From Bacteroidales bacterium (GTDB lineage: Bacteria > Bacteroidota > Bacteroidia > Bacteroidales > UBA932): DNA of 64,000 nt. The notes under the pieces were generated by a model. It was not told the DNA's origin, made no database searches, and saw only the letters and a program-made list of their open reading frames with translations. This document shows positions 1 to 64,000 of this stretch, one piece after another. Positions within the stretch are counted from its first letter, which is position 1. Each line of letters opens with the position of its first letter. Both the position numbers and the translations under genes were made by a program. The stretch is from the NCBI GenBank assembly GCA_017561265.1, contig JAFZDJ010000001.1, forward strand, positions 12,258 to 76,257, in the 5' to 3' direction.

Positions 1-87
1 TGCTATTTACAAAATTAACATTAATCATAGATTAAATATCTCAAAAACGAACCATTTGCTAACAATTTGGTCAAGCAGAAACGAAAA

Positions 88-115
88 GGGGATGCGACTA
101 TTTCGTCACATCCCC
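88..115 (-). terminator. Rho-independent terminator of the carboxylesterase/GH115 operon
   Basis: GGGGATG-C-GAC and GTC-A-CATCCCC pair with a single mismatch around a 6-base loop. Read on the minus strand the hairpin is followed by TTTTCGTTT. It lies 34 bases past the carboxylesterase stop. Positions 1-87 hold nothing else I can support. Confidence 0.75.
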
Positions 116-148
116 ATAAAACTATCAATTTTGAAACAAAAAGGCAGA

Positions 149-1681
149 TTACAGACTTCTGCGCCACTCAAAGTATGAATTCAATATCCACATTGCATCC
201 TCATCAGGAACAGGTGCAGGATAAGGATCATTACCCTTGAGAACCATAGTAACATGGTTATCTTCAGTGAATTCAGGCCACTCAGGAAGACCTTCGCCGT
301 TAGGATCGCCATATTTTGCGAAATTTGTCCAGTATGTAGCCATGATATCAGAAAGCTCATAATCAGTGTCTGTATCTTCCTTCTTCAATGTCTTGAAGAC
401 GAAATCCACGTCCTGTCCGTGCGGAGATCCGTTTCCATACTGAGGGGATCCCTCCGGATACTCCGGATGCTGGTCGAAATAATACATATATACCTTGCTG
501 TTGCCCTTCTCGGACTGAAGTCTTGCCCAGCTCCATGTGTGCCATCCGAAGGATGCATCACGGGCAAGGTCTCGTCCGGTCTTGGTGACCACAGGGCCAT
601 CCACAGGATATGCCTTGAGCAGTTCTTCTGCAAATGGACCGTATCTTTCCTCCACGCTTGCCCTATGAGCTGCAGCATCGTTGCTTCCGAATGAGAAACT
701 TGCTCCCTCGTCAGAATTGTAACCGATAAGAACGTCTACATCGTTGAACTTTCCAGCCTCATAGAGCCTGTACTGATCATCAGGAATGACATATCCGTCA
801 ACAATCGGCCATGGACCGCCGGCAAGTGCAAATCCTCCTCCCAATTTATCCGGCTCCATTGCCCTCAAATCTGCAATAGATTCTGCGCCCAGTCTTTCCG
901 CCAGGTTTACTCCCTGCTTCTCTGCAATCTCGAGGCTTGTCATGTTCTCACCCGGATATGATCGCTCCTCGACAGGGCCGAATGATCCGCCGCTCTGGGA
1001 GATCGCACCCCTGAATAATCCCTTTGCAAGAGGAGAAGCACAAAGCATGCTTACCGAAATACCTCCGGCAGATTCTCCGAAGATCGTAACTTTCTCAGGA
1101 TCACCACCGAAGGCAGCGATATTATCCTGAACCCATTCAAGAGCAGCGATCTGGTCGAGAATTCCGTAATTACCGGAAACACCCTCCGGGTTTTCAGCAC
1201 TGAGCTCAGGATGAGCAAAGAATCCCATCTGACCTACTCGATAATTCATGCTGACAAGAACAACACCTTTTCGTGCAAGTTCGGAGCCATCATTTCCAGC
1301 AGAATTTCCCATAGAAAAGCCTCCTCCATAGATCCACACAAGCACAGGAAGCTTCTCCTTCGGTGATTTTGCAGGAGTCCATACATTGAGATAAAGGCAG
1401 TCTTCAGAAAAGGCATCTGATTTTCCGAAGCCCTGGATAGGGCCCGGACCGAACTCAACAGTTTCCTTCACACCTTCCCAAGGCTGTACAGGCTGCGGAG
1501 CCTTCCACCTGAGGTCTCCCACTGGAGGAGCTGCAAAAGGTATTCCCTTATAAATCATCAGGTCTTCTGTGACCTCTCCCTGAATAATACCACCGGTTAC
1601 CTTAACCTGACCTGGTTCCAGCCTGGTACAGGCCAGACATACAGCAAAAGCTGTCAACAATAAAATCGGTATTCTTTTCAT
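149..1681 (-). CDS. Carboxylesterase type B family lipoprotein
   Basis: This 510-aa protein is an alpha/beta hydrolase of the carboxylesterase type B (COesterase) family, which hydrolyses carboxylic esters. The nucleophile elbow GESAGG puts the catalytic Ser at residue 204; GGG at 119-121 forms the oxyanion hole; an Asp-Glu-Gly segment near 325 and His in GSPHGQD near 424 would complete the triad. The N-terminus is hydrophobic and ends in CLAC with Cys18, a loose lipobox, so it is probably a periplasm- or surface-anchored lipoprotein. It begins 9 bases after the GH115 gene, in one operon with it. Removal of acyl or methyl esters from xylan is an inference from that neighbour; the family alone does not give the substrate. 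Confidence 0.88.
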   Translation of the reverse strand: MKRIPILLLTAFAVCLACTRLEPGQVKVTGGIIQGEVTEDLMIYKGIPFAAPPVGDLRWKAPQPVQPWEGVKETVEFGPGPIQGFGKSDAFSEDCLYLNVWTPAKSPKEKLPVLVWIYGGGFSMGNSAGNDGSELARKGVVLVSMNYRVGQMGFFAHPELSAENPEGVSGNYGILDQIAALEWVQDNIAAFGGDPEKVTIFGESAGGISVSMLCASPLAKGLFRGAISQSGGSFGPVEERSYPGENMTSLEIAEKQGVNLAERLGAESIADLRAMEPDKLGGGFALAGGPWPIVDGYVIPDDQYRLYEAGKFNDVDVLIGYNSDEGASFSFGSNDAAAHRASVEERYGPFAEELLKAYPVDGPVVTKTGRDLARDASFGWHTWSWARLQSEKGNSKVYMYYFDQHPEYPEGSPQYGNGSPHGQDVDFVFKTLKKEDTDTDYELSDIMATYWTNFAKYGDPNGEGLPEWPEFTEDNHVTMVLKGNDPYPAPVPDEDAMWILNSYFEWRRSL

Positions 1682-1690
1682 AATATGCGG

Positions 1691-4279
1691 TTAGTTCTGT
1701 TTTCTTTCATGATATGACTCTGTGCCAAAGAGATAACTTTTCTTATAACCTCCGAAATCGACAACAATCTTCTCGAAGACGATACCCGGGTCAAGTGGCT
1801 GGATCTCAAGATCGTATACCGATGTTCCCTCAGGTAATTCAAGTTCTATTTCCTCAACTGCAACGCGTCCCGCAACTGTCGGATAGTACACCGAGTAGAT
1901 ATTCTCAGGATTCTCGTTCAACCTGTCGTTGAAACAGCGGTCAACAGCAGCAGCACCCTTGAAACCTACCCTGTAGCTATGACCTTCAGCGTCATGGAAT
2001 GCAAGTGTAGACTTTGTTGCAATATGGACTGTAACCTTTTCCACACCCTCAGGAATCTCCATCCTGTATGTCAACTTGGCTCCATCAACAGGAACATCAT
2101 ACGGGAACAGAGCTACAGCACCGAGAGTACGTCCCATATCCGGGATAAGCGTCCATGTTCCTTCAGCAGAATTCTGCTTCGAATAAACGTGTGGAGCCTC
2201 TATCACCACACAGCCGTCAGAAGGTCTGAATGCAAATCCTGTCGGGAACGGATCCGTTTCCTCTACTCGGAAGATTCTCGGAAGAGTGTCCTCAGGGAAA
2301 TTGTCATTCCAGCTTCTATAGCCTATGTGTTTCTGTATCATCATGTTCTTCCACTTTCCACCGGCCATTTCATTATTATACTGGTTGGTAAGGAACTTAT
2401 CGCGTGCAAAGCATGCCTCAACCTTGTCAGCCCAGATATTTGCAGCTGGATCGTTTGCCTGATAAAGAGCATGGTTCATCGCCTGAGCATAGTACATTTC
2501 ATACACGTTGGCAAGAGCCTGTACCGGGAAGAGAATAAGCTGGAAATAAGCATCCTTGGCATCTTCAGGAAGAGTCATATACTGACGAAGCGCCTCAGCT
2601 TCCAACTTGATGAACTCATCGGAAACCTGCTTCCACTCACCTGTCGCAAGATTATAGGTCCTGCTGTCAAGCATCTCTGCAGTCACTCTTCCCGCATATT
2701 TGCTGTAGAGATTAAAGATTCTCGCAGCCTCTGCCGCCTGCTCATCGCCGAACTGCTGTCTGCAGAAATCTACAGTATGTTCCTTGAGATTTTCAGCTGT
2801 AAACCTTGTTGGATTCCAAGCCATGTCAAGGAAAAGAGTGATAGGATATTCCATAGGTTTCATATCACCTACATTGAGAACCCAAAGACGGTCGACACCG
2901 TACTCATAAGTAAGCTGCATCTGCTCCCATAGATTCTGTACAGGAGTGACATTCAACCACTTGGTGTTTCTTGGTGCACCCACATAATCCACATGGTAGT
3001 ACATTCCCCATCCTCCTGAACGCTTACGCTCCTCGGCATTCGGAAGTTTTCGCACATCTCCCCAGTTATCATCGGAGAGAAGAATGGTCACATCGTCAGG
3101 AACTCTGAGACCCTTTTCATACAAAGTCTGAACCTCTTTATAAAGAGCCCACACCTGAGGACGTTCACTGGCCGGCTTGCCTGTAACATTCCTGATGATC
3201 TTCCTCTGATTATCAAAGATCTTCTGCATCATATTTATAAGGTATGCATAATCAGGAACATACTCATCATCATGTCCCTCTTTTCCACCCATGGCAGCAT
3301 CTCCGTCGCCACGCATACCGATGGTGATAAGGTCTTCCGTATCCTTTGCACGCTCGATACCTTCACGGAAGAATTTATCCAAAACCTTCTTGTTTGTTCC
3401 ATAATCCCAAGCACCGTATTCTCCTCGCTTACGCGCCCATTCCTGATGATTTCTGGCCATTGGCTCATGGTGTGAAGTACCCATGATCACACCCATCTCA
3501 TCAGCAATCTTGCTGTTAAGCGGATCATCTGCATAGAATGCCCAGTCCCACATTGCAGGCCACATGAAGTTACCGCGAAGACGAAGGATGAGTTCGAACA
3601 TACGCTCATAGAAGCGGTGGTCACCGTACTTTGTACCATAAGTATTCTCCACCCATCCGGTCAGACATGGAGCCTCATCATTGAGGAATATTCCTCGATA
3701 GCGGACTGCCGGTTCTCCTGCCGTATATGAGCCGCGCGCAATCGAAAGATTCTGCTGCCTTGCAACAGGCACATCCATCCAGTCATACCACGGAGACACA
3801 CCGATCTGCTCGGAAATCTCATAAATTCCGTAAACGACTCCCCTGCGGTCACTTCCTGCTATGACAAGAGCTTCCGCTATTCCTTCAAGCGGCTCCATCA
3901 CAGTCTGAATCAGATATTTCTCATTACGACCTTCAAGTTCGGCAGTAGAGAATTTACCTCGACCCACCATTTCCTTCACATACGGAGAATCGAGGGATCC
4001 GATTATGATTACAGGTCCGGAAGACACCTTGTCTGATATCTGGGGCTTATTTCCGGTGACACGCTCAAAGTCCATGACCAGATTGTCAGCAGCACGGAGA
4101 ACAGCCTTGTCTTCTGTCTGAGAAACGAGAATCGGAACAGGACGTCCGGATTCCACGAGTGTAAATCTGTCTGAAGCAAGTGAAGGGAGAACAGCCTTCG
4201 GATGATCCAATGCATTTGCAGGAACTGCAAAAGTCAAGGCAAGAAATAAAAATAGATTTCTGATGATGTAATGTTTCAT
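1691..4279 (-). CDS. Glycoside hydrolase family 115 (xylan alpha-1,2-glucuronidase)
   Basis: This 862-aa protein has a signal peptide (residues 1-23, ending AVPANA) and the GH115 core, including the segments GIFLNDEAPCLTGW, LRGNFMWPAMWDWAF and MGTSHHEPM. Characterised GH115 enzymes remove (4-O-methyl)glucuronic acid from internal and terminal xylose of glucuronoxylan. A beta-sandwich-like C-terminal part follows from about residue 690, as is usual in the family. I chose ATG at 4279; an in-frame TTG at 4288 would add only three residues before the signal peptide. It is the first gene of a two-gene operon with the esterase and is divergent from GH127. A possible minus-strand -7 box (TAAATTTG, complement of 4302-4309) lies upstream. 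Confidence 0.9.
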   Translation of the reverse strand: MKHYIIRNLFLFLALTFAVPANALDHPKAVLPSLASDRFTLVESGRPVPILVSQTEDKAVLRAADNLVMDFERVTGNKPQISDKVSSGPVIIIGSLDSPYVKEMVGRGKFSTAELEGRNEKYLIQTVMEPLEGIAEALVIAGSDRRGVVYGIYEISEQIGVSPWYDWMDVPVARQQNLSIARGSYTAGEPAVRYRGIFLNDEAPCLTGWVENTYGTKYGDHRFYERMFELILRLRGNFMWPAMWDWAFYADDPLNSKIADEMGVIMGTSHHEPMARNHQEWARKRGEYGAWDYGTNKKVLDKFFREGIERAKDTEDLITIGMRGDGDAAMGGKEGHDDEYVPDYAYLINMMQKIFDNQRKIIRNVTGKPASERPQVWALYKEVQTLYEKGLRVPDDVTILLSDDNWGDVRKLPNAEERKRSGGWGMYYHVDYVGAPRNTKWLNVTPVQNLWEQMQLTYEYGVDRLWVLNVGDMKPMEYPITLFLDMAWNPTRFTAENLKEHTVDFCRQQFGDEQAAEAARIFNLYSKYAGRVTAEMLDSRTYNLATGEWKQVSDEFIKLEAEALRQYMTLPEDAKDAYFQLILFPVQALANVYEMYYAQAMNHALYQANDPAANIWADKVEACFARDKFLTNQYNNEMAGGKWKNMMIQKHIGYRSWNDNFPEDTLPRIFRVEETDPFPTGFAFRPSDGCVVIEAPHVYSKQNSAEGTWTLIPDMGRTLGAVALFPYDVPVDGAKLTYRMEIPEGVEKVTVHIATKSTLAFHDAEGHSYRVGFKGAAAVDRCFNDRLNENPENIYSVYYPTVAGRVAVEEIELELPEGTSVYDLEIQPLDPGIVFEKIVVDFGGYKKSYLFGTESYHERKQN

Positions 4280-4382
4280 ATAGAGCAATTTTATCCAAAT
4301 ACAAATTTATCAAAAAATCCACAAATACACTTTAGACTGTAGCAAATATTATCATATTTGACACAAATCATAATTATATTTC

Positions 4383-4410
4383 ATACTTTTAAAAAGTATC
4401 ACTACTTTTG
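4383..4410 (+). promoter_or_regulatory. Palindrome and -7 box of the GH127 promoter
   Basis: ATACTTTT-A-AAAAGTAT (4383-4399) is a perfect 8+1+8 palindrome. Three bases later is TACTTTTG (4403-4410), which matches the Bacteroidota -7 consensus TAnnTTTG. The palindrome therefore sits in the -33/-7 spacer, where a bound protein would block the polymerase. The same half-site recurs at 6875-6897 before the first GH3 gene. Confidence 0.6.
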
Positions 4411-4435
4411 TTAAGACATAAACAACCCCAGACAC

Positions 4436-6784
4436 ATGAAATTAATCAAAAATTTATCTATTGTGGCTATACTTTTTTCCGCTGTTGCAGCAAACGCACA
4501 GATTCCTGTGCAGATGGAAAGCTTCAGCGTAAATGATGTTACGCTGACAGAGAGCGCGTTCAAGCACGCGGAAGAAATGGACATCAGATATCTCCTCGGC
4601 ATCGATCCGGACCGTCTCCTTGCTCCATATCTGAAGGAAGCAGGCCTCGAGCCGAAGGCGGACAACTACACCAATTGGGAGAATACCGGACTTGACGGAC
4701 ATATCGGAGGTCATTATCTTTCAGCATTGGCATACATGTATGCTTCTACAGGACATCCGGAAATCAAGGTTCGCCTCGACTACTTCATTTCGGAACTGAA
4801 AAGATGTGCCGACGCCGACGGAAACGGCTACATCAGCGGAGTACCTGGAGGACGCCAGACCTGGAAGGAGATTTCAGAGGGAGACATACGTGCAGCATCA
4901 TTCAGTCTGAACGACAAATGGGTACCGCTCTACAACATACATAAGATATTCGCTGGCCTCAGAGACGCCTGGCTCCTTTACGGCAGCGAAGACTGCAGAG
5001 AGATGTTCATCGGCCTTGCAGATTGGATGTACAGGCTTACAGAGAATCTTACAGACGAACAGCTGCAGGGTATGCTTGCGAGCGAACACGGCGGTCTTAA
5101 TGAAGTGTTTGCTGATGCAGCTGCAATAAGCGGTGACGGGAGATTCATGGACATGGCCAAGAGATTTTCACACAAAAGAGTGCTTGACCCACTCCTCAAA
5201 GGCGAAGACCATCTTACCGGCATGCATGCCAACACACAGATTCCTAAGGTCATAGGATACAAGAGGATAGCTGATATCGAAGGCTATGCAGACTGGGACA
5301 AGGCAGCTCAGTATTTCTGGGAGACAGTAGTGGACAACAGAAGCATAACCATCGGAGGTAACAGCGTCAGAGAGCATTTCCATCCAGCAGATGACTTCTC
5401 GAGCATGCTTGAAAGCGAACAGGGTCCTGAGACCTGCAACACATATAACATGCTCAGACTCACCAAGATGCTATATCAGACAAGTGGCGACACACACTAC
5501 ATGGATTACTACGAGAGAGCTGTATACAACCATATTCTTTCAACAGTCAATCCGATTCAGGGAGGTTTCGTATACTTCACCCCTATGCGCTCAGGACATT
5601 ACAGGGTATATTCCCAGCCTCAGACAAGCTTCTGGTGCTGCGTGGGTTCGGGAATGGAGAATCATGCAAGATATGGAGAAATGATCTACTCCCATAGAGG
5701 CGATGAAGAACTTTTCGTCAACCTCTTCATTCCATCTGTGCTTGCTTGGGGAGACACAAGGATCGAGCAGATCAACAATTTCCCTGCAGAGGAAGGCACA
5801 AGCCTGATGATCAGCCCTGAGAAATCAAGAAAATTCACTGTAGCCGTCCGAGTTCCGGAGTGGGCAGGAAAGATGGCCGTGAAGATTAACGGAAAGGCTG
5901 CAGATACTGTCATTGAAGACGGTTTCATCAAATTGACAAGAAAGTGGTCGAAGGGCGACAGGATTGATGTTTCACTTCCGATGTCGCTCAGAGCAGTACC
6001 TCTTCCTGACCAGTCGGACAACTATTCATTCATGTATGGTCCTGTCGTGCTTGCCGCATCACTTGGAAAAGAGGATCAGCTCGGAATGTATGCTGATGAC
6101 AGCCGCGGAGGACATATAGCATACGGAAAGCAGCTTCCTCTTCAGGAAATGCCTGTAATCGTAGGTAACAAGGACAATATTCTTGCAAACATCACCAAGG
6201 TTGAAGGCAAGCCGCTTACATTCACCCTCACCGGAACTGCACCGGCCAAATATAAGGAAATGACCCTCGTGCCATTCAGCGGTCTTCACGAATGCCGTTA
6301 TATGGTATATTGGCCTGTCCTTACAGAAGAGCAGTGGAAGGAAAGGGTGGCAATACAGGAAGAGGAAGAAAGAGCAAGACTTGCCCTTGAAATGATCACT
6401 GCAGATAAGGTGACATGCGGAGAACAGCAGCCGGAAAGCGACCATTTTGTAGAAATGGACAGATCGAGAAACGGAGACCACAACGGCAGGCATTGGCGAA
6501 TGGCAATGCCGGGCGGATGGTTCAGCTATGCAATGAACACAAGAGGCCATGAAGTGAAGCATCTACGTATCATATGCACAGGACGCGAGGGTTCGGAGGC
6601 TGTGGTCACCATGAACGGAATCGAAGCCGGCAGCTTCAAGACAGGTACGCCGAACACCGAGGAGACTCACCTCATCCCAGTCCCTCAGCAGATAGCCGGA
6701 GAGGGACAGATCATCATAAGAATCAGTTCTGCAGAAGGCAAGGCAAGTCCTATGATTTATGAAACACGACTTGTAATAGAGTAA
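4436..6784 (+). CDS. Glycoside hydrolase family 127 (beta-L-arabinofuranosidase type)
   Basis: This 782-aa protein has a signal peptide (1-22, ending AANAQ), so it is periplasmic. It carries the GH127 (old DUF1680) fold: an alpha/alpha barrel followed by beta domains. The zinc-thiolate site of the characterised enzyme HypBA1 can be traced: Glu332-x-Cys334 in GPETCN and Cys401-Cys402 in SFWCCVGSG, the first of these being the expected nucleophile. Glu313 is the likely acid/base by rough alignment. About 130 residues at the C-terminus (from about 650) form an extra domain often attached to this family. The family acts on beta-linked L-arabinofuranose, which fits the xylan/arabinan cluster. It is followed by a terminator, so it may be transcribed alone. 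Confidence 0.87.
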   Translation: MKLIKNLSIVAILFSAVAANAQIPVQMESFSVNDVTLTESAFKHAEEMDIRYLLGIDPDRLLAPYLKEAGLEPKADNYTNWENTGLDGHIGGHYLSALAYMYASTGHPEIKVRLDYFISELKRCADADGNGYISGVPGGRQTWKEISEGDIRAASFSLNDKWVPLYNIHKIFAGLRDAWLLYGSEDCREMFIGLADWMYRLTENLTDEQLQGMLASEHGGLNEVFADAAAISGDGRFMDMAKRFSHKRVLDPLLKGEDHLTGMHANTQIPKVIGYKRIADIEGYADWDKAAQYFWETVVDNRSITIGGNSVREHFHPADDFSSMLESEQGPETCNTYNMLRLTKMLYQTSGDTHYMDYYERAVYNHILSTVNPIQGGFVYFTPMRSGHYRVYSQPQTSFWCCVGSGMENHARYGEMIYSHRGDEELFVNLFIPSVLAWGDTRIEQINNFPAEEGTSLMISPEKSRKFTVAVRVPEWAGKMAVKINGKAADTVIEDGFIKLTRKWSKGDRIDVSLPMSLRAVPLPDQSDNYSFMYGPVVLAASLGKEDQLGMYADDSRGGHIAYGKQLPLQEMPVIVGNKDNILANITKVEGKPLTFTLTGTAPAKYKEMTLVPFSGLHECRYMVYWPVLTEEQWKERVAIQEEEERARLALEMITADKVTCGEQQPESDHFVEMDRSRNGDHNGRHWRMAMPGGWFSYAMNTRGHEVKHLRIICTGREGSEAVVTMNGIEAGSFKTGTPNTEETHLIPVPQQIAGEGQIIIRISSAEGKASPMIYETRLVIE

Positions 6785-6827
6785 TATAAGTTTTAGGTTT
6801 GATTCAAACCTATTTCAAAACAGTGCA

Positions 6828-6873
6828 AAAAGCGCCATTCCGTCAAAGAGGTTTGGCGCTTTTCCTTTTTTTT
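6828..6873 (+). terminator. Rho-independent terminator after GH127
   Basis: AAAAGCGCCA (6828-6837) pairs with TGGCGCTTTT (6854-6863), followed by CC and nine T. A second small perfect hairpin, AGGTTTG-ATT-CAAACCT, lies just before it at 6795-6811. Confidence 0.88.
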
Positions 6874-6874
6874 A

Positions 6875-6897
6875 ATACCTTTACTTTGTAAAAGTAT
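6875..6897 (+). promoter_or_regulatory. Imperfect palindrome over the -7 region before the GH3 pair
   Basis: ATACCTTTAC (6875-6884), TTT, GTAAAAGTAT (6888-6897): nine of ten arm positions pair. It contains TTACTTTG (6881-6888), close to the -7 consensus. The AAAAGTAT half-site is identical to that in the GH127 promoter, suggesting one shared regulator. Confidence 0.5.
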
Positions 6898-6926
6898 GCA
6901 TTAAAACTAAATAACCTATTCGTATA

Positions 6927-9515
6927 ATGAAAAATCACATTATCTCTGCAGTGCTCCTGCTTGGATTCTGCACGATTTCAAGTGCACAGGAGCAGAAATT
7001 CAGGGACACCTCTCTCTCTTTCGATGAGCGCGTGGAAAGTCTGATCGAGATACTTACTCCAGAGGAGAAAGTAGGTCTTATGATGAACAAGTCCGTATCG
7101 GTTGACCGACTGGGAATTCCTTCATACAACTGGTGGAGCGAGGCATGCCACGGAGTGGTAAAGGCAGGTTACACTGTATATCCTCAGCCTATCGGTATGG
7201 CAGCTGCTTTCAACCCGGAAATGATCTATAATGTCTTCTCTCAGGTTTCTGACGAAGCACGTGCCAACTGGAACCGTTCTGAAAGAGAATTCAATGTACC
7301 TATGGGTGCCATCAATTATCCGGGAAATCCTGAACTTACATTCTGGTGCCCTAATGTCAACATCGTGCGTGACCCGCGTTGGGGACGAGGACAGGAGTCA
7401 TATGGCGAGGATCCATATCTCAACTCCATTCTCGGCGTACAGAACGTTCTCGGAATGCAGGGCAACGACGACAAGTATTTCAAGACTCATGCATGTGCAA
7501 AGCATTATGCGGTACACAGCGGTCCTGAGCGCCTCCGTCATTCATACAATGCTTCCGTATCGATGCGTGACCTCTGGGAGACATATCTCCCTGCCTTCAA
7601 GGCACTCGTCCAGAAAGGAAACGTACGCGAGGTGATGTGCGCTTACAACCGTTATGAAGGAGAACCATGCTGCAGCAGCGACCGTCTTCTCGTGGACATT
7701 CTCCGACGCAAGTGGGGATTCGACGGAATCGTGCTTACAGACTGCGACGCAATCAACAACTTCTACAGGAAAGGACAGCATGAGACTCATCCTGATGCAC
7801 TTTCTGCATCTGTTGACGCTGTGCTCAACGGTACCGACCTAGAGTGCGGAAGAGTGTTCCAGATTCTTCAGGAAGGTCTCGAGAAAGGCCTCATCAAGGA
7901 AGACGTCCTTGACGGACATCTCCGCAAGACTCTCTATGGAAGATTCGAGCTCGGAATGTTCGATCCTGCCGAAATGCTGCCTTGGGCCGGTATCACTCCT
8001 GATGTGATCAGCAGCGAAGAGCATCATCAGCTTGCTGTTCAGGCTGCAAGGGAATCAATGGTTCTTCTTGAAAACAAGGGAGGCATCCTTCCGCTCGCAA
8101 AGAATCTGAAGAAGATTGCTGTCGTAGGACCGAATGCCCACGATACTGCGCTTCTCGACGGAAACTATGCAGGCTCCCCTACTCCTGAGCACACTGCATC
8201 ACTCCTCGACGGCATCAGAAAGGCCGTTCCTGGAACAGAAGTATATTACAATCCTGTCTGTCCTCTCAACGACGACATCGTCACAATCACTCATCTCCAT
8301 GAATTCAATGAGGGCAAAGGCGTTTATGTAGAGTTCTACAACAACAAGAATCTCGAAGGAAATCCTGATGTCACAGGATATTACGATGCACTCAACTTCT
8401 CGACTTTCGGAGCATATGGTTTTGCTGACGGAGTCAACACTGAAGACCTCTCTATCCGCGTTACAGGTAAATATACAGCTACCTTCACAGGTGAGATGAA
8501 GTATAACATCAACACTGACAACGGATACCTCCTCCAGATCAACGGAGAAACAGTAGAGGAACAGACAAAGGGCAGCGGCCGTGGCGGAAGAGGAGGAGTC
8601 CAGTACAAGAGCTTCAACGTAGTGGAAGGTCAGACATACGACGTGCTCATCGAGTACAAGAGAGGAACAGACCATTTCGCAACATTCAAGGCAGATATCT
8701 GCGAGCGTAAGCCGGTGGAGTATGAGACTGTAGCCAAGGAAGTTGCAGACGCTGACGTGATCATCGTGATCGGAGGTATCTCGGCACAGATGGAAGGAGA
8801 AGGCGGCGACAAGTCGACAATCGAACTTCCTGAGGTACAGAAGGGTCTTATCCGCGCAATGCACGCTACAGGCAAGCCTGTTGTTGTTGTAAACTGCTCC
8901 GGTTCGGCAATGGCTTTCGGCAGTCTTGAAGGACAGTATGATGCACTCATTCAGGCATGGTACCCTGGCCAGGGCGGATCACAGGCACTTGCAGAGGTGA
9001 TCTTCGGTGACCACAACCCAGGAGGAAAGCTCCCTGTCACATTCTACGCATCTAACGACGATCTTCCTGATTTTCTTGACTACAGCATGGAAAACAGGAC
9101 GTACCGTTATTTCCGCGGCGTTCCTCAGTACGCTTTCGGATATGGTCTGTCATACACTACATTCAAGGTTGGAAAAGGCAAGATTTCGAAGAAGTCAATG
9201 AAGGCTGACGGTTCTGTTACAGTTACCGTACCTGTAACCAATACAGGTGACCGCGAAGGAACAGAGACAATCCAGGTCTATGTAAAGGCTCTGGATTATG
9301 CAGAAGCACCTATCAAGGGTCTCCAGGGCTTTGCAAAGCTCAGTCTGAAACCAGGTGAGACAGCCAAGGCTGAAATCGTACTGAATGGAGAGTCATTCCA
9401 GTATTATGACCCTTCTATCGACGAGCTTTCTACAAGACCGGGAAGATACCAGATACTCTATGGTACATCTTCACTTGACAAGGATCTCAAGTCGATTGAA
9501 TTTGAAGTAAAGTAA
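6927..9515 (+). CDS. Glycoside hydrolase family 3 (beta-xylosidase/beta-glucosidase type) with PA14 insert
   Basis: This 862-aa periplasmic enzyme has a signal peptide (1-21). The GH3 barrel carries KHYAVHSGPE and the nucleophile segment DGIVLTDCDAI, with Asp272 as the expected nucleophile. The second GH3 domain starts around 375 and contains a PA14-like beta domain (about 455-600) with a GRGGRGG loop. A fibronectin-III-like domain (about 760-855) ends the protein. GH3 enzymes remove single sugars from non-reducing ends; xylosidase activity is inferred from the GH115/GH127 neighbours. It lies 17 bases before a close paralogue and shares its operon. Confidence 0.9.
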   Translation: MKNHIISAVLLLGFCTISSAQEQKFRDTSLSFDERVESLIEILTPEEKVGLMMNKSVSVDRLGIPSYNWWSEACHGVVKAGYTVYPQPIGMAAAFNPEMIYNVFSQVSDEARANWNRSEREFNVPMGAINYPGNPELTFWCPNVNIVRDPRWGRGQESYGEDPYLNSILGVQNVLGMQGNDDKYFKTHACAKHYAVHSGPERLRHSYNASVSMRDLWETYLPAFKALVQKGNVREVMCAYNRYEGEPCCSSDRLLVDILRRKWGFDGIVLTDCDAINNFYRKGQHETHPDALSASVDAVLNGTDLECGRVFQILQEGLEKGLIKEDVLDGHLRKTLYGRFELGMFDPAEMLPWAGITPDVISSEEHHQLAVQAARESMVLLENKGGILPLAKNLKKIAVVGPNAHDTALLDGNYAGSPTPEHTASLLDGIRKAVPGTEVYYNPVCPLNDDIVTITHLHEFNEGKGVYVEFYNNKNLEGNPDVTGYYDALNFSTFGAYGFADGVNTEDLSIRVTGKYTATFTGEMKYNINTDNGYLLQINGETVEEQTKGSGRGGRGGVQYKSFNVVEGQTYDVLIEYKRGTDHFATFKADICERKPVEYETVAKEVADADVIIVIGGISAQMEGEGGDKSTIELPEVQKGLIRAMHATGKPVVVVNCSGSAMAFGSLEGQYDALIQAWYPGQGGSQALAEVIFGDHNPGGKLPVTFYASNDDLPDFLDYSMENRTYRYFRGVPQYAFGYGLSYTTFKVGKGKISKKSMKADGSVTVTVPVTNTGDREGTETIQVYVKALDYAEAPIKGLQGFAKLSLKPGETAKAEIVLNGESFQYYDPSIDELSTRPGRYQILYGTSSLDKDLKSIEFEVK

Positions 9516-9532
9516 CACTTAAATAACCTACA

Positions 9533-12472
9533 ATGAAAAAAATCATTATCTCAATCCTCTGCGCTATCTGCTTCATAGGAGCAGCTCAGGCACAGAACGC
9601 AAAGAGCCCGGTTGCATTCGACAAATACGAATGGAACTTCGGAGCCATCGATCCTGCGGACGGTACAGTCTGCCACACTTTCACATTCAGGAACAACTCG
9701 AAGGAGCCCGTGCTCATCAGCAGGGATATTCCGAGCTGCGACTGCATCCGTGCATTCTACGACGATGATGAAGTACTTCCTGGCGAGTACGCAGAAGTCC
9801 TCATCGCTTATTCTCCAAAGAAGGATTCAGGCAAGAGCCACAGACGAGTAGAGCTCATTGACAGCAATGACAATACACTCGCTTCATTGTCTGTTCAGGC
9901 AGATGTACTCGAAGAAGGCAGCGTACCTGAAAGAAAGTATCCTTACCTTGATGTAAACCTTTCTTATGCAGAGCGTACTGAGAACCTCATCTCACTCCTT
10001 ACTGCTGAAGAGAAGGTAGGTCTCATGATGAACAAGTCCATTTCAGTTGACAGACTCGGCATCCCATCATACAACTGGTGGAGCGAGGCATGCCACGGAG
10101 TACGTCAGAGTGACTACACAGTTTATCCACAGCCTATCGGTATGGCAGCAGCATTCAACTCTCAGCTCGTATACAACGTATTCTCTGAGGTATCGGATGA
10201 GGCTCGTGCAAACTGGAACCGTTCTGACCATAACATCTTCAACGTTCCTATGGGCGTAGTCTACTACCCAGGCAACCCTGAGCTTACATTCTGGTGTCCT
10301 AACGTGAACATCTTCCGTGACCCAAGATGGGGCCGTGGTCAGGAAACTTACGGTGAGGATCCGTTCATGAATGCAGTTCTCGGTGTACAGAACGTACTCG
10401 GTATGCAGGGTAACGATGACAAGTATTTCAAGACCCACGCATGTGCAAAGCACTATGCAGTACACAGCGGTCCTGAGCCACTCCGTCATTCATACAATGC
10501 TTCTGTATCCATGAGAGACCTCTGGGAGACATATCTTCCTGCATTCAAGGCTCTCGTTCAGAAGGGTAACGTAAGAGAGGTGATGTGTGCATACAACCGT
10601 TATGAGGGCGAGCCTTGCTGTACAAGCGACCGTCTCCTCGTTGACATTCTCCGCCGCAAGTGGGACTATGACGGAATCGTGCTCACAGACTGCGACGCCA
10701 TCAACAACTTCTACAACAAGGGTCAGCACGAGACTCACGCAGGTCCGCTCGAAGCATCAGTAGACGCAGTCCTCAACGGAACAGACCTCGAGTGCGGTAA
10801 GGTGTTCATCGTACTTCAGGAAGCTCTTGCAAAGGATCTCATTACAGAGGAAACTCTTGACAAGCATCTCAGAAAGACTCTCTACGGCCGTTTCGAGCTC
10901 GGTATGTTCGACCCTGCTGACATGATTCCTTGGAAGGATCTCGGTCCGGATGTAATCAGCAGCGAGAAGAATCACCAGACTGCAATCCAGGCTGCACGCG
11001 AGTCTATGGTACTCCTCCACAACGACGGAATCCTCCCGCTTGCAAAGAACCTCAAGAAGATCGCAGTAGTAGGTCCTAACGCTGACGACCACGAACTCCT
11101 CAACGGTAACTATGGTGGTACTCCTACTGCAGAGCACACATTCACTCTCCTCCAGGGCATCAGGGAAGCTGTTCCTGGAACAGAGGTTTACTACACTCAG
11201 GGATGTCCTCTTACAGAGGGATATGAGACTATCTCATACCTCAAGGACTTCAACGACGGAAAGGGTATTTATGTAGAGTTCTACAACAACAACGATCTCG
11301 AGGGAACTCCTGACGTTACAGGTTACTACAACAACGCACTCAATTTCTCTACATTCGGAGCATGGGGCTTCGCTGAAGGAATCAGCACAGACAAGATCTC
11401 TGTAAGAGCATCAGGTAAGTTCACTGCACCTTTCACAGGCGAGATGAAGTACACCATCTCATCTGACAACGGATACACATTCATGGTCAACGGTGAGACT
11501 GTCGAGAAGGCAGAAGGCGGTGTACGTCGCGGATTCGGTTTCGGAAGAAGAGGTGCTGAGTACAAGTCATTCAATGTAGTTGCTGGCCAGACTTATGACA
11601 TCGTAATCGAGTACAAGAGAGGCAGCGGCAACTTTGCAATGCTTAACGCAGACATCTGCGAGCGCAGACTTATCCAGTTCGACGAGGTTGCAAAGAACGT
11701 TGCTGACGCAGACGCAATCATCGTTATCGGAGGTATTTCTGCACGTCTTGAGGGTGAAGGCGGTGACAAGGCTGACATCGAGCTTCCTGAGGTACAGCAG
11801 AGACTTATCCGTGCAATGAAGGCTACAGGCAAGCCGGTAGTGGTTGTAAACTGCTCTGGTTCAGCTATCGCATTCGGAAGCATCAAGGATCAGTACAATG
11901 CCCTTCTCCAGGCTTGGTATCCTGGTCAGGGTGGTGCTCAGGCACTTGCTGAGGTAATCTTCGGTGATTACAACCCAGGCGGTAAGCTTCCTGTGACATT
12001 CTACGAATCAACTAATGACCTCCCTGATTTCCTTGACTACAGCATGGAGAACAGAACATACCGTTACTTCCGCGGTGTACCGCAGTACGCATTCGGTTAT
12101 GGTCTCTCATACACAACATTCGAGGTTGGCAAGGGTAAGATTTCAAAGAAGTCAATGAAGGCTGACGGATCTGTAACAGTTACAGTTCCTGTGAAAAACA
12201 CAGGTGACCGTGAAGGAACAGAGACAATCCAGGTTTATGTAAAGGCTCTCGACTATGCTGAAGCACCGATCAAGGACCTCAGAGGCTTTGCAAAGGTTAA
12301 CCTCAAGCCAGGTGAAACTGCAAAGGCAGAGATCGTTCTCAACGGTGAGTCATTCCAGTACTATGATCCATCTATCGACGAGCTTTCAACTCGTCCGGGC
12401 AGATATCAGATCCTCTACGGAACATCTTCACTTGAAAAAGACCTCAAGACCATTGATTTTGTGGTAAAATAA
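9533..12472 (+). CDS. DUF1573-GH3 fusion, tandem paralogue of the preceding GH3
   Basis: This 979-aa protein has a signal peptide (1-21), then about 105 residues (24-128) matching DUF1573, an immunoglobulin-like domain common in Bacteroidota (FDKYEWNFGAI, then TFTFRNNSKEPVLI). From about 138 it is a GH3 protein very similar to its upstream neighbour throughout: nucleophile Asp386 in GIVLTDCDAI, PA14-like insert with an RRGFGFGRRG loop, and C-terminal fibronectin-III-like domain. The pair arose by tandem duplication; the added domain and the changed loop are the main differences. The DUF1573 domain may aid binding to a surface or partner, which is inference. A strong terminator follows. Confidence 0.88.
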   Translation: MKKIIISILCAICFIGAAQAQNAKSPVAFDKYEWNFGAIDPADGTVCHTFTFRNNSKEPVLISRDIPSCDCIRAFYDDDEVLPGEYAEVLIAYSPKKDSGKSHRRVELIDSNDNTLASLSVQADVLEEGSVPERKYPYLDVNLSYAERTENLISLLTAEEKVGLMMNKSISVDRLGIPSYNWWSEACHGVRQSDYTVYPQPIGMAAAFNSQLVYNVFSEVSDEARANWNRSDHNIFNVPMGVVYYPGNPELTFWCPNVNIFRDPRWGRGQETYGEDPFMNAVLGVQNVLGMQGNDDKYFKTHACAKHYAVHSGPEPLRHSYNASVSMRDLWETYLPAFKALVQKGNVREVMCAYNRYEGEPCCTSDRLLVDILRRKWDYDGIVLTDCDAINNFYNKGQHETHAGPLEASVDAVLNGTDLECGKVFIVLQEALAKDLITEETLDKHLRKTLYGRFELGMFDPADMIPWKDLGPDVISSEKNHQTAIQAARESMVLLHNDGILPLAKNLKKIAVVGPNADDHELLNGNYGGTPTAEHTFTLLQGIREAVPGTEVYYTQGCPLTEGYETISYLKDFNDGKGIYVEFYNNNDLEGTPDVTGYYNNALNFSTFGAWGFAEGISTDKISVRASGKFTAPFTGEMKYTISSDNGYTFMVNGETVEKAEGGVRRGFGFGRRGAEYKSFNVVAGQTYDIVIEYKRGSGNFAMLNADICERRLIQFDEVAKNVADADAIIVIGGISARLEGEGGDKADIELPEVQQRLIRAMKATGKPVVVVNCSGSAIAFGSIKDQYNALLQAWYPGQGGAQALAEVIFGDYNPGGKLPVTFYESTNDLPDFLDYSMENRTYRYFRGVPQYAFGYGLSYTTFEVGKGKISKKSMKADGSVTVTVPVKNTGDREGTETIQVYVKALDYAEAPIKDLRGFAKVNLKPGETAKAEIVLNGESFQYYDPSIDELSTRPGRYQILYGTSSLEKDLKTIDFVVK

Positions 12473-12496
12473 TAAGTCTTTAAAAGAATTTTGATA

Positions 12497-12535
12497 ACTT
12501 TACATGGTCATTATGGCCATGTAAAGTTTTTTTTC
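12497..12535 (+). terminator. Rho-independent terminator after the GH3 pair
   Basis: ACTTTACATGG (12497-12507) pairs perfectly with CCATGTAAAGT (12517-12527), followed by eight or more T. It closes the hemicellulase gene group. Confidence 0.92.
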
Positions 12536-12566
12536 TTTTTAGGGCACAACACAAAACCACATAATC

Positions 12567-12695
12567 ATGAAAGAGACCTATGTAAAACCGGAAGTCATGA
12601 CTATAGAGATCATGACGGAACAGTTCATTTTCAGTTCCAGCACTAAAGAAGAAGACTCCAATTCTCCTTACTGGGAGTTCGGATATGACTTTTAA
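12567..12695 (+). CDS. Small 42-aa peptide with KPEV motif
   Basis: This short open frame starts METHIONINE-KETYVKPEV and ends WEFGYDF. It resembles the many short Bacteroidota peptides of the form 'Y-KPE-V-x-x-I-E' found at the head of operons for secreted or surface proteins; their function is not known to me. It is rich in acidic and Ser residues, with no signal peptide or membrane segment. Its stop lies 12 bases before the M64 lipoprotein gene, so the two are probably co-transcribed. Real expression is likely but unproven. Confidence 0.55.
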   Translation: MKETYVKPEVMTIEIMTEQFIFSSSTKEEDSNSPYWEFGYDF

Positions 12696-12707
12696 AACAT
12701 ACCGGCT

Positions 12708-14912
12708 ATGAAAAGAACTTGTAAAAAGGCATTATATGGCCTGGCTGCCATATCTGCAATGGCATTGTACAGTTGTACGGAACTTGCCATAGAGGAAAAT
12801 GTGATTCCTGAAGAGCCGGTTGTTGAAGAGACTGCTCAGGCAGTCAGGATAACCGTAGGTCTCCACGGAGCAGATCCGGATACCCGTCTCAGCTATCATG
12901 AAGCTACTGTAGACGGAAAGAAAGTCATGAAGACATTATGGAGCGAAGGCGACGCATTGACAGCTAACGCTACGCCTGGGAATGAAACCAATGCTTATAC
13001 CTTCAATCTGATAGAAGGTGAGGGTACAAGCATAGGAGTTTTCGAATGCGACACATCTCCTAACGGCTATTCTCCGACCCATTTCTCATCCAATGCCTGG
13101 ACAATCTATTTTCCAGGTACAATTCAGGGAGAGCAGGACTATTTTGACTTCACGTATCTGGGACAGGTTCAGAACGGCAACGGCAACATGGATCATCTCA
13201 AGAACTTTCATTCATTGAGGCTTTCATGCACAGATATTGACACGCAGGTTTTTTTTGACAATAGTTTCATTGATCTTTCAGGAGAAGAACTTGAAGAATC
13301 AAGCTGCATGAAATTCAACCTGAGCGGCCTTCCTTCTGGCGTCGTTCCAGACGAAATCAAGCTGTCGTACCTTAATGGAAGCGGCGCACCTGTAAGCATC
13401 TTCCACACTCATAATACGCTCAGCAGATGGTGGACAGGAGCATCACCTGTGGGAGTACAGACCAGTTCGATGTCACTGGATCTTGAAGGATTCTCGGAGA
13501 CTGCTTCCATCACTGCATACATGATGTTGTCGAATGCATCACTTGGTGTGAAAGCCGGACACAGATTCAGAGTGACAGTCACTGCTGAAGACGGCAAGAG
13601 ATATTATTGCGACAAGACCATAGGTTCAGACCTTACGATCAAGGGCGGTACACTCAACAGCATCACCTGCACGAGCTGGACAGAGATAACAGCCATCGAC
13701 AATATCGACGGCCTCGAAAACCCTGAAGAGGGAGTTGTCATCCTGCAGGAGGCAAGCATAGGAAGCGGAACAGATATTGTCATCATGGGTGACGGATTCT
13801 CTGCAAGTACAATTCATTTCGGTGAGAGCGGAGACTACGAAGACATAATGATACAGGCCTATGAAGATCTCTTCAGCGTCGAACCTTTCAAGACATTGAA
13901 GCCATATTTCAATGTTTATTACATCAATGCTGTGTCCGAGGATGAGCACGATGCCCAGCCATATACTGACGCATATGGAAATCAGAACGGAGCAATCCAG
14001 GGTACGGCTGTGACCAAGTTCAACACTCAATTCACCCCTGGAGCCACCACCATCACAGGAGATAATGCCACAGCCATTTCATATGCAGCTCAGGCCATTA
14101 TGGCAAAGGGAGGCATCGGTGGCACTGAATGCAATGAAAGCACAGCTATCACTAGAGCAAACAAGGCTCTCATCATGGTCATGGTGAATGTGCCATGCCA
14201 TGCGGGAACATGTACACTCGCATGGGACAATAATCCGTCCTACGACTATGGTAACGCATATTCCGTAGCATATACTGCCCTTGGAAACAACGATCACGGC
14301 AGGAAATGGACCACAATCCATGAAGCCGGAGGACATGGTTTCGGCAAGCTGGCGGATGAATATGAAGGAAGAACAATAACCAGCTTCAGTACAACCGAAT
14401 GGATCAAGCTTCAGGATTGGCACAACTGTGGAGTCTACAGGAACATAGACCAGTATTGGGGACCTGAGGAAATAGGATGGAGCACTCCTTTAAGCGATAC
14501 GAATACAGACAAGATAAACGTTTACTGGAGCAATCTCTTCAGCACAGGATGCACCTACGAAACGACAGAAGGACTTGGTGTATACAGAGGAGGATTCACA
14601 TATACCAACCTCTATTGCCGCCCATCTGAGAACAGCACCATGAGAAACCAGTTCGCAGAAAATGGCCAGTATTTCAATGCCATTTCACGTTGGGCGATCT
14701 GGTACAGGGTCATGAAACTTACAGGCTGCACATCTGCATCCCAGTTCAAGGATTCATTCGCACAATTCATCGAATTTGACAAGACCTTGACAATAACAAA
14801 GAATGGAGTTCAGACCAAGGGTCATGAAGTTTCGGAAAGTACATTCGTGCCTACAGCACCTCCGGTACTTGTCCAAGGTCATTGGGAGAACGGAAGATTC
14901 ATAACCGAATAA
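12708..14912 (+). CDS. M64-family metallopeptidase lipoprotein with fimbrillin-like N-terminal domain
   Basis: This 734-aa lipoprotein has lipobox LYSC with Cys23. Residues about 45-330 look like the beta-rich fimbrillin-like domains of Bacteroidales surface proteins. The C-terminal half matches the IgA-peptidase M64 family, a zinc endopeptidase group: the segment IHEAGGHGFGKLADEYE gives His538, Glu539, His543 and Asp550-Glu551. As read, the histidines are spaced HExxxH rather than HExxH. The protein is probably surface-exposed and acts on host or dietary protein, but its substrate cannot be read from the sequence. It follows the KPEV peptide closely. Confidence 0.82.
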   Translation: MKRTCKKALYGLAAISAMALYSCTELAIEENVIPEEPVVEETAQAVRITVGLHGADPDTRLSYHEATVDGKKVMKTLWSEGDALTANATPGNETNAYTFNLIEGEGTSIGVFECDTSPNGYSPTHFSSNAWTIYFPGTIQGEQDYFDFTYLGQVQNGNGNMDHLKNFHSLRLSCTDIDTQVFFDNSFIDLSGEELEESSCMKFNLSGLPSGVVPDEIKLSYLNGSGAPVSIFHTHNTLSRWWTGASPVGVQTSSMSLDLEGFSETASITAYMMLSNASLGVKAGHRFRVTVTAEDGKRYYCDKTIGSDLTIKGGTLNSITCTSWTEITAIDNIDGLENPEEGVVILQEASIGSGTDIVIMGDGFSASTIHFGESGDYEDIMIQAYEDLFSVEPFKTLKPYFNVYYINAVSEDEHDAQPYTDAYGNQNGAIQGTAVTKFNTQFTPGATTITGDNATAISYAAQAIMAKGGIGGTECNESTAITRANKALIMVMVNVPCHAGTCTLAWDNNPSYDYGNAYSVAYTALGNNDHGRKWTTIHEAGGHGFGKLADEYEGRTITSFSTTEWIKLQDWHNCGVYRNIDQYWGPEEIGWSTPLSDTNTDKINVYWSNLFSTGCTYETTEGLGVYRGGFTYTNLYCRPSENSTMRNQFAENGQYFNAISRWAIWYRVMKLTGCTSASQFKDSFAQFIEFDKTLTITKNGVQTKGHEVSESTFVPTAPPVLVQGHWENGRFITE

Positions 14913-14919
14913 AAATAGA

Positions 14920-15390
14920 ATGGCAGAAAACCTGATTGTTTCTGACGGAACCAAAGATCAGAAATACAACCTTCTGTACAGTCAGATCAAGGCGCTGACA
15001 GAAGGTGAAGACGACACAATAGCCAATATGGCAAACATCGCATCCATGATCCACCAGACCTTCGGGTTCTGGTGGACTGGATTTTATAGAGTCTGCGGGA
15101 ATGTACTGATTCTAGGACCTTTTCAGGGACCTCTGGCATGCAGCCGGATTCCTTACGGCAAGGGAGTATGCGGAACAGCCTGGAAGGAAGCCAGGACACA
15201 AGTTGTTCCGGACGTTGACAAATTTCCGAGACATATAGCATGCAGCAGCCTCTCACGCAGCGAAATAGTCGTGCCTGTTTACTTCAATGAGGAAATCACT
15301 GCTGTACTTGATATCGACAGCAAGGACCTGGGAACATTTGACGAAACCGATGCCTCATGGCTGGAAAAAATAGCAGGTCTTCTACACTAA
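14920..15390 (+). CDS. msrC: Free methionine-(R)-sulfoxide reductase (GAF domain)
   Basis: This 156-aa cytoplasmic protein is a single GAF domain of the fRMsr family, which reduces free L-methionine-R-sulfoxide with thiol electrons. The three redox cysteines are present at 74, 84 and 108 (PLACSR, KGVCGTAW, HIACSS); their spacing of 10 and 24 equals that of the E. coli enzyme (84, 94, 118). It starts 7 bases after the M64 gene and its stop overlaps the stop of the convergent MauE-like gene by 4 bases. Confidence 0.92.
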   Translation: MAENLIVSDGTKDQKYNLLYSQIKALTEGEDDTIANMANIASMIHQTFGFWWTGFYRVCGNVLILGPFQGPLACSRIPYGKGVCGTAWKEARTQVVPDVDKFPRHIACSSLSRSEIVVPVYFNEEITAVLDIDSKDLGTFDETDASWLEKIAGLLH

Positions 15391-16307
15391 TCCAGTATAA
15401 ATGAAGCAATTTCATTTTCATCAATTGATATATAGTCATATTCTTTGACCTTTTGTCCCTCTTCATAAAGAACTACAAGAGGCATCGAGCCATTTGTCAG
15501 AGGAATAAAAGAGAACGGATGCAAGTAGTCGGAAGGAAGTACCACGCCTTCTCCACTTTCTGAGAAAAATACAGTGGCGACAGAGTCCTGGTTCTCATGC
15601 GTCTGCATAAACACAACATGGACAGATTCTGACGGTATGGCATGTCTCTTTATTATGCCTGCCATCTTCGATGCACAATGCATGCAATGTTCGCATGTGA
15701 CACTATAAAAACATATGACCCGTCTTCCGGTAGAAAGCCCAAGGCTGTCTGCTACAGGCATAAAAGACTCAGCATCAAGATCATTCGAGTCAGATGACCG
15801 TCTGTAGTAAAAATCCGGTGGGCTGACTATGAATATCATCAAGGTTACAACTGCCAGTGCAAGGGAGGCCGCAAGGTTCTGACGATGCAGACTTTTACCT
15901 TCATGATTCCAGGCATATGAAAGCAAGCATCCCATAACAGCATTCTTGATGAGAGATTGTGCTGGAGTCATATCCACAATGTCCCCCATGCAATGGCATG
16001 ATTCCGAATCTCCGATGATTGTCCTCCACAAAAGGAATATTGAAAAGCCTGCCAGAAATATAGCTGTCACCCACTTGACATAACGATAACAAAGGTTGAA
16101 AACCATGCATATTCCGATAATGAATTCGGCTATTATCAGAACTCTGGCAGCAATGGCACATATATCGAATCCTGCGAATCCGAATGAGAATATATATAAT
16201 TCGAAGCTCTCCATAGCGGAGAGCTTCGCAGCTGCTGAGAGCAGAAAAAACACTCCCAGAAAAACTTTGACCAGTCTCTTCAAGATTATTCGTGATAATT
16301 CACACAC
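15387..16307 (-). CDS. MauE/DoxX-like membrane protein with C-terminal thioredoxin-like domain
   Basis: This 306-aa protein has about four membrane helices (residues 12-30, 45-72, 78-94, 118-132) of the MauE/DoxX redox-associated type, with a CHC pair at 104-106, a further helix at about 146-162, and then a domain facing the periplasm. That domain has FYSVTCEHCMHC (Cys205, 208, 211), a thioredoxin-type CxxC site. The likely job is moving electrons or disulfides across the inner membrane; the partner is unknown. Its start overlaps the stop of the upstream small Cys-rich lipoprotein by 22 bases, so the pair is translationally coupled. Confidence 0.72.
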   Translation of the reverse strand: MCELSRIILKRLVKVFLGVFFLLSAAAKLSAMESFELYIFSFGFAGFDICAIAARVLIIAEFIIGICMVFNLCYRYVKWVTAIFLAGFSIFLLWRTIIGDSESCHCMGDIVDMTPAQSLIKNAVMGCLLSYAWNHEGKSLHRQNLAASLALAVVTLMIFIVSPPDFYYRRSSDSNDLDAESFMPVADSLGLSTGRRVICFYSVTCEHCMHCASKMAGIIKRHAIPSESVHVVFMQTHENQDSVATVFFSESGEGVVLPSDYLHPFSFIPLTNGSMPLVVLYEEGQKVKEYDYISIDENEIASFILD

Positions 16308-16540
16308 TTGATGGTTCCGATTTTTGAGAGATCGACAGAAACAATTTCTCCCTTGATATCTTCAATCTTGATCTGCGAGCAGTTCATGTCTTCAGGACGC
16401 TCGATAATCTGATCTTTCAACGCTATGTCAATAAGATCTGAATTCAGCTCGAAAGAGCACTTGCACTTATCAGGCTTGGCACATGATGAGAGCAACAAAG
16501 ATGCAGCTATGGCTGCAAAAACCAACTTTTTCATTTTCAA
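16286..16540 (-). CDS. Small Cys-rich lipoprotein
   Basis: This 84-aa protein has a signal peptide with lipobox LSSC (Cys20). The mature part is short and contains Cys at CAKPDKCKC, MNCSQ and IKCVN. I do not recognise a family. Its gene runs straight into the MauE/thioredoxin-like gene with overlap, so it may be a redox partner or substrate of that protein; this is inference from position and cysteine content. Confidence 0.7.
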   Translation of the reverse strand: MKMKKLVFAAIAASLLLSSCAKPDKCKCSFELNSDLIDIALKDQIIERPEDMNCSQIKIEDIKGEIVSVDLSKIGTIKCVNYHE

Positions 16541-16610
16541 CTACTTTAATTGTTCACGGGTATATCAATGCCTCAAAGGCTCTACAAATTTAGGTAGAAT
16601 AAAAGGGAAA

Positions 16611-16637
16611 AGCAAAGTGTTTTTATGTAACTTTGCT
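16611..16637 (+). promoter_or_regulatory. Inverted repeat over the -7 box of the TauE gene
   Basis: AGCAAAGT (16611-16618) and ACTTTGCT (16630-16637) form a perfect 8-base inverted repeat with an 11-base gap. The right arm contains most of the -7 box TAACTTTG (16628-16635). The start codon is 9 bases further on. Confidence 0.45.
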
Positions 16638-16645
16638 ATTGAATT

Positions 16646-17371
16646 ATGGACAATATGATTGAAATATTCATTCTTACCATCGGAGCCAGCTTCGTACAGC
16701 GTACGACCGGCTTCGGTTTCGGTATTTTCATAATGACGATGCTGCCCTTCCTGATGCCGTCATATGGCGAAGCCACTACCCTTTCGGGACTTCTGGCCAT
16801 GACGACTTCCATGCTCATATGCATCAGGATGAGGAAGTTCATCACATGGAAAAGGCTTGTCCCGATCCTGCTTACCTTCATCGTCATTTCGACTCCGACC
16901 ATATTCCTGAGCACCCGCATAGACAATCAGAGCCTGAACAAAATCTTAGGTATCACACTGATAATTACGGCATTATACTTTGCATTCTTCAGTAAGAATA
17001 TAAAGCTAAAGACAACACTTCCCTACCAGATAGGAGCCGGAACCGTAAGCGGAGTCATGGGCGGCTTCTTCGGGATGCAGGGTCCTCCGGCAGTATTGTA
17101 TTTCATTTCATCGGAGCCTGACAAGAACCATTACATAGCTATGGCACAGACATATTTCCTGCTCGGAAATTCAGTCATGACCGTAGTACGCGCAACCAAC
17201 GGCTTTCTTACAGCAACCGTAAGCCGCAACTACCTCTTCTGCCTTGCAGCCGTGTTCATAGGCACGATGCTCGGCTCATGGGCTTTCAAGCATATCCCGG
17301 GAAAGATTTTCCCGTACATAGTATATTCATATATAGGAATCAGCGGACTCGTCATATTCCTTACAGCTTAA
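16646..17371 (+). CDS. TauE/SafE-family sulfite/organosulfonate exporter
   Basis: This 241-aa inner-membrane protein has about eight hydrophobic segments. The N-terminal glycine-rich helix (FVQRTTGFGFG) and the repeat-related middle motif (GAGTVSGVMGGFFGMQGPP) are typical of the TauE/SafE family of anion exporters. The substrate is not defined by the sequence. It starts at ATG 16646, just after the -7 box, giving a very short leader. The ABC exporter gene follows after 12 bases. Confidence 0.85.
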   Translation: MDNMIEIFILTIGASFVQRTTGFGFGIFIMTMLPFLMPSYGEATTLSGLLAMTTSMLICIRMRKFITWKRLVPILLTFIVISTPTIFLSTRIDNQSLNKILGITLIITALYFAFFSKNIKLKTTLPYQIGAGTVSGVMGGFFGMQGPPAVLYFISSEPDKNHYIAMAQTYFLLGNSVMTVVRATNGFLTATVSRNYLFCLAAVFIGTMLGSWAFKHIPGKIFPYIVYSYIGISGLVIFLTA

Positions 17372-17383
17372 CCATTTCTTGCT

Positions 17384-19177
17384 ATGAATCTGATCGAACT
17401 TTTCAAAAGAATCAAGCCGTACGTATATCCATACCGTTGGCTGGTGCTAATCACCCTCATCCTTACCCTTATCGGCTCCCTCATGGCCCAGGTCAATGCG
17501 ATCGTGCTCGACAGGACAGTCGACGCAATCAACGCATTGGTCAATCCTGAGGGTTTCGCATGGTCAAAGGCAGCCAGAATACTTACCATCATCACCATCG
17601 TGCTTCTTGGAAAGGAGATCCTTTCTGCAGGCATTACATTCGCCCAGAATTTCTTCGGAGAGAAGATGAGGATAAATGTATCCAAAGACCTTTCGCAGGC
17701 AGTGATCGACCGCATGCTGACATACAGGATGGGATTCTTCTCCGCAAAGGACAATGAGACCGGTAAGCTTCAGACACGTATAGACCAGGGAGTCAGCAGC
17801 CTTTCATCGACTGTACAGAATTTCTTTATAGATCTTCTGCCTTTATTCACGAGTGCCGTCCTGGCTCTCATACTCATGTTTGCAGCTAACGTATATGTCG
17901 GTATGACTGCCCTGATGATTGTACCGATCTACATATTCATCACTATCCGTCAGGCACGCAAACTTCAGGGATGGCGCAGAAACATGCGCACATACAGGGA
18001 GCAGAAAAGCCACGGAGTGAAGAACATAATAGACAGCATGAACGTCATCAAGTCGTTCAACAGGGAAGGCATCGAAAGCGAAAAGCAGTGGAATATACAG
18101 ACCGAATTTTCTGACAATCAGATGCTTGTACGCAAGACATCCTTCTATTACGATGGAATGAAAAGCTTCGTAAGACAGATCGGAACAGTATTGATCATCA
18201 TTCTTACAGCATACCTTGTACTGATCGAATATCCAGGCATGACCATCGGAAAGATCATGTACCATATCATGCTCTTCTCAAATGTGACAGCCCCTATCAC
18301 TCAGCTGCACCGCATCTTCGACCAGATGAACGACGCCCTCATATATGCAGAGGGATTCTTCGATATTCTGAATGCCGACGACCAGGTAGAGCCTAGCGGC
18401 AAATACCGTCCGGAAAAGGTGGAAGGCCGTTTTGAGATCTCCGGAGTGGACTTCACATATCCGAACGGTACGAAGGCACTCCATAACATCAACATGAACA
18501 TCGACAGCGGAAAGATCACTGCATTCGTAGGTCTTTCGGGAGCCGGCAAGTCGACCATCCTGAACCTGCTGGTGCGTTTCTATGACCCTGACTGCGGATC
18601 TATAAAACTGGACGGAGTAGATATCCGCGACTACAACATCCACTTCCTCCGCGAGAATATCGGAATGGTCCTCCAGAAGAACCATATCTTTGACGGAACA
18701 ATCGAAGAGAATATCCGATACGGACGCTCTGAAGCCACTATCGAAGAGATTCATGAAGCTGCGCGCAAGGCCTATATTTACGATCAGGTAATGAAACTGC
18801 CGATGGGATTCCAGTCAAAGGCTCAGCTTCTGTCAGGAGGACAGCAGCAAAGAATTGCCATAGCACGACTTTTCCTGAAGAACCCTCCGATCATCTTCCT
18901 CGACGAGCCTACAGCCAGTCTTGACGCAATCGCTACCGAGCAGATCAAAGCCAGCATAGATGCCATCAAACGCGACAGAACTGTGGTCGTAATATCACAC
19001 AGCATCTCCCAGATCATTGACAGCGACCTCATATATGCCCTCAAGGACGGCCGTGTCGAACAGTCCGGAGACCCTGACGGCCTGTATAAGAAAGGAGGTA
19101 TATACAAGGACATCGTGGATGCATCAGCCCGCAGCCTCAACATAGAAAAACTGGCAGACACTCTGGATATAGATTAA
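17384..19177 (+). CDS. ABC transporter, fused permease and ATPase (exporter type)
   Basis: This 597-aa half-transporter has an N-terminal six-helix exporter domain (about 1-325) and an ATPase domain (about 345-580). Walker A is GLSGAGKS at 383-390, the signature LSGGQQQR begins at 483, and Walker B IIFLDE is at 503-508, followed by a D-loop and a switch histidine in VVVISHS. All catalytic residues are intact. It should work as a homodimer exporting a lipid, drug or peptide; the sequence does not tell which. It may share a transcript with the TauE gene, and it ends at a strong terminator. Confidence 0.93.
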   Translation: MNLIELFKRIKPYVYPYRWLVLITLILTLIGSLMAQVNAIVLDRTVDAINALVNPEGFAWSKAARILTIITIVLLGKEILSAGITFAQNFFGEKMRINVSKDLSQAVIDRMLTYRMGFFSAKDNETGKLQTRIDQGVSSLSSTVQNFFIDLLPLFTSAVLALILMFAANVYVGMTALMIVPIYIFITIRQARKLQGWRRNMRTYREQKSHGVKNIIDSMNVIKSFNREGIESEKQWNIQTEFSDNQMLVRKTSFYYDGMKSFVRQIGTVLIIILTAYLVLIEYPGMTIGKIMYHIMLFSNVTAPITQLHRIFDQMNDALIYAEGFFDILNADDQVEPSGKYRPEKVEGRFEISGVDFTYPNGTKALHNINMNIDSGKITAFVGLSGAGKSTILNLLVRFYDPDCGSIKLDGVDIRDYNIHFLRENIGMVLQKNHIFDGTIEENIRYGRSEATIEEIHEAARKAYIYDQVMKLPMGFQSKAQLLSGGQQQRIAIARLFLKNPPIIFLDEPTASLDAIATEQIKASIDAIKRDRTVVVISHSISQIIDSDLIYALKDGRVEQSGDPDGLYKKGGIYKDIVDASARSLNIEKLADTLDID

Positions 19178-19179
19178 TA

Positions 19180-19214
19180 AAAACGGCTCTGGAAATATTT
19201 TCAGAGCCGTTTTT
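19180..19214. terminator. Bidirectional terminator between ABC transporter and nucleoside kinase
   Basis: AAACGGCTCTG pairs with CAGAGCCGTTT across a 10-base loop; A-rich and T-rich flanks give U tracts on both strands. It lies 3 bases after the ABC stop and 3 before the kinase stop on the other strand. Confidence 0.92.
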
Positions 19215-19216
19215 CA

Positions 19217-20884
19217 TTAAAGACTGCTGCCTCCTATGAAGCTTCGAAGCAGAGATGTAGATGGCACATCCTTGTCGGAAACCGGTGTGAAGTAACTCAG
19301 GAACTTCTTCAACCTGTGTACCTCGCTGTATTCCGGACAATTCTTGGGAACAGTCATAAGTATCCTTTCCGCATGAGCGCGTATGACGGCAAATTCAACA
19401 AGATAGGCGGAATTGAAGAGCACATCTGCATTCTCCTGATAAGGATAAATCCATTGCACCTCTGAACGACGCACATTAGGCCAGTGCATGATGGACTCAC
19501 GCGCAGTGAATGCTCCCTTGTTGAAATCGCGGACAATACGTCTGAGAAGACGGTTGTCACTTGTAGGAATGCAGTTATGGTCGTCAAGAGAAATGCTCGT
19601 GATAGTATTGATGAATATCCTGTACTTCGATGATTCTGCAACCTGATCGGTAAGACGAGGATTGAGAGCATGGATTCCTTCTATAAGCAGAATAGATCCC
19701 GGCTCCAGTCTCAGTTTCTTGCCATTGAACTCCCTGAGTCCTGTAACAAAGTTATACTCAGGTACATCCACAGTCTCACCGGCAAGAAGTTTAAGAACAT
19801 CGCTCTGGAGATATCTATGGTCAACTGTCTCGAAATTGTCAAAGTCGAACTCTCCGTTCGGAAGGCGTGGAGTATCAAGACGGTTTACGAAATAATCATC
19901 TGTAGAGAATGAGATCGGGCGGATACCGCAAGCCTTGAGCTGTATGCTGAGACGCTTGCAGAAAGTAGACTTTCCGCTGGAGCTTGGGCCTGTGATAAGC
20001 ACGAGACGGACAGGATTCTCAGGATCATTGACACGTCTTTCTATCTCCTCGGCAATCTGCACTATCTTCTTCTCCTGCAGAGCCTCGGCAATCTTGATGA
20101 GGTCGGAAGCTTCTCCCCTCTGGCACGCCAGATTCACGTCTCCGACATTCTCCAGCCCCATGATCCTGTTCCATTTGAGATTCTCGGCAAAGACATCGAA
20201 GGTCTTCGGCTGCTCTACAAACTCTGCCAGTTCTTCAGGGTTGTGCCTGTTCGGGACACGAAGAAGAAGACCATCACGATACATTTCCAGACTCCACACC
20301 TTGAGATTGCCGGTACTTGAGAGCAGAGCCTCATAATAATAGTCCGGAGTATCCTCCAAAGTGTAATAGTTCACATAGACATCACCAGAGGTCTCGAGAA
20401 GCTTCACCTTATCTTCATAACCTAGACTGCGGAAAAGCTCTATCGCTTCATCCTGAAGCACCTCGTGACGACGGAACGGAACATCGGCTTCAACAAGCTC
20501 CAGCATGCGATTCTTGATCATATCAAGATCGGAAATGCTCAGTCCGGCACCGTCACCCTTGTCTATGGAACAGAAATAACCCTTTGAGATAGGCCTTCTC
20601 AATATGACACGGCATCCAGGGAACACATCTTTAGCCGCTTTACATAAAAGGAAGCAGAGTGAATTGCAATATACGCTGCGGCCGAGATATGAAGTATAGT
20701 CATGAAACTCAACCTTACGGCTGTTGAACGCTCTGTATTTAAGCCCCTGACTCACATTGTTCACCTTTGCACAAAGTATAGGATACGGCCTCTCGAAGTC
20801 GAAAGACGGCAGCATATCCATCAATGTAGTTCCTTCAGGAAAGGTCTTGCTTGTCTGTGTGTTGACACAAAAAATCTTAACCAT
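19217..20884 (-). CDS. Nucleoside (uridine) kinase-like protein with ThrRS-type N-terminal domains
   Basis: This 555-aa cytoplasmic protein has an N-terminal TGS-like domain (about 1-65), a region like the second additional domain of threonyl-tRNA synthetase (about 66-200), and a C-terminal P-loop kinase of the uridine kinase/PRK group. Its P-loop GPSSSGKS is at 299-306, and STDDYFVNR and LLIEGIHALNP follow. Such proteins are common in Bacteroidota and Firmicutes and are usually named nucleoside kinase; the phosphorylated substrate is presumed rather than shown. It is 3 bases after aspartase in one operon. Confidence 0.85.
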   Translation of the reverse strand: MVKIFCVNTQTSKTFPEGTTLMDMLPSFDFERPYPILCAKVNNVSQGLKYRAFNSRKVEFHDYTSYLGRSVYCNSLCFLLCKAAKDVFPGCRVILRRPISKGYFCSIDKGDGAGLSISDLDMIKNRMLELVEADVPFRRHEVLQDEAIELFRSLGYEDKVKLLETSGDVYVNYYTLEDTPDYYYEALLSSTGNLKVWSLEMYRDGLLLRVPNRHNPEELAEFVEQPKTFDVFAENLKWNRIMGLENVGDVNLACQRGEASDLIKIAEALQEKKIVQIAEEIERRVNDPENPVRLVLITGPSSSGKSTFCKRLSIQLKACGIRPISFSTDDYFVNRLDTPRLPNGEFDFDNFETVDHRYLQSDVLKLLAGETVDVPEYNFVTGLREFNGKKLRLEPGSILLIEGIHALNPRLTDQVAESSKYRIFINTITSISLDDHNCIPTSDNRLLRRIVRDFNKGAFTARESIMHWPNVRRSEVQWIYPYQENADVLFNSAYLVEFAVIRAHAERILMTVPKNCPEYSEVHRLKKFLSYFTPVSDKDVPSTSLLRSFIGGSSL

Positions 20885-20887
20885 CGA

Positions 20888-22318
20888 TTACTCCTTAACT
20901 TTAATATCGAGTTTGACAGGCTTGATCATATTCTCTGGAGAAAGAATGGTATCCAGGTCCTCCTTAGAAAGAATATCATGCTCCAGCACAAGGTCGTATA
21001 TGCTCTTTCCTGTAGCCATGGCTTCTTTTGCAATTCTTGTCGAATACTTGTATCCGATAACAGGATTGAGGGCAGTAACAACACCGAAGCTTGAATGGAT
21101 ATACTTGTCACACTGCTCCTCATTTGCAATGATGCCGTCGACGCAATTGACTCTGAGGGTATCGAAACCGTTCATCATGATGGCAGCAGACTCGAAGCAG
21201 CACTGTGCCATGACAGGTTCCATGGCGTTAAGCTCCATCTGAGCCGCCTCTGACGACATGGCAACACAAAGATCGTTTCCTATGACTTTGTAACAGATCT
21301 GGTTCATCACTTCAGGTATGACAGGGTTCACCTTTCCAGGCATGATTGAAGAACCAGGCTGACGTGCAGGAAGATCGAATTCATGGAAGCCGCATCGCGG
21401 ACCTGAAGAAAGAAGACGAAGGTCATTGCAGATCTTGTTCATCTTGGTTGCCAAGCGACGGAGAGCTGACGAATATCCCACCATGCATGATGTATCCGAA
21501 GTAGCGGCAACGAGGTTATCCGCAAGTTTCATGTCCCAACCCGTGATCTCTCTGAGTGCAGCTATGCATTTCTCGGAATATCCTGGCTCCGAGCAGATTC
21601 CGGTACCGATTGCAGTAGCACCCATATTTACAGTAAGGAACTCTTCCGCCGCAAAATCAAGGTTACGGATTTCATCGCGCAGAATAGATGCAAAAGCACC
21701 GAATGTCTGTCCAAGGGTCATAGGAACAGCATCTTCAAGCTGGGTACGTCCCATCTTGAGTATACCGGCGAATTCCTTGGCCTTGGCCTCAAAAGACTCG
21801 ATGAGAGGGATGAAATGCTTCATGAACTCAAGATGAGTGGCATAAAGTCCTATATGAATGGCGGTCGGATACGCATCGTTAGTAGACTGAGAGCAGTTCA
21901 CATGATCGTTCGGCGAACAATGCTTGTATTTTCCGAGCGGAAGTCCCATTATCTGGAGGGCACGGTTGGCGATGACTTCGTTGGCGTTCATATTTGTAGT
22001 AGTACCTGCACCACCCTGAATCATATCCACAGGAAAGAATTCATGGTGCTGGCCGTCAAGAATCTCGCGGCAAGCCTGCGTAATTGCATTGTACTGTGCA
22101 TCCGACAGCAGACCAAGCTGATAATTCGCCTCTGCTGCGGCAAGTTTGGTCATTGCAAGACCGTTTACAAACAAAGGATAATCATTCAAATGGAAACAAC
22201 TGATCGGGAAATTCTCAAGACCTCTCAAGGTCTGAACTCCATATAATGCATCAGCTGGAATCTCAAGCGAACCGATAAGGTCGCTTTCTACTCTGAATTT
22301 TGATGATTGATTTTCCAT
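20888..22318 (-). CDS. aspA: Aspartate ammonia-lyase
   Basis: This 476-aa enzyme belongs to the fumarase/aspartase superfamily and converts L-aspartate to fumarate and ammonia. The flexible catalytic loop GSSIMPGKVNP is at 322-332, with GGAGTTTNMNANEVIANRA at 102-120. The form GSSIMPGKVNPVIPEVMNQ and the following KVIGNDL favour aspartase over fumarase C. In anaerobic Bacteroidales it would feed fumarate respiration. A minus-strand promoter lies upstream. Confidence 0.9.
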   Translation of the reverse strand: MENQSSKFRVESDLIGSLEIPADALYGVQTLRGLENFPISCFHLNDYPLFVNGLAMTKLAAAEANYQLGLLSDAQYNAITQACREILDGQHHEFFPVDMIQGGAGTTTNMNANEVIANRALQIMGLPLGKYKHCSPNDHVNCSQSTNDAYPTAIHIGLYATHLEFMKHFIPLIESFEAKAKEFAGILKMGRTQLEDAVPMTLGQTFGAFASILRDEIRNLDFAAEEFLTVNMGATAIGTGICSEPGYSEKCIAALREITGWDMKLADNLVAATSDTSCMVGYSSALRRLATKMNKICNDLRLLSSGPRCGFHEFDLPARQPGSSIMPGKVNPVIPEVMNQICYKVIGNDLCVAMSSEAAQMELNAMEPVMAQCCFESAAIMMNGFDTLRVNCVDGIIANEEQCDKYIHSSFGVVTALNPVIGYKYSTRIAKEAMATGKSIYDLVLEHDILSKEDLDTILSPENMIKPVKLDIKVKE

Positions 22319-22361
22319 ATCTATCGGTATATTGTTTATGATTTATAACCAGATTATCTAA

Positions 22362-22392
22362 CAAAGGTAATAAATCAGCAGATTAAAACAAT
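22362..22392 (-). promoter_or_regulatory. Promoter of aspA-nucleoside kinase operon
   Basis: On the minus strand the -7 box TACCTTTG (complement of 22362-22369) is preceded, after 19 bases, by ATTG (complement of 22389-22392), a near-match to the -33 TTTG. Confidence 0.6.
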
Positions 22393-22460
22393 CATAAATC
22401 AGGACAAACGACAATCAGAACACTAATTTTCATATATTTGCATAAACAGGAAAACAAGCC

Positions 22461-23465
22461 ATGATAAGAAATATATTCAGAAAATATGTGATCGATGCCC
22501 TGAGCCATATGGCGCAAGGACTCTTCTGCTCTCTTATTCTAGGTCTGATAATAGGTCAGATTGCCAAGATTCCGGGACTTGACTTTCTGAATTTCATTGC
22601 TGAAGCACTATCTGCCTCTTCCCCTCTCGTAGGAGCCTGCATCGGACTTGCAATTGCATATGGCCTTTCAACCACACCTCTTGTCATGATATCTTCAGCC
22701 ATAACAGGAGCATTGGGATATGAGGCAGGAGGCCCTGTCGGGGCATATCTGGCAGTGATCATAGGAGCTGAAATCGGAAGCTTGATTTCCAGAAGAACTC
22801 CTGTAGATATCATTCTCACTCCCCTGATCACCATAGTTGCCGGAGGACTATTCGCAAGATACTGCTGTTCTCCTATAAATGATTTCATGCTTTACCTTGG
22901 AGAAGTAATCAACAAAGCAACAATGCTCAGTCCTTTCATGATGGGAATTGCAGTATCTGTTCTGGTAGGATGCGCTTTAACCCTGCCTATCAGCTCTGTA
23001 GCTATATGTGTGATGCTCGGAATAGACGGTCTGGCAGCTGGTGCCGCGACAGTCGGATGCTGTGCACAGATGGTAGGATTTGCAGTAACAAGCTTCAGGG
23101 ATAACGGCATGGGAGGCCTGCTCTCTCAGGGCTTAGGCACATCAATGCTCCAGATAGGAAACATTGTAAGAAGACCGGCAATATGGATTGCACCGACGCT
23201 CACTGCGGCAATTCTGGGTCCGGCGTCTACAGTATGGCTCCGGATGACAAACAATGCACTCGGTGCCGGAATGGGTACGTCTGGCCTTGTCGGACCTCTT
23301 GCGACATTCGCGACCATGACTGAAGCAGGGGCGGCCGCAGGCCCTCTTACCATAAAGATATTATGCCTTTATTTCCTTGCTCCTGCCGTAATCAGCCTGG
23401 GCATACATATGCTTATGAAGAAGGCCGGATGGGTGAAGGCAGGTGACATGAAACTCGAACAATGA
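22461..23465 (+). CDS. PfoR-like PTS EIIC-type membrane protein
   Basis: This 334-aa membrane protein has about eight to nine glycine- and alanine-rich helices and resembles the PTS_EIIC_2 family, which includes PfoR of Clostridium perfringens. It has only the membrane (IIC-like) part; no IIA or IIB domain is nearby, so classical PTS transport is doubtful. A -7 box TATATTTG (22433-22440) lies upstream. The LOG-family gene follows after a single base, so the two are co-transcribed and translationally close. Function unknown. Confidence 0.75.
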   Translation: MIRNIFRKYVIDALSHMAQGLFCSLILGLIIGQIAKIPGLDFLNFIAEALSASSPLVGACIGLAIAYGLSTTPLVMISSAITGALGYEAGGPVGAYLAVIIGAEIGSLISRRTPVDIILTPLITIVAGGLFARYCCSPINDFMLYLGEVINKATMLSPFMMGIAVSVLVGCALTLPISSVAICVMLGIDGLAAGAATVGCCAQMVGFAVTSFRDNGMGGLLSQGLGTSMLQIGNIVRRPAIWIAPTLTAAILGPASTVWLRMTNNALGAGMGTSGLVGPLATFATMTEAGAAAGPLTIKILCLYFLAPAVISLGIHMLMKKAGWVKAGDMKLEQ

Positions 23466-23466
23466 T

Positions 23467-24579
23467 ATGAGATACACTGAAATCGAAAATTGCGAGGCAT
23501 TGAGGAAAGTTCTCGAAGCCGGCGGAACATTGAGACATTACGCATTCCAGGGCATGGATTTCCATCCTTGCATGGAGACAGCACGCCAATGCAGATTCTC
23601 GGACTGCCTTTTCCTCGGAGGCTTCGGAGTCAATGAGCTCAAGGACAGGATGGACGAAACATGCTCCGTATTCCCACGTTTTCACGGACTGCCTTTCAGG
23701 GCTTTCAGAAGCGGTCTGTACAACGCGAAATCGCTTTACGAAGGCTACCGCCTCGGCGATCCGGACTCATATAAAGACTGTTTCGACAGCAAGGTATACG
23801 AACATTATCTGGCTGCTGGAAAACAGACCGGAGACATAAAGGAGACACTCGCACGCATCCTCCATGACCATTCGATGAACGACGGACTAGACGATTTCCT
23901 TCGTTCATTCGAGGAGAAGAGCATTGTAGGAATCATGGGCGGTCATGGACTTTCACGATGCGATGAAAACTACCGTAAAGTGGTGATGGTCAGCAAGAAG
24001 CTTACAGAAGGAGGCAGTCTCATGGTCAGCGGTGGAGGCCCTGGCGCAATGGAGGCTACACACCTTGGGGCATGGATGGCAGGAAGGTCTGACCATGAGG
24101 TCGAAGAGGCCTTGGAAATGCTCGCAGCCGCTCCGTCATACAAGGACCGTCTGTGGCTTGATACAGCCTTCCGCGTGATGGAGCGCTTCCCTTCCGCGAA
24201 GTACGTCAGCCTCGGAGTGCCGACCTGGCTTTATGGACATGAGCCTGCGACTCCGTTCGCGACCCATATAGCGAAATATTTCGACAACAGCACCCGCGAA
24301 GACTCCATACTGACAATATCCAAAGGAGGAGTCATCTATTCTCCGGGCAGCGCAGGTACCATGCAGGAGATCTTCCAGGACGCCGTCCAGAATCACTATC
24401 TCAGCTTCGGATACGCCAGCCCTATGGTCTTCCTCGGCAAGGAGTTCTGGACAGAGGAGATGCCTGTATACCGCCTCATGCAGTACCTGATCGAAAAGGG
24501 AAAGTACAACAACCTCCTCCTCTCGATCACAGACTCTGTCGACGAAATTGTAAAAGCAATTGAAGATTTCAGAGGCTGA
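23467..24579 (+). CDS. LOG-family Rossmann-fold nucleotide-binding protein
   Basis: This 370-aa protein has an N-terminal extension of about 150 residues and a C-terminal LOG/lysine-decarboxylase-like Rossmann domain. GIMGGHGLSR and SGGGPGAMEATHLGA form the nucleotide-binding part; PGSAGTMQE at 293-301 corresponds to the family signature PGGxGTxxE with one Gly replaced by Ser. Family members such as PpnN and LOG cleave the N-glycosidic bond of nucleoside monophosphates. That activity here is inference. It stands 1 base after the PfoR-like gene and converges on the FKBP gene with a 6-base gap. Confidence 0.8.
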   Translation: MRYTEIENCEALRKVLEAGGTLRHYAFQGMDFHPCMETARQCRFSDCLFLGGFGVNELKDRMDETCSVFPRFHGLPFRAFRSGLYNAKSLYEGYRLGDPDSYKDCFDSKVYEHYLAAGKQTGDIKETLARILHDHSMNDGLDDFLRSFEEKSIVGIMGGHGLSRCDENYRKVVMVSKKLTEGGSLMVSGGGPGAMEATHLGAWMAGRSDHEVEEALEMLAAAPSYKDRLWLDTAFRVMERFPSAKYVSLGVPTWLYGHEPATPFATHIAKYFDNSTREDSILTISKGGVIYSPGSAGTMQEIFQDAVQNHYLSFGYASPMVFLGKEFWTEEMPVYRLMQYLIEKGKYNNLLLSITDSVDEIVKAIEDFRG

Positions 24580-24585
24580 CAGTCA

Positions 24586-24984
24586 TCACCTTACGTCAAG
24601 CAAGGTTATATCGAAAATCAGGGTAGAGAAAGCCTTGATCGCTCCTGCAGGACGTGATCCATAACCCAGATTATAAGGAATGACAACCTCCCAGCGGGAT
24701 CCGGCAGGCATATCTCTCATAGCTGTGATCCAGCCTGTTATGAGTTCATTGAGACGGAATGTCGCAGGACGGCCTTTCTGGGTCTGGTCAAATACCTTTC
24801 CGTTTATGAGCTTGCCGGTATAATACACGGTCACGAAACTCTTCGGAGAAGGCTTCGGACCATTTCCTTTTGTGATTTCACGGTACATGACACCGTTGAA
24901 CATTATCTTTACGCCCGGCTTCTGGGCATATTCCTGAAGAAACTCCTGGTTTCTCAGCTTGTATGCATTGTCTGTTGGTGACAT
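24586..24984 (-). CDS. FKBP-type peptidyl-prolyl cis-trans isomerase
   Basis: This 132-aa protein has no signal peptide and is probably cytoplasmic. Residues 45-131 form a single FKBP domain (VTVYYTGKLINGKVFDQT, ELITGW, GSRWEVVIPYNLGYG, LIFDITLLDV). The domain catalyses proline isomerisation in folding proteins. It lies 3 bases after the NifX-like gene and is probably read from the same promoter. Confidence 0.9.
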   Translation of the reverse strand: MSPTDNAYKLRNQEFLQEYAQKPGVKIMFNGVMYREITKGNGPKPSPKSFVTVYYTGKLINGKVFDQTQKGRPATFRLNELITGWITAMRDMPAGSRWEVVIPYNLGYGSRPAGAIKAFSTLIFDITLLDVR

Positions 24985-24987
24985 GGC

Positions 24988-25335
24988 TTAATGGCAGTCG
25001 TGATGGTCGCAAAGCTCCCCGTTATCCTTGATGTTTCCTGCGAGGTACTCCTTCACGAGCTCCTCTACGTCTCCGTTGCATCCTCGGATCACCTCGATCC
25101 TCTGCGCCTCAAGCACGTTCTTCGCTCCTTGCCCCATGTTTCCGGCAAGCATCACAGCAACGCCCATCTGCCTGAGCACAGGCGCGATTCCGCTCTTGCA
25201 TCCGCATCCCTCAGGCGAGGCCAGTTTTGATGAACCCGCAACCTTTCCGTCGATGACGTCGAAAATCGTATAATATGCGCAATGGCCGAAATGATCGTCC
25301 ACGCGTCCGTCTCTTGTTGGTACTGCAATCTTCAT
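24988..25335 (-). CDS. NifX/NifB-associated-type (dinitrogenase Fe-Mo cofactor) domain protein
   Basis: This 115-aa protein matches the small NifX/MTH1175-like family: MKIAVPTRDGRVDDHFGHC, then GCGCKSGIAPVLRQMGV and GNMGQGAKNVL. It ends in a His/Cys-rich tail (GELCDHHDCH) that could bind metal. Relatives outside nitrogen fixers have no settled role but are thought to handle Fe-S or other metal clusters. I chose ATG 25335 because the family begins MKIAVPT and because a canonical minus-strand promoter (25353-25384) overlaps any longer frame. It is divergent from the flavodiiron gene. Confidence 0.83.
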   Translation of the reverse strand: MKIAVPTRDGRVDDHFGHCAYYTIFDVIDGKVAGSSKLASPEGCGCKSGIAPVLRQMGVAVMLAGNMGQGAKNVLEAQRIEVIRGCNGDVEELVKEYLAGNIKDNGELCDHHDCH

Positions 25336-25352
25336 GTCTTGAATATTTTCTT

Positions 25353-25384
25353 CAAAGTTAGTCCTTAATACAGAATTATGCAAA
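25353..25384 (-). promoter_or_regulatory. Promoter of the NifX-like/FKBP operon
   Basis: Minus-strand -33 TTTG (complement of 25381-25384), 20-base spacer, -7 TAACTTTG (complement of 25353-25360). This is a textbook Bacteroidota promoter and supports the start at 25335. Confidence 0.8.
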
Positions 25385-25439
25385 TCATGAGGTATGGCAC
25401 AAGCGTTGCTTTATCGGTCGGAAAAAGAATTGAATCGTT

Positions 25440-26786
25440 ATGAGCAAGATCAGCGAACGGATCCGCTATGTAGGCGTGAACGACTGCGAGAAATCCCTTT
25501 TTGAAGGGATCTGGCCTTTACCTTTTGGTATAAGTTACAACTCATATCTTATTGTAGATAAAAAGATTGCGTTGATTGATACAATTGACGAAGGCTTCGA
25601 AAGAGAATACTTGGAAAAGATACGCAATGAGATAGGTTCAAGGGCAATAGATTATCTTGTCGTGAATCATATGGAACCCGACCATTCGTCAATGATTTCC
25701 CTCATTCTGGACATATATCCTGGTATACTGGTTGTCGCCGATGCCAAAGCTCTGCCTATGCTGAAGGGCTATTACGGACTGAGCGAGGATGATGTGCTGG
25801 TAGTAAGGGACGGCGACAAACTGAGTCTGGGAAGCTGCGACCTGATCTTCCACATGACACCGATGGTTCATTGGCCTGAGACGATGATGACATGGCTTCC
25901 GGCTGAGAAGACCTTGTTTTCCGGAGATGCGTTCGGCACATTCGGAGCATTGAAACATGGCATCAAAGACACGGAATACTCATATTGCGGGGATAAGTGC
26001 ACATGTGACGAGGGATGTATATGTCATGACGGGATTTCTTGCGAAGAAGATGGTATAGACGATGAAAGCTGTGACTGCCAGGAAGCTGCAGAGAACGGAG
26101 AATGTACCCATTATAGTTCGGAGAGATTCTGCCACGGCAAGGCTGATGCATTCGAGATGTATCGAAGCGAGATGGTAAGGTATTATGCGAATATCATAGG
26201 TAAGTACGGAGGAGCCGTGCAGACAGCCTTGAAGAAGATCGGGACACTGCCGGTCGAGAGGCTTTGCAGCACGCATGGTCCTGTATGGGAAAAGCATGCG
26301 CAGCAGGTCATCGGGCAGTACGAAAGTCTGAGCAGATACGAGGCCGAACCGGGAGTATGCATCGTTTACGGCACCATGTACGGAAACACGGCGGAAGCGG
26401 CACGCAGCCTTGAACGCGAGCTTTCAATGCTGGGCATCCCGACCGCGCTGCACAACCTCAATGTAGAAAACGGTTCTGCAGCGCTCCGCGACCTTTTCCG
26501 TTATAACACTCTTGCAGTCGGCTCCCCGACCTATAACGGAGGTGTCTTCCCGCCTGTCGAGGCCTTCATGCGTGCTGTGACTTCACGAATGGTCAAAGAC
26601 CGCGGCTTCTTCGCATTCGGCTCATACACATGGGCCCCAGCCAGCGTCCGCATCCTCAACGACATCGCCACAACGCACGGCTTCCGCCTCCTGCACGACG
26701 GTCTGTCCTTCCCGCAGGCCTTCTCCACCGACAAATGCGACATGGCGGAGATCGCCCTGATGCTGGCGGAAAAGATGAAAAGCTGA
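25440..26786 (+). CDS. Flavodiiron protein (FprA type) with Cys-rich insertion
   Basis: This 448-aa cytoplasmic enzyme reduces oxygen to water or nitric oxide to N2O in anaerobes. The N-terminal metallo-beta-lactamase-like domain keeps all diiron ligands: H77-x-E79-x-D81-H82, H144, D163, H279. The C-terminal flavodoxin domain starts near 306 (YGTMYGNTAEAA) and binds FMN. Between D163 and H279 there are 116 residues instead of about 61 in the standard fold; the extra stretch (about 175-235) contains ten Cys between 183 and 231 and many acidic residues. I know of no named FDP class with such an insert. Rubredoxin, the usual electron donor, is encoded 46 bases downstream. Confidence 0.93.
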   Translation: MSKISERIRYVGVNDCEKSLFEGIWPLPFGISYNSYLIVDKKIALIDTIDEGFEREYLEKIRNEIGSRAIDYLVVNHMEPDHSSMISLILDIYPGILVVADAKALPMLKGYYGLSEDDVLVVRDGDKLSLGSCDLIFHMTPMVHWPETMMTWLPAEKTLFSGDAFGTFGALKHGIKDTEYSYCGDKCTCDEGCICHDGISCEEDGIDDESCDCQEAAENGECTHYSSERFCHGKADAFEMYRSEMVRYYANIIGKYGGAVQTALKKIGTLPVERLCSTHGPVWEKHAQQVIGQYESLSRYEAEPGVCIVYGTMYGNTAEAARSLERELSMLGIPTALHNLNVENGSAALRDLFRYNTLAVGSPTYNGGVFPPVEAFMRAVTSRMVKDRGFFAFGSYTWAPASVRILNDIATTHGFRLLHDGLSFPQAFSTDKCDMAEIALMLAEKMKS

Positions 26787-26832
26787 TCAACACAGATAAC
26801 TAATTATCAACCATTTACAAAACACAATCATC

Positions 26833-26994
26833 ATGAAGAAAATGAAATGTGCAAAATGCGGCTGGATATACGATCCGGCCATCGGAGACCCGAAAAACGG
26901 TATTCCTCCGGGTACTCCGTTCGAGAACCTTCCCGCAGACTGGCGCTGCCCGGTTTGCAAGCAACCGAAGTCCATGTTCTTCCCGACAGAATAG
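26833..26994 (+). CDS. Rubredoxin
   Basis: This 53-aa protein is a complete rubredoxin: [10 protein letters not shown] (Cys6 and 9 of the Fe site) and [11 protein letters not shown] (second Cys pair), with the typical [13 protein letters not shown] between them. It holds one iron in four Cys thiolates and transfers single electrons. Placement right after the flavodiiron gene fits a rubredoxin-to-FDP electron chain for oxygen or NO removal. Confidence 0.95.
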
Positions 26995-27042
26995 GACGGG
27001 GAGTCAAAAATACCTATATTTGCCTTTTTAAGCAAGTGGCCT

Positions 27043-27783
27043 ATGATCTACATAGAAAGGATTTACCTTGAGGACGGCCCGGAAAGAGAGGGGCAATATT
27101 GGAATGAAATACCAGTGATAAAGGCGGTTACAGAGCGAGGGAGCTTCGAGTTCCACAAGCCTGTAACCTTTATTGTCGGGGAAAACGGCATGGGAAAGTC
27201 CACCCTCCTTGAAGCCATAGCCGTCTGCTGGGGATTCAACCCAGAAGGAGGGACAAAGAACATGAGATTCTCGACCAAGGAATCCCATTCACACCTTTGC
27301 GACCACATGCGTCTTGCCCGCGGCCCTCACTATGCACGTGACGGTTTCTTCCTCAGAGCCGAAAGCACATACAATGTAGCTACGGAGATAGACCGGCTCA
27401 GGACAGCAGGAGGCAATGGAGCAGCATTCATGGAGCAGTACGGAGGGGTATCGCTACACGACCAATCACACGGCGAGAGCTTCATGTCCATAATGCAGAA
27501 CCGCTTCAGAGGACAAGGCCTCTACATTCTCGACGAGCCTGAGGCCGCCCTCTCCCCAAGCCGCCAGATGGCCATGCTCTCTCTGATTAAGCATCTAGTT
27601 GACCAAAACTCCCAGTTCATCATATCCACCCACTCCCCGATTCTGATGGCCTATCCCGAAGCTGATATCATCGAGCTCGACGAAACCGGCTTCAGATCAA
27701 CCCCATACAAAGAGACCTCCCACTACCGCCTCACCAGCTACTTCCTCAACAACCCTGAGAAGATGCTTGCGGAGCTGATGTAG
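27043..27783 (+). CDS. AAA-family (ABC-like) P-loop ATPase
   Basis: This 246-aa protein is a stand-alone ABC-type ATPase of the kind annotated as AAA_15/AAA_21 or predicted ATPase. Walker A is GENGMGKS at 46-53; an SHGES signature at 142-146 and Walker B YILDEPEAALS (Asp164, Glu165) are intact. No membrane, nuclease or SMC coiled-coil partner is encoded beside it, so a defence or repair role cannot be claimed. A -7 box TATATTTG (27015-27022) lies just upstream. Confidence 0.82.
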   Translation: MIYIERIYLEDGPEREGQYWNEIPVIKAVTERGSFEFHKPVTFIVGENGMGKSTLLEAIAVCWGFNPEGGTKNMRFSTKESHSHLCDHMRLARGPHYARDGFFLRAESTYNVATEIDRLRTAGGNGAAFMEQYGGVSLHDQSHGESFMSIMQNRFRGQGLYILDEPEAALSPSRQMAMLSLIKHLVDQNSQFIISTHSPILMAYPEADIIELDETGFRSTPYKETSHYRLTSYFLNNPEKMLAELM

Positions 27784-27865
27784 GTATAGGTGCAACAATA
27801 GAAAGATATCAAAGAAAAACCAAAATTTTCCCATCTTTGCAGATGAGAGACAAAACACTGACGAA

Positions 27866-28519
27866 ATGATAAAGATAGCGATTCTTGACTTTGACGGAAC
27901 ACTCGGGGATACGACCGATGTGATAGTCAGGACAACACAGGCGACGATAAAGGAAATGGGGCTGCCGGAGAGGAGCGACGAACAGTGCGCAGCGATGATC
28001 GGACTTAGACTGGTGGAGATTCCGCCGGTACTGTTTCCCGAATGCGAGGTGGACTGTGACCAGTATGCTGTAACATACCGCAGGTTATTCCATGAGTTCA
28101 ATACGGAAGGAGCCGTGCAGCTGTATCCGAATGTGATGGACACTTTGATGGAACTCAAGAAGCGTGGAATCATCCTGACCATTGCGAGCAGCCGCAGCAA
28201 CGCTTCACTGACCGAGTACATAAACAACCTCGGACTCGCCTCGACCATCACCTGCATTCTGGGAGCTAATGACGTCAAGAAAGGCAAGCCGGATCCGGAG
28301 GCTGTCAACAAGACATTGGAGAGATTCGACATAAATGCAGATGAAGCAATAGTGGTCGGAGATACAATATTCGACATCGAAATGGGACGCAATGCAGGCA
28401 CCAGAACCTGCGGCGTATCATATGGAAACGGAAGCAGAGAAAGCCTTTCCAAGGCAGATTGGATCATTGATGACTTCGGAGAACTGTTAAAACTGATCTC
28501 TCAGCCGAATTTATCATAA
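27866..28519 (+). CDS. HAD-family phosphatase (phosphoglycolate phosphatase-like)
   Basis: This 217-aa cytoplasmic protein has the HAD motifs: LDFDGTLGDT (Asp8 nucleophile, Asp10), TIASSRSN, KKGKPDPEAV and VVGDTIFDIEMGRNAG, with an alpha-helical cap between the first two. It resembles Gph/PgmB-type phosphatases acting on small sugar phosphates; the exact substrate is not evident. Confidence 0.85.
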   Translation: MIKIAILDFDGTLGDTTDVIVRTTQATIKEMGLPERSDEQCAAMIGLRLVEIPPVLFPECEVDCDQYAVTYRRLFHEFNTEGAVQLYPNVMDTLMELKKRGIILTIASSRSNASLTEYINNLGLASTITCILGANDVKKGKPDPEAVNKTLERFDINADEAIVVGDTIFDIEMGRNAGTRTCGVSYGNGSRESLSKADWIIDDFGELLKLISQPNLS

Positions 28520-28587
28520 ATCATTGAAAGATAACAACAAAAACCCATATGTTATCAGCGCGAACATTTTTGTTATAGGCTTAAATG

Positions 28588-28632
28588 TTTGCAAAGTGAT
28601 AGAATAATGCTATATTTGCATCATTCTATCAC
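28588..28632 (+). promoter_or_regulatory. Canonical promoter wrapped in a 14-base inverted repeat
   Basis: TTTG (28588-28591), 19 bases, TATATTTG (28611-28618) is an ideal Bacteroidota promoter. GTGATAGAATAATG (28596-28609) and CATCATTCTATCAC (28619-28632) are inverted repeats matching at 13 of 14 positions and flank the -7 box exactly. This looks like an operator for a dimeric repressor. Confidence 0.75.
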
Positions 28633-28675
28633 ATAAGTCGCCCTATCTTCAGCGCAGATTTTCATCATAACATAT

Positions 28676-28770
28676 CCGACGGCTGTAAAAAGCCATAACG
28701 GGGGCGTTGTATCCTGTTATGTCTGGTAGTGAGCCACAGGCCAAGTTCTTTGACATAGGCAGCCGTACGG
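28676..28770 (+). ncRNA. Candidate structured 5' leader RNA
   Basis: Transcription from about 28625 gives a leader of about 180 bases. CCGACGGCTG (28676-28685) pairs with CAGCCGT-A-CGG (28760-28770) to close a domain; inside it CATAACGGG (28694-28702) pairs with CCTGTTATG (28713-28721). GTTCTTTGACA (28745-28755) resembles a boxA antitermination element. I cannot match it to a known riboswitch class by eye. The stretch 28520-28805 otherwise has no gene. Confidence 0.45.
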
Positions 28771-28805
28771 ATAACTGATGTTCAATTTTCAAATCAATTT
28801 AAGTT

Positions 28806-29318
28806 ATGATGAAAAACAAGAAGTATCAGCTTGCTGCATGGACACGCAGTTCCGAGAATGGTCTTGAAATCCGCATGATTCCTTCATTGCATCACGAAAT
28901 GCAGGAATCCTACATCAAGGAGATCGCAAGATGTCATCAGATAAAGGAGGAAGGTCATGATGTTTCGGAGAGACTGATGAGAGCATTTGAAAAGAATGCG
29001 GATTTCCTTTTTCTGACCGGACATTATGGAGACGGACTCAGATATATCCGCAAGGCAGCGCTCTACTGCCTCGATTCGGACGACAATGCATGGTACTGCT
29101 GGGACACAGACCTCGGATCCTACATGTATTTTCTTGGAAGACTCCGTGACGACTTCCTCAGACTCTGCAGAAAATTCATCGATCTGGCGGGAAAATACGG
29201 CAGGAATGACCTCTTCATCGAACCGGAATCAGTCCATCTTCTGGAAATCTACAATGAGCAGACTCAGGAGGATCGCGATCTGCGCACCCATCTGCGCAAG
29301 ATGAAGGTATGGAAATAA
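28806..29318 (+). CDS. Hypothetical protein, 170 aa
   Basis: I do not recognise this protein. It is soluble, with no signal peptide or membrane helix, and appears mostly alpha-helical. It has aromatic- and Asp-rich stretches (CLDSDDNAWYCWDTDLGSYMYFLG near the middle is split here by description only: Cys, Asp and Trp cluster at about 91-108) and a basic C-terminus (HLRKMKVWK). The long structured leader and palindromic promoter imply tight control. Two adjacent ATG codons open the frame at 28806. The downstream operon has its own -7 box (TACATTTG, 29331-29338). Confidence 0.7.
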   Translation: MMKNKKYQLAAWTRSSENGLEIRMIPSLHHEMQESYIKEIARCHQIKEEGHDVSERLMRAFEKNADFLFLTGHYGDGLRYIRKAALYCLDSDDNAWYCWDTDLGSYMYFLGRLRDDFLRLCRKFIDLAGKYGRNDLFIEPESVHLLEIYNEQTQEDRDLRTHLRKMKVWK

Positions 29319-29358
29319 GTGATTAATTTGTACATTTGCAGATTAATGCAGAATTGAA

Positions 29359-30060
29359 ATGACAAACGAATTACTTATAATAACATCATTCGTCACCATA
29401 TATGGAGGCGTGGTGGCGTTTTACCGATTTTTCGGCAAAAACGGACTCCTCGCCTTCAATGTGCTGGCGACATTGCTTGCAAACATTGAAGTATTGCTGC
29501 TTGTAAAGGCTTTCGGAGTCGAAATGACCTTGGGTAACGTAATGTTTGCCAGCACTTTCCTTATTACAGACATTATGAGCGAGAACCACAGCAGAAAGGA
29601 CGCGAACCGCGCTGTGGTCATAAGCACATTCTGTTCATTGGTATTCATCGCCATATCCCAGATGTGGCTGCTCTATACTCCTGGCGAGAACGACTGGGCC
29701 AGCGGAGCATTCCATACCATATTCAGCAGTACTCCGAGAATTGTCTGCGCTTCCCTGCTGGTATATCTGATATCCCAGCTTACGGATGTATGGCTCTACC
29801 ACAAATGGTGGGAATGGTGCAGAAAGAGATTCGGAGATGAAAAGAAAGGCCTGTGGATCAGAAACAACGGATCCACAATGGTCTCGCAGCTGCTCAACAC
29901 CTTGCTTTATACATTCTTCGCCTTCTACGGAACATATGATATAAAGACACTTATGTCCATATTCATAAGCAGCTACATAATATATTTCATCACTAGCCTT
30001 CTGGATACTCCATTCGTTTACTGGTGCAGAAATATTCATGAAAAGCATAATATAGAATGA
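29359..30060 (+). CDS. yhhQ: Queuosine precursor transporter (YhhQ/VUT family)
   Basis: This 233-aa inner-membrane protein has about six helices and the family landmarks LANIEVLLLVKAFG, FLITDIMSENHSRKDANRAV and LWIRNNGSTMVSQLLNT. YhhQ-type proteins import preQ0 or preQ1 for queuosine tRNA modification. I saw no preQ1 riboswitch in the 40 bases upstream; a -7 box TACATTTG (29331-29338) is flanked by two GATTAAT repeats (29321, 29341). It leads the operon with clpS, 1 base apart. Confidence 0.88.
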   Translation: MTNELLIITSFVTIYGGVVAFYRFFGKNGLLAFNVLATLLANIEVLLLVKAFGVEMTLGNVMFASTFLITDIMSENHSRKDANRAVVISTFCSLVFIAISQMWLLYTPGENDWASGAFHTIFSSTPRIVCASLLVYLISQLTDVWLYHKWWEWCRKRFGDEKKGLWIRNNGSTMVSQLLNTLLYTFFAFYGTYDIKTLMSIFISSYIIYFITSLLDTPFVYWCRNIHEKHNIE

Positions 30061-30061
30061 T

Positions 30062-30364
30062 ATGGCTCAGGAACAGATACAGAAACAGACACGCTCGACG
30101 GTAAAAGCCACACCGAAAGAGCCCCAAAAGCATCGTGTGATTGTTATGAACGACGATTTCACGACATTCGAGTTCGTGATTTCCGTCATGATGACAGTAT
30201 TCATGAAAACTTATGACGAGGCCGTCAACATTGCCGAAGAAACTCACGTCAACCAGAAAGCTACAGTCGGCACATACCCTCTTGATATTGCCAGAAGCAA
30301 GGTTTCAAAGGCTACAGCCATGGCTCGTGCGGAAGGTTTCCCGCTCAGATTTGATATTCAATAA
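30062..30364 (+). CDS. clpS: ATP-dependent Clp protease adaptor ClpS
   Basis: This 100-aa protein has a disordered N-terminal tail (about 1-25) and the ClpS core: VIVMNDDFTTFEFV with the Asn-Asp-Asp that grips N-terminal residues, and EETHVNQKATVGTYPLDIA with the conserved His. ClpS delivers proteins with bulky hydrophobic N-termini to ClpA. Its gene stands two genes before clpA and three before aat, in the same operon. Confidence 0.94.
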   Translation: MAQEQIQKQTRSTVKATPKEPQKHRVIVMNDDFTTFEFVISVMMTVFMKTYDEAVNIAEETHVNQKATVGTYPLDIARSKVSKATAMARAEGFPLRFDIQ

Positions 30365-30376
30365 ACCAAAACAGAT

Positions 30377-32407
30377 ATGAAAAAGATCATGATCACTCTC
30401 GGAGTTGCAGCACTGACTCTTGCAGGCTGTACACAGAGCAAGGATGCAGGAAAGCCTGCAATCGACCTTGCGAATTTCGATAATTCGGTATCCCCTGCCG
30501 AGGACTTCTACCAGTATGCATGCGGCGGATGGATGGAGGCCAATCCTCTTACAGCCGAGTATGCAAGATACGGAATATTTGACCAGCTGGAGAAGGAAAA
30601 TCAGGAAAAGCTCAAGACCTTGATAGACGAGATAAATGCCAAGGCTCAGGAAGAAGGAAGCGTAGGCGCAAAGATCCAGACCATGTACGCACAGGGTATG
30701 GACATGGAGAAGCGCAACGCCGACGGAGCGGCACCTGTAAAGGAGCAGATGGCCGAAATCAAGGCAGTTTCCAATATGAAGGAGCTCAGTGCAATGGTCG
30801 GAAAAATGCAGGTTGAAAGCTCTAGTCCATATTTCAGCTTCTACATCGGTGCCGATGAGAAGAACAGTACAATGAACCTCCTCCAGTTCTATCAGGGAGG
30901 TATCTCAATGGGTGACAGAGACTATTATCTTGCCGATGACGAGAATTCTGCCAGACTCAGAAAGGCATATAAGGAATATGTCAACAAGCTTTTCGTTCTT
31001 GGAGGCTATAGCGAAGCTGAAGCCGCAAAAGCTGCTGATGCTGTGATAGCACTAGAGACTGAAATTGCAAAGATTTCAGTGGACAGGAATGCTCTCAGAG
31101 ACGTTCATAAGAATTATAACAAGATGTCAGTCAAGGAGTTCACAAGCATATATGACTTCATCGACTGGGATATCTTCTTCAAGGAGACAGGTATCAGCAA
31201 GTCAACCGAACTTAATGCAGGACAGATTCCATTCTTCGAAGGCCTCACCAAGGTACTCAAGAACACATCACTTGAAGACCAGAAGGAATACCTCACATTC
31301 AAGCTTCTCAATTCGGCATCCAACTATCTCAGTGAAGACTTCGTGAACGCAAACTTCGAATACTTCGGCAAGGCTGTACAGGGAAGAGAAGAGCTCCAGC
31401 CTCTCTGGAAACGTTCCCTCGCTGTAGTCAACAGGTCGCTTGCAGACGCATTCGGACAGCTTTATGTAGAGAAGTACTTCCCTGCATCATCCAAGGAGAA
31501 GATGGTCGAGATGGTGGCAAATCTCCAGACAGCTCTCGGAGAAAGAATTACAGCTCTCGACTGGATGAGCGACGAGACCAAGGCAAAGGCTCAGGAGAAG
31601 CTCGGCACATTCATCGTGAAGGTAGGATATCCTGACACATGGATGGACTACAGCAGTCTTGACATCAGGAACGATTCATATTGGGCGAACATCTGCCGCG
31701 TAAACAGATTCGGTCATGAGGATATGATGAAGGACGAGGGACAGCCTGTAGACAGGACAGAATGGGGTATGAGCCCGCAGACAGTCAATGCTTACTACAA
31801 CCCTACCACAAACGAGATCTGCTTTCCTGCCGCTATCCTCCAGCCTCCTTTCTTCAATCCGAATGCTGACGATGCAGTCAATTACGGTGGTATCGGAGTC
31901 GTGATCGGACACGAAATGACCCATGGTTTCGACGATCAGGGCAGAAATTATGACAAGGACGGAAACATCAGCGCATGGTGGACCAAGGAAGACGAAGACA
32001 AGTTCAACGAGCGCGCGAAGGTTCTCGTGGAGCAGTATGACAAGATCGTCGTGCTCGATTCACTCCATGCTGACGGAAGCTATACCCTCGGCGAGAATAT
32101 CGCAGATCAGGGAGGACTCCTCGTTGCATATCAGGCATATATGAATACACTCAAGGGCAAGCCGGCGCCAGCAGACATCGATGGATTCAACAACAGCCAG
32201 AGATTCTATATCGGATATGCAAACCTCTGGGCACAGAATGTAAGGCCACAGGAAATCATCCGCAGGACCAAGACTGACGTACATTCTCTCGGAAAATGGC
32301 GTGTCAATGCAGCGCTCAGAAACATCGACGCCTTCTACACAGCATTCGACATCAAGGAGACAGACGCAATGTACCTCGCTCCTGAGGAAAGAATCAACAT
32401 CTGGTAA
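30377..32407 (+). CDS. M13-family metallopeptidase lipoprotein (neprilysin/PepO-like)
   Basis: This 676-aa lipoprotein has lipobox LAGC with Cys18. It has the full M13 fold: NAYYNPTTNEICFPAAILQ, the zinc site GHEMTH (His512, Glu513, His516) and GENIADQGG with third ligand Glu573, ending near a C-terminal W as in the family. M13 enzymes cut oligopeptides on the amino side of hydrophobic residues. It lies 12 bases after clpS and 3 before clpA. It should act in the periplasm or at the surface, so its presence within an otherwise cytoplasmic protein-turnover operon is notable. Confidence 0.93.
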   Translation: MKKIMITLGVAALTLAGCTQSKDAGKPAIDLANFDNSVSPAEDFYQYACGGWMEANPLTAEYARYGIFDQLEKENQEKLKTLIDEINAKAQEEGSVGAKIQTMYAQGMDMEKRNADGAAPVKEQMAEIKAVSNMKELSAMVGKMQVESSSPYFSFYIGADEKNSTMNLLQFYQGGISMGDRDYYLADDENSARLRKAYKEYVNKLFVLGGYSEAEAAKAADAVIALETEIAKISVDRNALRDVHKNYNKMSVKEFTSIYDFIDWDIFFKETGISKSTELNAGQIPFFEGLTKVLKNTSLEDQKEYLTFKLLNSASNYLSEDFVNANFEYFGKAVQGREELQPLWKRSLAVVNRSLADAFGQLYVEKYFPASSKEKMVEMVANLQTALGERITALDWMSDETKAKAQEKLGTFIVKVGYPDTWMDYSSLDIRNDSYWANICRVNRFGHEDMMKDEGQPVDRTEWGMSPQTVNAYYNPTTNEICFPAAILQPPFFNPNADDAVNYGGIGVVIGHEMTHGFDDQGRNYDKDGNISAWWTKEDEDKFNERAKVLVEQYDKIVVLDSLHADGSYTLGENIADQGGLLVAYQAYMNTLKGKPAPADIDGFNNSQRFYIGYANLWAQNVRPQEIIRRTKTDVHSLGKWRVNAALRNIDAFYTAFDIKETDAMYLAPEERINIW

Positions 32408-32410
32408 TAT

Positions 32411-34585
32411 ATGCCTATAAATCAGACAGCAAACGTCAACACCGCCCTCATGGAGGCCTATGGCATAGCCACAGGAAAGCGGAACGAGTTCATCACTCCA
32501 GAACACCTGCTTGCGGGATTCCTCAAGGACAGTGACTTCTGGAGTGCATTGAGCCGTTGCGGCCGCGCAGAGGAACTTGAGGGCAAGCTATACGATTACA
32601 TAAACGATCTGGACCGTATTCCAGAAGACATGGAACTTGCCATAGAGTTTTCAGCCCAGTTGCAGGAACTCTTCGAAAGAGCAGCAGAGACAGCAGCTTC
32701 AGCTATGGCCGGTAGCGTCCAGACCCATCATCTGATATATTCCATCTTTCATCTGGAGGAGTCCTTCGCACGGTTTTACCTCGAATCATGTCTGGACTGC
32801 TCCATCCCGGACTTCCTTAACTCTCTCATCGGACTTGCGGAAGAAACAGGAGAGGCAGGAGAAGGCGGCATATCTGACGAACGATGGATAAGATATTTCA
32901 GACCGGTAGAGCCGCAGAGCGACCTTATAGGACGTAAGGATGAAATAGCCGGAGTCATGAGGATACTATGCCGTAAGACAAAGAGCAATGCCCTCCTCGT
33001 AGGTGGACGCGGCGTAGGCAAGACAGCTGTCGCCAGAGGAATAGCATCACTCCTCAACGAGGGCAATGTACCTGAGAAGCTGAAAGGATGCTCACTCATG
33101 GAACTCAATACCGCAATGCTTCTTAGCGGAACTCAGTACAGGGGGGATCTGGAAGGACGCGTCCAGAATGTAATGGATGCCGTTGCGCAGGAGGAAGAAG
33201 TCATCGTATATATAGACGAGCTTCGTTCTTTAGGAGGCATGAGCAAGATGGAAGATGGCAGCAAGGACATACTAAGTCTATTGATCCCATACTTCAAGTC
33301 AGGCAATATAAAGTTCATCATATCAGCAACTCCGGAAGACATGAAGCGCCTTAGCTCCACAGACAACGGAGCAGCCGGACTCTTCCGTCAGATAGATATC
33401 GACGAACCTGGAGACGAAGATGCTGAAAAGATTCTGAAAGGCATTCTGCCGGGACTGTCCGAATATCATGGCGTCAGCTATGACAAAGGCACCATAACTC
33501 ATGCGATAGGTCTGAGCAGAAGATACATCCTCGACCGATGCCTGCCTGACAAGGCTGTCGATCTTCTTGACGAGGCCGGAGCCTTGGCAGAAACATGCAA
33601 TGGAAAGACTGTCACAAAAAAGACAATCGACAAGGCTTTGGCAGACATTTGCAGGATTGACGTAGAGGCATCGGAAGGCGACACAAAGGACGATCTCTTC
33701 AATATGGAGGAACGCCTTGGACAGAAGATATATGGTCAGGAAAAGGCAATCAAGACCATTACAGAGGCAATCCTCATGTCAAAGGCCGGACTTCTGGACA
33801 GTGACAAGACAATCGGTAACTTCCTCTTTGTAGGTCCTACAGGAGTCGGAAAGACGGAGCTGTCCAAGGTTCTTGCAAGACAGTTGCACGTTCCTCTGCA
33901 TAGATTCGACATGAGCGAATATTCCGAGAAGCATTCGGTAGCCAAGCTCATAGGCTCCCCTGCAGGCTATGTAGGATACGATGACGGAGGCATACTGACC
34001 GACACAGTGCGGAAGAATCCTTACTGCGTACTGCTTCTTGACGAGATTGAAAAGGCTCATGAAGACATCTACAACCTCCTGCTCCAGGTGATGGACTATG
34101 CTGTGATAAGCGACAACAAGGGCAGGAAGGTGGATTTCAGGAACGTGGTCCTCATCATGACATCCAATGCAGGAGCACGCTATGCCCACAAGGCGTCGGT
34201 AGGATTCGAACGCAAGGTGAAAGCCGGCGAGGCAATGGCCAAGGAGGTGAAGAACGTATTCGCTCCCGAGTTCATCAACAGACTTACCTCTGTCGTGGTA
34301 TTCAATGACATGGACGAAAAAATGGCCGGACTTATCCTTGACGACAAGATCCGCAAGCTTGAAGAAAGACTGAAAGCCAGAAACGTAAAGATGGAAATCG
34401 AGCCTGAAGCCTACAGGAAGCTTCTCAAGGAAGGATTCTCTCCTGAATACGGAGCACGTGAGATAGAGCGTGTCCTGAATGCAAGGCTCACCCCTCTCCT
34501 CATGCGCGAAATCCTTTTCGGAGGTCACAAGGGAGGATTCAAGGCAGTGATAAAGGCAACAGAAGACGGATTTGAAATCGCATGA
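32411..34585 (+). CDS. clpA: ATP-dependent Clp protease ATP-binding subunit ClpA
   Basis: This 724-aa AAA+ unfoldase has the Clp N-domain (about 1-145) that binds ClpS, a first ATPase module with Walker A GGRGVGKT (198-205), and a second with GPTGVGKT (475-482) followed by the C-terminal D2-small domain. There is no long middle domain of ClpB/ClpC type, which with clpS and aat marks it as ClpA. A loop with SVGFERK (about 596) stands where ClpA/ClpX carry the ClpP-contacting IGL/IGF tripeptide. The stop overlaps the aat start by 4 bases. Confidence 0.93.
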   Translation: MPINQTANVNTALMEAYGIATGKRNEFITPEHLLAGFLKDSDFWSALSRCGRAEELEGKLYDYINDLDRIPEDMELAIEFSAQLQELFERAAETAASAMAGSVQTHHLIYSIFHLEESFARFYLESCLDCSIPDFLNSLIGLAEETGEAGEGGISDERWIRYFRPVEPQSDLIGRKDEIAGVMRILCRKTKSNALLVGGRGVGKTAVARGIASLLNEGNVPEKLKGCSLMELNTAMLLSGTQYRGDLEGRVQNVMDAVAQEEEVIVYIDELRSLGGMSKMEDGSKDILSLLIPYFKSGNIKFIISATPEDMKRLSSTDNGAAGLFRQIDIDEPGDEDAEKILKGILPGLSEYHGVSYDKGTITHAIGLSRRYILDRCLPDKAVDLLDEAGALAETCNGKTVTKKTIDKALADICRIDVEASEGDTKDDLFNMEERLGQKIYGQEKAIKTITEAILMSKAGLLDSDKTIGNFLFVGPTGVGKTELSKVLARQLHVPLHRFDMSEYSEKHSVAKLIGSPAGYVGYDDGGILTDTVRKNPYCVLLLDEIEKAHEDIYNLLLQVMDYAVISDNKGRKVDFRNVVLIMTSNAGARYAHKASVGFERKVKAGEAMAKEVKNVFAPEFINRLTSVVVFNDMDEKMAGLILDDKIRKLEERLKARNVKMEIEPEAYRKLLKEGFSPEYGAREIERVLNARLTPLLMREILFGGHKGGFKAVIKATEDGFEIA

Positions 34586-35247
34586 TATTCCAGCTTGACC
34601 ATACAGATACATTCCCCGACCCAAGATACGGAAATGCCGACGGCTTCTATGCTGTCGGCGGGGAAATCACGCCAGAGCGGCTCGCAAAGGCATATCCGAT
34701 GGGGATATTCCCCTACTTTGCCTTCCGCCATGAACCGATAATATGGTGGGCACCACAGGAAAGGTTCGTGATCCACACGGATGAAATCCATGTATCCCAT
34801 TCCATGAGGAACATGATGAACAAAAGAAAATATCACTGCACGATCAACGAGGCATTTGCCGATGTTCTGGCAGGCTGTGCCTCCACTGACAACCGCATCG
34901 ACGAAGACAACGCATGGTTAGGTCCCGACCTCCTTGACACATGGATGCTGCTCAACGAGGAGGGACATGCGAAAAGCGTCGAGGTGTGGGAAGGAGATGA
35001 GCTTGTGGGAGGTCTTTATGGATTCGTATGCGGACGCGCCTTCATCGGAGACAGCATGTTCTCCCTGGTGCCGAGTGCATCCAAGCTTGCTATGATACAC
35101 CTTGCCCGACACATGCAGGCTCAGGGAGGAGGCATAATCGACTGCCAGCTTGAAACCCCTCATCTCAAGTCGATGGGAGCCCGCTACATCTCATACGATG
35201 ATTATCTGAATTCAACTTCCTCTCCGGAAAAGATTCAATGGCCCTGA
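34582..35247 (+). CDS. aat: Leucyl/phenylalanyl-tRNA--protein transferase
   Basis: This 221-aa enzyme adds Leu or Phe from tRNA to proteins with N-terminal Arg or Lys, making them ClpS targets. Typical segments are AYPMGIFPYFAFRHEPIIWWAP, WEGDELVGGLYGFVCGRAFIGDSMFS and GGGIIDCQLETPHLKSMGAR (each split over the family's GNAT-like fold). Its ATG overlaps the clpA stop (ATGA), showing translational coupling. Its 3' end overlaps the convergent aldolase gene by 13 bases. Confidence 0.94.
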   Translation: MIFQLDHTDTFPDPRYGNADGFYAVGGEITPERLAKAYPMGIFPYFAFRHEPIIWWAPQERFVIHTDEIHVSHSMRNMMNKRKYHCTINEAFADVLAGCASTDNRIDEDNAWLGPDLLDTWMLLNEEGHAKSVEVWEGDELVGGLYGFVCGRAFIGDSMFSLVPSASKLAMIHLARHMQAQGGGIIDCQLETPHLKSMGARYISYDDYLNSTSSPEKIQWP

Positions 35248-36269
35248 AGAGCTGCGATAAGCGCATCCACCGCCTCAGGACGGGTAGCCCAGCTTGTGCA
35301 GAAACGCACTGTACTGTGATCTTCATCAATCTTCTGCCAGAATGAGAAAAGGAAATCCTCTGAAAGTCTTTCAAGAGTAGCATTATCCACTACAGGGAAC
35401 TGCTGGTTCGAAGGACTGTCCACCAGAAATCCGTAACCACAGCTCCTGAATGCGTCACGGATACGCATGGCCTGAGTCACCGCATGCCTTGAAAGCTGGA
35501 AATACAGACCGTCCTCGAACAAGGTCAGGAACTGTATGCCGAGAAGACGTCCTTTGGCAAGCATGCCTCCATTCTGCTTTATGAAATATCTGAAATCCTT
35601 CTTCAGAGCATCATTCACAATCACTACGGCTTCTCCGAAGAGCGCTCCCTGCTTGGTGCCTCCGAGATAGAATACATCCGCAAGGGAAGCTATATCCGAA
35701 AGCGTAACATCACAGCCTTCCGATGCCAGACCATAGCCCATGCGCGCACCATCTATGAACAAGGGCAGACCATATTCACGGCATACCTCACTGATGGCCT
35801 TGAGCTGAGCCAAAGAGTATATCGTTCCCACTTCTGAAGAGAATGAAATATACACCATACCCGGCTGGACCATATGCTCCGGTCCGTCTTCCGCGAAATG
35901 GCTTTCCATAGCCTGGCGTATCTGCTCCGCTGCAAGAAGCCCGTTCTCAGCCGGCATGGCAAGAACCTTATGACCGCTGTGCTCTATTGCACCTGTTTCA
36001 TGGACATTGATATGTCCGGTCGCAGCACAAAGGACTCCCTGATGAGGACGGAGGACAGATGATATGACAGTAGCATTTGCCTGGGTTCCTCCCACGAGGA
36101 AATGCACATCGACATCATCACGTCCGACAGCCTTCTTCACCGCTTCACGAGCTGAGGCACAATAATGATCCTCCCCATATCCCACTGTCTGCTCGAAGTT
36201 CGTCTCCATCATGCGTTCCATGATACGAGGGTGAGCGCCTTCATTATAATCGCATTGAAACTGATACAT
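35235..36269 (-). CDS. Low-specificity L-threonine aldolase (PLP enzyme)
   Basis: This 344-aa enzyme of the beta-eliminating lyase fold cleaves L-threonine or L-allo-threonine to glycine and acetaldehyde. Lys206 in LGGTKQGAL is the PLP Schiff-base lysine, Asp173 in FIDGARMGYG contacts the pyridine nitrogen, and His90 in INVHETGA stacks on the ring. A minus-strand -7 box TATATTTG (complement of 36292-36299) lies upstream. Confidence 0.88.
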   Translation of the reverse strand: MYQFQCDYNEGAHPRIMERMMETNFEQTVGYGEDHYCASAREAVKKAVGRDDVDVHFLVGGTQANATVISSVLRPHQGVLCAATGHINVHETGAIEHSGHKVLAMPAENGLLAAEQIRQAMESHFAEDGPEHMVQPGMVYISFSSEVGTIYSLAQLKAISEVCREYGLPLFIDGARMGYGLASEGCDVTLSDIASLADVFYLGGTKQGALFGEAVVIVNDALKKDFRYFIKQNGGMLAKGRLLGIQFLTLFEDGLYFQLSRHAVTQAMRIRDAFRSCGYGFLVDSPSNQQFPVVDNATLERLSEDFLFSFWQKIDEDHSTVRFCTSWATRPEAVDALIAALQGH

Positions 36270-36350
36270 AAGATTCTGATTTTATAGTCAGCAAATATAC
36301 CAAACTCTTTCCTATTTTACCTATCTTTGTGCAGATAAAATTCTAACGAC

Positions 36351-36530
36351 ATGACATACTATCCGAAAGATCCTGCAATGCTGATGAGCTGGATAAACCT
36401 GAAGCTCCGAGACTTCTACGGCGACCTGAACGAGCTGTGTGACGACCTGGAAATCGACAAAGACGATGTCATATCCATCCTTGAACAGGCCGGATATGAG
36501 TATAATGACCAGTTACACAAGGTATGGTAG
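36351..36530 (+). CDS. DUF4250 domain protein, 59 aa
   Basis: This small acidic, helical protein begins MTYYPKDPAMLMSWINLKLR and continues FYGDLNELCDDLEIDKDDV, which matches the DUF4250 family of about 60-residue proteins in gut bacteria. The form suggests a small helix-turn-helix-like bundle; no function is known to me. A -7 box TATCTTTG (36322-36329) lies 21 bases upstream. Confidence 0.8.
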   Translation: MTYYPKDPAMLMSWINLKLRDFYGDLNELCDDLEIDKDDVISILEQAGYEYNDQLHKVW

Positions 36531-36604
36531 CACATTCAGCATAATTCACTGATAATAAGCAGATAAAACAAAAAGATTAGTACTATTAACATTTTTGTTA
36601 ACCT

Positions 36605-37774
36605 ATGAAGAAGCTTAAAATAGGCCTTCTTGGCAAGATCATCATAGCCATTGCGCTTGGAGTCGGGCTCGGACTTGCAGCCCCTGCATGGATGGTGAGG
36701 CTGTTCCTCACATTCAACGGCATATTCAGCCAGTTTCTCGGCTTCGCCATACCTCTGATCATACTCGGCCTGGTGGCTCCGGCAATCTCGGACATCGGAA
36801 AGACGGCGGGCAAGATGCTTCTTGTAACCGTAGCCATTGCATATGGTTCCACCATCTTCTCCGGGCTGGTCTCATACTTCACGGGAGCCGCTCTTTTCCC
36901 CGGAATGATACAGGGAGGTTCATCCCTCCAGGAGGTCGCATCTACGACAGAGCTGTCGCCATATTTCACGGTGACCATACCTCCTCTTATGAACGTGATG
37001 ACTGCTCTGATCCTCGCATTTACCTTGGGACTCGGACTCGCCGCACTCGACCGCCACACGCTGAAGGATGCCGTTCATGATTTCGAGGAAGTGATCATCA
37101 AGACCATAAAGTCAGCAATCATTCCCCTGCTGCCGCTATACATCTTCGGAATATTCCTCAACATGACTTATGTAGGTCAGGTATTCTCAATCCTGACAGT
37201 ATTCATCAAGATCATCGGCATAATATTCATCATCCACATAGGTATACTTATACTCCAGTTCTCGATAGCGGGAGGCTTTGTAAAGAAGAATCCGTTCAAG
37301 CTCCTGTGGAACATGCTCCCCGCATATTTCACAGCACTCGGCACACAGTCGTCTGCAGCAACCATACCTGTGACTCTGGAACAGACCCGCAGGAACGGAG
37401 TTTCCGAGGACATCGCAGGATTCACGATCCCTCTATGCTCTACGATCCATATGTCCGGCAGTACGCTCAAGATCGTCGCATGTGCTCTTGCCCTTATGAT
37501 AATGAAGGGCATGCATTATGACTTCGGAATGATGTTCGGATTCATCTGCATGCTGGGCATAACCATGGTCGCAGCTCCCGGAGTACCCGGAGGAGCCATC
37601 ATGGCATCACTCGGACTCCTCCAGTCAATGCTTGGCTTCGACGAGGAAGCACAAGCCCTCATGATTGCCCTATATATCGCCATGGACAGCTTCGGAACAG
37701 CATGCAACGTGACAGGTGACGGAGCCATCTCCATCATCATCGACAAACTTATGGGACCTGGAAAGAAGGATTAA
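36605..37774 (+). CDS. Dicarboxylate/amino acid:cation symporter (DAACS family)
   Basis: This 389-aa inner-membrane transporter belongs to the GltP/SstT/DctA family. The re-entrant hairpin and helix 7-8 motifs are clear: LGTQSSAATIPVTLEQ, STIHMSGSTLKIV and GTACNVTGDGAISIIID. These sites bind the cation and the carboxylate substrate. Likely substrates are Ser/Thr, glutamate or dicarboxylates. It ends in a 4-base overlap with the convergent porin gene. Confidence 0.9.
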   Translation: MKKLKIGLLGKIIIAIALGVGLGLAAPAWMVRLFLTFNGIFSQFLGFAIPLIILGLVAPAISDIGKTAGKMLLVTVAIAYGSTIFSGLVSYFTGAALFPGMIQGGSSLQEVASTTELSPYFTVTIPPLMNVMTALILAFTLGLGLAALDRHTLKDAVHDFEEVIIKTIKSAIIPLLPLYIFGIFLNMTYVGQVFSILTVFIKIIGIIFIIHIGILILQFSIAGGFVKKNPFKLLWNMLPAYFTALGTQSSAATIPVTLEQTRRNGVSEDIAGFTIPLCSTIHMSGSTLKIVACALALMIMKGMHYDFGMMFGFICMLGITMVAAPGVPGGAIMASLGLLQSMLGFDEEAQALMIALYIAMDSFGTACNVTGDGAISIIIDKLMGPGKKD

Positions 37775-38988
37775 AGGACAGGCATCACATAGACAAGACC
37801 TATGGAAGCGCGCTGGGTATGAGGCATATATGCATTCAAGCTCAGCGCGTTCTCTGTAAGATGATGTCCATGATAGACATAATGGGCAAAGATCTTGAGT
37901 CCTTCCTCCTTAGTGAAAGGAAACCATTCAAGACAAGCCTGGGCATTCCATGAAGTCAGATACCTTCCCTTTGCAAAGAAACCGTTCGCATCATAAACGC
38001 TTGCTGTCTCATAGGCTCCCTTGATATAGCCGTTCCATTTGGGATGGAACTGATAGTCAAAGTCAGCTATGACTGTAAAATGCTGCACATTCTGAGCTGT
38101 TACAGGAATATGGCCGTTTCCAAGCCCCTGAAGCGTCGTGATGCGCTGCTGGCTGTCTACTCCTTCCCGGGAGTAAAGAACATCAAGATAAGCCACTACA
38201 GGGCCTTTTTCATAGATGTTTCCGCACATCAGATAATAAATATTCTTATCCTTGGCCTGATTACCTGCAGAAGCGGAGTACATAAGATGAATGCTTCTGT
38301 CGGCAAACCAGCCGTTCCAGTTAGCCGTGGCAAGCATAGGCAGCTTTGAAGGCCTGATATCGGCAGGCAGGCCGTAGACATAATGATCATCGTCGCTTCC
38401 GCTCCTGATATTGGTAAGCTGAAGACTGAACTGCTGGTCAGGATCTGGCATGAGTACCCCCATGATTCCAGCCTGATATACGGGAACATTATTGTTGAAA
38501 TTACAGAATTCCCTCACCTCAAGAGCATTGAGGTAGCCTTCATAGCCAGCCAGATTCACAAACTGCTTTCCAGCTACAAGCTCGAAGAAATCACTGTGGT
38601 GCCACTTGATGTTAGCATACTCGATCGATGAAGAGAGATTGTCTACAGAATACGGGTTGCTGTATCTGTTGAAGGACTGACGGAAATGATAGGAAAGGTT
38701 CTGATTGAGCCTTCCGTACATTTCCAGTCTCACTCTATTCAGCTTGAAGGAAACCTCATCAAAATTTCCTTCGGTAAAATATGCATTGGTAGAGGTTACG
38801 AATTCCAGATTGATATGCGAAGTTATCCGGCGGGGATGGTAATCTCCCCACTTGGCAGAATCCCTCTGCGCAATCATGCGCTCTATCATGGAAGGAATGG
38901 AATCCCTTTCAGCAATCAACGTCTTGACGTTCTGTGCATGAGCCATGAGCGGGAGCATCATGGCCAATATCATAATGAGTTTCTTCAT
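37771..38988 (-). CDS. Outer-membrane porin-like beta-barrel protein
   Basis: This 405-aa protein has a signal peptide (1-18, ending AHAQ) and an alternating, aromatic-rich beta pattern throughout, ending in YVMPVL. It resembles the porin/phosphate-selective porin O-P group of Bacteroidota. Residues 19-50 form a charged helical stretch before the barrel. The substrate is unknown. It is transcribed alone. Confidence 0.72.
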   Translation of the reverse strand: MKKLIMILAMMLPLMAHAQNVKTLIAERDSIPSMIERMIAQRDSAKWGDYHPRRITSHINLEFVTSTNAYFTEGNFDEVSFKLNRVRLEMYGRLNQNLSYHFRQSFNRYSNPYSVDNLSSSIEYANIKWHHSDFFELVAGKQFVNLAGYEGYLNALEVREFCNFNNNVPVYQAGIMGVLMPDPDQQFSLQLTNIRSGSDDDHYVYGLPADIRPSKLPMLATANWNGWFADRSIHLMYSASAGNQAKDKNIYYLMCGNIYEKGPVVAYLDVLYSREGVDSQQRITTLQGLGNGHIPVTAQNVQHFTVIADFDYQFHPKWNGYIKGAYETASVYDANGFFAKGRYLTSWNAQACLEWFPFTKEEGLKIFAHYVYHGHHLTENALSLNAYMPHTQRASIGLVYVMPVL

Positions 38989-39030
38989 AAGCGATTCTTT
39001 TCAAGACCGCAAAGATAGCCAAAAAAACGC

Positions 39031-39447
39031 TCATCTGAAAATCACCCGGTCGCTCATCACGAAATTAACAATACCAGAAACACAAAGTGCTATAAGATTG
39101 CATATTACAACATCCCATCCAAACAAAAACTTAAAGAACAGAAGCAACCCCATCTTCAGCAAAAAAGTCATTGTGCATGACAGATTGTACAACAGATATC
39201 TGCTCATGAAAGTCCTTGCATTGCCTATATCCATCCTATCCTTCCAGATTAAGAAGAACGAACATATGAAATTGAAAAGGACGGCACATTCAAATGAAAT
39301 GAACGGGGAAAGAAGATATTCCCCGGCAAATGAATGGAAAACATGATGAGAGACAAGCCAGAGCACGGCCGTATCTACGACCGTACCCGCAGCACTGACC
39401 AGTACATACTTCGGTATCCTTAGTGCCGTTTCAACCTTCCGTCCCAT
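39031..39447 (-). CDS. GtrA-family membrane protein
   Basis: This 138-aa protein has four membrane helices and the GtrA pattern (KYVLVSAAGTVVDTAVLWL near the start, FECAVLFNFICSFFLIWK in the middle, NFVMSDRVIF at the end). GtrA-like proteins are thought to move lipid-linked sugars across the inner membrane. Its start overlaps the CDP-alcohol phosphotransferase gene by 28 bases, so the two are coupled. Confidence 0.88.
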   Translation of the reverse strand: MGRKVETALRIPKYVLVSAAGTVVDTAVLWLVSHHVFHSFAGEYLLSPFISFECAVLFNFICSFFLIWKDRMDIGNARTFMSRYLLYNLSCTMTFLLKMGLLLFFKFLFGWDVVICNLIALCVSGIVNFVMSDRVIFR

Positions 39448-40139
39448 TTTCTCACCGGATCAACCTTAGCGTACTCCTTGGCATCTACAACAAAATTCTG
39501 AACATATATAGCAATTAGTATCAATAAGATAACAATACCTACATAATCAAACACTCCAAGCGAAACAACATTTCCCCAAAGGGTGATTGAAGCAGAATAA
39601 TCACGAAGAGGATATATATAGATGAACAGAGTATTCACTACTATCATAATAAGACGGAACTCAGTAGGACCGAGGCCTGCGAAGGTGAGCTTGAATTCCC
39701 CTTTAAGATGAGCATTGATATAGACAGAAATGGAAAGGAGCAGATATACCGACAGGACAGCCATCGCAATCGGAAGAAGAAGCAGCTTTGAAAGGCCGGC
39801 TCCGATGCAGATGACAGACATAGTCACCCCGTCAACACAATGATCGAGGTAGAATCCATAGACAGGACGCTGGAGGTCTCTCACCCTGGCCAAGGTTCCG
39901 TCCAGAGAATCTCCGTACCAGTTCAGAAAAAAGCCGAACGACGCCAGCCAGAGCCACCGGACATCAACATTCGAAAGAATATAACCGACAGCAACGACAA
40001 GCGCTCCTACTACCCCTAAAAGGGTAAGCCTGTCCGAAGTCATCCATTCAGGCTGTCTTTCCGCCAGCCACACCAGCACCTTCTTTTCCGCTGCATTCAA
40101 GACCGAAGTCTGAATCCTCCTTGATTGTTCCTTCTGCAT
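39420..40139 (-). CDS. CDP-alcohol phosphatidyltransferase family protein
   Basis: This 239-aa membrane enzyme has the family motif D-G-x2-A-R-x8-G-x3-D-x3-D, seen as DGTLARVRDLQRPVYGF then YLDHCVDG (about residues 76-103). Such enzymes join a CDP-linked lipid or alcohol to another alcohol in phospholipid synthesis. Position between an ECF sigma/small membrane protein pair and GtrA suggests an envelope-lipid or glycolipid role under sigma control; that link is inference. Confidence 0.87.
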   Translation of the reverse strand: MQKEQSRRIQTSVLNAAEKKVLVWLAERQPEWMTSDRLTLLGVVGALVVAVGYILSNVDVRWLWLASFGFFLNWYGDSLDGTLARVRDLQRPVYGFYLDHCVDGVTMSVICIGAGLSKLLLLPIAMAVLSVYLLLSISVYINAHLKGEFKLTFAGLGPTEFRLIMIVVNTLFIYIYPLRDYSASITLWGNVVSLGVFDYVGIVILLILIAIYVQNFVVDAKEYAKVDPVRKWDGRLKRH

Positions 40140-40146
40140 AACCCGA

Positions 40147-40377
40147 TTATTTTAACAAGATTTCCAAAATGACAGCACCTAGCATACATATAGTCACGAC
40201 TGCCGATGCAAGGGCCAGTTTCTTGAGAATTATCAATAACGTCTGCATCTCCGACTTCTCGACAGCATTTTTCAGTATGGTCCTTTTCAAAGCCGAGGCA
40301 TCCGGATGTTCTCCTGTCACTTTAACAAGAAAGCGGACATAAGCTGAATAATCTATATATTCATCTGACTTTTCCAT
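40147..40377 (-). CDS. Small single-helix membrane protein beside the sigma factor
   Basis: This 76-aa protein has about 45 charged residues, then one membrane helix (about 48-72). I chose ATG 40377; a longer start at 40401 lies deeper inside the sigma gene. Its frame overlaps the sigma stop by 17 bases. I do not recognise a family. A cytoplasmic N-terminus plus one helix directly after an ECF sigma gene is the layout of a membrane anti-sigma factor, but the sequence shows no zinc-binding or FecR domain. Confidence 0.65.
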   Translation of the reverse strand: MEKSDEYIDYSAYVRFLVKVTGEHPDASALKRTILKNAVEKSEMQTLLIILKKLALASAVVTICMLGAVILEILLK

Positions 40378-40951
40378 ATATCTCCAATTCTCGCTTGACA
40401 CGGTTTCTCGCCGTCCGCAGCTCTCTTACGATTTCATCAAAATGCCTTCTTGTCATAACCACAGCCTCATGAACAGAAACCCCTTCAAGCTCACATAGCA
40501 CATACGCGATCCTTTGTTCGGCTGTAAGCTCTCTGGAGGCACGGCAGAAAATGACCCAGGTTTCTTTCGTTATATAGTCATCTTCCTGCAAACGTGCCCG
40601 AGGAGCCGATTTCTCATACACATCAGGCCGCATGGCAAAAATATCGAGCCATCCCCTCCTGCGAAGGTGCCCTAGACAGAAATCGCATGTCATACGGTAT
40701 ATCCATGACTTGACATCAATAACCTCATCATACGAGGCTGAATCATTCCAAATAGACATGAAGACAGAACATGTAACTTCATCAGCAGCACCCCTGTCGC
40801 ATAATATACGATAGGACGTTCTTGCAACCATATCCAGATATTTTTCCACTATCACTCTGAACATATCCATCCGTCCCCCGGCAACGCTTCTTATAAGATC
40901 AGCATCACTGCAACGATTCACCTCTTTATTCATATCATTCATATCCATCAA
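40361..40951 (-). CDS. ECF-type RNA polymerase sigma factor
   Basis: This 196-aa protein has region 2 at about 15-90 (DADLIRSVAGGRMDMFRVIV, then DVKSWIYRMTCDFCLGHLRR) and a region 4 helix-turn-helix at about 140-190 (LTAEQRIAYVLCELEGVSV, then RRHFDEIVRELRTARNRVKR). It leads a four-gene operon with the small membrane protein, CDP-alcohol phosphotransferase and GtrA. Its promoter region faces the PspC operon and shares the palindrome at 40987-41005. Confidence 0.88.
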   Translation of the reverse strand: MMDMNDMNKEVNRCSDADLIRSVAGGRMDMFRVIVEKYLDMVARTSYRILCDRGAADEVTCSVFMSIWNDSASYDEVIDVKSWIYRMTCDFCLGHLRRRGWLDIFAMRPDVYEKSAPRARLQEDDYITKETWVIFCRASRELTAEQRIAYVLCELEGVSVHEAVVMTRRHFDEIVRELRTARNRVKRELEIYGKVR

Positions 40952-40986
40952 CCGGCCGATTCCAAAAATTATTCCTAAAATTTCAG

Positions 40987-41027
40987 TACCTTGTATTGCA
41001 AGGTATTCAAAAATTTATATATCTTTG
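40987..41027 (+). promoter_or_regulatory. Promoter and palindrome of the PspC-PadR-PspC operon
   Basis: TACCTTG-TATTG-CAAGGTA (40987-41005) is a perfect 7-base inverted repeat. It covers the -33-like ATTG (40995-40998), which is 21 bases before the -7 box TATCTTTG (41020-41027). A further half-site TACCTT lies at 41039-41044. The PadR repressor of this operon is the natural candidate to bind it. Confidence 0.65.
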
Positions 41028-41095
41028 CATCATCATAGTACCTTCCGCATGGAATGACTATTGAAATGAAAGTATGACATTTAACAGATAAAGAC

Positions 41096-41686
41096 ATGAA
41101 AAAGACAATCAATGTAGCTATCGGAGGTTGCAGCTTCACTATCGATGAAGATGCTTACAACACTCTTAATGAATATCTTGAGCGATTCAAATCCGCTCTT
41201 GACTACAGCAGTTCAAGAACTGAAGTAATGGACGAACTCGAGGTAAGGATTGCAGACATGCTTAAAGGAAAGCTTGGCGGAAGACAGGTCGTAGATCTCG
41301 CAATGACCCAGGAAGTGATAGGCAGGCTCGGCTATCCTGAAGGTTATAGACAGACTGACGAGCAGACTGGTACTTATGAAGGTTCCAAGAACGAATACCA
41401 CTACAGCGGATACGACGGAGAGAAGCCTGTAAGAAAGCTTTTCCGCGATCCTGATGGAAAGCGTATTGCAGGAGTATGTTCCGGTCTCGCCCTTTTCCTT
41501 GGAGTTGACGTAGTTCTTATCAGGGTCATATTCCTCGTTGCCTTTATCTGCGGATCGGCAGGATTCTGGATCTACCTCGTGATCTGGATTGCAGCTCCGG
41601 AAGCAAGAACCGCAGCAGAAAAATGCGAACTCCGAGGCATTCCTGCCACTGCAGAAAACATAAGAAGATTCACTGAAGGAAGATAA
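41096..41686 (+). CDS. PspC-domain membrane protein (first copy)
   Basis: This 196-aa protein has an N-terminal soluble domain of about 85 residues typical of Bacteroidota PspC proteins (INVAIGGCSFTIDEDAYNTL, ending with a Gly-rich REV-like stretch) and a PspC domain at about 113-172 (KLFRDPDGKRIAGVCSGLA, LVIWIAAPEA) with two membrane helices. PspC proteins belong to envelope-stress systems. It is 3 bases before the padR gene and is a paralogue of the third gene in the operon. Confidence 0.87.
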   Translation: MKKTINVAIGGCSFTIDEDAYNTLNEYLERFKSALDYSSSRTEVMDELEVRIADMLKGKLGGRQVVDLAMTQEVIGRLGYPEGYRQTDEQTGTYEGSKNEYHYSGYDGEKPVRKLFRDPDGKRIAGVCSGLALFLGVDVVLIRVIFLVAFICGSAGFWIYLVIWIAAPEARTAAEKCELRGIPATAENIRRFTEGR

Positions 41687-41689
41687 GCC

Positions 41690-42037
41690 ATGGACACAAC
41701 AGGCATAATCGAGAACAACAGAACCCAGATGAGGCGAGGGGTGCTGGAATACAGCATCCTTCTCATCCTGGCTGCAGGCGACGAATATGCCTCGTCGATA
41801 ATCCAGAAGCTCAAGGAGGTCAACATAATAGTCGCGGAGGGCACCACCTATCCCCTGCTCATCCGCCTCAAGAAACTTGGTCTGCTTAACTACAGATGGG
41901 AAGAATCGACGCAGGGACCGCCTAGGAAATACTATATGATCACGGATCTGGGACGCGAGCAGCTCGCCGGTCTGGACGCAGCATGGGACGAACTTGCAAA
42001 AGGCATTGAAACAATAAGAAAAGGATCTAAAGCATAA
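41690..42037 (+). CDS. PadR-family transcriptional regulator
   Basis: This 115-aa winged-helix protein has the PadR core: RRGVLEYSILLILAAGDEYA, then EGTTYPLLIRLKKLGLL and PRKYYMITDLGREQL. PadR proteins usually repress the operon they lie in. It is flanked on both sides by PspC genes, 3 and 14 bases away, and the operon promoter carries a perfect palindrome. Confidence 0.93.
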   Translation: MDTTGIIENNRTQMRRGVLEYSILLILAAGDEYASSIIQKLKEVNIIVAEGTTYPLLIRLKKLGLLNYRWEESTQGPPRKYYMITDLGREQLAGLDAAWDELAKGIETIRKGSKA

Positions 42038-42051
42038 CCTTTACAACGAAA

Positions 42052-43110
42052 ATGAAGACAACAGAAAACATAAGCCTCGCCGGCTACGCATTCACAATAG
42101 AGACTGATGCATACGAAGAGCTGGGAGCCTATCTCAGCGACATAAGGACATGTTTCAGCGGTGATGCAAGCGCCGATGAGATAGTCGCAGATATTGAAGA
42201 ACGCGTAGCTGAACTTCTTCGTGAAAGATGCATCAGCGGGATGGTCGTGGATCTTACGATGGTGCGTGACATAAAGAGACGCATAGGCAATCCGAAAGAA
42301 CTTGCACAGGAAGATACGGAAGCCTCATTCCAGACAGGAGACAAAACACAGGATCAGCCTAAGTCAGAAAGAAAAGCAGAAGGCAACAATAAAAAGATCT
42401 ACAGGAATTTGGACGAAAGGGTTCTGGGAGGAGTATGTTCCGGACTCGGCACCTATTTCGGTATGGACAAGGTATTTTTCCGAATCATATTCCTGACCCT
42501 CGTATTCATCAGCATTTTCGGCTTTGAGAACGGTCCGTACATATTGTTCCCTATGTTTGCATACAGCGGTCTGTGGCTTGCCATGCCTGCTGCCAGGACT
42601 GCGGAACAGAAGCGTGAAATGAAGGGTAAACCGATGAATCTCAACAACTACAAAGAGAAGGATTTCAATTTCGAGAAAGAAGTAAAGGAAGCCTCCCAGT
42701 CTCCCGGAGTCAGGACAATCGAGAAAGTCGGTGGAATATTTCTCGGCATACTCCTCCTCTTCGCCGGTCTCGGAGGTCTCGTAGGCGGACTTGTCCTGCC
42801 TTCACTTCCGACAATGTTCGATTCAAACATTGCCAAAATCATAAGTGAATGGGGTACACTCGACGCAGAAGAGCAGCTGATAGCATCCATCCTCACATCC
42901 ACCACATTCTGGGGGCTGGTCCTGATCGTACTGGGAATCTTATGCGTATGTTTCATATACAATGGAGTAATGCTTCTTTTCAATCTCAAGGCACCGTCAT
43001 GGAAGCCTGGACTCGTACTGTTCATCGCATGGGTCATAAGCATATTCGTGCTTGCAGGATGGGTTGCTATGACGGTAGGAGAGGCATTGCCGGCATTGAT
43101 AGTACTGTAG
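42052..43110 (+). CDS. PspC-domain membrane protein (second, longer copy)
   Basis: This 352-aa paralogue has the same N-terminal domain (SLAGYAFTIETDAYEELGAY) and PspC domain (about 117-178: NLDERVLGGVCSGLGTYFG). The C-terminal half adds a linker and three to four more membrane helices (about 225-250, 280-305, 318-345). The operon therefore encodes two PspC proteins of different topology together with their likely repressor. Confidence 0.87.
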   Translation: MKTTENISLAGYAFTIETDAYEELGAYLSDIRTCFSGDASADEIVADIEERVAELLRERCISGMVVDLTMVRDIKRRIGNPKELAQEDTEASFQTGDKTQDQPKSERKAEGNNKKIYRNLDERVLGGVCSGLGTYFGMDKVFFRIIFLTLVFISIFGFENGPYILFPMFAYSGLWLAMPAARTAEQKREMKGKPMNLNNYKEKDFNFEKEVKEASQSPGVRTIEKVGGIFLGILLLFAGLGGLVGGLVLPSLPTMFDSNIAKIISEWGTLDAEEQLIASILTSTTFWGLVLIVLGILCVCFIYNGVMLLFNLKAPSWKPGLVLFIAWVISIFVLAGWVAMTVGEALPALIVL

Positions 43111-43135
43111 TTTTTCTATCATAAGATTGTTAAAC

Positions 43136-45481
43136 ATGTACAGATTAACATATATGACGCTGACAAAAAACATTATCCGTGCCGCTACTTCCCTATTTAT
43201 GGCGGCACTTTCATTGAACGCATCCGCCCAGTCCATGAAAGGAAAGGTTGTGGATGAAAACAATGTCCCACTTGCATATGCCAATGTAATGCTCCAGAAG
43301 GCCGACTCGACCTATCTTAGCGGAACTATGACAGATACTCTCGGTGTGTTCTCAATGCCGGCACATGCAGACGGAAGAATGATCCATGTCTCCTTCATCG
43401 GATACGAACCATTTCATGCCCCGGTCAACGGAACAGACTTCGGCACGATCAAGATGAATCCAGATACGGAGATGCTGGGAAAGTCTGTTGTCAAAGGATA
43501 CCTTCCGAAGACAGTCATAAAAGGAGATGCATTCGTAACTCCTGTCGAGAACAGTGTCCTTGCCGAGGCCGGATCTGCGAACGATGTCTTGCAGAAGCTG
43601 CCCGGGGTAATTTCCAAGGACGAAGGATTCGAAGTAATAGGCAAGGGAACTCCTATCATTTACATAAACGGCAGACTTCTGAGAGACAATTCCGAACTGG
43701 AGCGTCTCAGTTCCAGGGAGATCAAGTCTGTAGACGTCGTCCAGAATCCCGGGGCAAGATATGACGCTACCGTAAAGGCGGTGATAAGGATCCAGACCAT
43801 AAAGAGAGTCGGAGACGGATTCGGTTTCGACGCAAGCTCGAAATGGTCACAGTCGAAATACACCAACCTCAACGAGGTCGTGAATATAAACTACCGACAT
43901 GACGGTATTGATGTATTCGGAACATTGGCATATACCGGTTCGGAATATTTCCAGGACACGTACCTCCATCAGACACTCAAGTCGAAGCAACTTCTCGAAA
44001 CAAAACAGGAAGGATATTTTGAAAACAAGGATCAGTCACTCAATACCACTCTAGGTTTCAACTGGCAGATAAAGGACAATCACTCTATAGGAATGCGATA
44101 CAGTCCGAACTTCAGTCTCAGATCTTCATCCTCTCAGGATGTAAGGACAAGAGCTACATTGGACGGTCTGCTGGACGATGAAACAAATACCGTTGCAGAA
44201 GGACATTCCGATCCATCCATGACACATGAAGTGAACATGTACTACAACGGCGCAGCCGGTAAGCTCAACATCGACTTCAACGCTGACTTCCACGACAGCA
44301 GAAGCAATGGGCTCATGACATATAACGAAGACAGCCAGTATCAGGACGATCGTATCGTGAATACGACAAGCAATACCCATAACAGGCTTTATGCATCCAA
44401 ACTGACGTTGACATACCCTCTCTTCAAGGGTATCATCACAGCCGGAAGCGAATATTCTTACACTGACAGATACGACGAATACATCAATGGAGAAGGTTAC
44501 GTACCAAGTGCGCATACGACCATAAACGAGTCGGAAACAAGCGCTTACATTGAATATGCCTACCCGTTGCCGTTCGGAAGCCTTACAGCAGGAGTACGAT
44601 ATGAACATATCGGATTCAATTATTACGAGAATGACATTCTGAAGGAAGACCAGAGCAGAACTTACGACAACTTCTACCCTAACGCATCATTTGCAGCCAT
44701 AGCCGGTCCTTTCCAGTTCCAGCTGAGCTATACGGCAAAGACATCAAGGCCACAATACAGTTATCTGACAAACTCCACCTTATATATCGACAGATACACC
44801 CTGCAGCAGGGTAATCCGCTGCTCAGGCCGGAGATGAACCATGATGCTTCGTTTGCCGTAGTATGGAAATTCATTCAGGCCGGAGTAAGCTATCAGGTCG
44901 CCAAGAACGCAATCCTGCATCAGGCAATCGCGCAGAAGGATATGGACAATGTAATCCTCATCTACTACGATAATTTCGGTAAGAAGATCCCGACAATGCA
45001 GGCGATGATTGCAGCAACACCGACTTTCGGGATATGGCATCCAAGGCTCACTCTCGCACTTGTAAAACAATGGCTTACAATGGATTACACCGACGAAACC
45101 ATCCACATGAATCAGCCGCTCCCTGTAGTACAGTTCAGCAACACTCTTGTTCTGCCTAAGGGCTTCATGGTCAATGCCGACTATACATTCCAGGGCAAGG
45201 GAGACAGCAGGATCTACCATCTCATGAGAGCGACAAACAGTCTCAACGCATCAGTCAGGAAAGGCTTCCTGAGCAATGCCCTAACGGTAGAAGTCTTTGC
45301 AAACGACATTCTTGACGATCAGGCTAGTGAAATGAGAATGTACAGCGGCCAATACTCGATCAGGCAATGGAGCAAGATGTCCATGCGTTCATATGGTATC
45401 ACCCTCAGATACAACTTCAACACGACTCAGAGCAAGTACAAGGGCACTGGTGCCGGCAAGTCCCAGAAGGACAGAATGTAA
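43136..45481 (+). CDS. TonB-receptor-like outer-membrane beta-barrel protein
   Basis: This 781-aa protein has a signal peptide ending ASAQ, a carboxypeptidase-like regulatory domain (about 33-110: KGKVVDENNVPLAYANVML), a TonB plug domain (about 120-215: NDVLQKLPGVISKDEGFEV, PIIYINGRLL) and a large barrel (about 250-765) of the OMP_b-brl_3 type. I use ATG 43136; the frame extends only to a TTG at 43127, and an ATG at 43154 is also possible. No SusD-like partner is encoded. It precedes the sigma-barrel gene, which may respond to it; that is inference. Confidence 0.85.
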   Translation: MYRLTYMTLTKNIIRAATSLFMAALSLNASAQSMKGKVVDENNVPLAYANVMLQKADSTYLSGTMTDTLGVFSMPAHADGRMIHVSFIGYEPFHAPVNGTDFGTIKMNPDTEMLGKSVVKGYLPKTVIKGDAFVTPVENSVLAEAGSANDVLQKLPGVISKDEGFEVIGKGTPIIYINGRLLRDNSELERLSSREIKSVDVVQNPGARYDATVKAVIRIQTIKRVGDGFGFDASSKWSQSKYTNLNEVVNINYRHDGIDVFGTLAYTGSEYFQDTYLHQTLKSKQLLETKQEGYFENKDQSLNTTLGFNWQIKDNHSIGMRYSPNFSLRSSSSQDVRTRATLDGLLDDETNTVAEGHSDPSMTHEVNMYYNGAAGKLNIDFNADFHDSRSNGLMTYNEDSQYQDDRIVNTTSNTHNRLYASKLTLTYPLFKGIITAGSEYSYTDRYDEYINGEGYVPSAHTTINESETSAYIEYAYPLPFGSLTAGVRYEHIGFNYYENDILKEDQSRTYDNFYPNASFAAIAGPFQFQLSYTAKTSRPQYSYLTNSTLYIDRYTLQQGNPLLRPEMNHDASFAVVWKFIQAGVSYQVAKNAILHQAIAQKDMDNVILIYYDNFGKKIPTMQAMIAATPTFGIWHPRLTLALVKQWLTMDYTDETIHMNQPLPVVQFSNTLVLPKGFMVNADYTFQGKGDSRIYHLMRATNSLNASVRKGFLSNALTVEVFANDILDDQASEMRMYSGQYSIRQWSKMSMRSYGITLRYNFNTTQSKYKGTGAGKSQKDRM

Positions 45482-45510
45482 TAAAAACACATTTTTCACG
45501 CAGTCTTTTC

Positions 45511-45518
45511 TATATTTG
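45511..45518 (+). promoter_or_regulatory. -7 box of the sigma-barrel gene
   Basis: TATATTTG matches the Bacteroidota -7 consensus and lies 17 bases before the ATG at 45536, giving a leader of about ten bases. I see no good -33 box. Confidence 0.5.
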
Positions 45519-45535
45519 GGGTACATTATATATGA

Positions 45536-47110
45536 ATGGCACCTATCAGCGACATAGAAAGACAGGTTTTTACCGATATATATGAGACATACTCCGGAAA
45601 ACTATACGGAGTATGTCTTCATTATGTCCATGACCACCAGACGGCAGAAGATCTTCTGCACGATTCTTTCATAGTCATTTTTTCCAGTCTTGACAGCCTC
45701 AGGGATCCGTCAAAACTGGAGCCATGGATGCGTTCCATCGTAAGAAACATAGCATTCAAGTATCTGAAGGACACTCAGAAAACAGTTGTGACTGACATCG
45801 AGTCGATTCCCGAACCGTTGTTTGAGGAGACCACAGCTCATTTCACTGAAATACCTCTGAACGAACTCCTTGAAGTGGTCGACACACTTCCTGAACAATA
45901 TGGCAAGGTATTCAAACTCTCCGTACTTGACGGACTGTCGCATAAGGAGATCAGCGCTGTCCTGGGCATTGCTCCCCACTCGTCATCATCCAATCTTGCA
46001 AGGGCCAAACAGATGCTCCGCAAGGTCATATCCAAGAATTGGGGAATACTGATGACATTCTGTCTCTGCATTCTTGCAATACTTTTCATGATAAAGCCGG
46101 ACATATCGGAAACCTTCATGGCAGGCACTCGTGAAATCCAGCTCATACCAGCCGGAAGGCAGGAGATCCTCATCGCTGAAATCAAGAATCCGGCAGATCT
46201 GAAGCCTTTGGAATTCAGAAGCATACGCAAGGAAGATATTGCAACTGAAGAAGAAACATCAGAACATCCGGATGATGTCTCCTGCCCTGAAATCAGCAAA
46301 ATGCCTGAGTCACCGGAAGAAAACATCGAGACCCAGGTGCAGACTTTTGAATCTTATGATTTCTTCGAGGAAGAATCAGAGAATGACAGAAGGGAGAAAA
46401 GAAGAATCCGGTTCGGATTGAGCGGAAACGTCGGCAATCCTGCAGATGGAAGGATGAAGACACAATTCGCTCCTCAGAACCAGCTGCCTCCAATAGGATC
46501 GGGGATAAATCCTCCTTACACAGGCGGCAACATATCCACCAGCATCATAGGCCCGACACCTCCGGAAGGAGTGGACAAACCGGGAGAAAACCAAGGAACA
46601 GGCAACAATGAAGTCGGAAACACGACCATAGTGAAAGACAAAGTCATAAAATACAGACATGCCATGCCTGTAACTGTCGATGTTTCATTGACATATTCAT
46701 TTACAGACAGGTGGTCAATCGCGACAGGCCTAAGATACACTTATCTGCACTCCGATATAAATGATCTGAAAGGCAATTGGCTGCACGGGCAGGGCATACA
46801 TTATATCGGTATACCTTTAAAGGCATCGTGGACATTCTGGAAGTCATATCATTTCAACGCCTATATATCTGCAGGCGCGGCAGCAGATCTCCCTGTCGCG
46901 GCACAAAAGGCAGGCAGAAAGATCGATCTGCCATGCCAATGGTCGGCAGGACTTGGGCTCGGACTACAGTATGACATCACCCCTCGTGTCGGAATCTATA
47001 TTGAGCCTGAGCTGAACAGATATTTCGAAAATGCAAGCAAGGTGGAAACCATCCGTTCGGAAAGACCTGTAACCTTTACTTTGCCTATAGGCATACGATT
47101 CTCATTATAA
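45536..47110 (+). CDS. ECF sigma factor - transmembrane helix - outer-membrane barrel fusion
   Basis: This single 524-aa frame begins as an ECF sigma factor: region 2 at about 10-80 (AEDLLHDSFIVIFSSLDSL, LEPWMRSIVRNIAFKYLKD) and region 4 at about 108-165 (LDGLSHKEISAVLGIAPHS). Right after region 4 comes one hydrophobic helix (169-186), then an acidic, Pro/Gly-rich linker (187-290 and 300-370) and a C-terminal outer-membrane-protein-like beta domain (about 291-300 and 375-524: VDVSLTYSFTDRWSIATGLRY, GLGLGLQYDITPRVGIYIE, ending PIGIRFSL). In related operons these are usually two genes, sigma and anti-sigma/barrel. No anti-sigma domain is visible. The reading frame is open throughout. Confidence 0.85.
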   Translation: MAPISDIERQVFTDIYETYSGKLYGVCLHYVHDHQTAEDLLHDSFIVIFSSLDSLRDPSKLEPWMRSIVRNIAFKYLKDTQKTVVTDIESIPEPLFEETTAHFTEIPLNELLEVVDTLPEQYGKVFKLSVLDGLSHKEISAVLGIAPHSSSSNLARAKQMLRKVISKNWGILMTFCLCILAILFMIKPDISETFMAGTREIQLIPAGRQEILIAEIKNPADLKPLEFRSIRKEDIATEEETSEHPDDVSCPEISKMPESPEENIETQVQTFESYDFFEEESENDRREKRRIRFGLSGNVGNPADGRMKTQFAPQNQLPPIGSGINPPYTGGNISTSIIGPTPPEGVDKPGENQGTGNNEVGNTTIVKDKVIKYRHAMPVTVDVSLTYSFTDRWSIATGLRYTYLHSDINDLKGNWLHGQGIHYIGIPLKASWTFWKSYHFNAYISAGAAADLPVAAQKAGRKIDLPCQWSAGLGLGLQYDITPRVGIYIEPELNRYFENASKVETIRSERPVTFTLPIGIRFSL

Positions 47111-47182
47111 TTTTTTATATTTGTACGCAGTCTTCTCATAATATCCGTATCTATTATGTAGAAACATAAAAAACGAATAATC

Positions 47183-48448
47183 ATGAGACCACGTAACCTT
47201 ATCATCGCGATCACTATCGCAACATCATGCCTCATGGCCTGCGAAAAAGCAAGGCCAGCGGATCAGACAGATCCTATCATAGAGCCGGAACCAGGCAAGT
47301 CATACAGCCTTACAAAAGAACAGGAAGGAATGGTAAGCGAGGGTAATTCTTTCGCATTCAACCTGCTTGACGCCATCTACAACAATGAAAAATGGTCCGG
47401 CAAGGACTTCATGGTATCTCCTCTCAGCATCAGCTTCGTTCTCGGAGCCCTTGACAACGGCGCGACTGGCCAGACCAGTGAAGAGATCCTTACTGCCCTC
47501 GGATTTGAAGGCTGTACAATAGAGGACATCAACGAATACTGCCGGTATTTCCTTCAGGGATGTCAGAATGTAGACGAGCTTGTGGATGTCAGGATAGCGA
47601 ATGCCGTGATGGCAAATGAGAGATTCGAGCTGAAAGACAGTTTCAGCGAGGCACTCACTACATATTACGATGCCTATGTCCGCAGCATGAAGTTCGATGA
47701 TGTGGCCTTGGAAGCCATCAACAGCTGGTGCAATGAGAACACAGAAGGGATGATTCCGAAGATACTTGACGAAATTGACCCGACAGCCTGCCTGTATGCC
47801 ATCAATTCGATATACTTCAAGGGAGCGTGGGCTGCAAAGTTCGACAAGGAGAACACAAAGAAAGCTGATTTCACCAATATTGACGGAACATCAGGCAAGG
47901 TTCAGATGATGCATATGGAAGATTACTTCCAATATTCATCGAACGAACTATGGTCGACTGTAAGGCTTGCATATGGAAACGCATCATACAACATGTACGT
48001 CCTCCTGCCGAACGAAGGTGTGAAGATCGAAGAAGTTATAGATGCTGTGGACAGCAGATCATGGGAATATGCAAAGATCAGAATGACTCAGAGGAAAGTC
48101 GACCTTAAGCTCCCTGCTTTCGAGACAGAGACCGACATGAATCTGAAGGGTATAATGAACAGCCTCGGCATCCAGAGGGCATTTGACCCTGACAATGCCG
48201 AATTCAACGAAATGATAACCAATCCGAATGGAAACGTCTATCTGGGACTTATCAAACAGAAGAGCAAGATCATCGTAAGCGAGGAAGGGACAGAAGCAGC
48301 TGCCGTGACCATAGGAGGAACATTTACAACATCACTGCCGCAGCCATCAGAGCCTGTCACATTCCATGCAGACCGTCCGTTCATCTACCTGATCCAGGAG
48401 CAGAGCTCAAACGCGATCTTCTTCATCGGAGCCAAGGTCAGGTCATAA
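47183..48448 (+). CDS. Serpin-family protease inhibitor lipoprotein
   Basis: This 421-aa protein has lipobox LMAC with Cys20, then a full serpin domain (about 45-420): FMVSPLSISFVLGALDNGA, NSIYFKGAWAAKFD and the C-terminal DRPFIYLI. The hinge EEGTEAAAVT begins at 367 with small residues, as in inhibitory serpins; by counting from P17 the scissile bond is near Thr383-Ser384, with Phe381 close by. It would trap serine or cysteine proteases at the cell surface. A -7 box TATATTTG (47116-47123) precedes it. Its end overlaps the convergent isomerase gene by 6 bases. Confidence 0.92.
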   Translation: MRPRNLIIAITIATSCLMACEKARPADQTDPIIEPEPGKSYSLTKEQEGMVSEGNSFAFNLLDAIYNNEKWSGKDFMVSPLSISFVLGALDNGATGQTSEEILTALGFEGCTIEDINEYCRYFLQGCQNVDELVDVRIANAVMANERFELKDSFSEALTTYYDAYVRSMKFDDVALEAINSWCNENTEGMIPKILDEIDPTACLYAINSIYFKGAWAAKFDKENTKKADFTNIDGTSGKVQMMHMEDYFQYSSNELWSTVRLAYGNASYNMYVLLPNEGVKIEEVIDAVDSRSWEYAKIRMTQRKVDLKLPAFETETDMNLKGIMNSLGIQRAFDPDNAEFNEMITNPNGNVYLGLIKQKSKIIVSEEGTEAAAVTIGGTFTTSLPQPSEPVTFHADRPFIYLIQEQSSNAIFFIGAKVRS

Positions 48449-49264
48449 AGACAATCTTTCCTTTACATACCTCACGCTGGCGGCATATTCCTCGTCAGTG
48501 GTGAGGTGTTCTATTATCATAGGCATGGCCGGATCCTCGGCATCAGCCAGACGAGCATAAAGTTCAATATCGAGGACGCCGTCTCCGCAAGCACACTCCT
48601 GAAGCTGGAATGTATATTCTTCCTTAAGACGTATATCTTTCAGATGGCAGCTGCAGATGGTTCCATGAAGCTTCTCAAAGCACTCATGCAGGAACTCGTC
48701 ATTGAAGAAATACTTCCTGGGCGAGGTTATCATGTTCACCACGTCCAGATGAGTTCCGAACTCAACACGGTCAACATCCTCGATCAGACGCAGATATTCT
48801 TCAGGCGTGCTCGGGATCATCCAAGGCATGGATTCTATGCAGAACTTGGTATGTTTCGGCTTCGCCGCATCTATGATTTCCCGAATCATCTTCACAGCCA
48901 TATCCCAAAGCTCCGAGCTGAAATTTTCGCGATAGCCTCCATCCCATCTCGGTCCGTATGGCGTGCCGACCACATTCACGCAGCAGACAGCCCCGATCGC
49001 ATCAGCCATACGAAGCTGCTCTATCGAATAATCGATCCACTTGCGTCTCTCCTGCGGATCAGCAGCAAGAGTATTCCTCCATACTCCGACCTCGGCAATA
49101 GTCAATCCAGCCTCGTCTGCGGCCTTCTTGTACGCCATGAATGTATCTTCTCCATCCTGAAACGAGACAGGGAAATTCACCGACTTAAGGCCCAATGCAA
49201 CATGTTTCGAAGCCCAATCCTGCGGATCTGCGTGCTCCAGCTGTGATGATATTCCAAGAAGCAT
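48443..49264 (-). CDS. Sugar phosphate isomerase/epimerase (TIM barrel)
   Basis: This 273-aa protein is of the xylose-isomerase-like/AP endonuclease 2 fold. Putative metal ligands are Glu in FCIESMPWM, Asp in GTHLDVVNM, His in CSCHLKDIRL and Glu in PMIIEHL. It is the last gene of a three-gene operon (symporter, FMN enzyme, isomerase), 1 base of overlap with the FMN enzyme. It probably rearranges a keto sugar or inositol-type compound made by that enzyme; this is inference. Confidence 0.83.
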   Translation of the reverse strand: MLLGISSQLEHADPQDWASKHVALGLKSVNFPVSFQDGEDTFMAYKKAADEAGLTIAEVGVWRNTLAADPQERRKWIDYSIEQLRMADAIGAVCCVNVVGTPYGPRWDGGYRENFSSELWDMAVKMIREIIDAAKPKHTKFCIESMPWMIPSTPEEYLRLIEDVDRVEFGTHLDVVNMITSPRKYFFNDEFLHECFEKLHGTICSCHLKDIRLKEEYTFQLQECACGDGVLDIELYARLADAEDPAMPMIIEHLTTDEEYAASVRYVKERLSL

Positions 49265-50148
49265 CAGAAGTTCCTCCTATGAATTACTGTCGGGTCCATA
49301 TCATCGAGAGTGGCTACGCCTGTGCGGGCCATGATTCCTGCAAGCTCAGAAGTCATTTCATTGATTCTCTGCGCCACAGCATCAGGGCCATTCTTCAGGA
49401 GTGGCATCAGATGTCTTCCCACTGAAACCGCCTTAGCTCCGAGAGCCAGACATTTGTACACATCCATTCCGCTTGCGATGCCGCAGTCAATGAACACCTG
49501 AACATCAGGGCCTGCAGCTGAAATGATATCCTGCATGACCATGAGCGGCGGAACAGAATACTGAACCATTCCGTGATGGTGCGACACTACCAGACCGGCA
49601 CATCCGGCCTCGGCGCATTTCTCCGCATCCTTCGGACTGAGGACACCCTTCACGATGAAAGGCACACCGGCAGCCTGGACAAATTCCTTCAGCTCGGCTG
49701 TAGACTTAGGCTTCATAGGAAGGCCGAATACATCATCATAACCGCCGTTGGAATTGAAAGCATGGTCAGTGTCCATACCGACTGCGAAGCATCCCTGAGC
49801 TACTGCGTGCTCGATCTTGCGGAAGACCTCCCTGTTATCCGCATGAGGCTTGATGATCTTTATTGACCTTGCTCCGGTCGCCACTACCCTTTCAAGCTCC
49901 TCGTCCTCGCCCATTCCGACCCAATGTACGGCTCCGGCCTTTGCAGCGCCCTCTGCATATACTGACATTCCGTCCTGAGCGGAATTGTGCAGGTGAGACA
50001 GAGCCGCCGTCATCACAGGAGTATCGAATGTTTCGCCCCAGAGGGTCATCTTCGTGCTTGGAAGTACAGAATCTATATAGCGTGTCTCCAGAAGGAGTGA
50101 ATCAAAATAATCACGGGTTATGGTGTCGGGGTTTGATGAGTATTTCAT
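49264..50148 (-). CDS. FMN-dependent alpha-hydroxy-acid oxidase-like protein
   Basis: This 294-aa protein has the FMN-binding TIM barrel of the glycolate/lactate oxidase family: FIVKGVLSPKDAEKC (Lys167), the His motif VVSHHHG (His192) and DCGIASGMDVYKCLALGAK before GRHLM. The arginine that holds the substrate carboxylate in glycolate oxidase (HGARQ) is replaced: here the residues are HGMVQ, so Val195 takes its place. The substrate may thus not be a simple 2-hydroxy acid. I chose ATG 50148, 5 bases after the symporter stop. Confidence 0.78.
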   Translation of the reverse strand: MKYSSNPDTITRDYFDSLLLETRYIDSVLPSTKMTLWGETFDTPVMTAALSHLHNSAQDGMSVYAEGAAKAGAVHWVGMGEDEELERVVATGARSIKIIKPHADNREVFRKIEHAVAQGCFAVGMDTDHAFNSNGGYDDVFGLPMKPKSTAELKEFVQAAGVPFIVKGVLSPKDAEKCAEAGCAGLVVSHHHGMVQYSVPPLMVMQDIISAAGPDVQVFIDCGIASGMDVYKCLALGAKAVSVGRHLMPLLKNGPDAVAQRINEMTSELAGIMARTGVATLDDMDPTVIHRRNF

Positions 50149-50152
50149 AATT

Positions 50153-51556
50153 CTATCGTTTTGAGATTTCACTGTTTATCTGGTCCATTCTTTCGTCCGA
50201 AAGTTCGTATTTTCCGATCACGAAGATAGCGGCGAAGAAGAGGATTGCCGGGATGATGGTAACAAGAGAGAGGATTCCCTGCTCGGCAAGAGGAGTCTGC
50301 ACCTGGCTTGCAGCATCAAATCCGACCCATGCAAGCACGAGGCCGGGGATAACGCCTCCAAGAGCCATTCCGGCCTTCATGAATATGCATATGAGGGCGT
50401 TCACTATCGCTGCCACACGACGTCCTGTAGTATATTCTCCATATGTAACCACCTCTGGCACAAGAGCCCACATGTATCCTGTCGCCACAAGCACTCCGGC
50501 GCTTTTCAGGAACTGGACTGCACAAAGCAAAGGGAAACATGCCTTGAGGGACGGCACGGAAACTATTGCATACATCAGGAGCATTCCTACTATCGACACA
50601 CCGAGGAAGATCTTGAACATTCCTGCCTTTCCGACCTTTTTCTTTATCGCCGGAACGAGCGGAAGGAAGACAAAAGCTGGAATAGTTCCCAGCCACATGA
50701 ACACGGTCATCATGAAAGGCGTCGCGCCGATGTTGTATGTCATGAAATAAGAATCAGCCGCGTTGCTGATGCTCATGGTAGCGAAGGAGATTATGAAGAA
50801 GAAGGACAGGATACGGAGCGGACGGTTTCGCACAAGCTCCATCCAGAGGTCGCTTACCTTCACCTTTTCAGTATCTTCCTTGGCCATCACGATCCTTTCC
50901 TTGCTTTCGAAGAAGCAGAAAACGAGCAGGGCAAGTCCGGTAAGGGCGAATATGCTCATGGTGATGAACCATGCCTGAGCCGACTCCGGAGTATTGTACA
51001 CTGCCTCCATACGACCTGTCTCAGGATTCATGACCTTCGGAGCAAAGATGGCTATAACAAGAGGCAATGTCTTGATTATCAATCCTGCAAGATTGGCAAA
51101 GAACATCCTTACGCTGGTCAGTATCGTGATCTCGTCGGTGTCGCGGGTAAGTGATGAATTGAGGGCGCCATAAGGCACATTTATCAATGTAAAGCACATG
51201 CTCATTCCCACATAAGTGATGTACGCATAGAGGAGCGAGCCGCTGAAGCCGTTCCAGAAGCAGAGCATGGCAAATGCGGCAAGGGGAATACCGGCAAAAA
51301 GAAGCCACGAGCGGTATTTGCCCCAACGCGGATTCGCCTTGTCGATAAATGCTCCCACGATAGGATCCCAGATGACATCGATGATTCTGACAACAAGGAA
51401 CATCACAGCCGAAACACTCGGCTTGAGTCCGTAAACATTGGTATAGAAGAAAAGGAGCCAGATGCTCACCGTCTGATAAATGAGGTTCTGCGCCAGATCT
51501 CCGGCACTGAATCCGATACGCTCCCTCCACGAAAGCTTGTAGCAGCCGTTTTTCAT
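50153..51556 (-). CDS. GPH-family sugar:cation symporter (MFS)
   Basis: This 467-aa inner-membrane protein has 12 helices and the marks of the glycoside-pentoside-hexuronide family: ERIGFSAGDLAQNLIY at the start, WDPIVGAFIDKANPRWGKYR in the first loop and ALVPEVVTYGEYTTGRR in helix 9-10. Family members carry xylosides, glucuronides or melibiose with Na+ or H+. It heads the three-gene operon and has a -7 box TATATTTG and a palindrome upstream. Confidence 0.9.
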   Translation of the reverse strand: MKNGCYKLSWRERIGFSAGDLAQNLIYQTVSIWLLFFYTNVYGLKPSVSAVMFLVVRIIDVIWDPIVGAFIDKANPRWGKYRSWLLFAGIPLAAFAMLCFWNGFSGSLLYAYITYVGMSMCFTLINVPYGALNSSLTRDTDEITILTSVRMFFANLAGLIIKTLPLVIAIFAPKVMNPETGRMEAVYNTPESAQAWFITMSIFALTGLALLVFCFFESKERIVMAKEDTEKVKVSDLWMELVRNRPLRILSFFFIISFATMSISNAADSYFMTYNIGATPFMMTVFMWLGTIPAFVFLPLVPAIKKKVGKAGMFKIFLGVSIVGMLLMYAIVSVPSLKACFPLLCAVQFLKSAGVLVATGYMWALVPEVVTYGEYTTGRRVAAIVNALICIFMKAGMALGGVIPGLVLAWVGFDAASQVQTPLAEQGILSLVTIIPAILFFAAIFVIGKYELSDERMDQINSEISKR

Positions 51557-51585
51557 AGATATCTGTCAGTTATTTTGGTCGTTTA

Positions 51586-51619
51586 CAAATATAGACAAAT
51601 ATTTCAGAATACATTCTGA
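51586..51619 (-). promoter_or_regulatory. Promoter and palindrome of the symporter operon
   Basis: Minus-strand -7 TATATTTG (complement of 51586-51593). TCAGAAT-AC-ATTCTGA (51604-51619) is a perfect 16-base palindrome lying where the -33 box would be, so it is a likely operator. Confidence 0.6.
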
Positions 51620-51687
51620 TATGGCACGGAATGTGCTATATGACATATCAACTGATAGATGTTAGACATAAATATTAAACGAACTTG

Positions 51688-51720
51688 AACCGCCCGACGA
51701 TGTGACTTCGCCGGGCGGTT
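51688..51720 (-). terminator. Terminator hairpin after the esterase gene
   Basis: AACCGCCCG (51688-51696) pairs with CGGGCGGTT (51712-51720). On the minus strand it is followed by a weakly T-rich stretch; it lies 20 bases past the esterase stop. Confidence 0.65.
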
Positions 51721-51740
51721 TCCTTATCATATATGTGATG

Positions 51741-52607
51741 TTATTTCAGGACTACTGTATTGAGCCAACGCTCAAGTTCTGCACTCCACTCGCTCTTGTA
51801 GATGTAGTTGTCACCCCATCCGAAGCCATGTCCACCTGAAGGATAGATATGCATAGTAGCGCTTACCTTGTTCTCTACCAGAGCCTCATAGTACATAAGG
51901 CTGTTCTTCACGGGTACGAGGAAGTCATCTGTAGCTGCAAGGATGAATGCAGGAGGTGTGTCAGATGTTACCTGCTTCTGGTTTGAATAAAGATCGATGA
52001 GTTCCTGAGTCTGGTTGTTGCCGAGAAGTCCTTCTACCGAACCGTTGTGGGTATAAGGTTTCTCGAATGTGATCACAGGATATACAAGAATCTGGAAGTC
52101 AGGACGGGTAGCCGCATCTTTATAATGAGTTGCTGCTGTTGATGCGAGATGTCCGCCAGCCGAGAATCCCATTACACCGATATGGGTGATGCCGAGATCA
52201 GTACGCCCGCGCATGATACGCATAGCCTGCTGGACATCGCTGAGCGGAACCTCATGATGACCGCGAGGCATTCTGTATTGAAGAAGACAGCATGTGAATC
52301 CACGTGCGTTGAGCCACTGTCTGATGTCGCGGCCTTCGTGGGTCATGGAAAGCACTGCATATCCGCCGCCAGGGCATATGATGATACAGCGTCCGTTAGG
52401 GTTTCTTGCAGGATAGATTTCCAGGATAGCTTCCTGATACTGGTCTCCATGCGGATCGTTAGCTACATCATAAGTAAATGCGTTAGGAGCTCCGTCCGGC
52501 CATACCTTGATGGTTTCCTGACGTGGTCCCCAGAAGCCTCCCTGAGGCTGTGCAAGCGCGGAGAATGTCATTACGACTGCAGCAAGCACCAAAACAATCT
52601 TCTTCAT
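51741..52607 (-). CDS. Alpha/beta hydrolase, acetylxylan/feruloyl esterase-like
   Basis: This 288-aa secreted protein has a signal peptide (1-19, ending SALA). The oxyanion region CPGGGY (78-83) and nucleophile GFSAGGH (Ser149) mark the BD-FAE/acetyl esterase group; SGGHGFGWG near the C-terminus supplies His. Relatives remove acetyl or feruloyl groups from xylan, which fits the xylan genes elsewhere in the window, though this gene is about 40 kb from them. Confidence 0.85.
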   Translation of the reverse strand: MKKIVLVLAAVVMTFSALAQPQGGFWGPRQETIKVWPDGAPNAFTYDVANDPHGDQYQEAILEIYPARNPNGRCIIICPGGGYAVLSMTHEGRDIRQWLNARGFTCCLLQYRMPRGHHEVPLSDVQQAMRIMRGRTDLGITHIGVMGFSAGGHLASTAATHYKDAATRPDFQILVYPVITFEKPYTHNGSVEGLLGNNQTQELIDLYSNQKQVTSDTPPAFILAATDDFLVPVKNSLMYYEALVENKVSATMHIYPSGGHGFGWGDNYIYKSEWSAELERWLNTVVLK

Positions 52608-52677
52608 AATTATGATTTTTAGTGTTATCGATTATTCTATTGACACATTGTCACTACAAAGTTAATTAAAGATTTGT

Positions 52678-52685
52678 TATCTTTG
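52678..52685 (+). promoter_or_regulatory. -7 box directly before the start codon of the UDG-family gene
   Basis: TATCTTTG ends 5 bases before ATG 52691. Since transcription starts about 7 bases past the -7 box in this phylum, the mRNA may have no leader. AAAGAT-TTGTT-ATCTTT (52668-52684) and TGACA-CAT-TGTCA (52641-52653) are perfect short inverted repeats here. Confidence 0.55.
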
Positions 52686-52690
52686 CATCT

Positions 52691-53293
52691 ATGGCAAAAG
52701 AAATCACACCTGTGGAAAAGCATCCTTTGGAACCCTTCCTTCCAGAAGGGGCTCGAATTCTTATGCTAGGAAGCTTTCCTCCTGCACGCAAACGCTGGTC
52801 GATGGAATTCTTCTATCCCAACTGGATAAACGACATGTGGCGGATATGGGGACTGATTTTCCATGATGACAAGGAGTATTTCGTGGCAGAAGAAGGTGGT
52901 AAGAAGGTCAAGAGATTCGACAGGGAAAGATGTGCGGGTTTTGCAACAGAGAAAGGTATAGCAATGTATGATACGGCCTGTGAAGTCAGGAGGCTCAAGG
53001 ACAATGCCTCGGACAAGTTCCTGGAAGTGGTCAGGGCTACCGATATTGCAGAAATGCTGGAGCGTATTCCCGAATGCCAGGCTATCGTGACAACCGGCCA
53101 GAAGGCAACTGATGTGATTGTGGAGAAGTTCGGTTGCGATGAGCCTTCTGTAGGCGAATATTCGGAATGCCATATCGGAAAAAGAAGCATAAGGTTCTGG
53201 AGGATGCCGTCATCATCTCGTGCCTATCCCCTCGCCTTGGATAAGAAAGCAGAGTTTTACAGGAAAATGTTCCGTACCGAATTAGATGAGTAA
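52691..53293 (+). CDS. Uracil-DNA glycosylase superfamily protein
   Basis: This 200-aa protein fits the UDG fold near the hypoxanthine/mismatch-type glycosylases: ILMLGSFPPA at the base-binding loop, FYPNWINDMWRIWG, and a C-terminal MPSSSRAYPL corresponding to the LPSTSxA motif. Such enzymes remove deaminated bases from DNA. The first loop has Phe-Pro-Pro rather than Met-Pro-Gly, and no usual catalytic Asp is obvious, so activity is uncertain. ATG 52691 is needed to keep the first motif. Confidence 0.72.
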   Translation: MAKEITPVEKHPLEPFLPEGARILMLGSFPPARKRWSMEFFYPNWINDMWRIWGLIFHDDKEYFVAEEGGKKVKRFDRERCAGFATEKGIAMYDTACEVRRLKDNASDKFLEVVRATDIAEMLERIPECQAIVTTGQKATDVIVEKFGCDEPSVGEYSECHIGKRSIRFWRMPSSSRAYPLALDKKAEFYRKMFRTELDE

Positions 53294-53331
53294 CAAGAAC
53301 TTACGCTAATAATCAACAACTTAAATAACAC

Positions 53332-55464
53332 ATGAGAAAAAGTATCAGATTCATTTTAGCCGGAGTGCTGGCACTGGCAGGGATGACCACAAGGGCTGAC
53401 GAGGGCATGTGGCTTCCGTCACTCATTTCACAGCGCATAACCGACATGCAGGAGAAGGGCTTCAAGCTCGACGCTGAAGACATATACAGCATCAACGAGG
53501 CTTCACTGAAGGATGCGGTCGTGCTGTTCGGACGTGGATGTACAGGAGAACTTATTTCTCCCGAGGGTCTTCTCCTTACCAACCACCATTGCGGTTACAG
53601 CCAGATCCAGCAGCACAGCAGCGTGGAGCATGATTACCTAAAGGACGGCTTCTGGGCTATGAGCCGCGAAGAGGAACTTCCTAACAAGGGACTTACAGTG
53701 AGCTTCCTTGAAAGAATGGAAGACGTCACAGAAGTAATTCTCAAGGGATATACTCCGGACATGAGCGAGGAACAGAGAGTCGAGCTGGTAAAGAACAACA
53801 GCAAGGCTCTCATAGAAGAAGCCACTAAGGACGGAAACGGCCTTAGGGCAACCGTAGAGGCACTTTACTACGGCAACCAGTACTTTATATTCATATATAG
53901 GGAATATGCTGACGTACGCCTCGTAGGAGCTCCGCCATCATCGATAGGAAAATTCGGAGGAGACACAGACAACTGGATGTGGCCACGCCACACCGGAGAC
54001 TTCTCGATGTTCCGTATCTATGCGGACAAAGACAACAATCCTGCTCCATATTCAAAGGACAATGTACCTTACAAGCCGAAGAAGTATTTCCATATTTCGA
54101 CCAAGGGTGTGCAGGAAGGTGACTTCACATTCATCTACGGCTTCCCAGGCAGCACAAAGGAATATATCCATTCCGAAGGAGTACGATATATCGAGGAGAT
54201 CGGAGATCCACATAAGATCAACCTCCGTACACTGCGACTGGACATCATGAACAAGTATCAGGGCATGAGCCAGAAGGTACGTATCCAGTATTCGTCCAAG
54301 AATGCCAGCGTATCCAATGCATGGAAGAAATGGCAGGGAGAAGTAAAGGGCATCAGGAAGATGAAGACAGTCCGTACAAAGCAGGCATTTGAAAAGGACT
54401 TCGACAAGTGGGCTCAGGGCGGCGAATTTGACGGACTCATCAGCAGGATTGCAGGGCTTTACGCAGAACTGGAACCATACCAGTTTGCAACCGACTATTA
54501 TTCGGAAACTGTCCGCACCATCGAAGTAGCCAACTTCGCGATGAGCATGGCAAGACTTTTCAACAAGGATGAATCAGGCTTTACATTCGACAAGACAAGG
54601 GCTGCAGACCTCGCTGCATCCTTCTACAAGGACTGGTATCTCCCTATCGACAAGGAGTCATTCGTAGCAGTAATGAACGAATATGAGAAGAATGTCCCAG
54701 CCGGCTTCAAGCCTGCATACTATATGGAAAAACTGGCCTCTTACGGTTCTATAGAAGCATGGGCTGAGGATATATTCACCAATTCACTCTTCATCGATCC
54801 GGCAAAGGTAGAGGCTCTTACAGCAGAGGACAGAGATGCAGTGATGGCCGATCCTGCTACGGAATTCTTCAACGAATTCCTGAAATGGTACGCGACAGAC
54901 ATCCAGCCAGTAACAACAAAGCTCAATCAGGACCTCGACCTCGCATACCGCGACTATATGCGCGGACAGATGGTATACTGCCGTACTCAGAGAGTCCCTA
55001 AGTCATTCTACCCGGACGCCAACCTTACTCTCCGTGTAGCTTACGGTCATATCAAGGGTTACTCCCCTTCTGACGGAGTATATTACAATCCTTCATCCAC
55101 AATCAAGGGCATCATGGAGAAAGACAATCCGGAGATCTTCGACTACAACATTCCTCAGCGTCTACGCGACATCTATGCTACGAAGGACTACGGCCGTTGG
55201 GCTGACTCGACAGGAGAAGTTCCGGTATGCTTCATAGCCACCAACCACACCACAGGAGGCAACTCCGGCAGTCCTGTAATCAATGCAGACGGCGACCTCA
55301 TCGGACTGAACTTCGACCGCGTATGGGAAGGTACCATGAGCGACATAGTCTTCGACCCGGAGATATGCCGCAACATAGCCCTTGACGTCCGCTACGTCCT
55401 CTTCACTATCGACAAGATAGGCGGAGCCAGCTATCTCTTTGATGAAATGACATTTACAGAATAA
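53332..55464 (+). CDS. S46-family dipeptidyl-peptidase, DPP11 type
   Basis: This 710-aa secreted serine peptidase has a signal peptide (1-22) and the S46 chymotrypsin-like fold with a helical domain. The catalytic His is in LLTNHHCGY (85-86) and Ser645 in TGGNSGSPV. The specificity residue 18 positions after the Ser is Arg663 (NFDRVWEG), as in DPP11 of Porphyromonas, which releases dipeptides with Asp or Glu at position 2; DPP7 has Gly there. It acts in the periplasm on imported peptides. Confidence 0.93.
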   Translation: MRKSIRFILAGVLALAGMTTRADEGMWLPSLISQRITDMQEKGFKLDAEDIYSINEASLKDAVVLFGRGCTGELISPEGLLLTNHHCGYSQIQQHSSVEHDYLKDGFWAMSREEELPNKGLTVSFLERMEDVTEVILKGYTPDMSEEQRVELVKNNSKALIEEATKDGNGLRATVEALYYGNQYFIFIYREYADVRLVGAPPSSIGKFGGDTDNWMWPRHTGDFSMFRIYADKDNNPAPYSKDNVPYKPKKYFHISTKGVQEGDFTFIYGFPGSTKEYIHSEGVRYIEEIGDPHKINLRTLRLDIMNKYQGMSQKVRIQYSSKNASVSNAWKKWQGEVKGIRKMKTVRTKQAFEKDFDKWAQGGEFDGLISRIAGLYAELEPYQFATDYYSETVRTIEVANFAMSMARLFNKDESGFTFDKTRAADLAASFYKDWYLPIDKESFVAVMNEYEKNVPAGFKPAYYMEKLASYGSIEAWAEDIFTNSLFIDPAKVEALTAEDRDAVMADPATEFFNEFLKWYATDIQPVTTKLNQDLDLAYRDYMRGQMVYCRTQRVPKSFYPDANLTLRVAYGHIKGYSPSDGVYYNPSSTIKGIMEKDNPEIFDYNIPQRLRDIYATKDYGRWADSTGEVPVCFIATNHTTGGNSGSPVINADGDLIGLNFDRVWEGTMSDIVFDPEICRNIALDVRYVLFTIDKIGGASYLFDEMTFTE

Positions 55465-55470
55465 ACATTA

Positions 55471-56088
55471 ATGATTATGGCACATTCGGACAATTTATCC
55501 ATAGGCGTATTCATCGACGGCGGTTATTTCGCAAAGATCGATGAGGGACTGGCAAAGAAAAAAATGGGCAAGGTCAATGTAAAAGGCCTTTTCCAATACA
55601 TCCCTGAAATGATTGCCAGGCAATTCGGCATCGACCGCAAACTGCTGTATATCACTGAAGCACACTACTATAGAGGTCGCTTCAAAGCTACTGATGCAGA
55701 AAACAGGAACCTTCTCTTCGAGGAGCGTCAGTTCGAGGATACATTGATAGAGAACGACATAATCTTCCACTACAAGCACCTTCGTCCGAATCCGTCGGGC
55801 GGAGTGATCGAGAAAGGAGTGGATACATGGTTTGCCCTGGACACATATGAACTCACACTTTACAGGGAATTCGACTATGTAGTCCTGATCAGCGGCGACG
55901 CCGACCATGAGATGCTTGCACGCAAGCTGAAGGCACTCAAGACGCATACGATCCTCATGACATGGGATCCTGCCAATACAGGATCGACATCGCGCTTCCT
56001 CAGCGAAGAAGTATGTACCCACATCGACATCATGAGACTTGCATCAAAAGAAGCCGACCTTCTGAAAAGACTTACCATTACGAAATAA
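55471..56088 (+). CDS. NYN-domain protein (LabA/DUF88 family)
   Basis: This 205-aa protein has the NYN fold, a PIN-like nuclease relative. Conserved acidic residues appear in VFIDGGYFAKID near the start, KGVDTWFALDTYEL in the middle and VLISGDADHEMLARKL after that. NYN proteins are thought to cut RNA. It begins 6 bases after dpp11 (an ATG 6 bases further in is also possible) and is followed by a terminator. Confidence 0.85.
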   Translation: MIMAHSDNLSIGVFIDGGYFAKIDEGLAKKKMGKVNVKGLFQYIPEMIARQFGIDRKLLYITEAHYYRGRFKATDAENRNLLFEERQFEDTLIENDIIFHYKHLRPNPSGGVIEKGVDTWFALDTYELTLYREFDYVVLISGDADHEMLARKLKALKTHTILMTWDPANTGSTSRFLSEEVCTHIDIMRLASKEADLLKRLTITK

Positions 56089-56107
56089 ATCTGACGATTT
56101 TTACCGC

Positions 56108-56152
56108 ACAGCCCCGTTGTACCATATATTGGCACAAAGGGGCTGTATTTTT
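56108..56152 (+). terminator. Rho-independent terminator after the NYN gene
   Basis: ACAGCCCC (56108-56115) pairs with GGGGCTGT (56139-56146); TTGT and ACAA, then CC and GG, extend the stem inside. ATTTTTGT follows. Confidence 0.85.
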
Positions 56153-56193
56153 GTCACATAATTCAAAAGTCAAACTTTAAAACGGAGGTAATC

Positions 56194-56319
56194 ATGTGGT
56201 TCGCAGTATTAGTATTCGTATGTCTTTCAGTGGAAGTTCTCAGCTACCTAACCGGAGGTGACACCAAGAACGGAATAAACGGTCAGAACAGGGAAAAGAC
56301 ATCGCCGGAAGCTGCATAG
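56194..56319 (+). CDS. Small 41-aa single-helix membrane peptide
   Basis: The frame begins MWFAVLVFVCLSVEVLSYL, one membrane helix, and ends with a polar tail (GDTKNGINGQNREKT, PEAA). It is preceded by GGAGGTAATC, a strong Shine-Dalgarno sequence at good spacing, which is rare in Bacteroidota and supports real translation. No family recognised. Positions 56320-56402 hold nothing further I can support. Confidence 0.5.
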   Translation: MWFAVLVFVCLSVEVLSYLTGGDTKNGINGQNREKTSPEAA

Positions 56320-56402
56320 ACAGATCCGGCGACTGAAATAAATGTGAAATATGATGAGCCTCTGCGTCTGGTTGGCCTGACCACTGCCGGAGGACGAAAG
56401 TG

Positions 56403-57485
56403 TCACTTCACTTTCACAATCTCCACAGGCTGCTGCTGTACCTGATCCAGCGGATGTGACTGGTATTTGATCCTGCTGAAGTCGATGTCCATCAGATCGA
56501 TGCATCTGATATTACTGTTCCAGGCAGTCCTGTAGTAGAATTTCATGGCAGTCTGATCAGTAGCTGAAGTAAATTGGGTTGCGCTAGGGAGTCCCTTAGG
56601 AATGTCGGCCTTGGCATGCTGGCTTCCTACAGGAATATCGAAGTTGTTCAGAATATGGAATGCCTGCACAACAGTCTCGAATCCTGTAGCCCATACAGGA
56701 GATGTGGTCTGGAAGAATGCAGCTCTTACAAATCTTGAAGGAGAAGTAAAGTCTCCCGGAAGACCGATCATTCCGCTTCCATGGCCGAGAGCCTTCAAGG
56801 TGATACCCGGAGCAATTGTATTGTCAGGGGCAGAACCAGGCACAAGGTTGACATAATTGTTCAAGTTGGTCATATGCCACTGGAATCCCGGAGCATTTGT
56901 CATGACGCCCAGCTCGTTCTCATAAAAATGAGGTACGCCGGCCACAATTTCAATAACGACCATTCTTCCGGTAGGCTCGGCGATTCTCCAGTGCACAGCA
57001 CCGATATTATGATTCAAGGTAACAAGGTCTACTTGTTTTAAAGCAGATTTCACCTGATCGATTGAAGAGAACTGAGACAGAACCCACGACACGAACTGCA
57101 TGTCGCACAAGGTCTTGTCGTCGTTTGCCGGATTGTACGGTGCATATTCTCCATACTGAGGGAAGAAGAACAGGCCTGCCGACAATCCGGCCTCATTTAT
57201 TCCTTCCACGACGAAAGGCTCATACTCGGTATAGATACCGACATAACCATACACAGACTTGTATTTCAGGCCATTCTCGCCTTTTGGAGTATAAGACTGA
57301 TGCTCATGTCCACGCGGAGCCACGACATATCCGCACTGCATCGGTGTTGCAGCCCATTCGACTGTCCTTGCCACTATCCTGCTGCCGTCCTGCGCATTCA
57401 ACGAGATTCCTGTGCAGGCATCGGAATCCGGAGCAGACAAAGCCCACAATCCTATCACCATTGCTATTCCTATAATACGTTTCAT
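56403..57485 (-). CDS. Choloylglycine hydrolase-like (linear amide C-N hydrolase) protein
   Basis: This 360-aa protein has a signal peptide (1-23, ending DSDA) whose cleavage exposes Cys24 as the N-terminal nucleophile of the Ntn-hydrolase fold. Arg40 (VARTVEW), an Asn in MTNAPGF and an Arg in SPSRFVRAAFF match the catalytic set; the Asp of bile salt hydrolases (RxxD) is Glu43 here. The family includes bile salt hydrolases and penicillin V acylases; I cannot decide which substrate it uses. I chose ATG 57485 over an upstream start because it directly begins the signal peptide. Confidence 0.87.
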   Translation of the reverse strand: MKRIIGIAMVIGLWALSAPDSDACTGISLNAQDGSRIVARTVEWAATPMQCGYVVAPRGHEHQSYTPKGENGLKYKSVYGYVGIYTEYEPFVVEGINEAGLSAGLFFFPQYGEYAPYNPANDDKTLCDMQFVSWVLSQFSSIDQVKSALKQVDLVTLNHNIGAVHWRIAEPTGRMVVIEIVAGVPHFYENELGVMTNAPGFQWHMTNLNNYVNLVPGSAPDNTIAPGITLKALGHGSGMIGLPGDFTSPSRFVRAAFFQTTSPVWATGFETVVQAFHILNNFDIPVGSQHAKADIPKGLPSATQFTSATDQTAMKFYYRTAWNSNIRCIDLMDIDFSRIKYQSHPLDQVQQQPVEIVKVK

Positions 57486-57556
57486 ATTTTTAATTTTTAA
57501 TAATTCCAGACGCACTATAGCAATGTTCAGACCATTGGCATATGCTCAAAACAAAA

Positions 57557-57580
57557 AAGGATGACCTTCAGGCCATCCTT
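57557..57580 (-). terminator. Terminator of the amino-sugar operon
   Basis: AAGGATG-A-CC and GG-C-CATCCTT pair around TTCA; the minus strand continues with TTTTTTGTTTT. It lies 21 bases past the DUF4332 stop. Confidence 0.88.
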
Positions 57581-57601
57581 AAATGAAATCTGTACGATAT
57601 T

Positions 57602-58009
57602 CTAGTAAGTCATTGTACCTGGAAGCTCCTTGGCGCAGTCGATCATCTTCTGGATCTCCTTTGCAACAGGAACACGGCGTACGAGGTGCTTCTCCTCATT
57701 GACCTCAAGCATCTTTGCTGCAAGATTCTCAGCATTGCGGTGAGCAAGTTCCTTTACTGTATCAACGCCGGCAGCCTCAAGAAGTTCTGCAAACTGAGGA
57801 CCAACACCCTTTACACGGAAAAGATCTGCATGATTGCACCATTTGAGAATAAGCTTGCCTGAGATACCTGTCTCCTCCTCAAGAGCCTTACGGCCTGCAG
57901 GAGCTGCACATTTAGCAAGAAGCTGAGCAGCGGTAACAAGACCTGCTGCTGTAAGTTTTTCAGCATAAGCTGCGCCTACGCCTTCAATGTCGATTACTTT
58001 ATAAGCCAT
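57602..58009 (-). CDS. DUF4332 helix-hairpin-helix protein
   Basis: This 135-aa protein has two helix-hairpin-helix units, IEGVGAAYAEKLTAAG (about 8-23) and VKGVGPQFAELLEAAG (about 66-81), as in the DUF4332 family. Such units bind nucleic acid or other proteins. It is the last gene in a run with the phosphosugar mutase 27 bases upstream; a functional tie to sugar metabolism is not evident. Confidence 0.85.
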   Translation of the reverse strand: MAYKVIDIEGVGAAYAEKLTAAGLVTAAQLLAKCAAPAGRKALEEETGISGKLILKWCNHADLFRVKGVGPQFAELLEAAGVDTVKELAHRNAENLAAKMLEVNEEKHLVRRVPVAKEIQKMIDCAKELPGTMTY

Positions 58010-58036
58010 AGTATTAAAATTTAAGTGGTTAATATA

Positions 58037-59698
58037 TTATTTGCTGAACTGTGATCTGAGAGCCTCGTTCTTCGCATCTGCGTCAGCACCCTTGATGCCG
58101 AAATAGAACTTGATCTTAGGCTCTGTTCCAGAAGGACGTACAGTCACTACATCACCAGCCTCATTGTAGAACTGAAGCACATTTGATGATGGAAGACCTG
58201 TTTCCTCAGGCTTTGTATAATCGATTACCTTGATTACTGGAGAGCCTGCGAGCTCTGTAGGAGGATTCTGACGATAGTCAACCATCATCTGAGCAATCTC
58301 CTCAAGACCAGCCTTGCCCTTCTTTGTAACAGAGATGAGTGATTCCTTGTAGTATCCGAACTCCGCATAGATGTCCTGGAGGAGCTGATAGAGGGTCTTG
58401 CCCTGCTCTGCCGCCCATGCAGCACACTCTGCAACAAATGCACATGAAATCGGAGCATCCTTGTCGCGTACGAACTCACCTACGTTGAAGCCGTAGCTCT
58501 CCTCGCCACCGCATACGAAAGTAGCGACACCCTCATTCTTCTTGATCACGTCAGCGATCCACTTGAAGCCTGTAAGCACATTGTGAACCTTCACACCATA
58601 CTTGTCAGCGATTGCGCGCATGAGCTCTGTTGTAACGATAGTCTTGACGATATACTGCTTGCCGTCGAGCTTTCCGAGCTCTGACCAGCGGCGGAGGATG
58701 TAATATGTGAGGATAGAACCAGTCTGGTTACCGTTGAGGAGAACCATCTTGCCCTCGTTGTCACGTACTGCGATACCGATACGGTCTGCATCCGGGTCAG
58801 TAGCCATGACGAGATCAGCACCCTCCTTCTCAGCAACAGCAACAGCCATTGCAAGAGCTGAAGGCTCCTCAGGGTTAGGAGACATCACTGTAGGGAAGTT
58901 TCCGTCAACAACATCCTGCTCAGGAACATGATAGATATTCTCGAAACCAAGCTTCTTGAGGAACTCAGGAACGATCTCTACACCTGATCCGTGGATAGGA
59001 GTATATACTATCTTAAGATCCTTGTGAGCCGCTACAGCCTCTGGAGAAAGCATGAGAGTCATCACTGAATTGAGGTATGCCTCATCCATCTCGTGACCCA
59101 TCACCTCGATTGGAGCTGCATCAGCGCCTGGCTCGAACTTGACCATTGAAGGGTCTGTGATCTTCGCAACCTCGTCGACGATCTCCTTGTCTACCGGTGA
59201 CTTCACCTGTGCTCCGTCTGACCAGAACACCTTGTAACCGTTGTACTCCTTAGGATTGTGGGATGCAGTGATCATGATACCTGCTGTAGCCTTCTTTGTT
59301 CTCACAGAGTAGCTCATGAGAGCGATCGGATGAAGCTTCTCGAAGATGTATACATGGATACCGTTTGCTGCAAGAACGTTTGCTGCAATCTGAGCGAACT
59401 CAGGGCTGTTGTTACGGCTGTCGTATGAGATACATACGCTGAGAGGGCCTTCGCAATTCTCCTTCATGTAGTTTGCAAGACCCTGTGTAGCCATACCGAC
59501 TGTGTACTTGTTCATACGGTTGGTACCGACACCCATGATTCCGCGAAGTCCGCCTGTACCGAACTCGAGGTTTCTGTAGAATGCATCCTCAAGCGCTACA
59601 GGATCGGTCTCCTGAAGTGCAATGATCTGAGCCTTAGTTGCTTCATCAAAGTTTCCGTCCAGCCAGCTCTGGACTACTGTTCTGAAATCTCTTTCCAT
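58037..59698 (-). CDS. Phosphoglucomutase/phosphomannomutase family phosphosugar mutase
   Basis: This 553-aa enzyme interconverts hexose 1- and 6-phosphates. The four family signatures are intact: phosphoserine loop ITASHNPKEYNGYK, metal loop DPDADRIGIA, sugar loop GGEESYGF and phosphate loop RPSGTEPKIKFYF. Its length suits the PgcA-like alpha-phosphoglucomutase group. It stands 25 bases after nagB. Confidence 0.94.
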   Translation of the reverse strand: MERDFRTVVQSWLDGNFDEATKAQIIALQETDPVALEDAFYRNLEFGTGGLRGIMGVGTNRMNKYTVGMATQGLANYMKENCEGPLSVCISYDSRNNSPEFAQIAANVLAANGIHVYIFEKLHPIALMSYSVRTKKATAGIMITASHNPKEYNGYKVFWSDGAQVKSPVDKEIVDEVAKITDPSMVKFEPGADAAPIEVMGHEMDEAYLNSVMTLMLSPEAVAAHKDLKIVYTPIHGSGVEIVPEFLKKLGFENIYHVPEQDVVDGNFPTVMSPNPEEPSALAMAVAVAEKEGADLVMATDPDADRIGIAVRDNEGKMVLLNGNQTGSILTYYILRRWSELGKLDGKQYIVKTIVTTELMRAIADKYGVKVHNVLTGFKWIADVIKKNEGVATFVCGGEESYGFNVGEFVRDKDAPISCAFVAECAAWAAEQGKTLYQLLQDIYAEFGYYKESLISVTKKGKAGLEEIAQMMVDYRQNPPTELAGSPVIKVIDYTKPEETGLPSSNVLQFYNEAGDVVTVRPSGTEPKIKFYFGIKGADADAKNEALRSQFSK

Positions 59699-59723
59699 TT
59701 GGTCAGTTAGTTGTTTAGTATTA

Positions 59724-60515
59724 TTAAAGATTATCTTTTTCTATGTCCTTGAAATATCTGTATGTATTGACTTTAAGCTCTCCGACAGCAAGTTCGTCTG
59801 CAACAATGATTCCATGCGGATGTGCCTGAAGGGCAGAAAGGGTACACTTGTGAGAATATGCACCTTCGATAGCCTCTCTCAGTGCATTGGCCTTCTTATG
59901 GCCGAATGCAAGTACAAGCACCTCTTTCGCATCCATCACAGTGCCCACACCTACAGTAAGAGCTGTAGTCGGAACCTTGCTGATATCTCCGTCGAAGAAG
60001 CGTGAATTGACAAGAATGGTATCATATGTAAGACTCTTTACGCGTGTACGTGACACAAGCGAAGAGAATGGCTCATTGAATGCAAGATGACCGTCCTCGC
60101 CTACTCCGCCCATGAAGAGATCGATGCCTCCGGCTGCTGCGATCTTCGCCTCATATGCTGCGCACTCTGCAGCAAGATCCTCGGCATTTCCGTTAAGGAT
60201 ATTGATATTCTCCTTAGGAACATCGACATGGTCGAAGAAATTCTTGGCCATGAAAGAATGATAACTCTCAGGATGCTCTTCCGGAAGGCCTACATACTCA
60301 TCCATATTGAATGTGATGACGTTCTTGAAGGATACTTCACCGGCCTGATACATACGGATAAGTTCCTGATATGTTCCGACAGGAGTGCCTCCTGTAGGAA
60401 GTCCCAGAACAAACGGTTTGTCTGTTACGGCAGCCTTTGCCTTTATTCTTGATACAATATAACGTGCAGCCCATGCAGAGCCTTTTACACTGTCCTGATT
60501 GATGATAAGTCTCAT
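59724..60515 (-). CDS. nagB: Glucosamine-6-phosphate deaminase
   Basis: This 263-aa enzyme converts glucosamine-6-phosphate to fructose-6-phosphate and ammonia. The catalytic motif [14 protein letters not shown] keeps Asp, His and Glu, and [18 protein letters not shown] keeps the substrate-binding Asp. It is 12 bases after a NagB-like/LmbE fusion whose own NagB site is altered, so this copy is probably the working deaminase. Confidence 0.95.
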
Positions 60516-60527
60516 TTCTATGATGTT

Positions 60528-62447
60528 TTAAAACAATTTGACAAATACTTCTATCGCCTGATATTCCGCCATGCCCAGCTCATCGTAAAGACGTGCGGTA
60601 TTCTGCGTCCTTTCCTCGGCTCTCTGCCAGAACTCACGAGGATCTTCACCCGGGAATGGAACGATGTCCTTCTGGGAAAGATGTCTGTAGATGGCATGAC
60701 GCTTCTTGATCACCTCATCCGGGCTGAGCGGAACCGCCATATCCACCTTTCCAAGCTCCCATTCCATCCATGCGCCTCTATAGAGCCATACATGACATTC
60801 ATCAAGCCATGCCTCACCCTGGAGCTGTTTCAAAGCTTCCAGAACGGCTTCCGTACATACACGATGCGTGCCATGAGGGTCGGCAAGATCTCCTGCAAGA
60901 TAAATCTGATGAGGCTTCACCTTCTGGAGAAGCTTTATGATTATGTCAATATCAGCCTGCGTACGCTCCCCTTTCTTTATGCCTCCCGTTTCATAGAACG
61001 GCAGGTTGAGGAAATGGGTGTTGGTCTCATCATTAAGGCCGAAAGAACGTACGGCACTCTTTGCCTCAGCTCGACGGATCGCACCCTTCAGTTCAAGAAG
61101 AGCCCTTGGTTCCGGCTGTCCAGGCTTCTTAGACGCAATTATATCCCTGACCTCATCAAACCTGTCACCGAAGCCAAGTTCACGTGCCGCATCCATGTGC
61201 TGGAGAACGACATCATCATGCACTGCAACGTTACCAGAAGTCTCATAGGCCACATGTACATCATGTCCCTGCTCTGTAAGACGGATGAATGTTCCTCCCA
61301 TCGAAATCACATCGTCGTCCGGATGAGGAGAGAATATCACGACTCTCTTCGGGAAAGGAGAAGACGGAACAGGTCTTGTACTGTCATCGGCATTCGGTTT
61401 TCCACCCGGCCATCCTGATATGGTATGCTGAAAGTCATTGAACACCTTTATATTGATCTGGCTGTACGGACCGAACTGCTCGAGCAATTCTCCGAGTCCG
61501 TTGGACAGATAGTCGGCCTGAGTCAACTTGAGGATAGGCTTATGAACCTGTTCGCAAAGCCATACAACGGCCTTTCTTATGAATTTCGGAGTCCATTCGC
61601 AAGGTCCTACGAGCCATGGAGCGACATTTCTGGTGAGAAGACCAGCCGCATTATCGTCAACATAGAATGAAATATTGTTATGCTTCTGAAGGAATGATGC
61701 AGGGCAGGCAGGATCCATAGGATCTTCAACAATCTGCTTCACGACCTGAGCCTTATCCTCTCCCCATGCGATAAGATGAATCTTTTTTGCACTCATCATG
61801 GTTGAGATACCCATGGCTATAGCCTTATCAGGGGTCTCGTCAACATTTCCGGCAAAGTTCCTGGCCTGCCTCTTTCGTGACGCATATGGAAGAAGAACTG
61901 TCCTCGTGCGGCTCTTTTCAGATGCTCCGAATTCATTGAATCCGATCTGTCCCTTTTCACCTGTTCCCATGATAAGAAGGTCCAGGCCAGATGCCATACG
62001 GTCATATTCCGCACAGAACTCGGTAACGGAAACAGTGTCCTGGATTTCCTTCAACTTAGGCACATGTACATTCTCTGGAGCAATATCAACCTTTGTCACA
62101 AAATCCGAATAAAGTCTTCTATTACGGCTGTGACAATCCTCCGGAGCCGGATAATACTCATCAATGCTGTATATTTCAACATTCTTGAAGGAAACCTCAC
62201 CTGAATTGTATCTTCTCACCAAAGCCTTGTACAATTCTACGGGAGACGAACCAGTGGTAAGTCCAAGTCTGAAAACACCGTCGCAGGCATTGATTGAAGC
62301 TACAACCTTCTCTGCAAGTCGTTCACTGGCTGCTACCTCATCATCATATATATGAGCCGGTATTCTTTCAAAAGTATGCTTTATGCCATTAGGCAGCCCT
62401 GTTTCAATAAGACCGCCGTCCTTAGGCAATGAGAATTTCTTCTTCAT
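60528..62447 (-). CDS. NagB-like / LmbE (PIG-L deacetylase) fusion protein
   Basis: This 639-aa protein has an N-terminal NagB-like domain (about 30-270) and a C-terminal PIG-L/LmbE domain (about 370-600) with zinc motif SPHPDDDVISMGG and LADPHGTH. In the NagB part the motif reads GTGEKGQIGFNE: the catalytic Asp and His of DGHxAFNE are Lys and Gln, so it likely cannot deaminate. LmbE enzymes remove acetyl groups from N-acetylglucosamine units. The protein may deacetylate an amino-sugar phosphate, with the NagB-like half binding it; this is inference. Confidence 0.88.
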   Translation of the reverse strand: MKKKFSLPKDGGLIETGLPNGIKHTFERIPAHIYDDEVAASERLAEKVVASINACDGVFRLGLTTGSSPVELYKALVRRYNSGEVSFKNVEIYSIDEYYPAPEDCHSRNRRLYSDFVTKVDIAPENVHVPKLKEIQDTVSVTEFCAEYDRMASGLDLLIMGTGEKGQIGFNEFGASEKSRTRTVLLPYASRKRQARNFAGNVDETPDKAIAMGISTMMSAKKIHLIAWGEDKAQVVKQIVEDPMDPACPASFLQKHNNISFYVDDNAAGLLTRNVAPWLVGPCEWTPKFIRKAVVWLCEQVHKPILKLTQADYLSNGLGELLEQFGPYSQINIKVFNDFQHTISGWPGGKPNADDSTRPVPSSPFPKRVVIFSPHPDDDVISMGGTFIRLTEQGHDVHVAYETSGNVAVHDDVVLQHMDAARELGFGDRFDEVRDIIASKKPGQPEPRALLELKGAIRRAEAKSAVRSFGLNDETNTHFLNLPFYETGGIKKGERTQADIDIIIKLLQKVKPHQIYLAGDLADPHGTHRVCTEAVLEALKQLQGEAWLDECHVWLYRGAWMEWELGKVDMAVPLSPDEVIKKRHAIYRHLSQKDIVPFPGEDPREFWQRAEERTQNTARLYDELGMAEYQAIEVFVKLF

Positions 62448-62473
62448 CAGATCACTGAAATATTTACATCCAA

Positions 62474-62504
62474 CAAATATAGTGATTAATAATCATTTTA
62501 CAAA
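62474..62504 (-). promoter_or_regulatory. Promoter and palindrome of the amino-sugar operon
   Basis: Minus-strand -33 TTTG (complement of 62501-62504), 19-base spacer, -7 TATATTTG (complement of 62474-62481). In the spacer is the perfect palindrome TGATTA-A-TAATCA (62483-62495), a likely operator. Confidence 0.78.
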
Positions 62505-62509
62505 TGCGC

Positions 62510-63175
62510 TCAACGCACCTGAGCTATTATCTCAAGGGCATCCTTGCACAGCCTGGTGACCGCACTCCAGTCCTTGGCCGCGATCGCTTCCTTAGGGAAG
62601 AGGTTGCTGCCCATACCGACGCATGTGACACCAGCCTTGAACCATCCCTCAAGATTTTCCTTTGTAGGTTTCACTCCGCCTGTGACCATGATCTGGCTCC
62701 ATGGCATTGGAGCCTTCAGACCTTTCACGAATGCAGGGCCGAGGACGTCGCCAGGGAAGACTTTGCACAAATCGCATCCCAACTCCTGAGCCTTGCCGAC
62801 TTCAGATACGGTTCCGCAGCCCGGACAATATGGAACGAGACGGCGGTTACATATCGGTGCTATCTCCGGATTGAAGAGAGGCCCTACTACGAAATTCGCT
62901 CCCAGCTGAAGATATAATGCAGCTGTAGCCGGGTCAACGACAGATCCGATACCCATGATCATACCAGGAAGCTCTTTATTGGCATATTTCACCAGTTCAC
63001 CGAAAACTTCATGAGCGAAGTCGCCACGGTTTGTAAATTCAAATGCACGCACGCCACCATCATAGCATGCCTTCACGACAGCCTTTGCTGTTTCGAGATC
63101 GGCGTGATAGAATACAGGAACCATGCCTGTCTCCTTCATTGCCGATATTACCTGTTGCTTATTGTACTTTGCCAT
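62510..63175 (-). CDS. eda: KDPG/KHG aldolase
   Basis: This 221-aa TIM-barrel enzyme cleaves 2-keto-3-deoxy-6-phosphogluconate to pyruvate and glyceraldehyde-3-phosphate. Lys138 in CDLCKVFPG is the Schiff-base lysine and Glu46 in FEFTNRG the proton carrier; [11 protein letters not shown] and [11 protein letters not shown] are typical. It is 4 bases after the KDG kinase gene, together giving the end of uronate breakdown. Confidence 0.93.
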
Positions 63176-63179
63176 AATC

Positions 63180-64000
63180 TTATCTTGATACTCGTCCTGA
63201 TCCGTCTCCCTTCATAAGATTTTCAACCTCTGCAACTGTAACCTGATTATAGTCACCGAAGATTGTGTGCTTCAGACATGAAGCTGCGACAGCGAAGTTC
63301 AGAGCCTTCTGGTCATCGCCAGGATATGAAATCAGTCCATAGAGAAGGCCGCCCATGAAGGAGTCTCCGCCACCTACGCGGTCAACGATATGAGTGATAT
63401 CATATCTTGGTGACTGATAGAGCGTTCCATCGCTGTAGAGGACTCCTCCCCATGTGTTATGATTAGCGTTGATCGAACCTCGGAGCGTGATGATGACCTT
63501 CTTTGCTCTTGGGAATTTTGCCATGAGCTGGGTGCATACGCTCTCGAACTCGGCTGCATTCACCTCTCCCTGAGTGGCTGTGACGTCGAATCCTTCAGGC
63601 TTGATTCCGAAGACCTTCTCGGCATCTTCCTCATTTCCGAGGATGACATCACATCCGGCCACGAGCTCTGGCATCACTTCGGATGCTGTCTTTCCGTATT
63701 TCCAGAGGTTCTTGCGGTAGTTGAGGTCGCATGACACCTTGACGCCAAGCCTGTTCGCAGCCTGTATTGCCTCAAGACATACATCTGCTGCACCCTGGCT
63801 GATGGCAGGAGTGATACCGGTCCAATGGAACCATTCGGCACCCTCGAACACCTTATCCCAGTCGATCATGCCCTTCTCGATGGTAGAGATAGAGGAATGG
63901 GCGCGGTCATACACGACCTTGCTCGGACGTGCTACGGCTCCGGTCTCGAGGAAGTAGATACCGAGACGGTCTCCTCCGAAAACGCAATGTTCTGTTCCCA
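63180..64000 (-). CDS. kdgK: 2-keto-3-deoxygluconate kinase, PfkB family (5' end beyond window)
   Basis: The gene runs off the right edge; 273 codons are visible and translation is open to 64000. Visible parts include [15 protein letters not shown] near the N-terminal side, [23 protein letters not shown] and the ATP/anion site [15 protein letters not shown] with the catalytic Asp. The enzyme phosphorylates KDG to KDPG for the neighbouring aldolase. The first residues are missing here. Confidence 0.9.

Follow-up and report, generated by a model that had tools for sequence, protein, structure and literature searches.

Can a single polypeptide carry an ECF sigma factor at one end and an outer-membrane barrel at the other, and how would such a protein act? 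Signalling across two membranes to a gene usually takes several proteins. In the FecI/FecR/FecA system an outer-membrane protein controls an ECF sigma factor across the periplasm, and three separate proteins are involved, the outermost a TonB-dependent receptor; in the 64,000-nucleotide stretch of Bacteroidales DNA analysed here (the window), in contrast, one chain appears to span the whole route, with the sigma factor and a small OmpA-type barrel in one protein.

Domain architecture of the fused protein

The preliminary description of this DNA had reported one continuous 524-codon frame with a sigma factor, a membrane helix and a barrel-type domain. This frame is intact, and has the following parts:

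45536..47110, + strand: single 524-codon frame encoding sigma domain, membrane helix, tether and barrel in one protein (524 aa)
45578..45781, + strand: sigma region 2, residues 15–82 (Pfam Sigma70_r2; pLDDT 93–97 over residues 11–80)
45860..46018, + strand: sigma region 4, the expected reader of the −35 element, residues 109–161 (Pfam Sigma70_r4_2)
46037..46093, + strand: inner-membrane helix, residues 168–186 (hydropathy 2.31; N-terminus predicted to be cytoplasmic)
46094..46396, + strand: acidic disordered tether, predicted to be periplasmic, residues 187–287 (pLDDT mostly <50; composition)
46397..46435, + strand: barrel strand 1, residues 288–300 (strand at 290–299 in both models; aligned across homologues)
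46436..46645, + strand: Gly/Pro/Asn-rich barrel loop 1, predicted to be at the cell surface, residues 301–370 (structure model)
46646..47107, + strand: barrel strands 2–8, residues 371–524

The ECF sigma portion comprises regions 2 and 4 (residues about 5–165) and scores above the cut-offs of Sigma70_r2 (40.8 bits, cut-off 24), Sigma70_r4_2 (48.2, cut-off 25.7) and TIGR02937 (81.2, cut-off 42.9), and below those of TIGR02985 and NF058625. Region 4 is conserved among the fused sigma factors, and P147-H148 form the start of its recognition helix in the window protein. The last sigma helix (residues 147–167) and the membrane helix (residues 169–185) are almost continuous in the structure model. 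The helix is flanked by a net charge of +5 in the 15 residues before it and −1 in the 15 after it; the corresponding means of +3.8 and −0.4 among fused proteins suggest that these are oriented with the N-terminus in the cytoplasm.

Residues 288–524 are predicted to form a closed, eight-stranded barrel of the OmpA type, with strand positions given by the structure model and fold matches, so that a barrel after residue 290, on which the preliminary description had staked its interpretation, is strongly predicted. The C-terminal barrel stands, but it starts at residue 288 and not at 375 as described, and the Pro/Gly stretch at 301–370, counted there with the linker, is according to the model a loop within the barrel and not part of the tether. 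This loop is about 71 residues long in the window protein and spans 19–80 residues among fused proteins; the even number of strands and the short turns on the opposite side would place it at the cell surface. The matches found with Foldseek and VIA span residues 4–167 and 287–524, and therefore barely test helix and tether, while the pTM of 0.44 means that the placement of the domains is not predicted. The tether measures 93–136 residues where the barrel match is complete (31 fused proteins) and 80–186 residues over all 92, which should be long enough for crossing the periplasm.

The fusion is real and conserved

A protein search returned 441 homologues, of which the top five have 79–93% identity; the match covers the full query in 116 of the 120 listed. 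For a scan at locus level we used one genome per species and an alignment of close homologues (A1) as query. It found 84 relatives through sigma-type patterns, and 80 loci were retained by their match to the fused query; the same contig scan with a single sequence instead of the alignment gave no matches. Sigma and barrel share one frame in 76 of the 80 loci, a count that, owing to this selection, proves that the fusion is real and not how frequent it is relative to two-gene forms. Homologues are thus not, as a rule, split at codon 165–170, the pattern that had been named as a sign of a local sequencing error. Among the four loci that are not intact, L066 lies at a contig end and three have a broken frame. 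L052, alone among the 80, stops near this position, with an in-frame stop at about codon 172, just before the helix, that leaves a sigma factor of 171 residues on its own and the remainder open behind it; the identical sequence is present in L165 and in genome G546. The frame is lost at the end of the helix in L051 and within the sigma domain in L029. L052 and L051 could be either natural free-sigma variants or sequence errors; intact relatives exist.

The fusion is not confined to these loci. In the family of the Segatella copri genome, at least 95 of 399 genomes match a wider profile (A2) over its full length, nine of these hold two such matches, and two, one of them G546, have an internal stop; as the best three candidates per genome were scored, the count may be too low. 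Across the order, with the narrower profile A1 and again the best three candidates per genome, at least 5 of 392 genomes have a full-length match (G003, G106, G200, G285 and G337), and the fused frame occurs also in G318 and G328. The genus of G860, probably Bacteroides, has full fused matches in 9 of 158 genomes, and when 119 genomes were searched for relatives, the only matches besides G860 itself were G789 and a broken copy in G058. Named carriers of the fused gene include Prevotella denticola, Hoylesella timonensis, Segatella copri and Hallella colorans. Among the 120 of 1590 protein matches listed, the organisms named are Bacteroides sp. AN502(2024), an uncultured Muribaculum sp., an uncultured Bacteroides sp. 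and a Bacteroides sp. MAG. One fused gene of the type found in rumen Bacteroidales (L054) lies on a contig labelled as a Fibrobacter sp. MAG, which may reflect misbinning.

The same plan also occurs split over two genes (29 pairs were examined), and an assembly or sequencing error could in principle have joined two such genes. We give this explanation practically no credence: the single frame recurs in loci from many projects, the residues across the sigma/helix junction are conserved (W169, G170 and T174 are invariant in 24 sequences), and the 76 loci together with the 95 family genomes rule it out. The same architecture, sought in other genomes as had been proposed, is real and conserved in one polypeptide.

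Relation to Dma proteins and proposed mode of action

Dma proteins were reportedly first described in PNAS in 2024. According to a report on Bacteroides thetaiotaomicron, Dma3 spans both membranes, carries a sigma domain of its own at the N-terminus and has no separate ECF21 sigma factor beside it, and the family plan is a membrane helix, a disordered tether and a C-terminal barrel, with an anti-sigma domain before the helix (PMC13088901). The architecture, which the preliminary description had contrasted with the usual separate genes, is therefore already in print, and the window protein, as far as descriptions can be compared, is of the Dma3 kind: both have a sigma domain at the N-terminus of the same protein, a single helix, a long disordered tether, a C-terminal barrel and no adjacent cognate sigma factor. 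The only match (E ≤ 0.01) of a fused-sigma profile in the 64 kb window is the fused gene itself. The window differs in its neighbouring genes, which encode a serpin and PspC proteins.

The same report presents Das1/Dma1 and Das2/Dma2, each an ECF21 sigma factor with a dual membrane-spanning anti-sigma factor, as regulated systems in which loss of Dma1 or Dma2 acts through Das1 and Das2 (PMC13088901). They share the helix–tether–barrel plan, by which we liken them, but are encoded by two genes there and by one here. Mutants in dma1 and dma2 show increased expression of the dma3 locus (bt_2778-2779), and deletion of dma3 leaves the vesicle phenotype of these mutants unreverted (PMC13088901), a result that weighs against the function proposed below for the fused members. 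BT2778 is annotated as a sigma-70 factor and is 2.3-fold up without iron in another study (PMC10434189). In Phocaeicola vulgatus, a toxin study describes a sigma/barrel anti-sigma pair (M0N98_03760-61) that is induced by the toxin BcpT, with the sigma gene up 33-fold and envelope stress as the authors' likely signal (PMC9308784). That anti-sigma factor is likewise predicted to reach an outer-membrane barrel, but it is a separate gene.

In the literature searched, which was mostly open access, we found no account of how widespread the fused form is, of its promoter element or of the absent anti-sigma segment, all described below. The sole match for a membrane-tethered, membrane-bound or membrane-anchored sigma factor concerns methanobactins, and a TamL paper only cites the Dma work. 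New here are the grouping of the fused proteins on two trees, the missing segment before the helix and the promoter element shared with the next gene; what was a brief remark on Dma3 thereby extends to numerous natural family members, with a candidate promoter, a candidate adjoining target and a missing anti-sigma segment.

On balance we favour reading the fused protein as a Dma3-type trans-envelope switch made of a single component, an autoregulated sigma factor that would be freed by proteolysis when its barrel is disturbed. The precedent comes from the two-gene systems built on the same plan. The sigma domain (residues 5–165) would be made together with the signal-anchor helix (168–186) and so be pinned to the inner membrane, the acidic tether (187–287) would span the periplasm, and the eight-stranded barrel (288–524) would sit in the outer membrane. 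At rest, the sigma domain would be held off simply by its fixation to the membrane. If the barrel misfolded, were displaced, or gained or lost an external partner, proteases might cut first the tether and then the helix, and the freed sigma factor would transcribe its own gene and the following one, here a serpin gene, from (T/C)GCAGT(C/A)TTT plus a −10 element.

Fused and two-gene forms differ before the helix

Four of the five searched genomes that carry a fused gene also contain pairs in which a sigma gene is closely followed by one for a barrel protein. The 29 pairs have sigma factors of 176–204 residues and barrel proteins of 399–492 residues; L125 (492 aa), for example, is a two-gene barrel protein without a sigma domain. 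In the sigma-domain tree, a branch sets 51 of the 52 fused rows apart, with an SH-aLRT support of 88 with four distant ECF rows included and of 100 without them. The barrel tree has the same split, again with 51 of 52 fused rows on one side (support 98; two changes). This agreement of the sigma and barrel trees on 51 of 52 rows indicates that the two ends stayed together. Fused proteins that group with the window protein on both trees occur in the genus of G856, G782 and G860, which appears to be Bacteroides.

The exception on both trees is L124 from G002 (1355-3049 on the minus strand, contig C56), a fused protein of 564 aa with 31 residues before the helix, whose sigma and barrel both group with two-gene forms. 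Judged from these sequences it is perhaps a second, independent fusion; the sigma tree is also compatible with a single clade of all 52 fused rows (p-AU 0.605). In a smaller sigma tree, L057 also adjoins the pairs (support 81).

Fused and two-gene proteins differ in what precedes the helix. The helix starts at most seven residues past the end of the sigma match, and sometimes overlaps it, in 90 of 92 fused proteins, with the detectable gap limited by a search that ran from 15 residues before to 60 after this end. The two exceptions are L124 and L059 (56 residues; the helix call is doubtful). In the 29 two-gene barrel proteins, 45–89 residues (median 50) precede the helix; this stretch of about 50 residues is where the published layout of Dma proteins has the anti-sigma domain. 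The window protein has two residues between sigma match and helix, and thus no anti-sigma domain there of the kind that defines Dma1 and Dma2. When 79 fused proteins were scanned freely for hydrophobic stretches, 45 had one, 23 had two (some of these overlapping), eight had more and three had none. As the segment is absent and the published layout has an anti-sigma domain at this place, the fused form appears to have lost its anti-sigma segment and to have joined the sigma domain directly to the helix.

With about 50 residues missing and no room for an anti-sigma domain between sigma and helix, the membrane itself probably restrains the sigma factor, most likely by anchoring it; possibly, a separate anti-sigma factor is encoded elsewhere. 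Without this segment, which two-gene relatives have ahead of the helix, the anatomy is also suited to release by proteolysis. One-component membrane regulators such as ToxR and CadC suggest a different course, in which the sigma factor is active while tethered: polymerase and promoters would be drawn to the inner membrane, where the sigma factor sits, and its activity would be changed by tension on the barrel or by the barrel's position and not through cleavage. The nearly continuous sigma and membrane helices of the model would fit this, as would the retention of region 4, in that cutting is not needed for folding. Yet region 4, within about seven residues of the bilayer, would have to bind core polymerase and −35 DNA, which looks sterically hard, and the two-gene systems that are related by plan are thought to free a soluble sigma factor. 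We regard activity in the tethered state as improbable.

Slightly further from what we expect is a polyprotein whose constitutive cleavage would yield a sigma factor and an outer-membrane protein that act independently, with no signal passing between them. The mean pairwise identities in the close set A1, 70–82% for sigma and 60% for the barrel against 22% for the tether, could be read in this way, and L052, with its stop just before the helix, still encodes the sigma factor alone. The helix, however, is conserved as well (60%) and directly follows the sigma domain in 90 of 92 proteins, which a mere linker would not need, and two-gene relatives by plan carry the same helix, tether and barrel on an anti-sigma domain, a regulatory setting. 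We therefore consider the polyprotein unlikely and retain release by regulated proteolysis as the favoured reading.

A candidate promoter element shared with the next gene

Two copies of a candidate element flank the fused gene:

45499..45524, + strand: putative ECF-type promoter ahead of the fused gene, in two parts (CGCAGTCTTT and, after a spacer, GGTAC), conserved before relatives
47126..47150, + strand: second copy of the promoter element, before the serpin gene, at the same place in L001–L003
47183..48448, + strand: serpin gene, predicted target of the fused sigma factor (Pfam Serpin, E 1.1e-93; lipoprotein-like N-terminus by eye)

The core ACGCAGTCTT occurs exactly twice in the window, ahead of the fused gene and ahead of the serpin gene, and the longer bipartite pattern has two matches in the window and none in 100 shuffles. 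A third match to the core, TGCAGTCTTC at 4997 on the minus strand, has no matching −10. With up to one mismatch, ACGCAGTCTT precedes the start in 28 of 77 loci with upstream DNA and occurs in 0 of 229 windows inside genes. The candidate element, generalised as (T/C)GCAGT(C/A)TTT, lies before many fused genes and before the gene that follows. In its slightly wider form [CT]GCAGT[CA]TT[TC] it stands no more than 120 nt ahead of the fused gene in 43 of 76 loci, no more than 120 nt past its stop in 35, and at both places in 34, against 25 of 11,760 control windows from the rest of the loci, which are largely coding DNA. In 28 of the 34 loci with both copies, the 10-base variant is identical before and after the gene. 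As the loci are related, these counts are not independent. The arrangement suggests that the fused sigma factor probably switches on its own gene and that of its neighbour.

In the 33 of 76 loci without the element, a search for a common upstream motif gave none that was convincing. These loci (e.g. L019, L062 and L069) are mostly from Prevotella-type MAGs, many of them from ruminants. In a number of cases the preceding gene stops a short way ahead, and its end resembles, by eye, a type IX secretion sorting tail; an operon and other control are possible.

A genome-wide search of five genomes with the bipartite pattern, which was shaped on the clade of the window, gave 14 matches versus eight with the reversed pattern as control. 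The genome that carries L001, G001, was the only one with an excess, at six matches versus one; two of its six flank the fused gene and two precede other genes. The latter, candidate further targets, encode a TIGR04134 radical-SAM-associated lipoprotein (L147, G001:C43:152011) and a glycyl-radical activase-like protein (L153, G001:C83:18024).

The element differs between the two forms. Two-gene sigma factors have TGCAGTATTT in 15 of 29 pairs (15 of the 15 with an element) and CTTT in none, while CTTT is found in 36 of 52 fused genes with an element. Residue 147 covaries with the seventh base of the element: all 36 cases with P or A have C there, and 28 of 31 with E have A, in a column picked from 71 after looking. 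A tree-aware test on the neighbouring residue 148 found only two independent pairs on well-supported branches, of which about one agrees and one does not differ. That the association reflects region 4 reading the −35 element is suggestive only.

Neighbouring genes and the possible signal

The preliminary description had placed the gene beside a receptor-like barrel protein and a surface serpin. Both neighbours are confirmed, the serpin by Pfam; its location at the surface is suggested by a signal-like N-terminus seen by eye. The upstream context is as follows:

41096..45481, + strand: genes for PspC (41096), PadR (41690), a PspC/LiaI-like protein (42052) and an OMP_b-brl_3 barrel protein (43127)

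The upstream barrel protein matches TonB-dependent receptor models, with no STN signalling domain listed. The gene order upstream is the same in L001, as read by eye from translations.

A serpin gene lies beside the fused gene by Pfam in the window, L001, L004, L063 and L071 only, and by eye in L002, L003 and L069. L063 and L071 are without the element and L004 is without the downstream copy. The next gene elsewhere encodes a methyltransferase (L036, L227), a CotH protein (L065) or a lipoprotein-like protein without a Pfam match (L009). In L013 (7764-9905) and oral Prevotella relatives, genes for a radical SAM/SPASM protein and then a Gfo/Idh/MocA protein follow with the element ahead, a putative target operon.

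A link to the serpin through a protease-bait loop was considered and rejected, as loop 1 is no longer in serpin-linked members than in others: 71, 60, 67, 66 and 28 residues in the window and L001–L004 and 20 each in L063, L069 and L071, against a median of 65 (19–80) in 84 other fused rows.

As to what disturbs the barrel, a special case of the favoured switch is a monitor of barrel assembly, in which the signal would be failed insertion and nothing external, and the unfolded barrel or exposed tether would recruit the protease. We hold this narrower version to be a minority prospect. It draws on the P. vulgatus two-gene regulon, which is induced by BcpT together with many genes induced by bacteroidetocin A, an inhibitor of BamA (PMC9308784), and on the PspC-type genes upstream in the window, whose order is kept in L001. 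The variation of loop 1 from 19 to 80 residues speaks against it, as such variation might be expected if the loop touched variable partners outside the cell.

Beyond the trans-envelope switch as such, we put forward, as a tentative generalisation, that fused sigma factors work without any anti-sigma factor, with the inner membrane as inhibitor and the outer-membrane barrel as trigger, and that each may have its own promoter code, read by the first residues of the −35 recognition helix and common to one neighbouring effector gene. The window would then encode an alarm complete in itself, which on disturbance of the outer membrane triggers production of a serpin; if this is true, a protease inhibitor is made in response to such disturbance.

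Upstream of the PspC genes, the window contains another ECF-like sigma gene (40361-40951, minus strand), whose region 4 scores below the Pfam cut-off and which is not matched by the fused-sigma profile; it is followed by a gene for a short membrane-type protein (40147-40401, minus strand).
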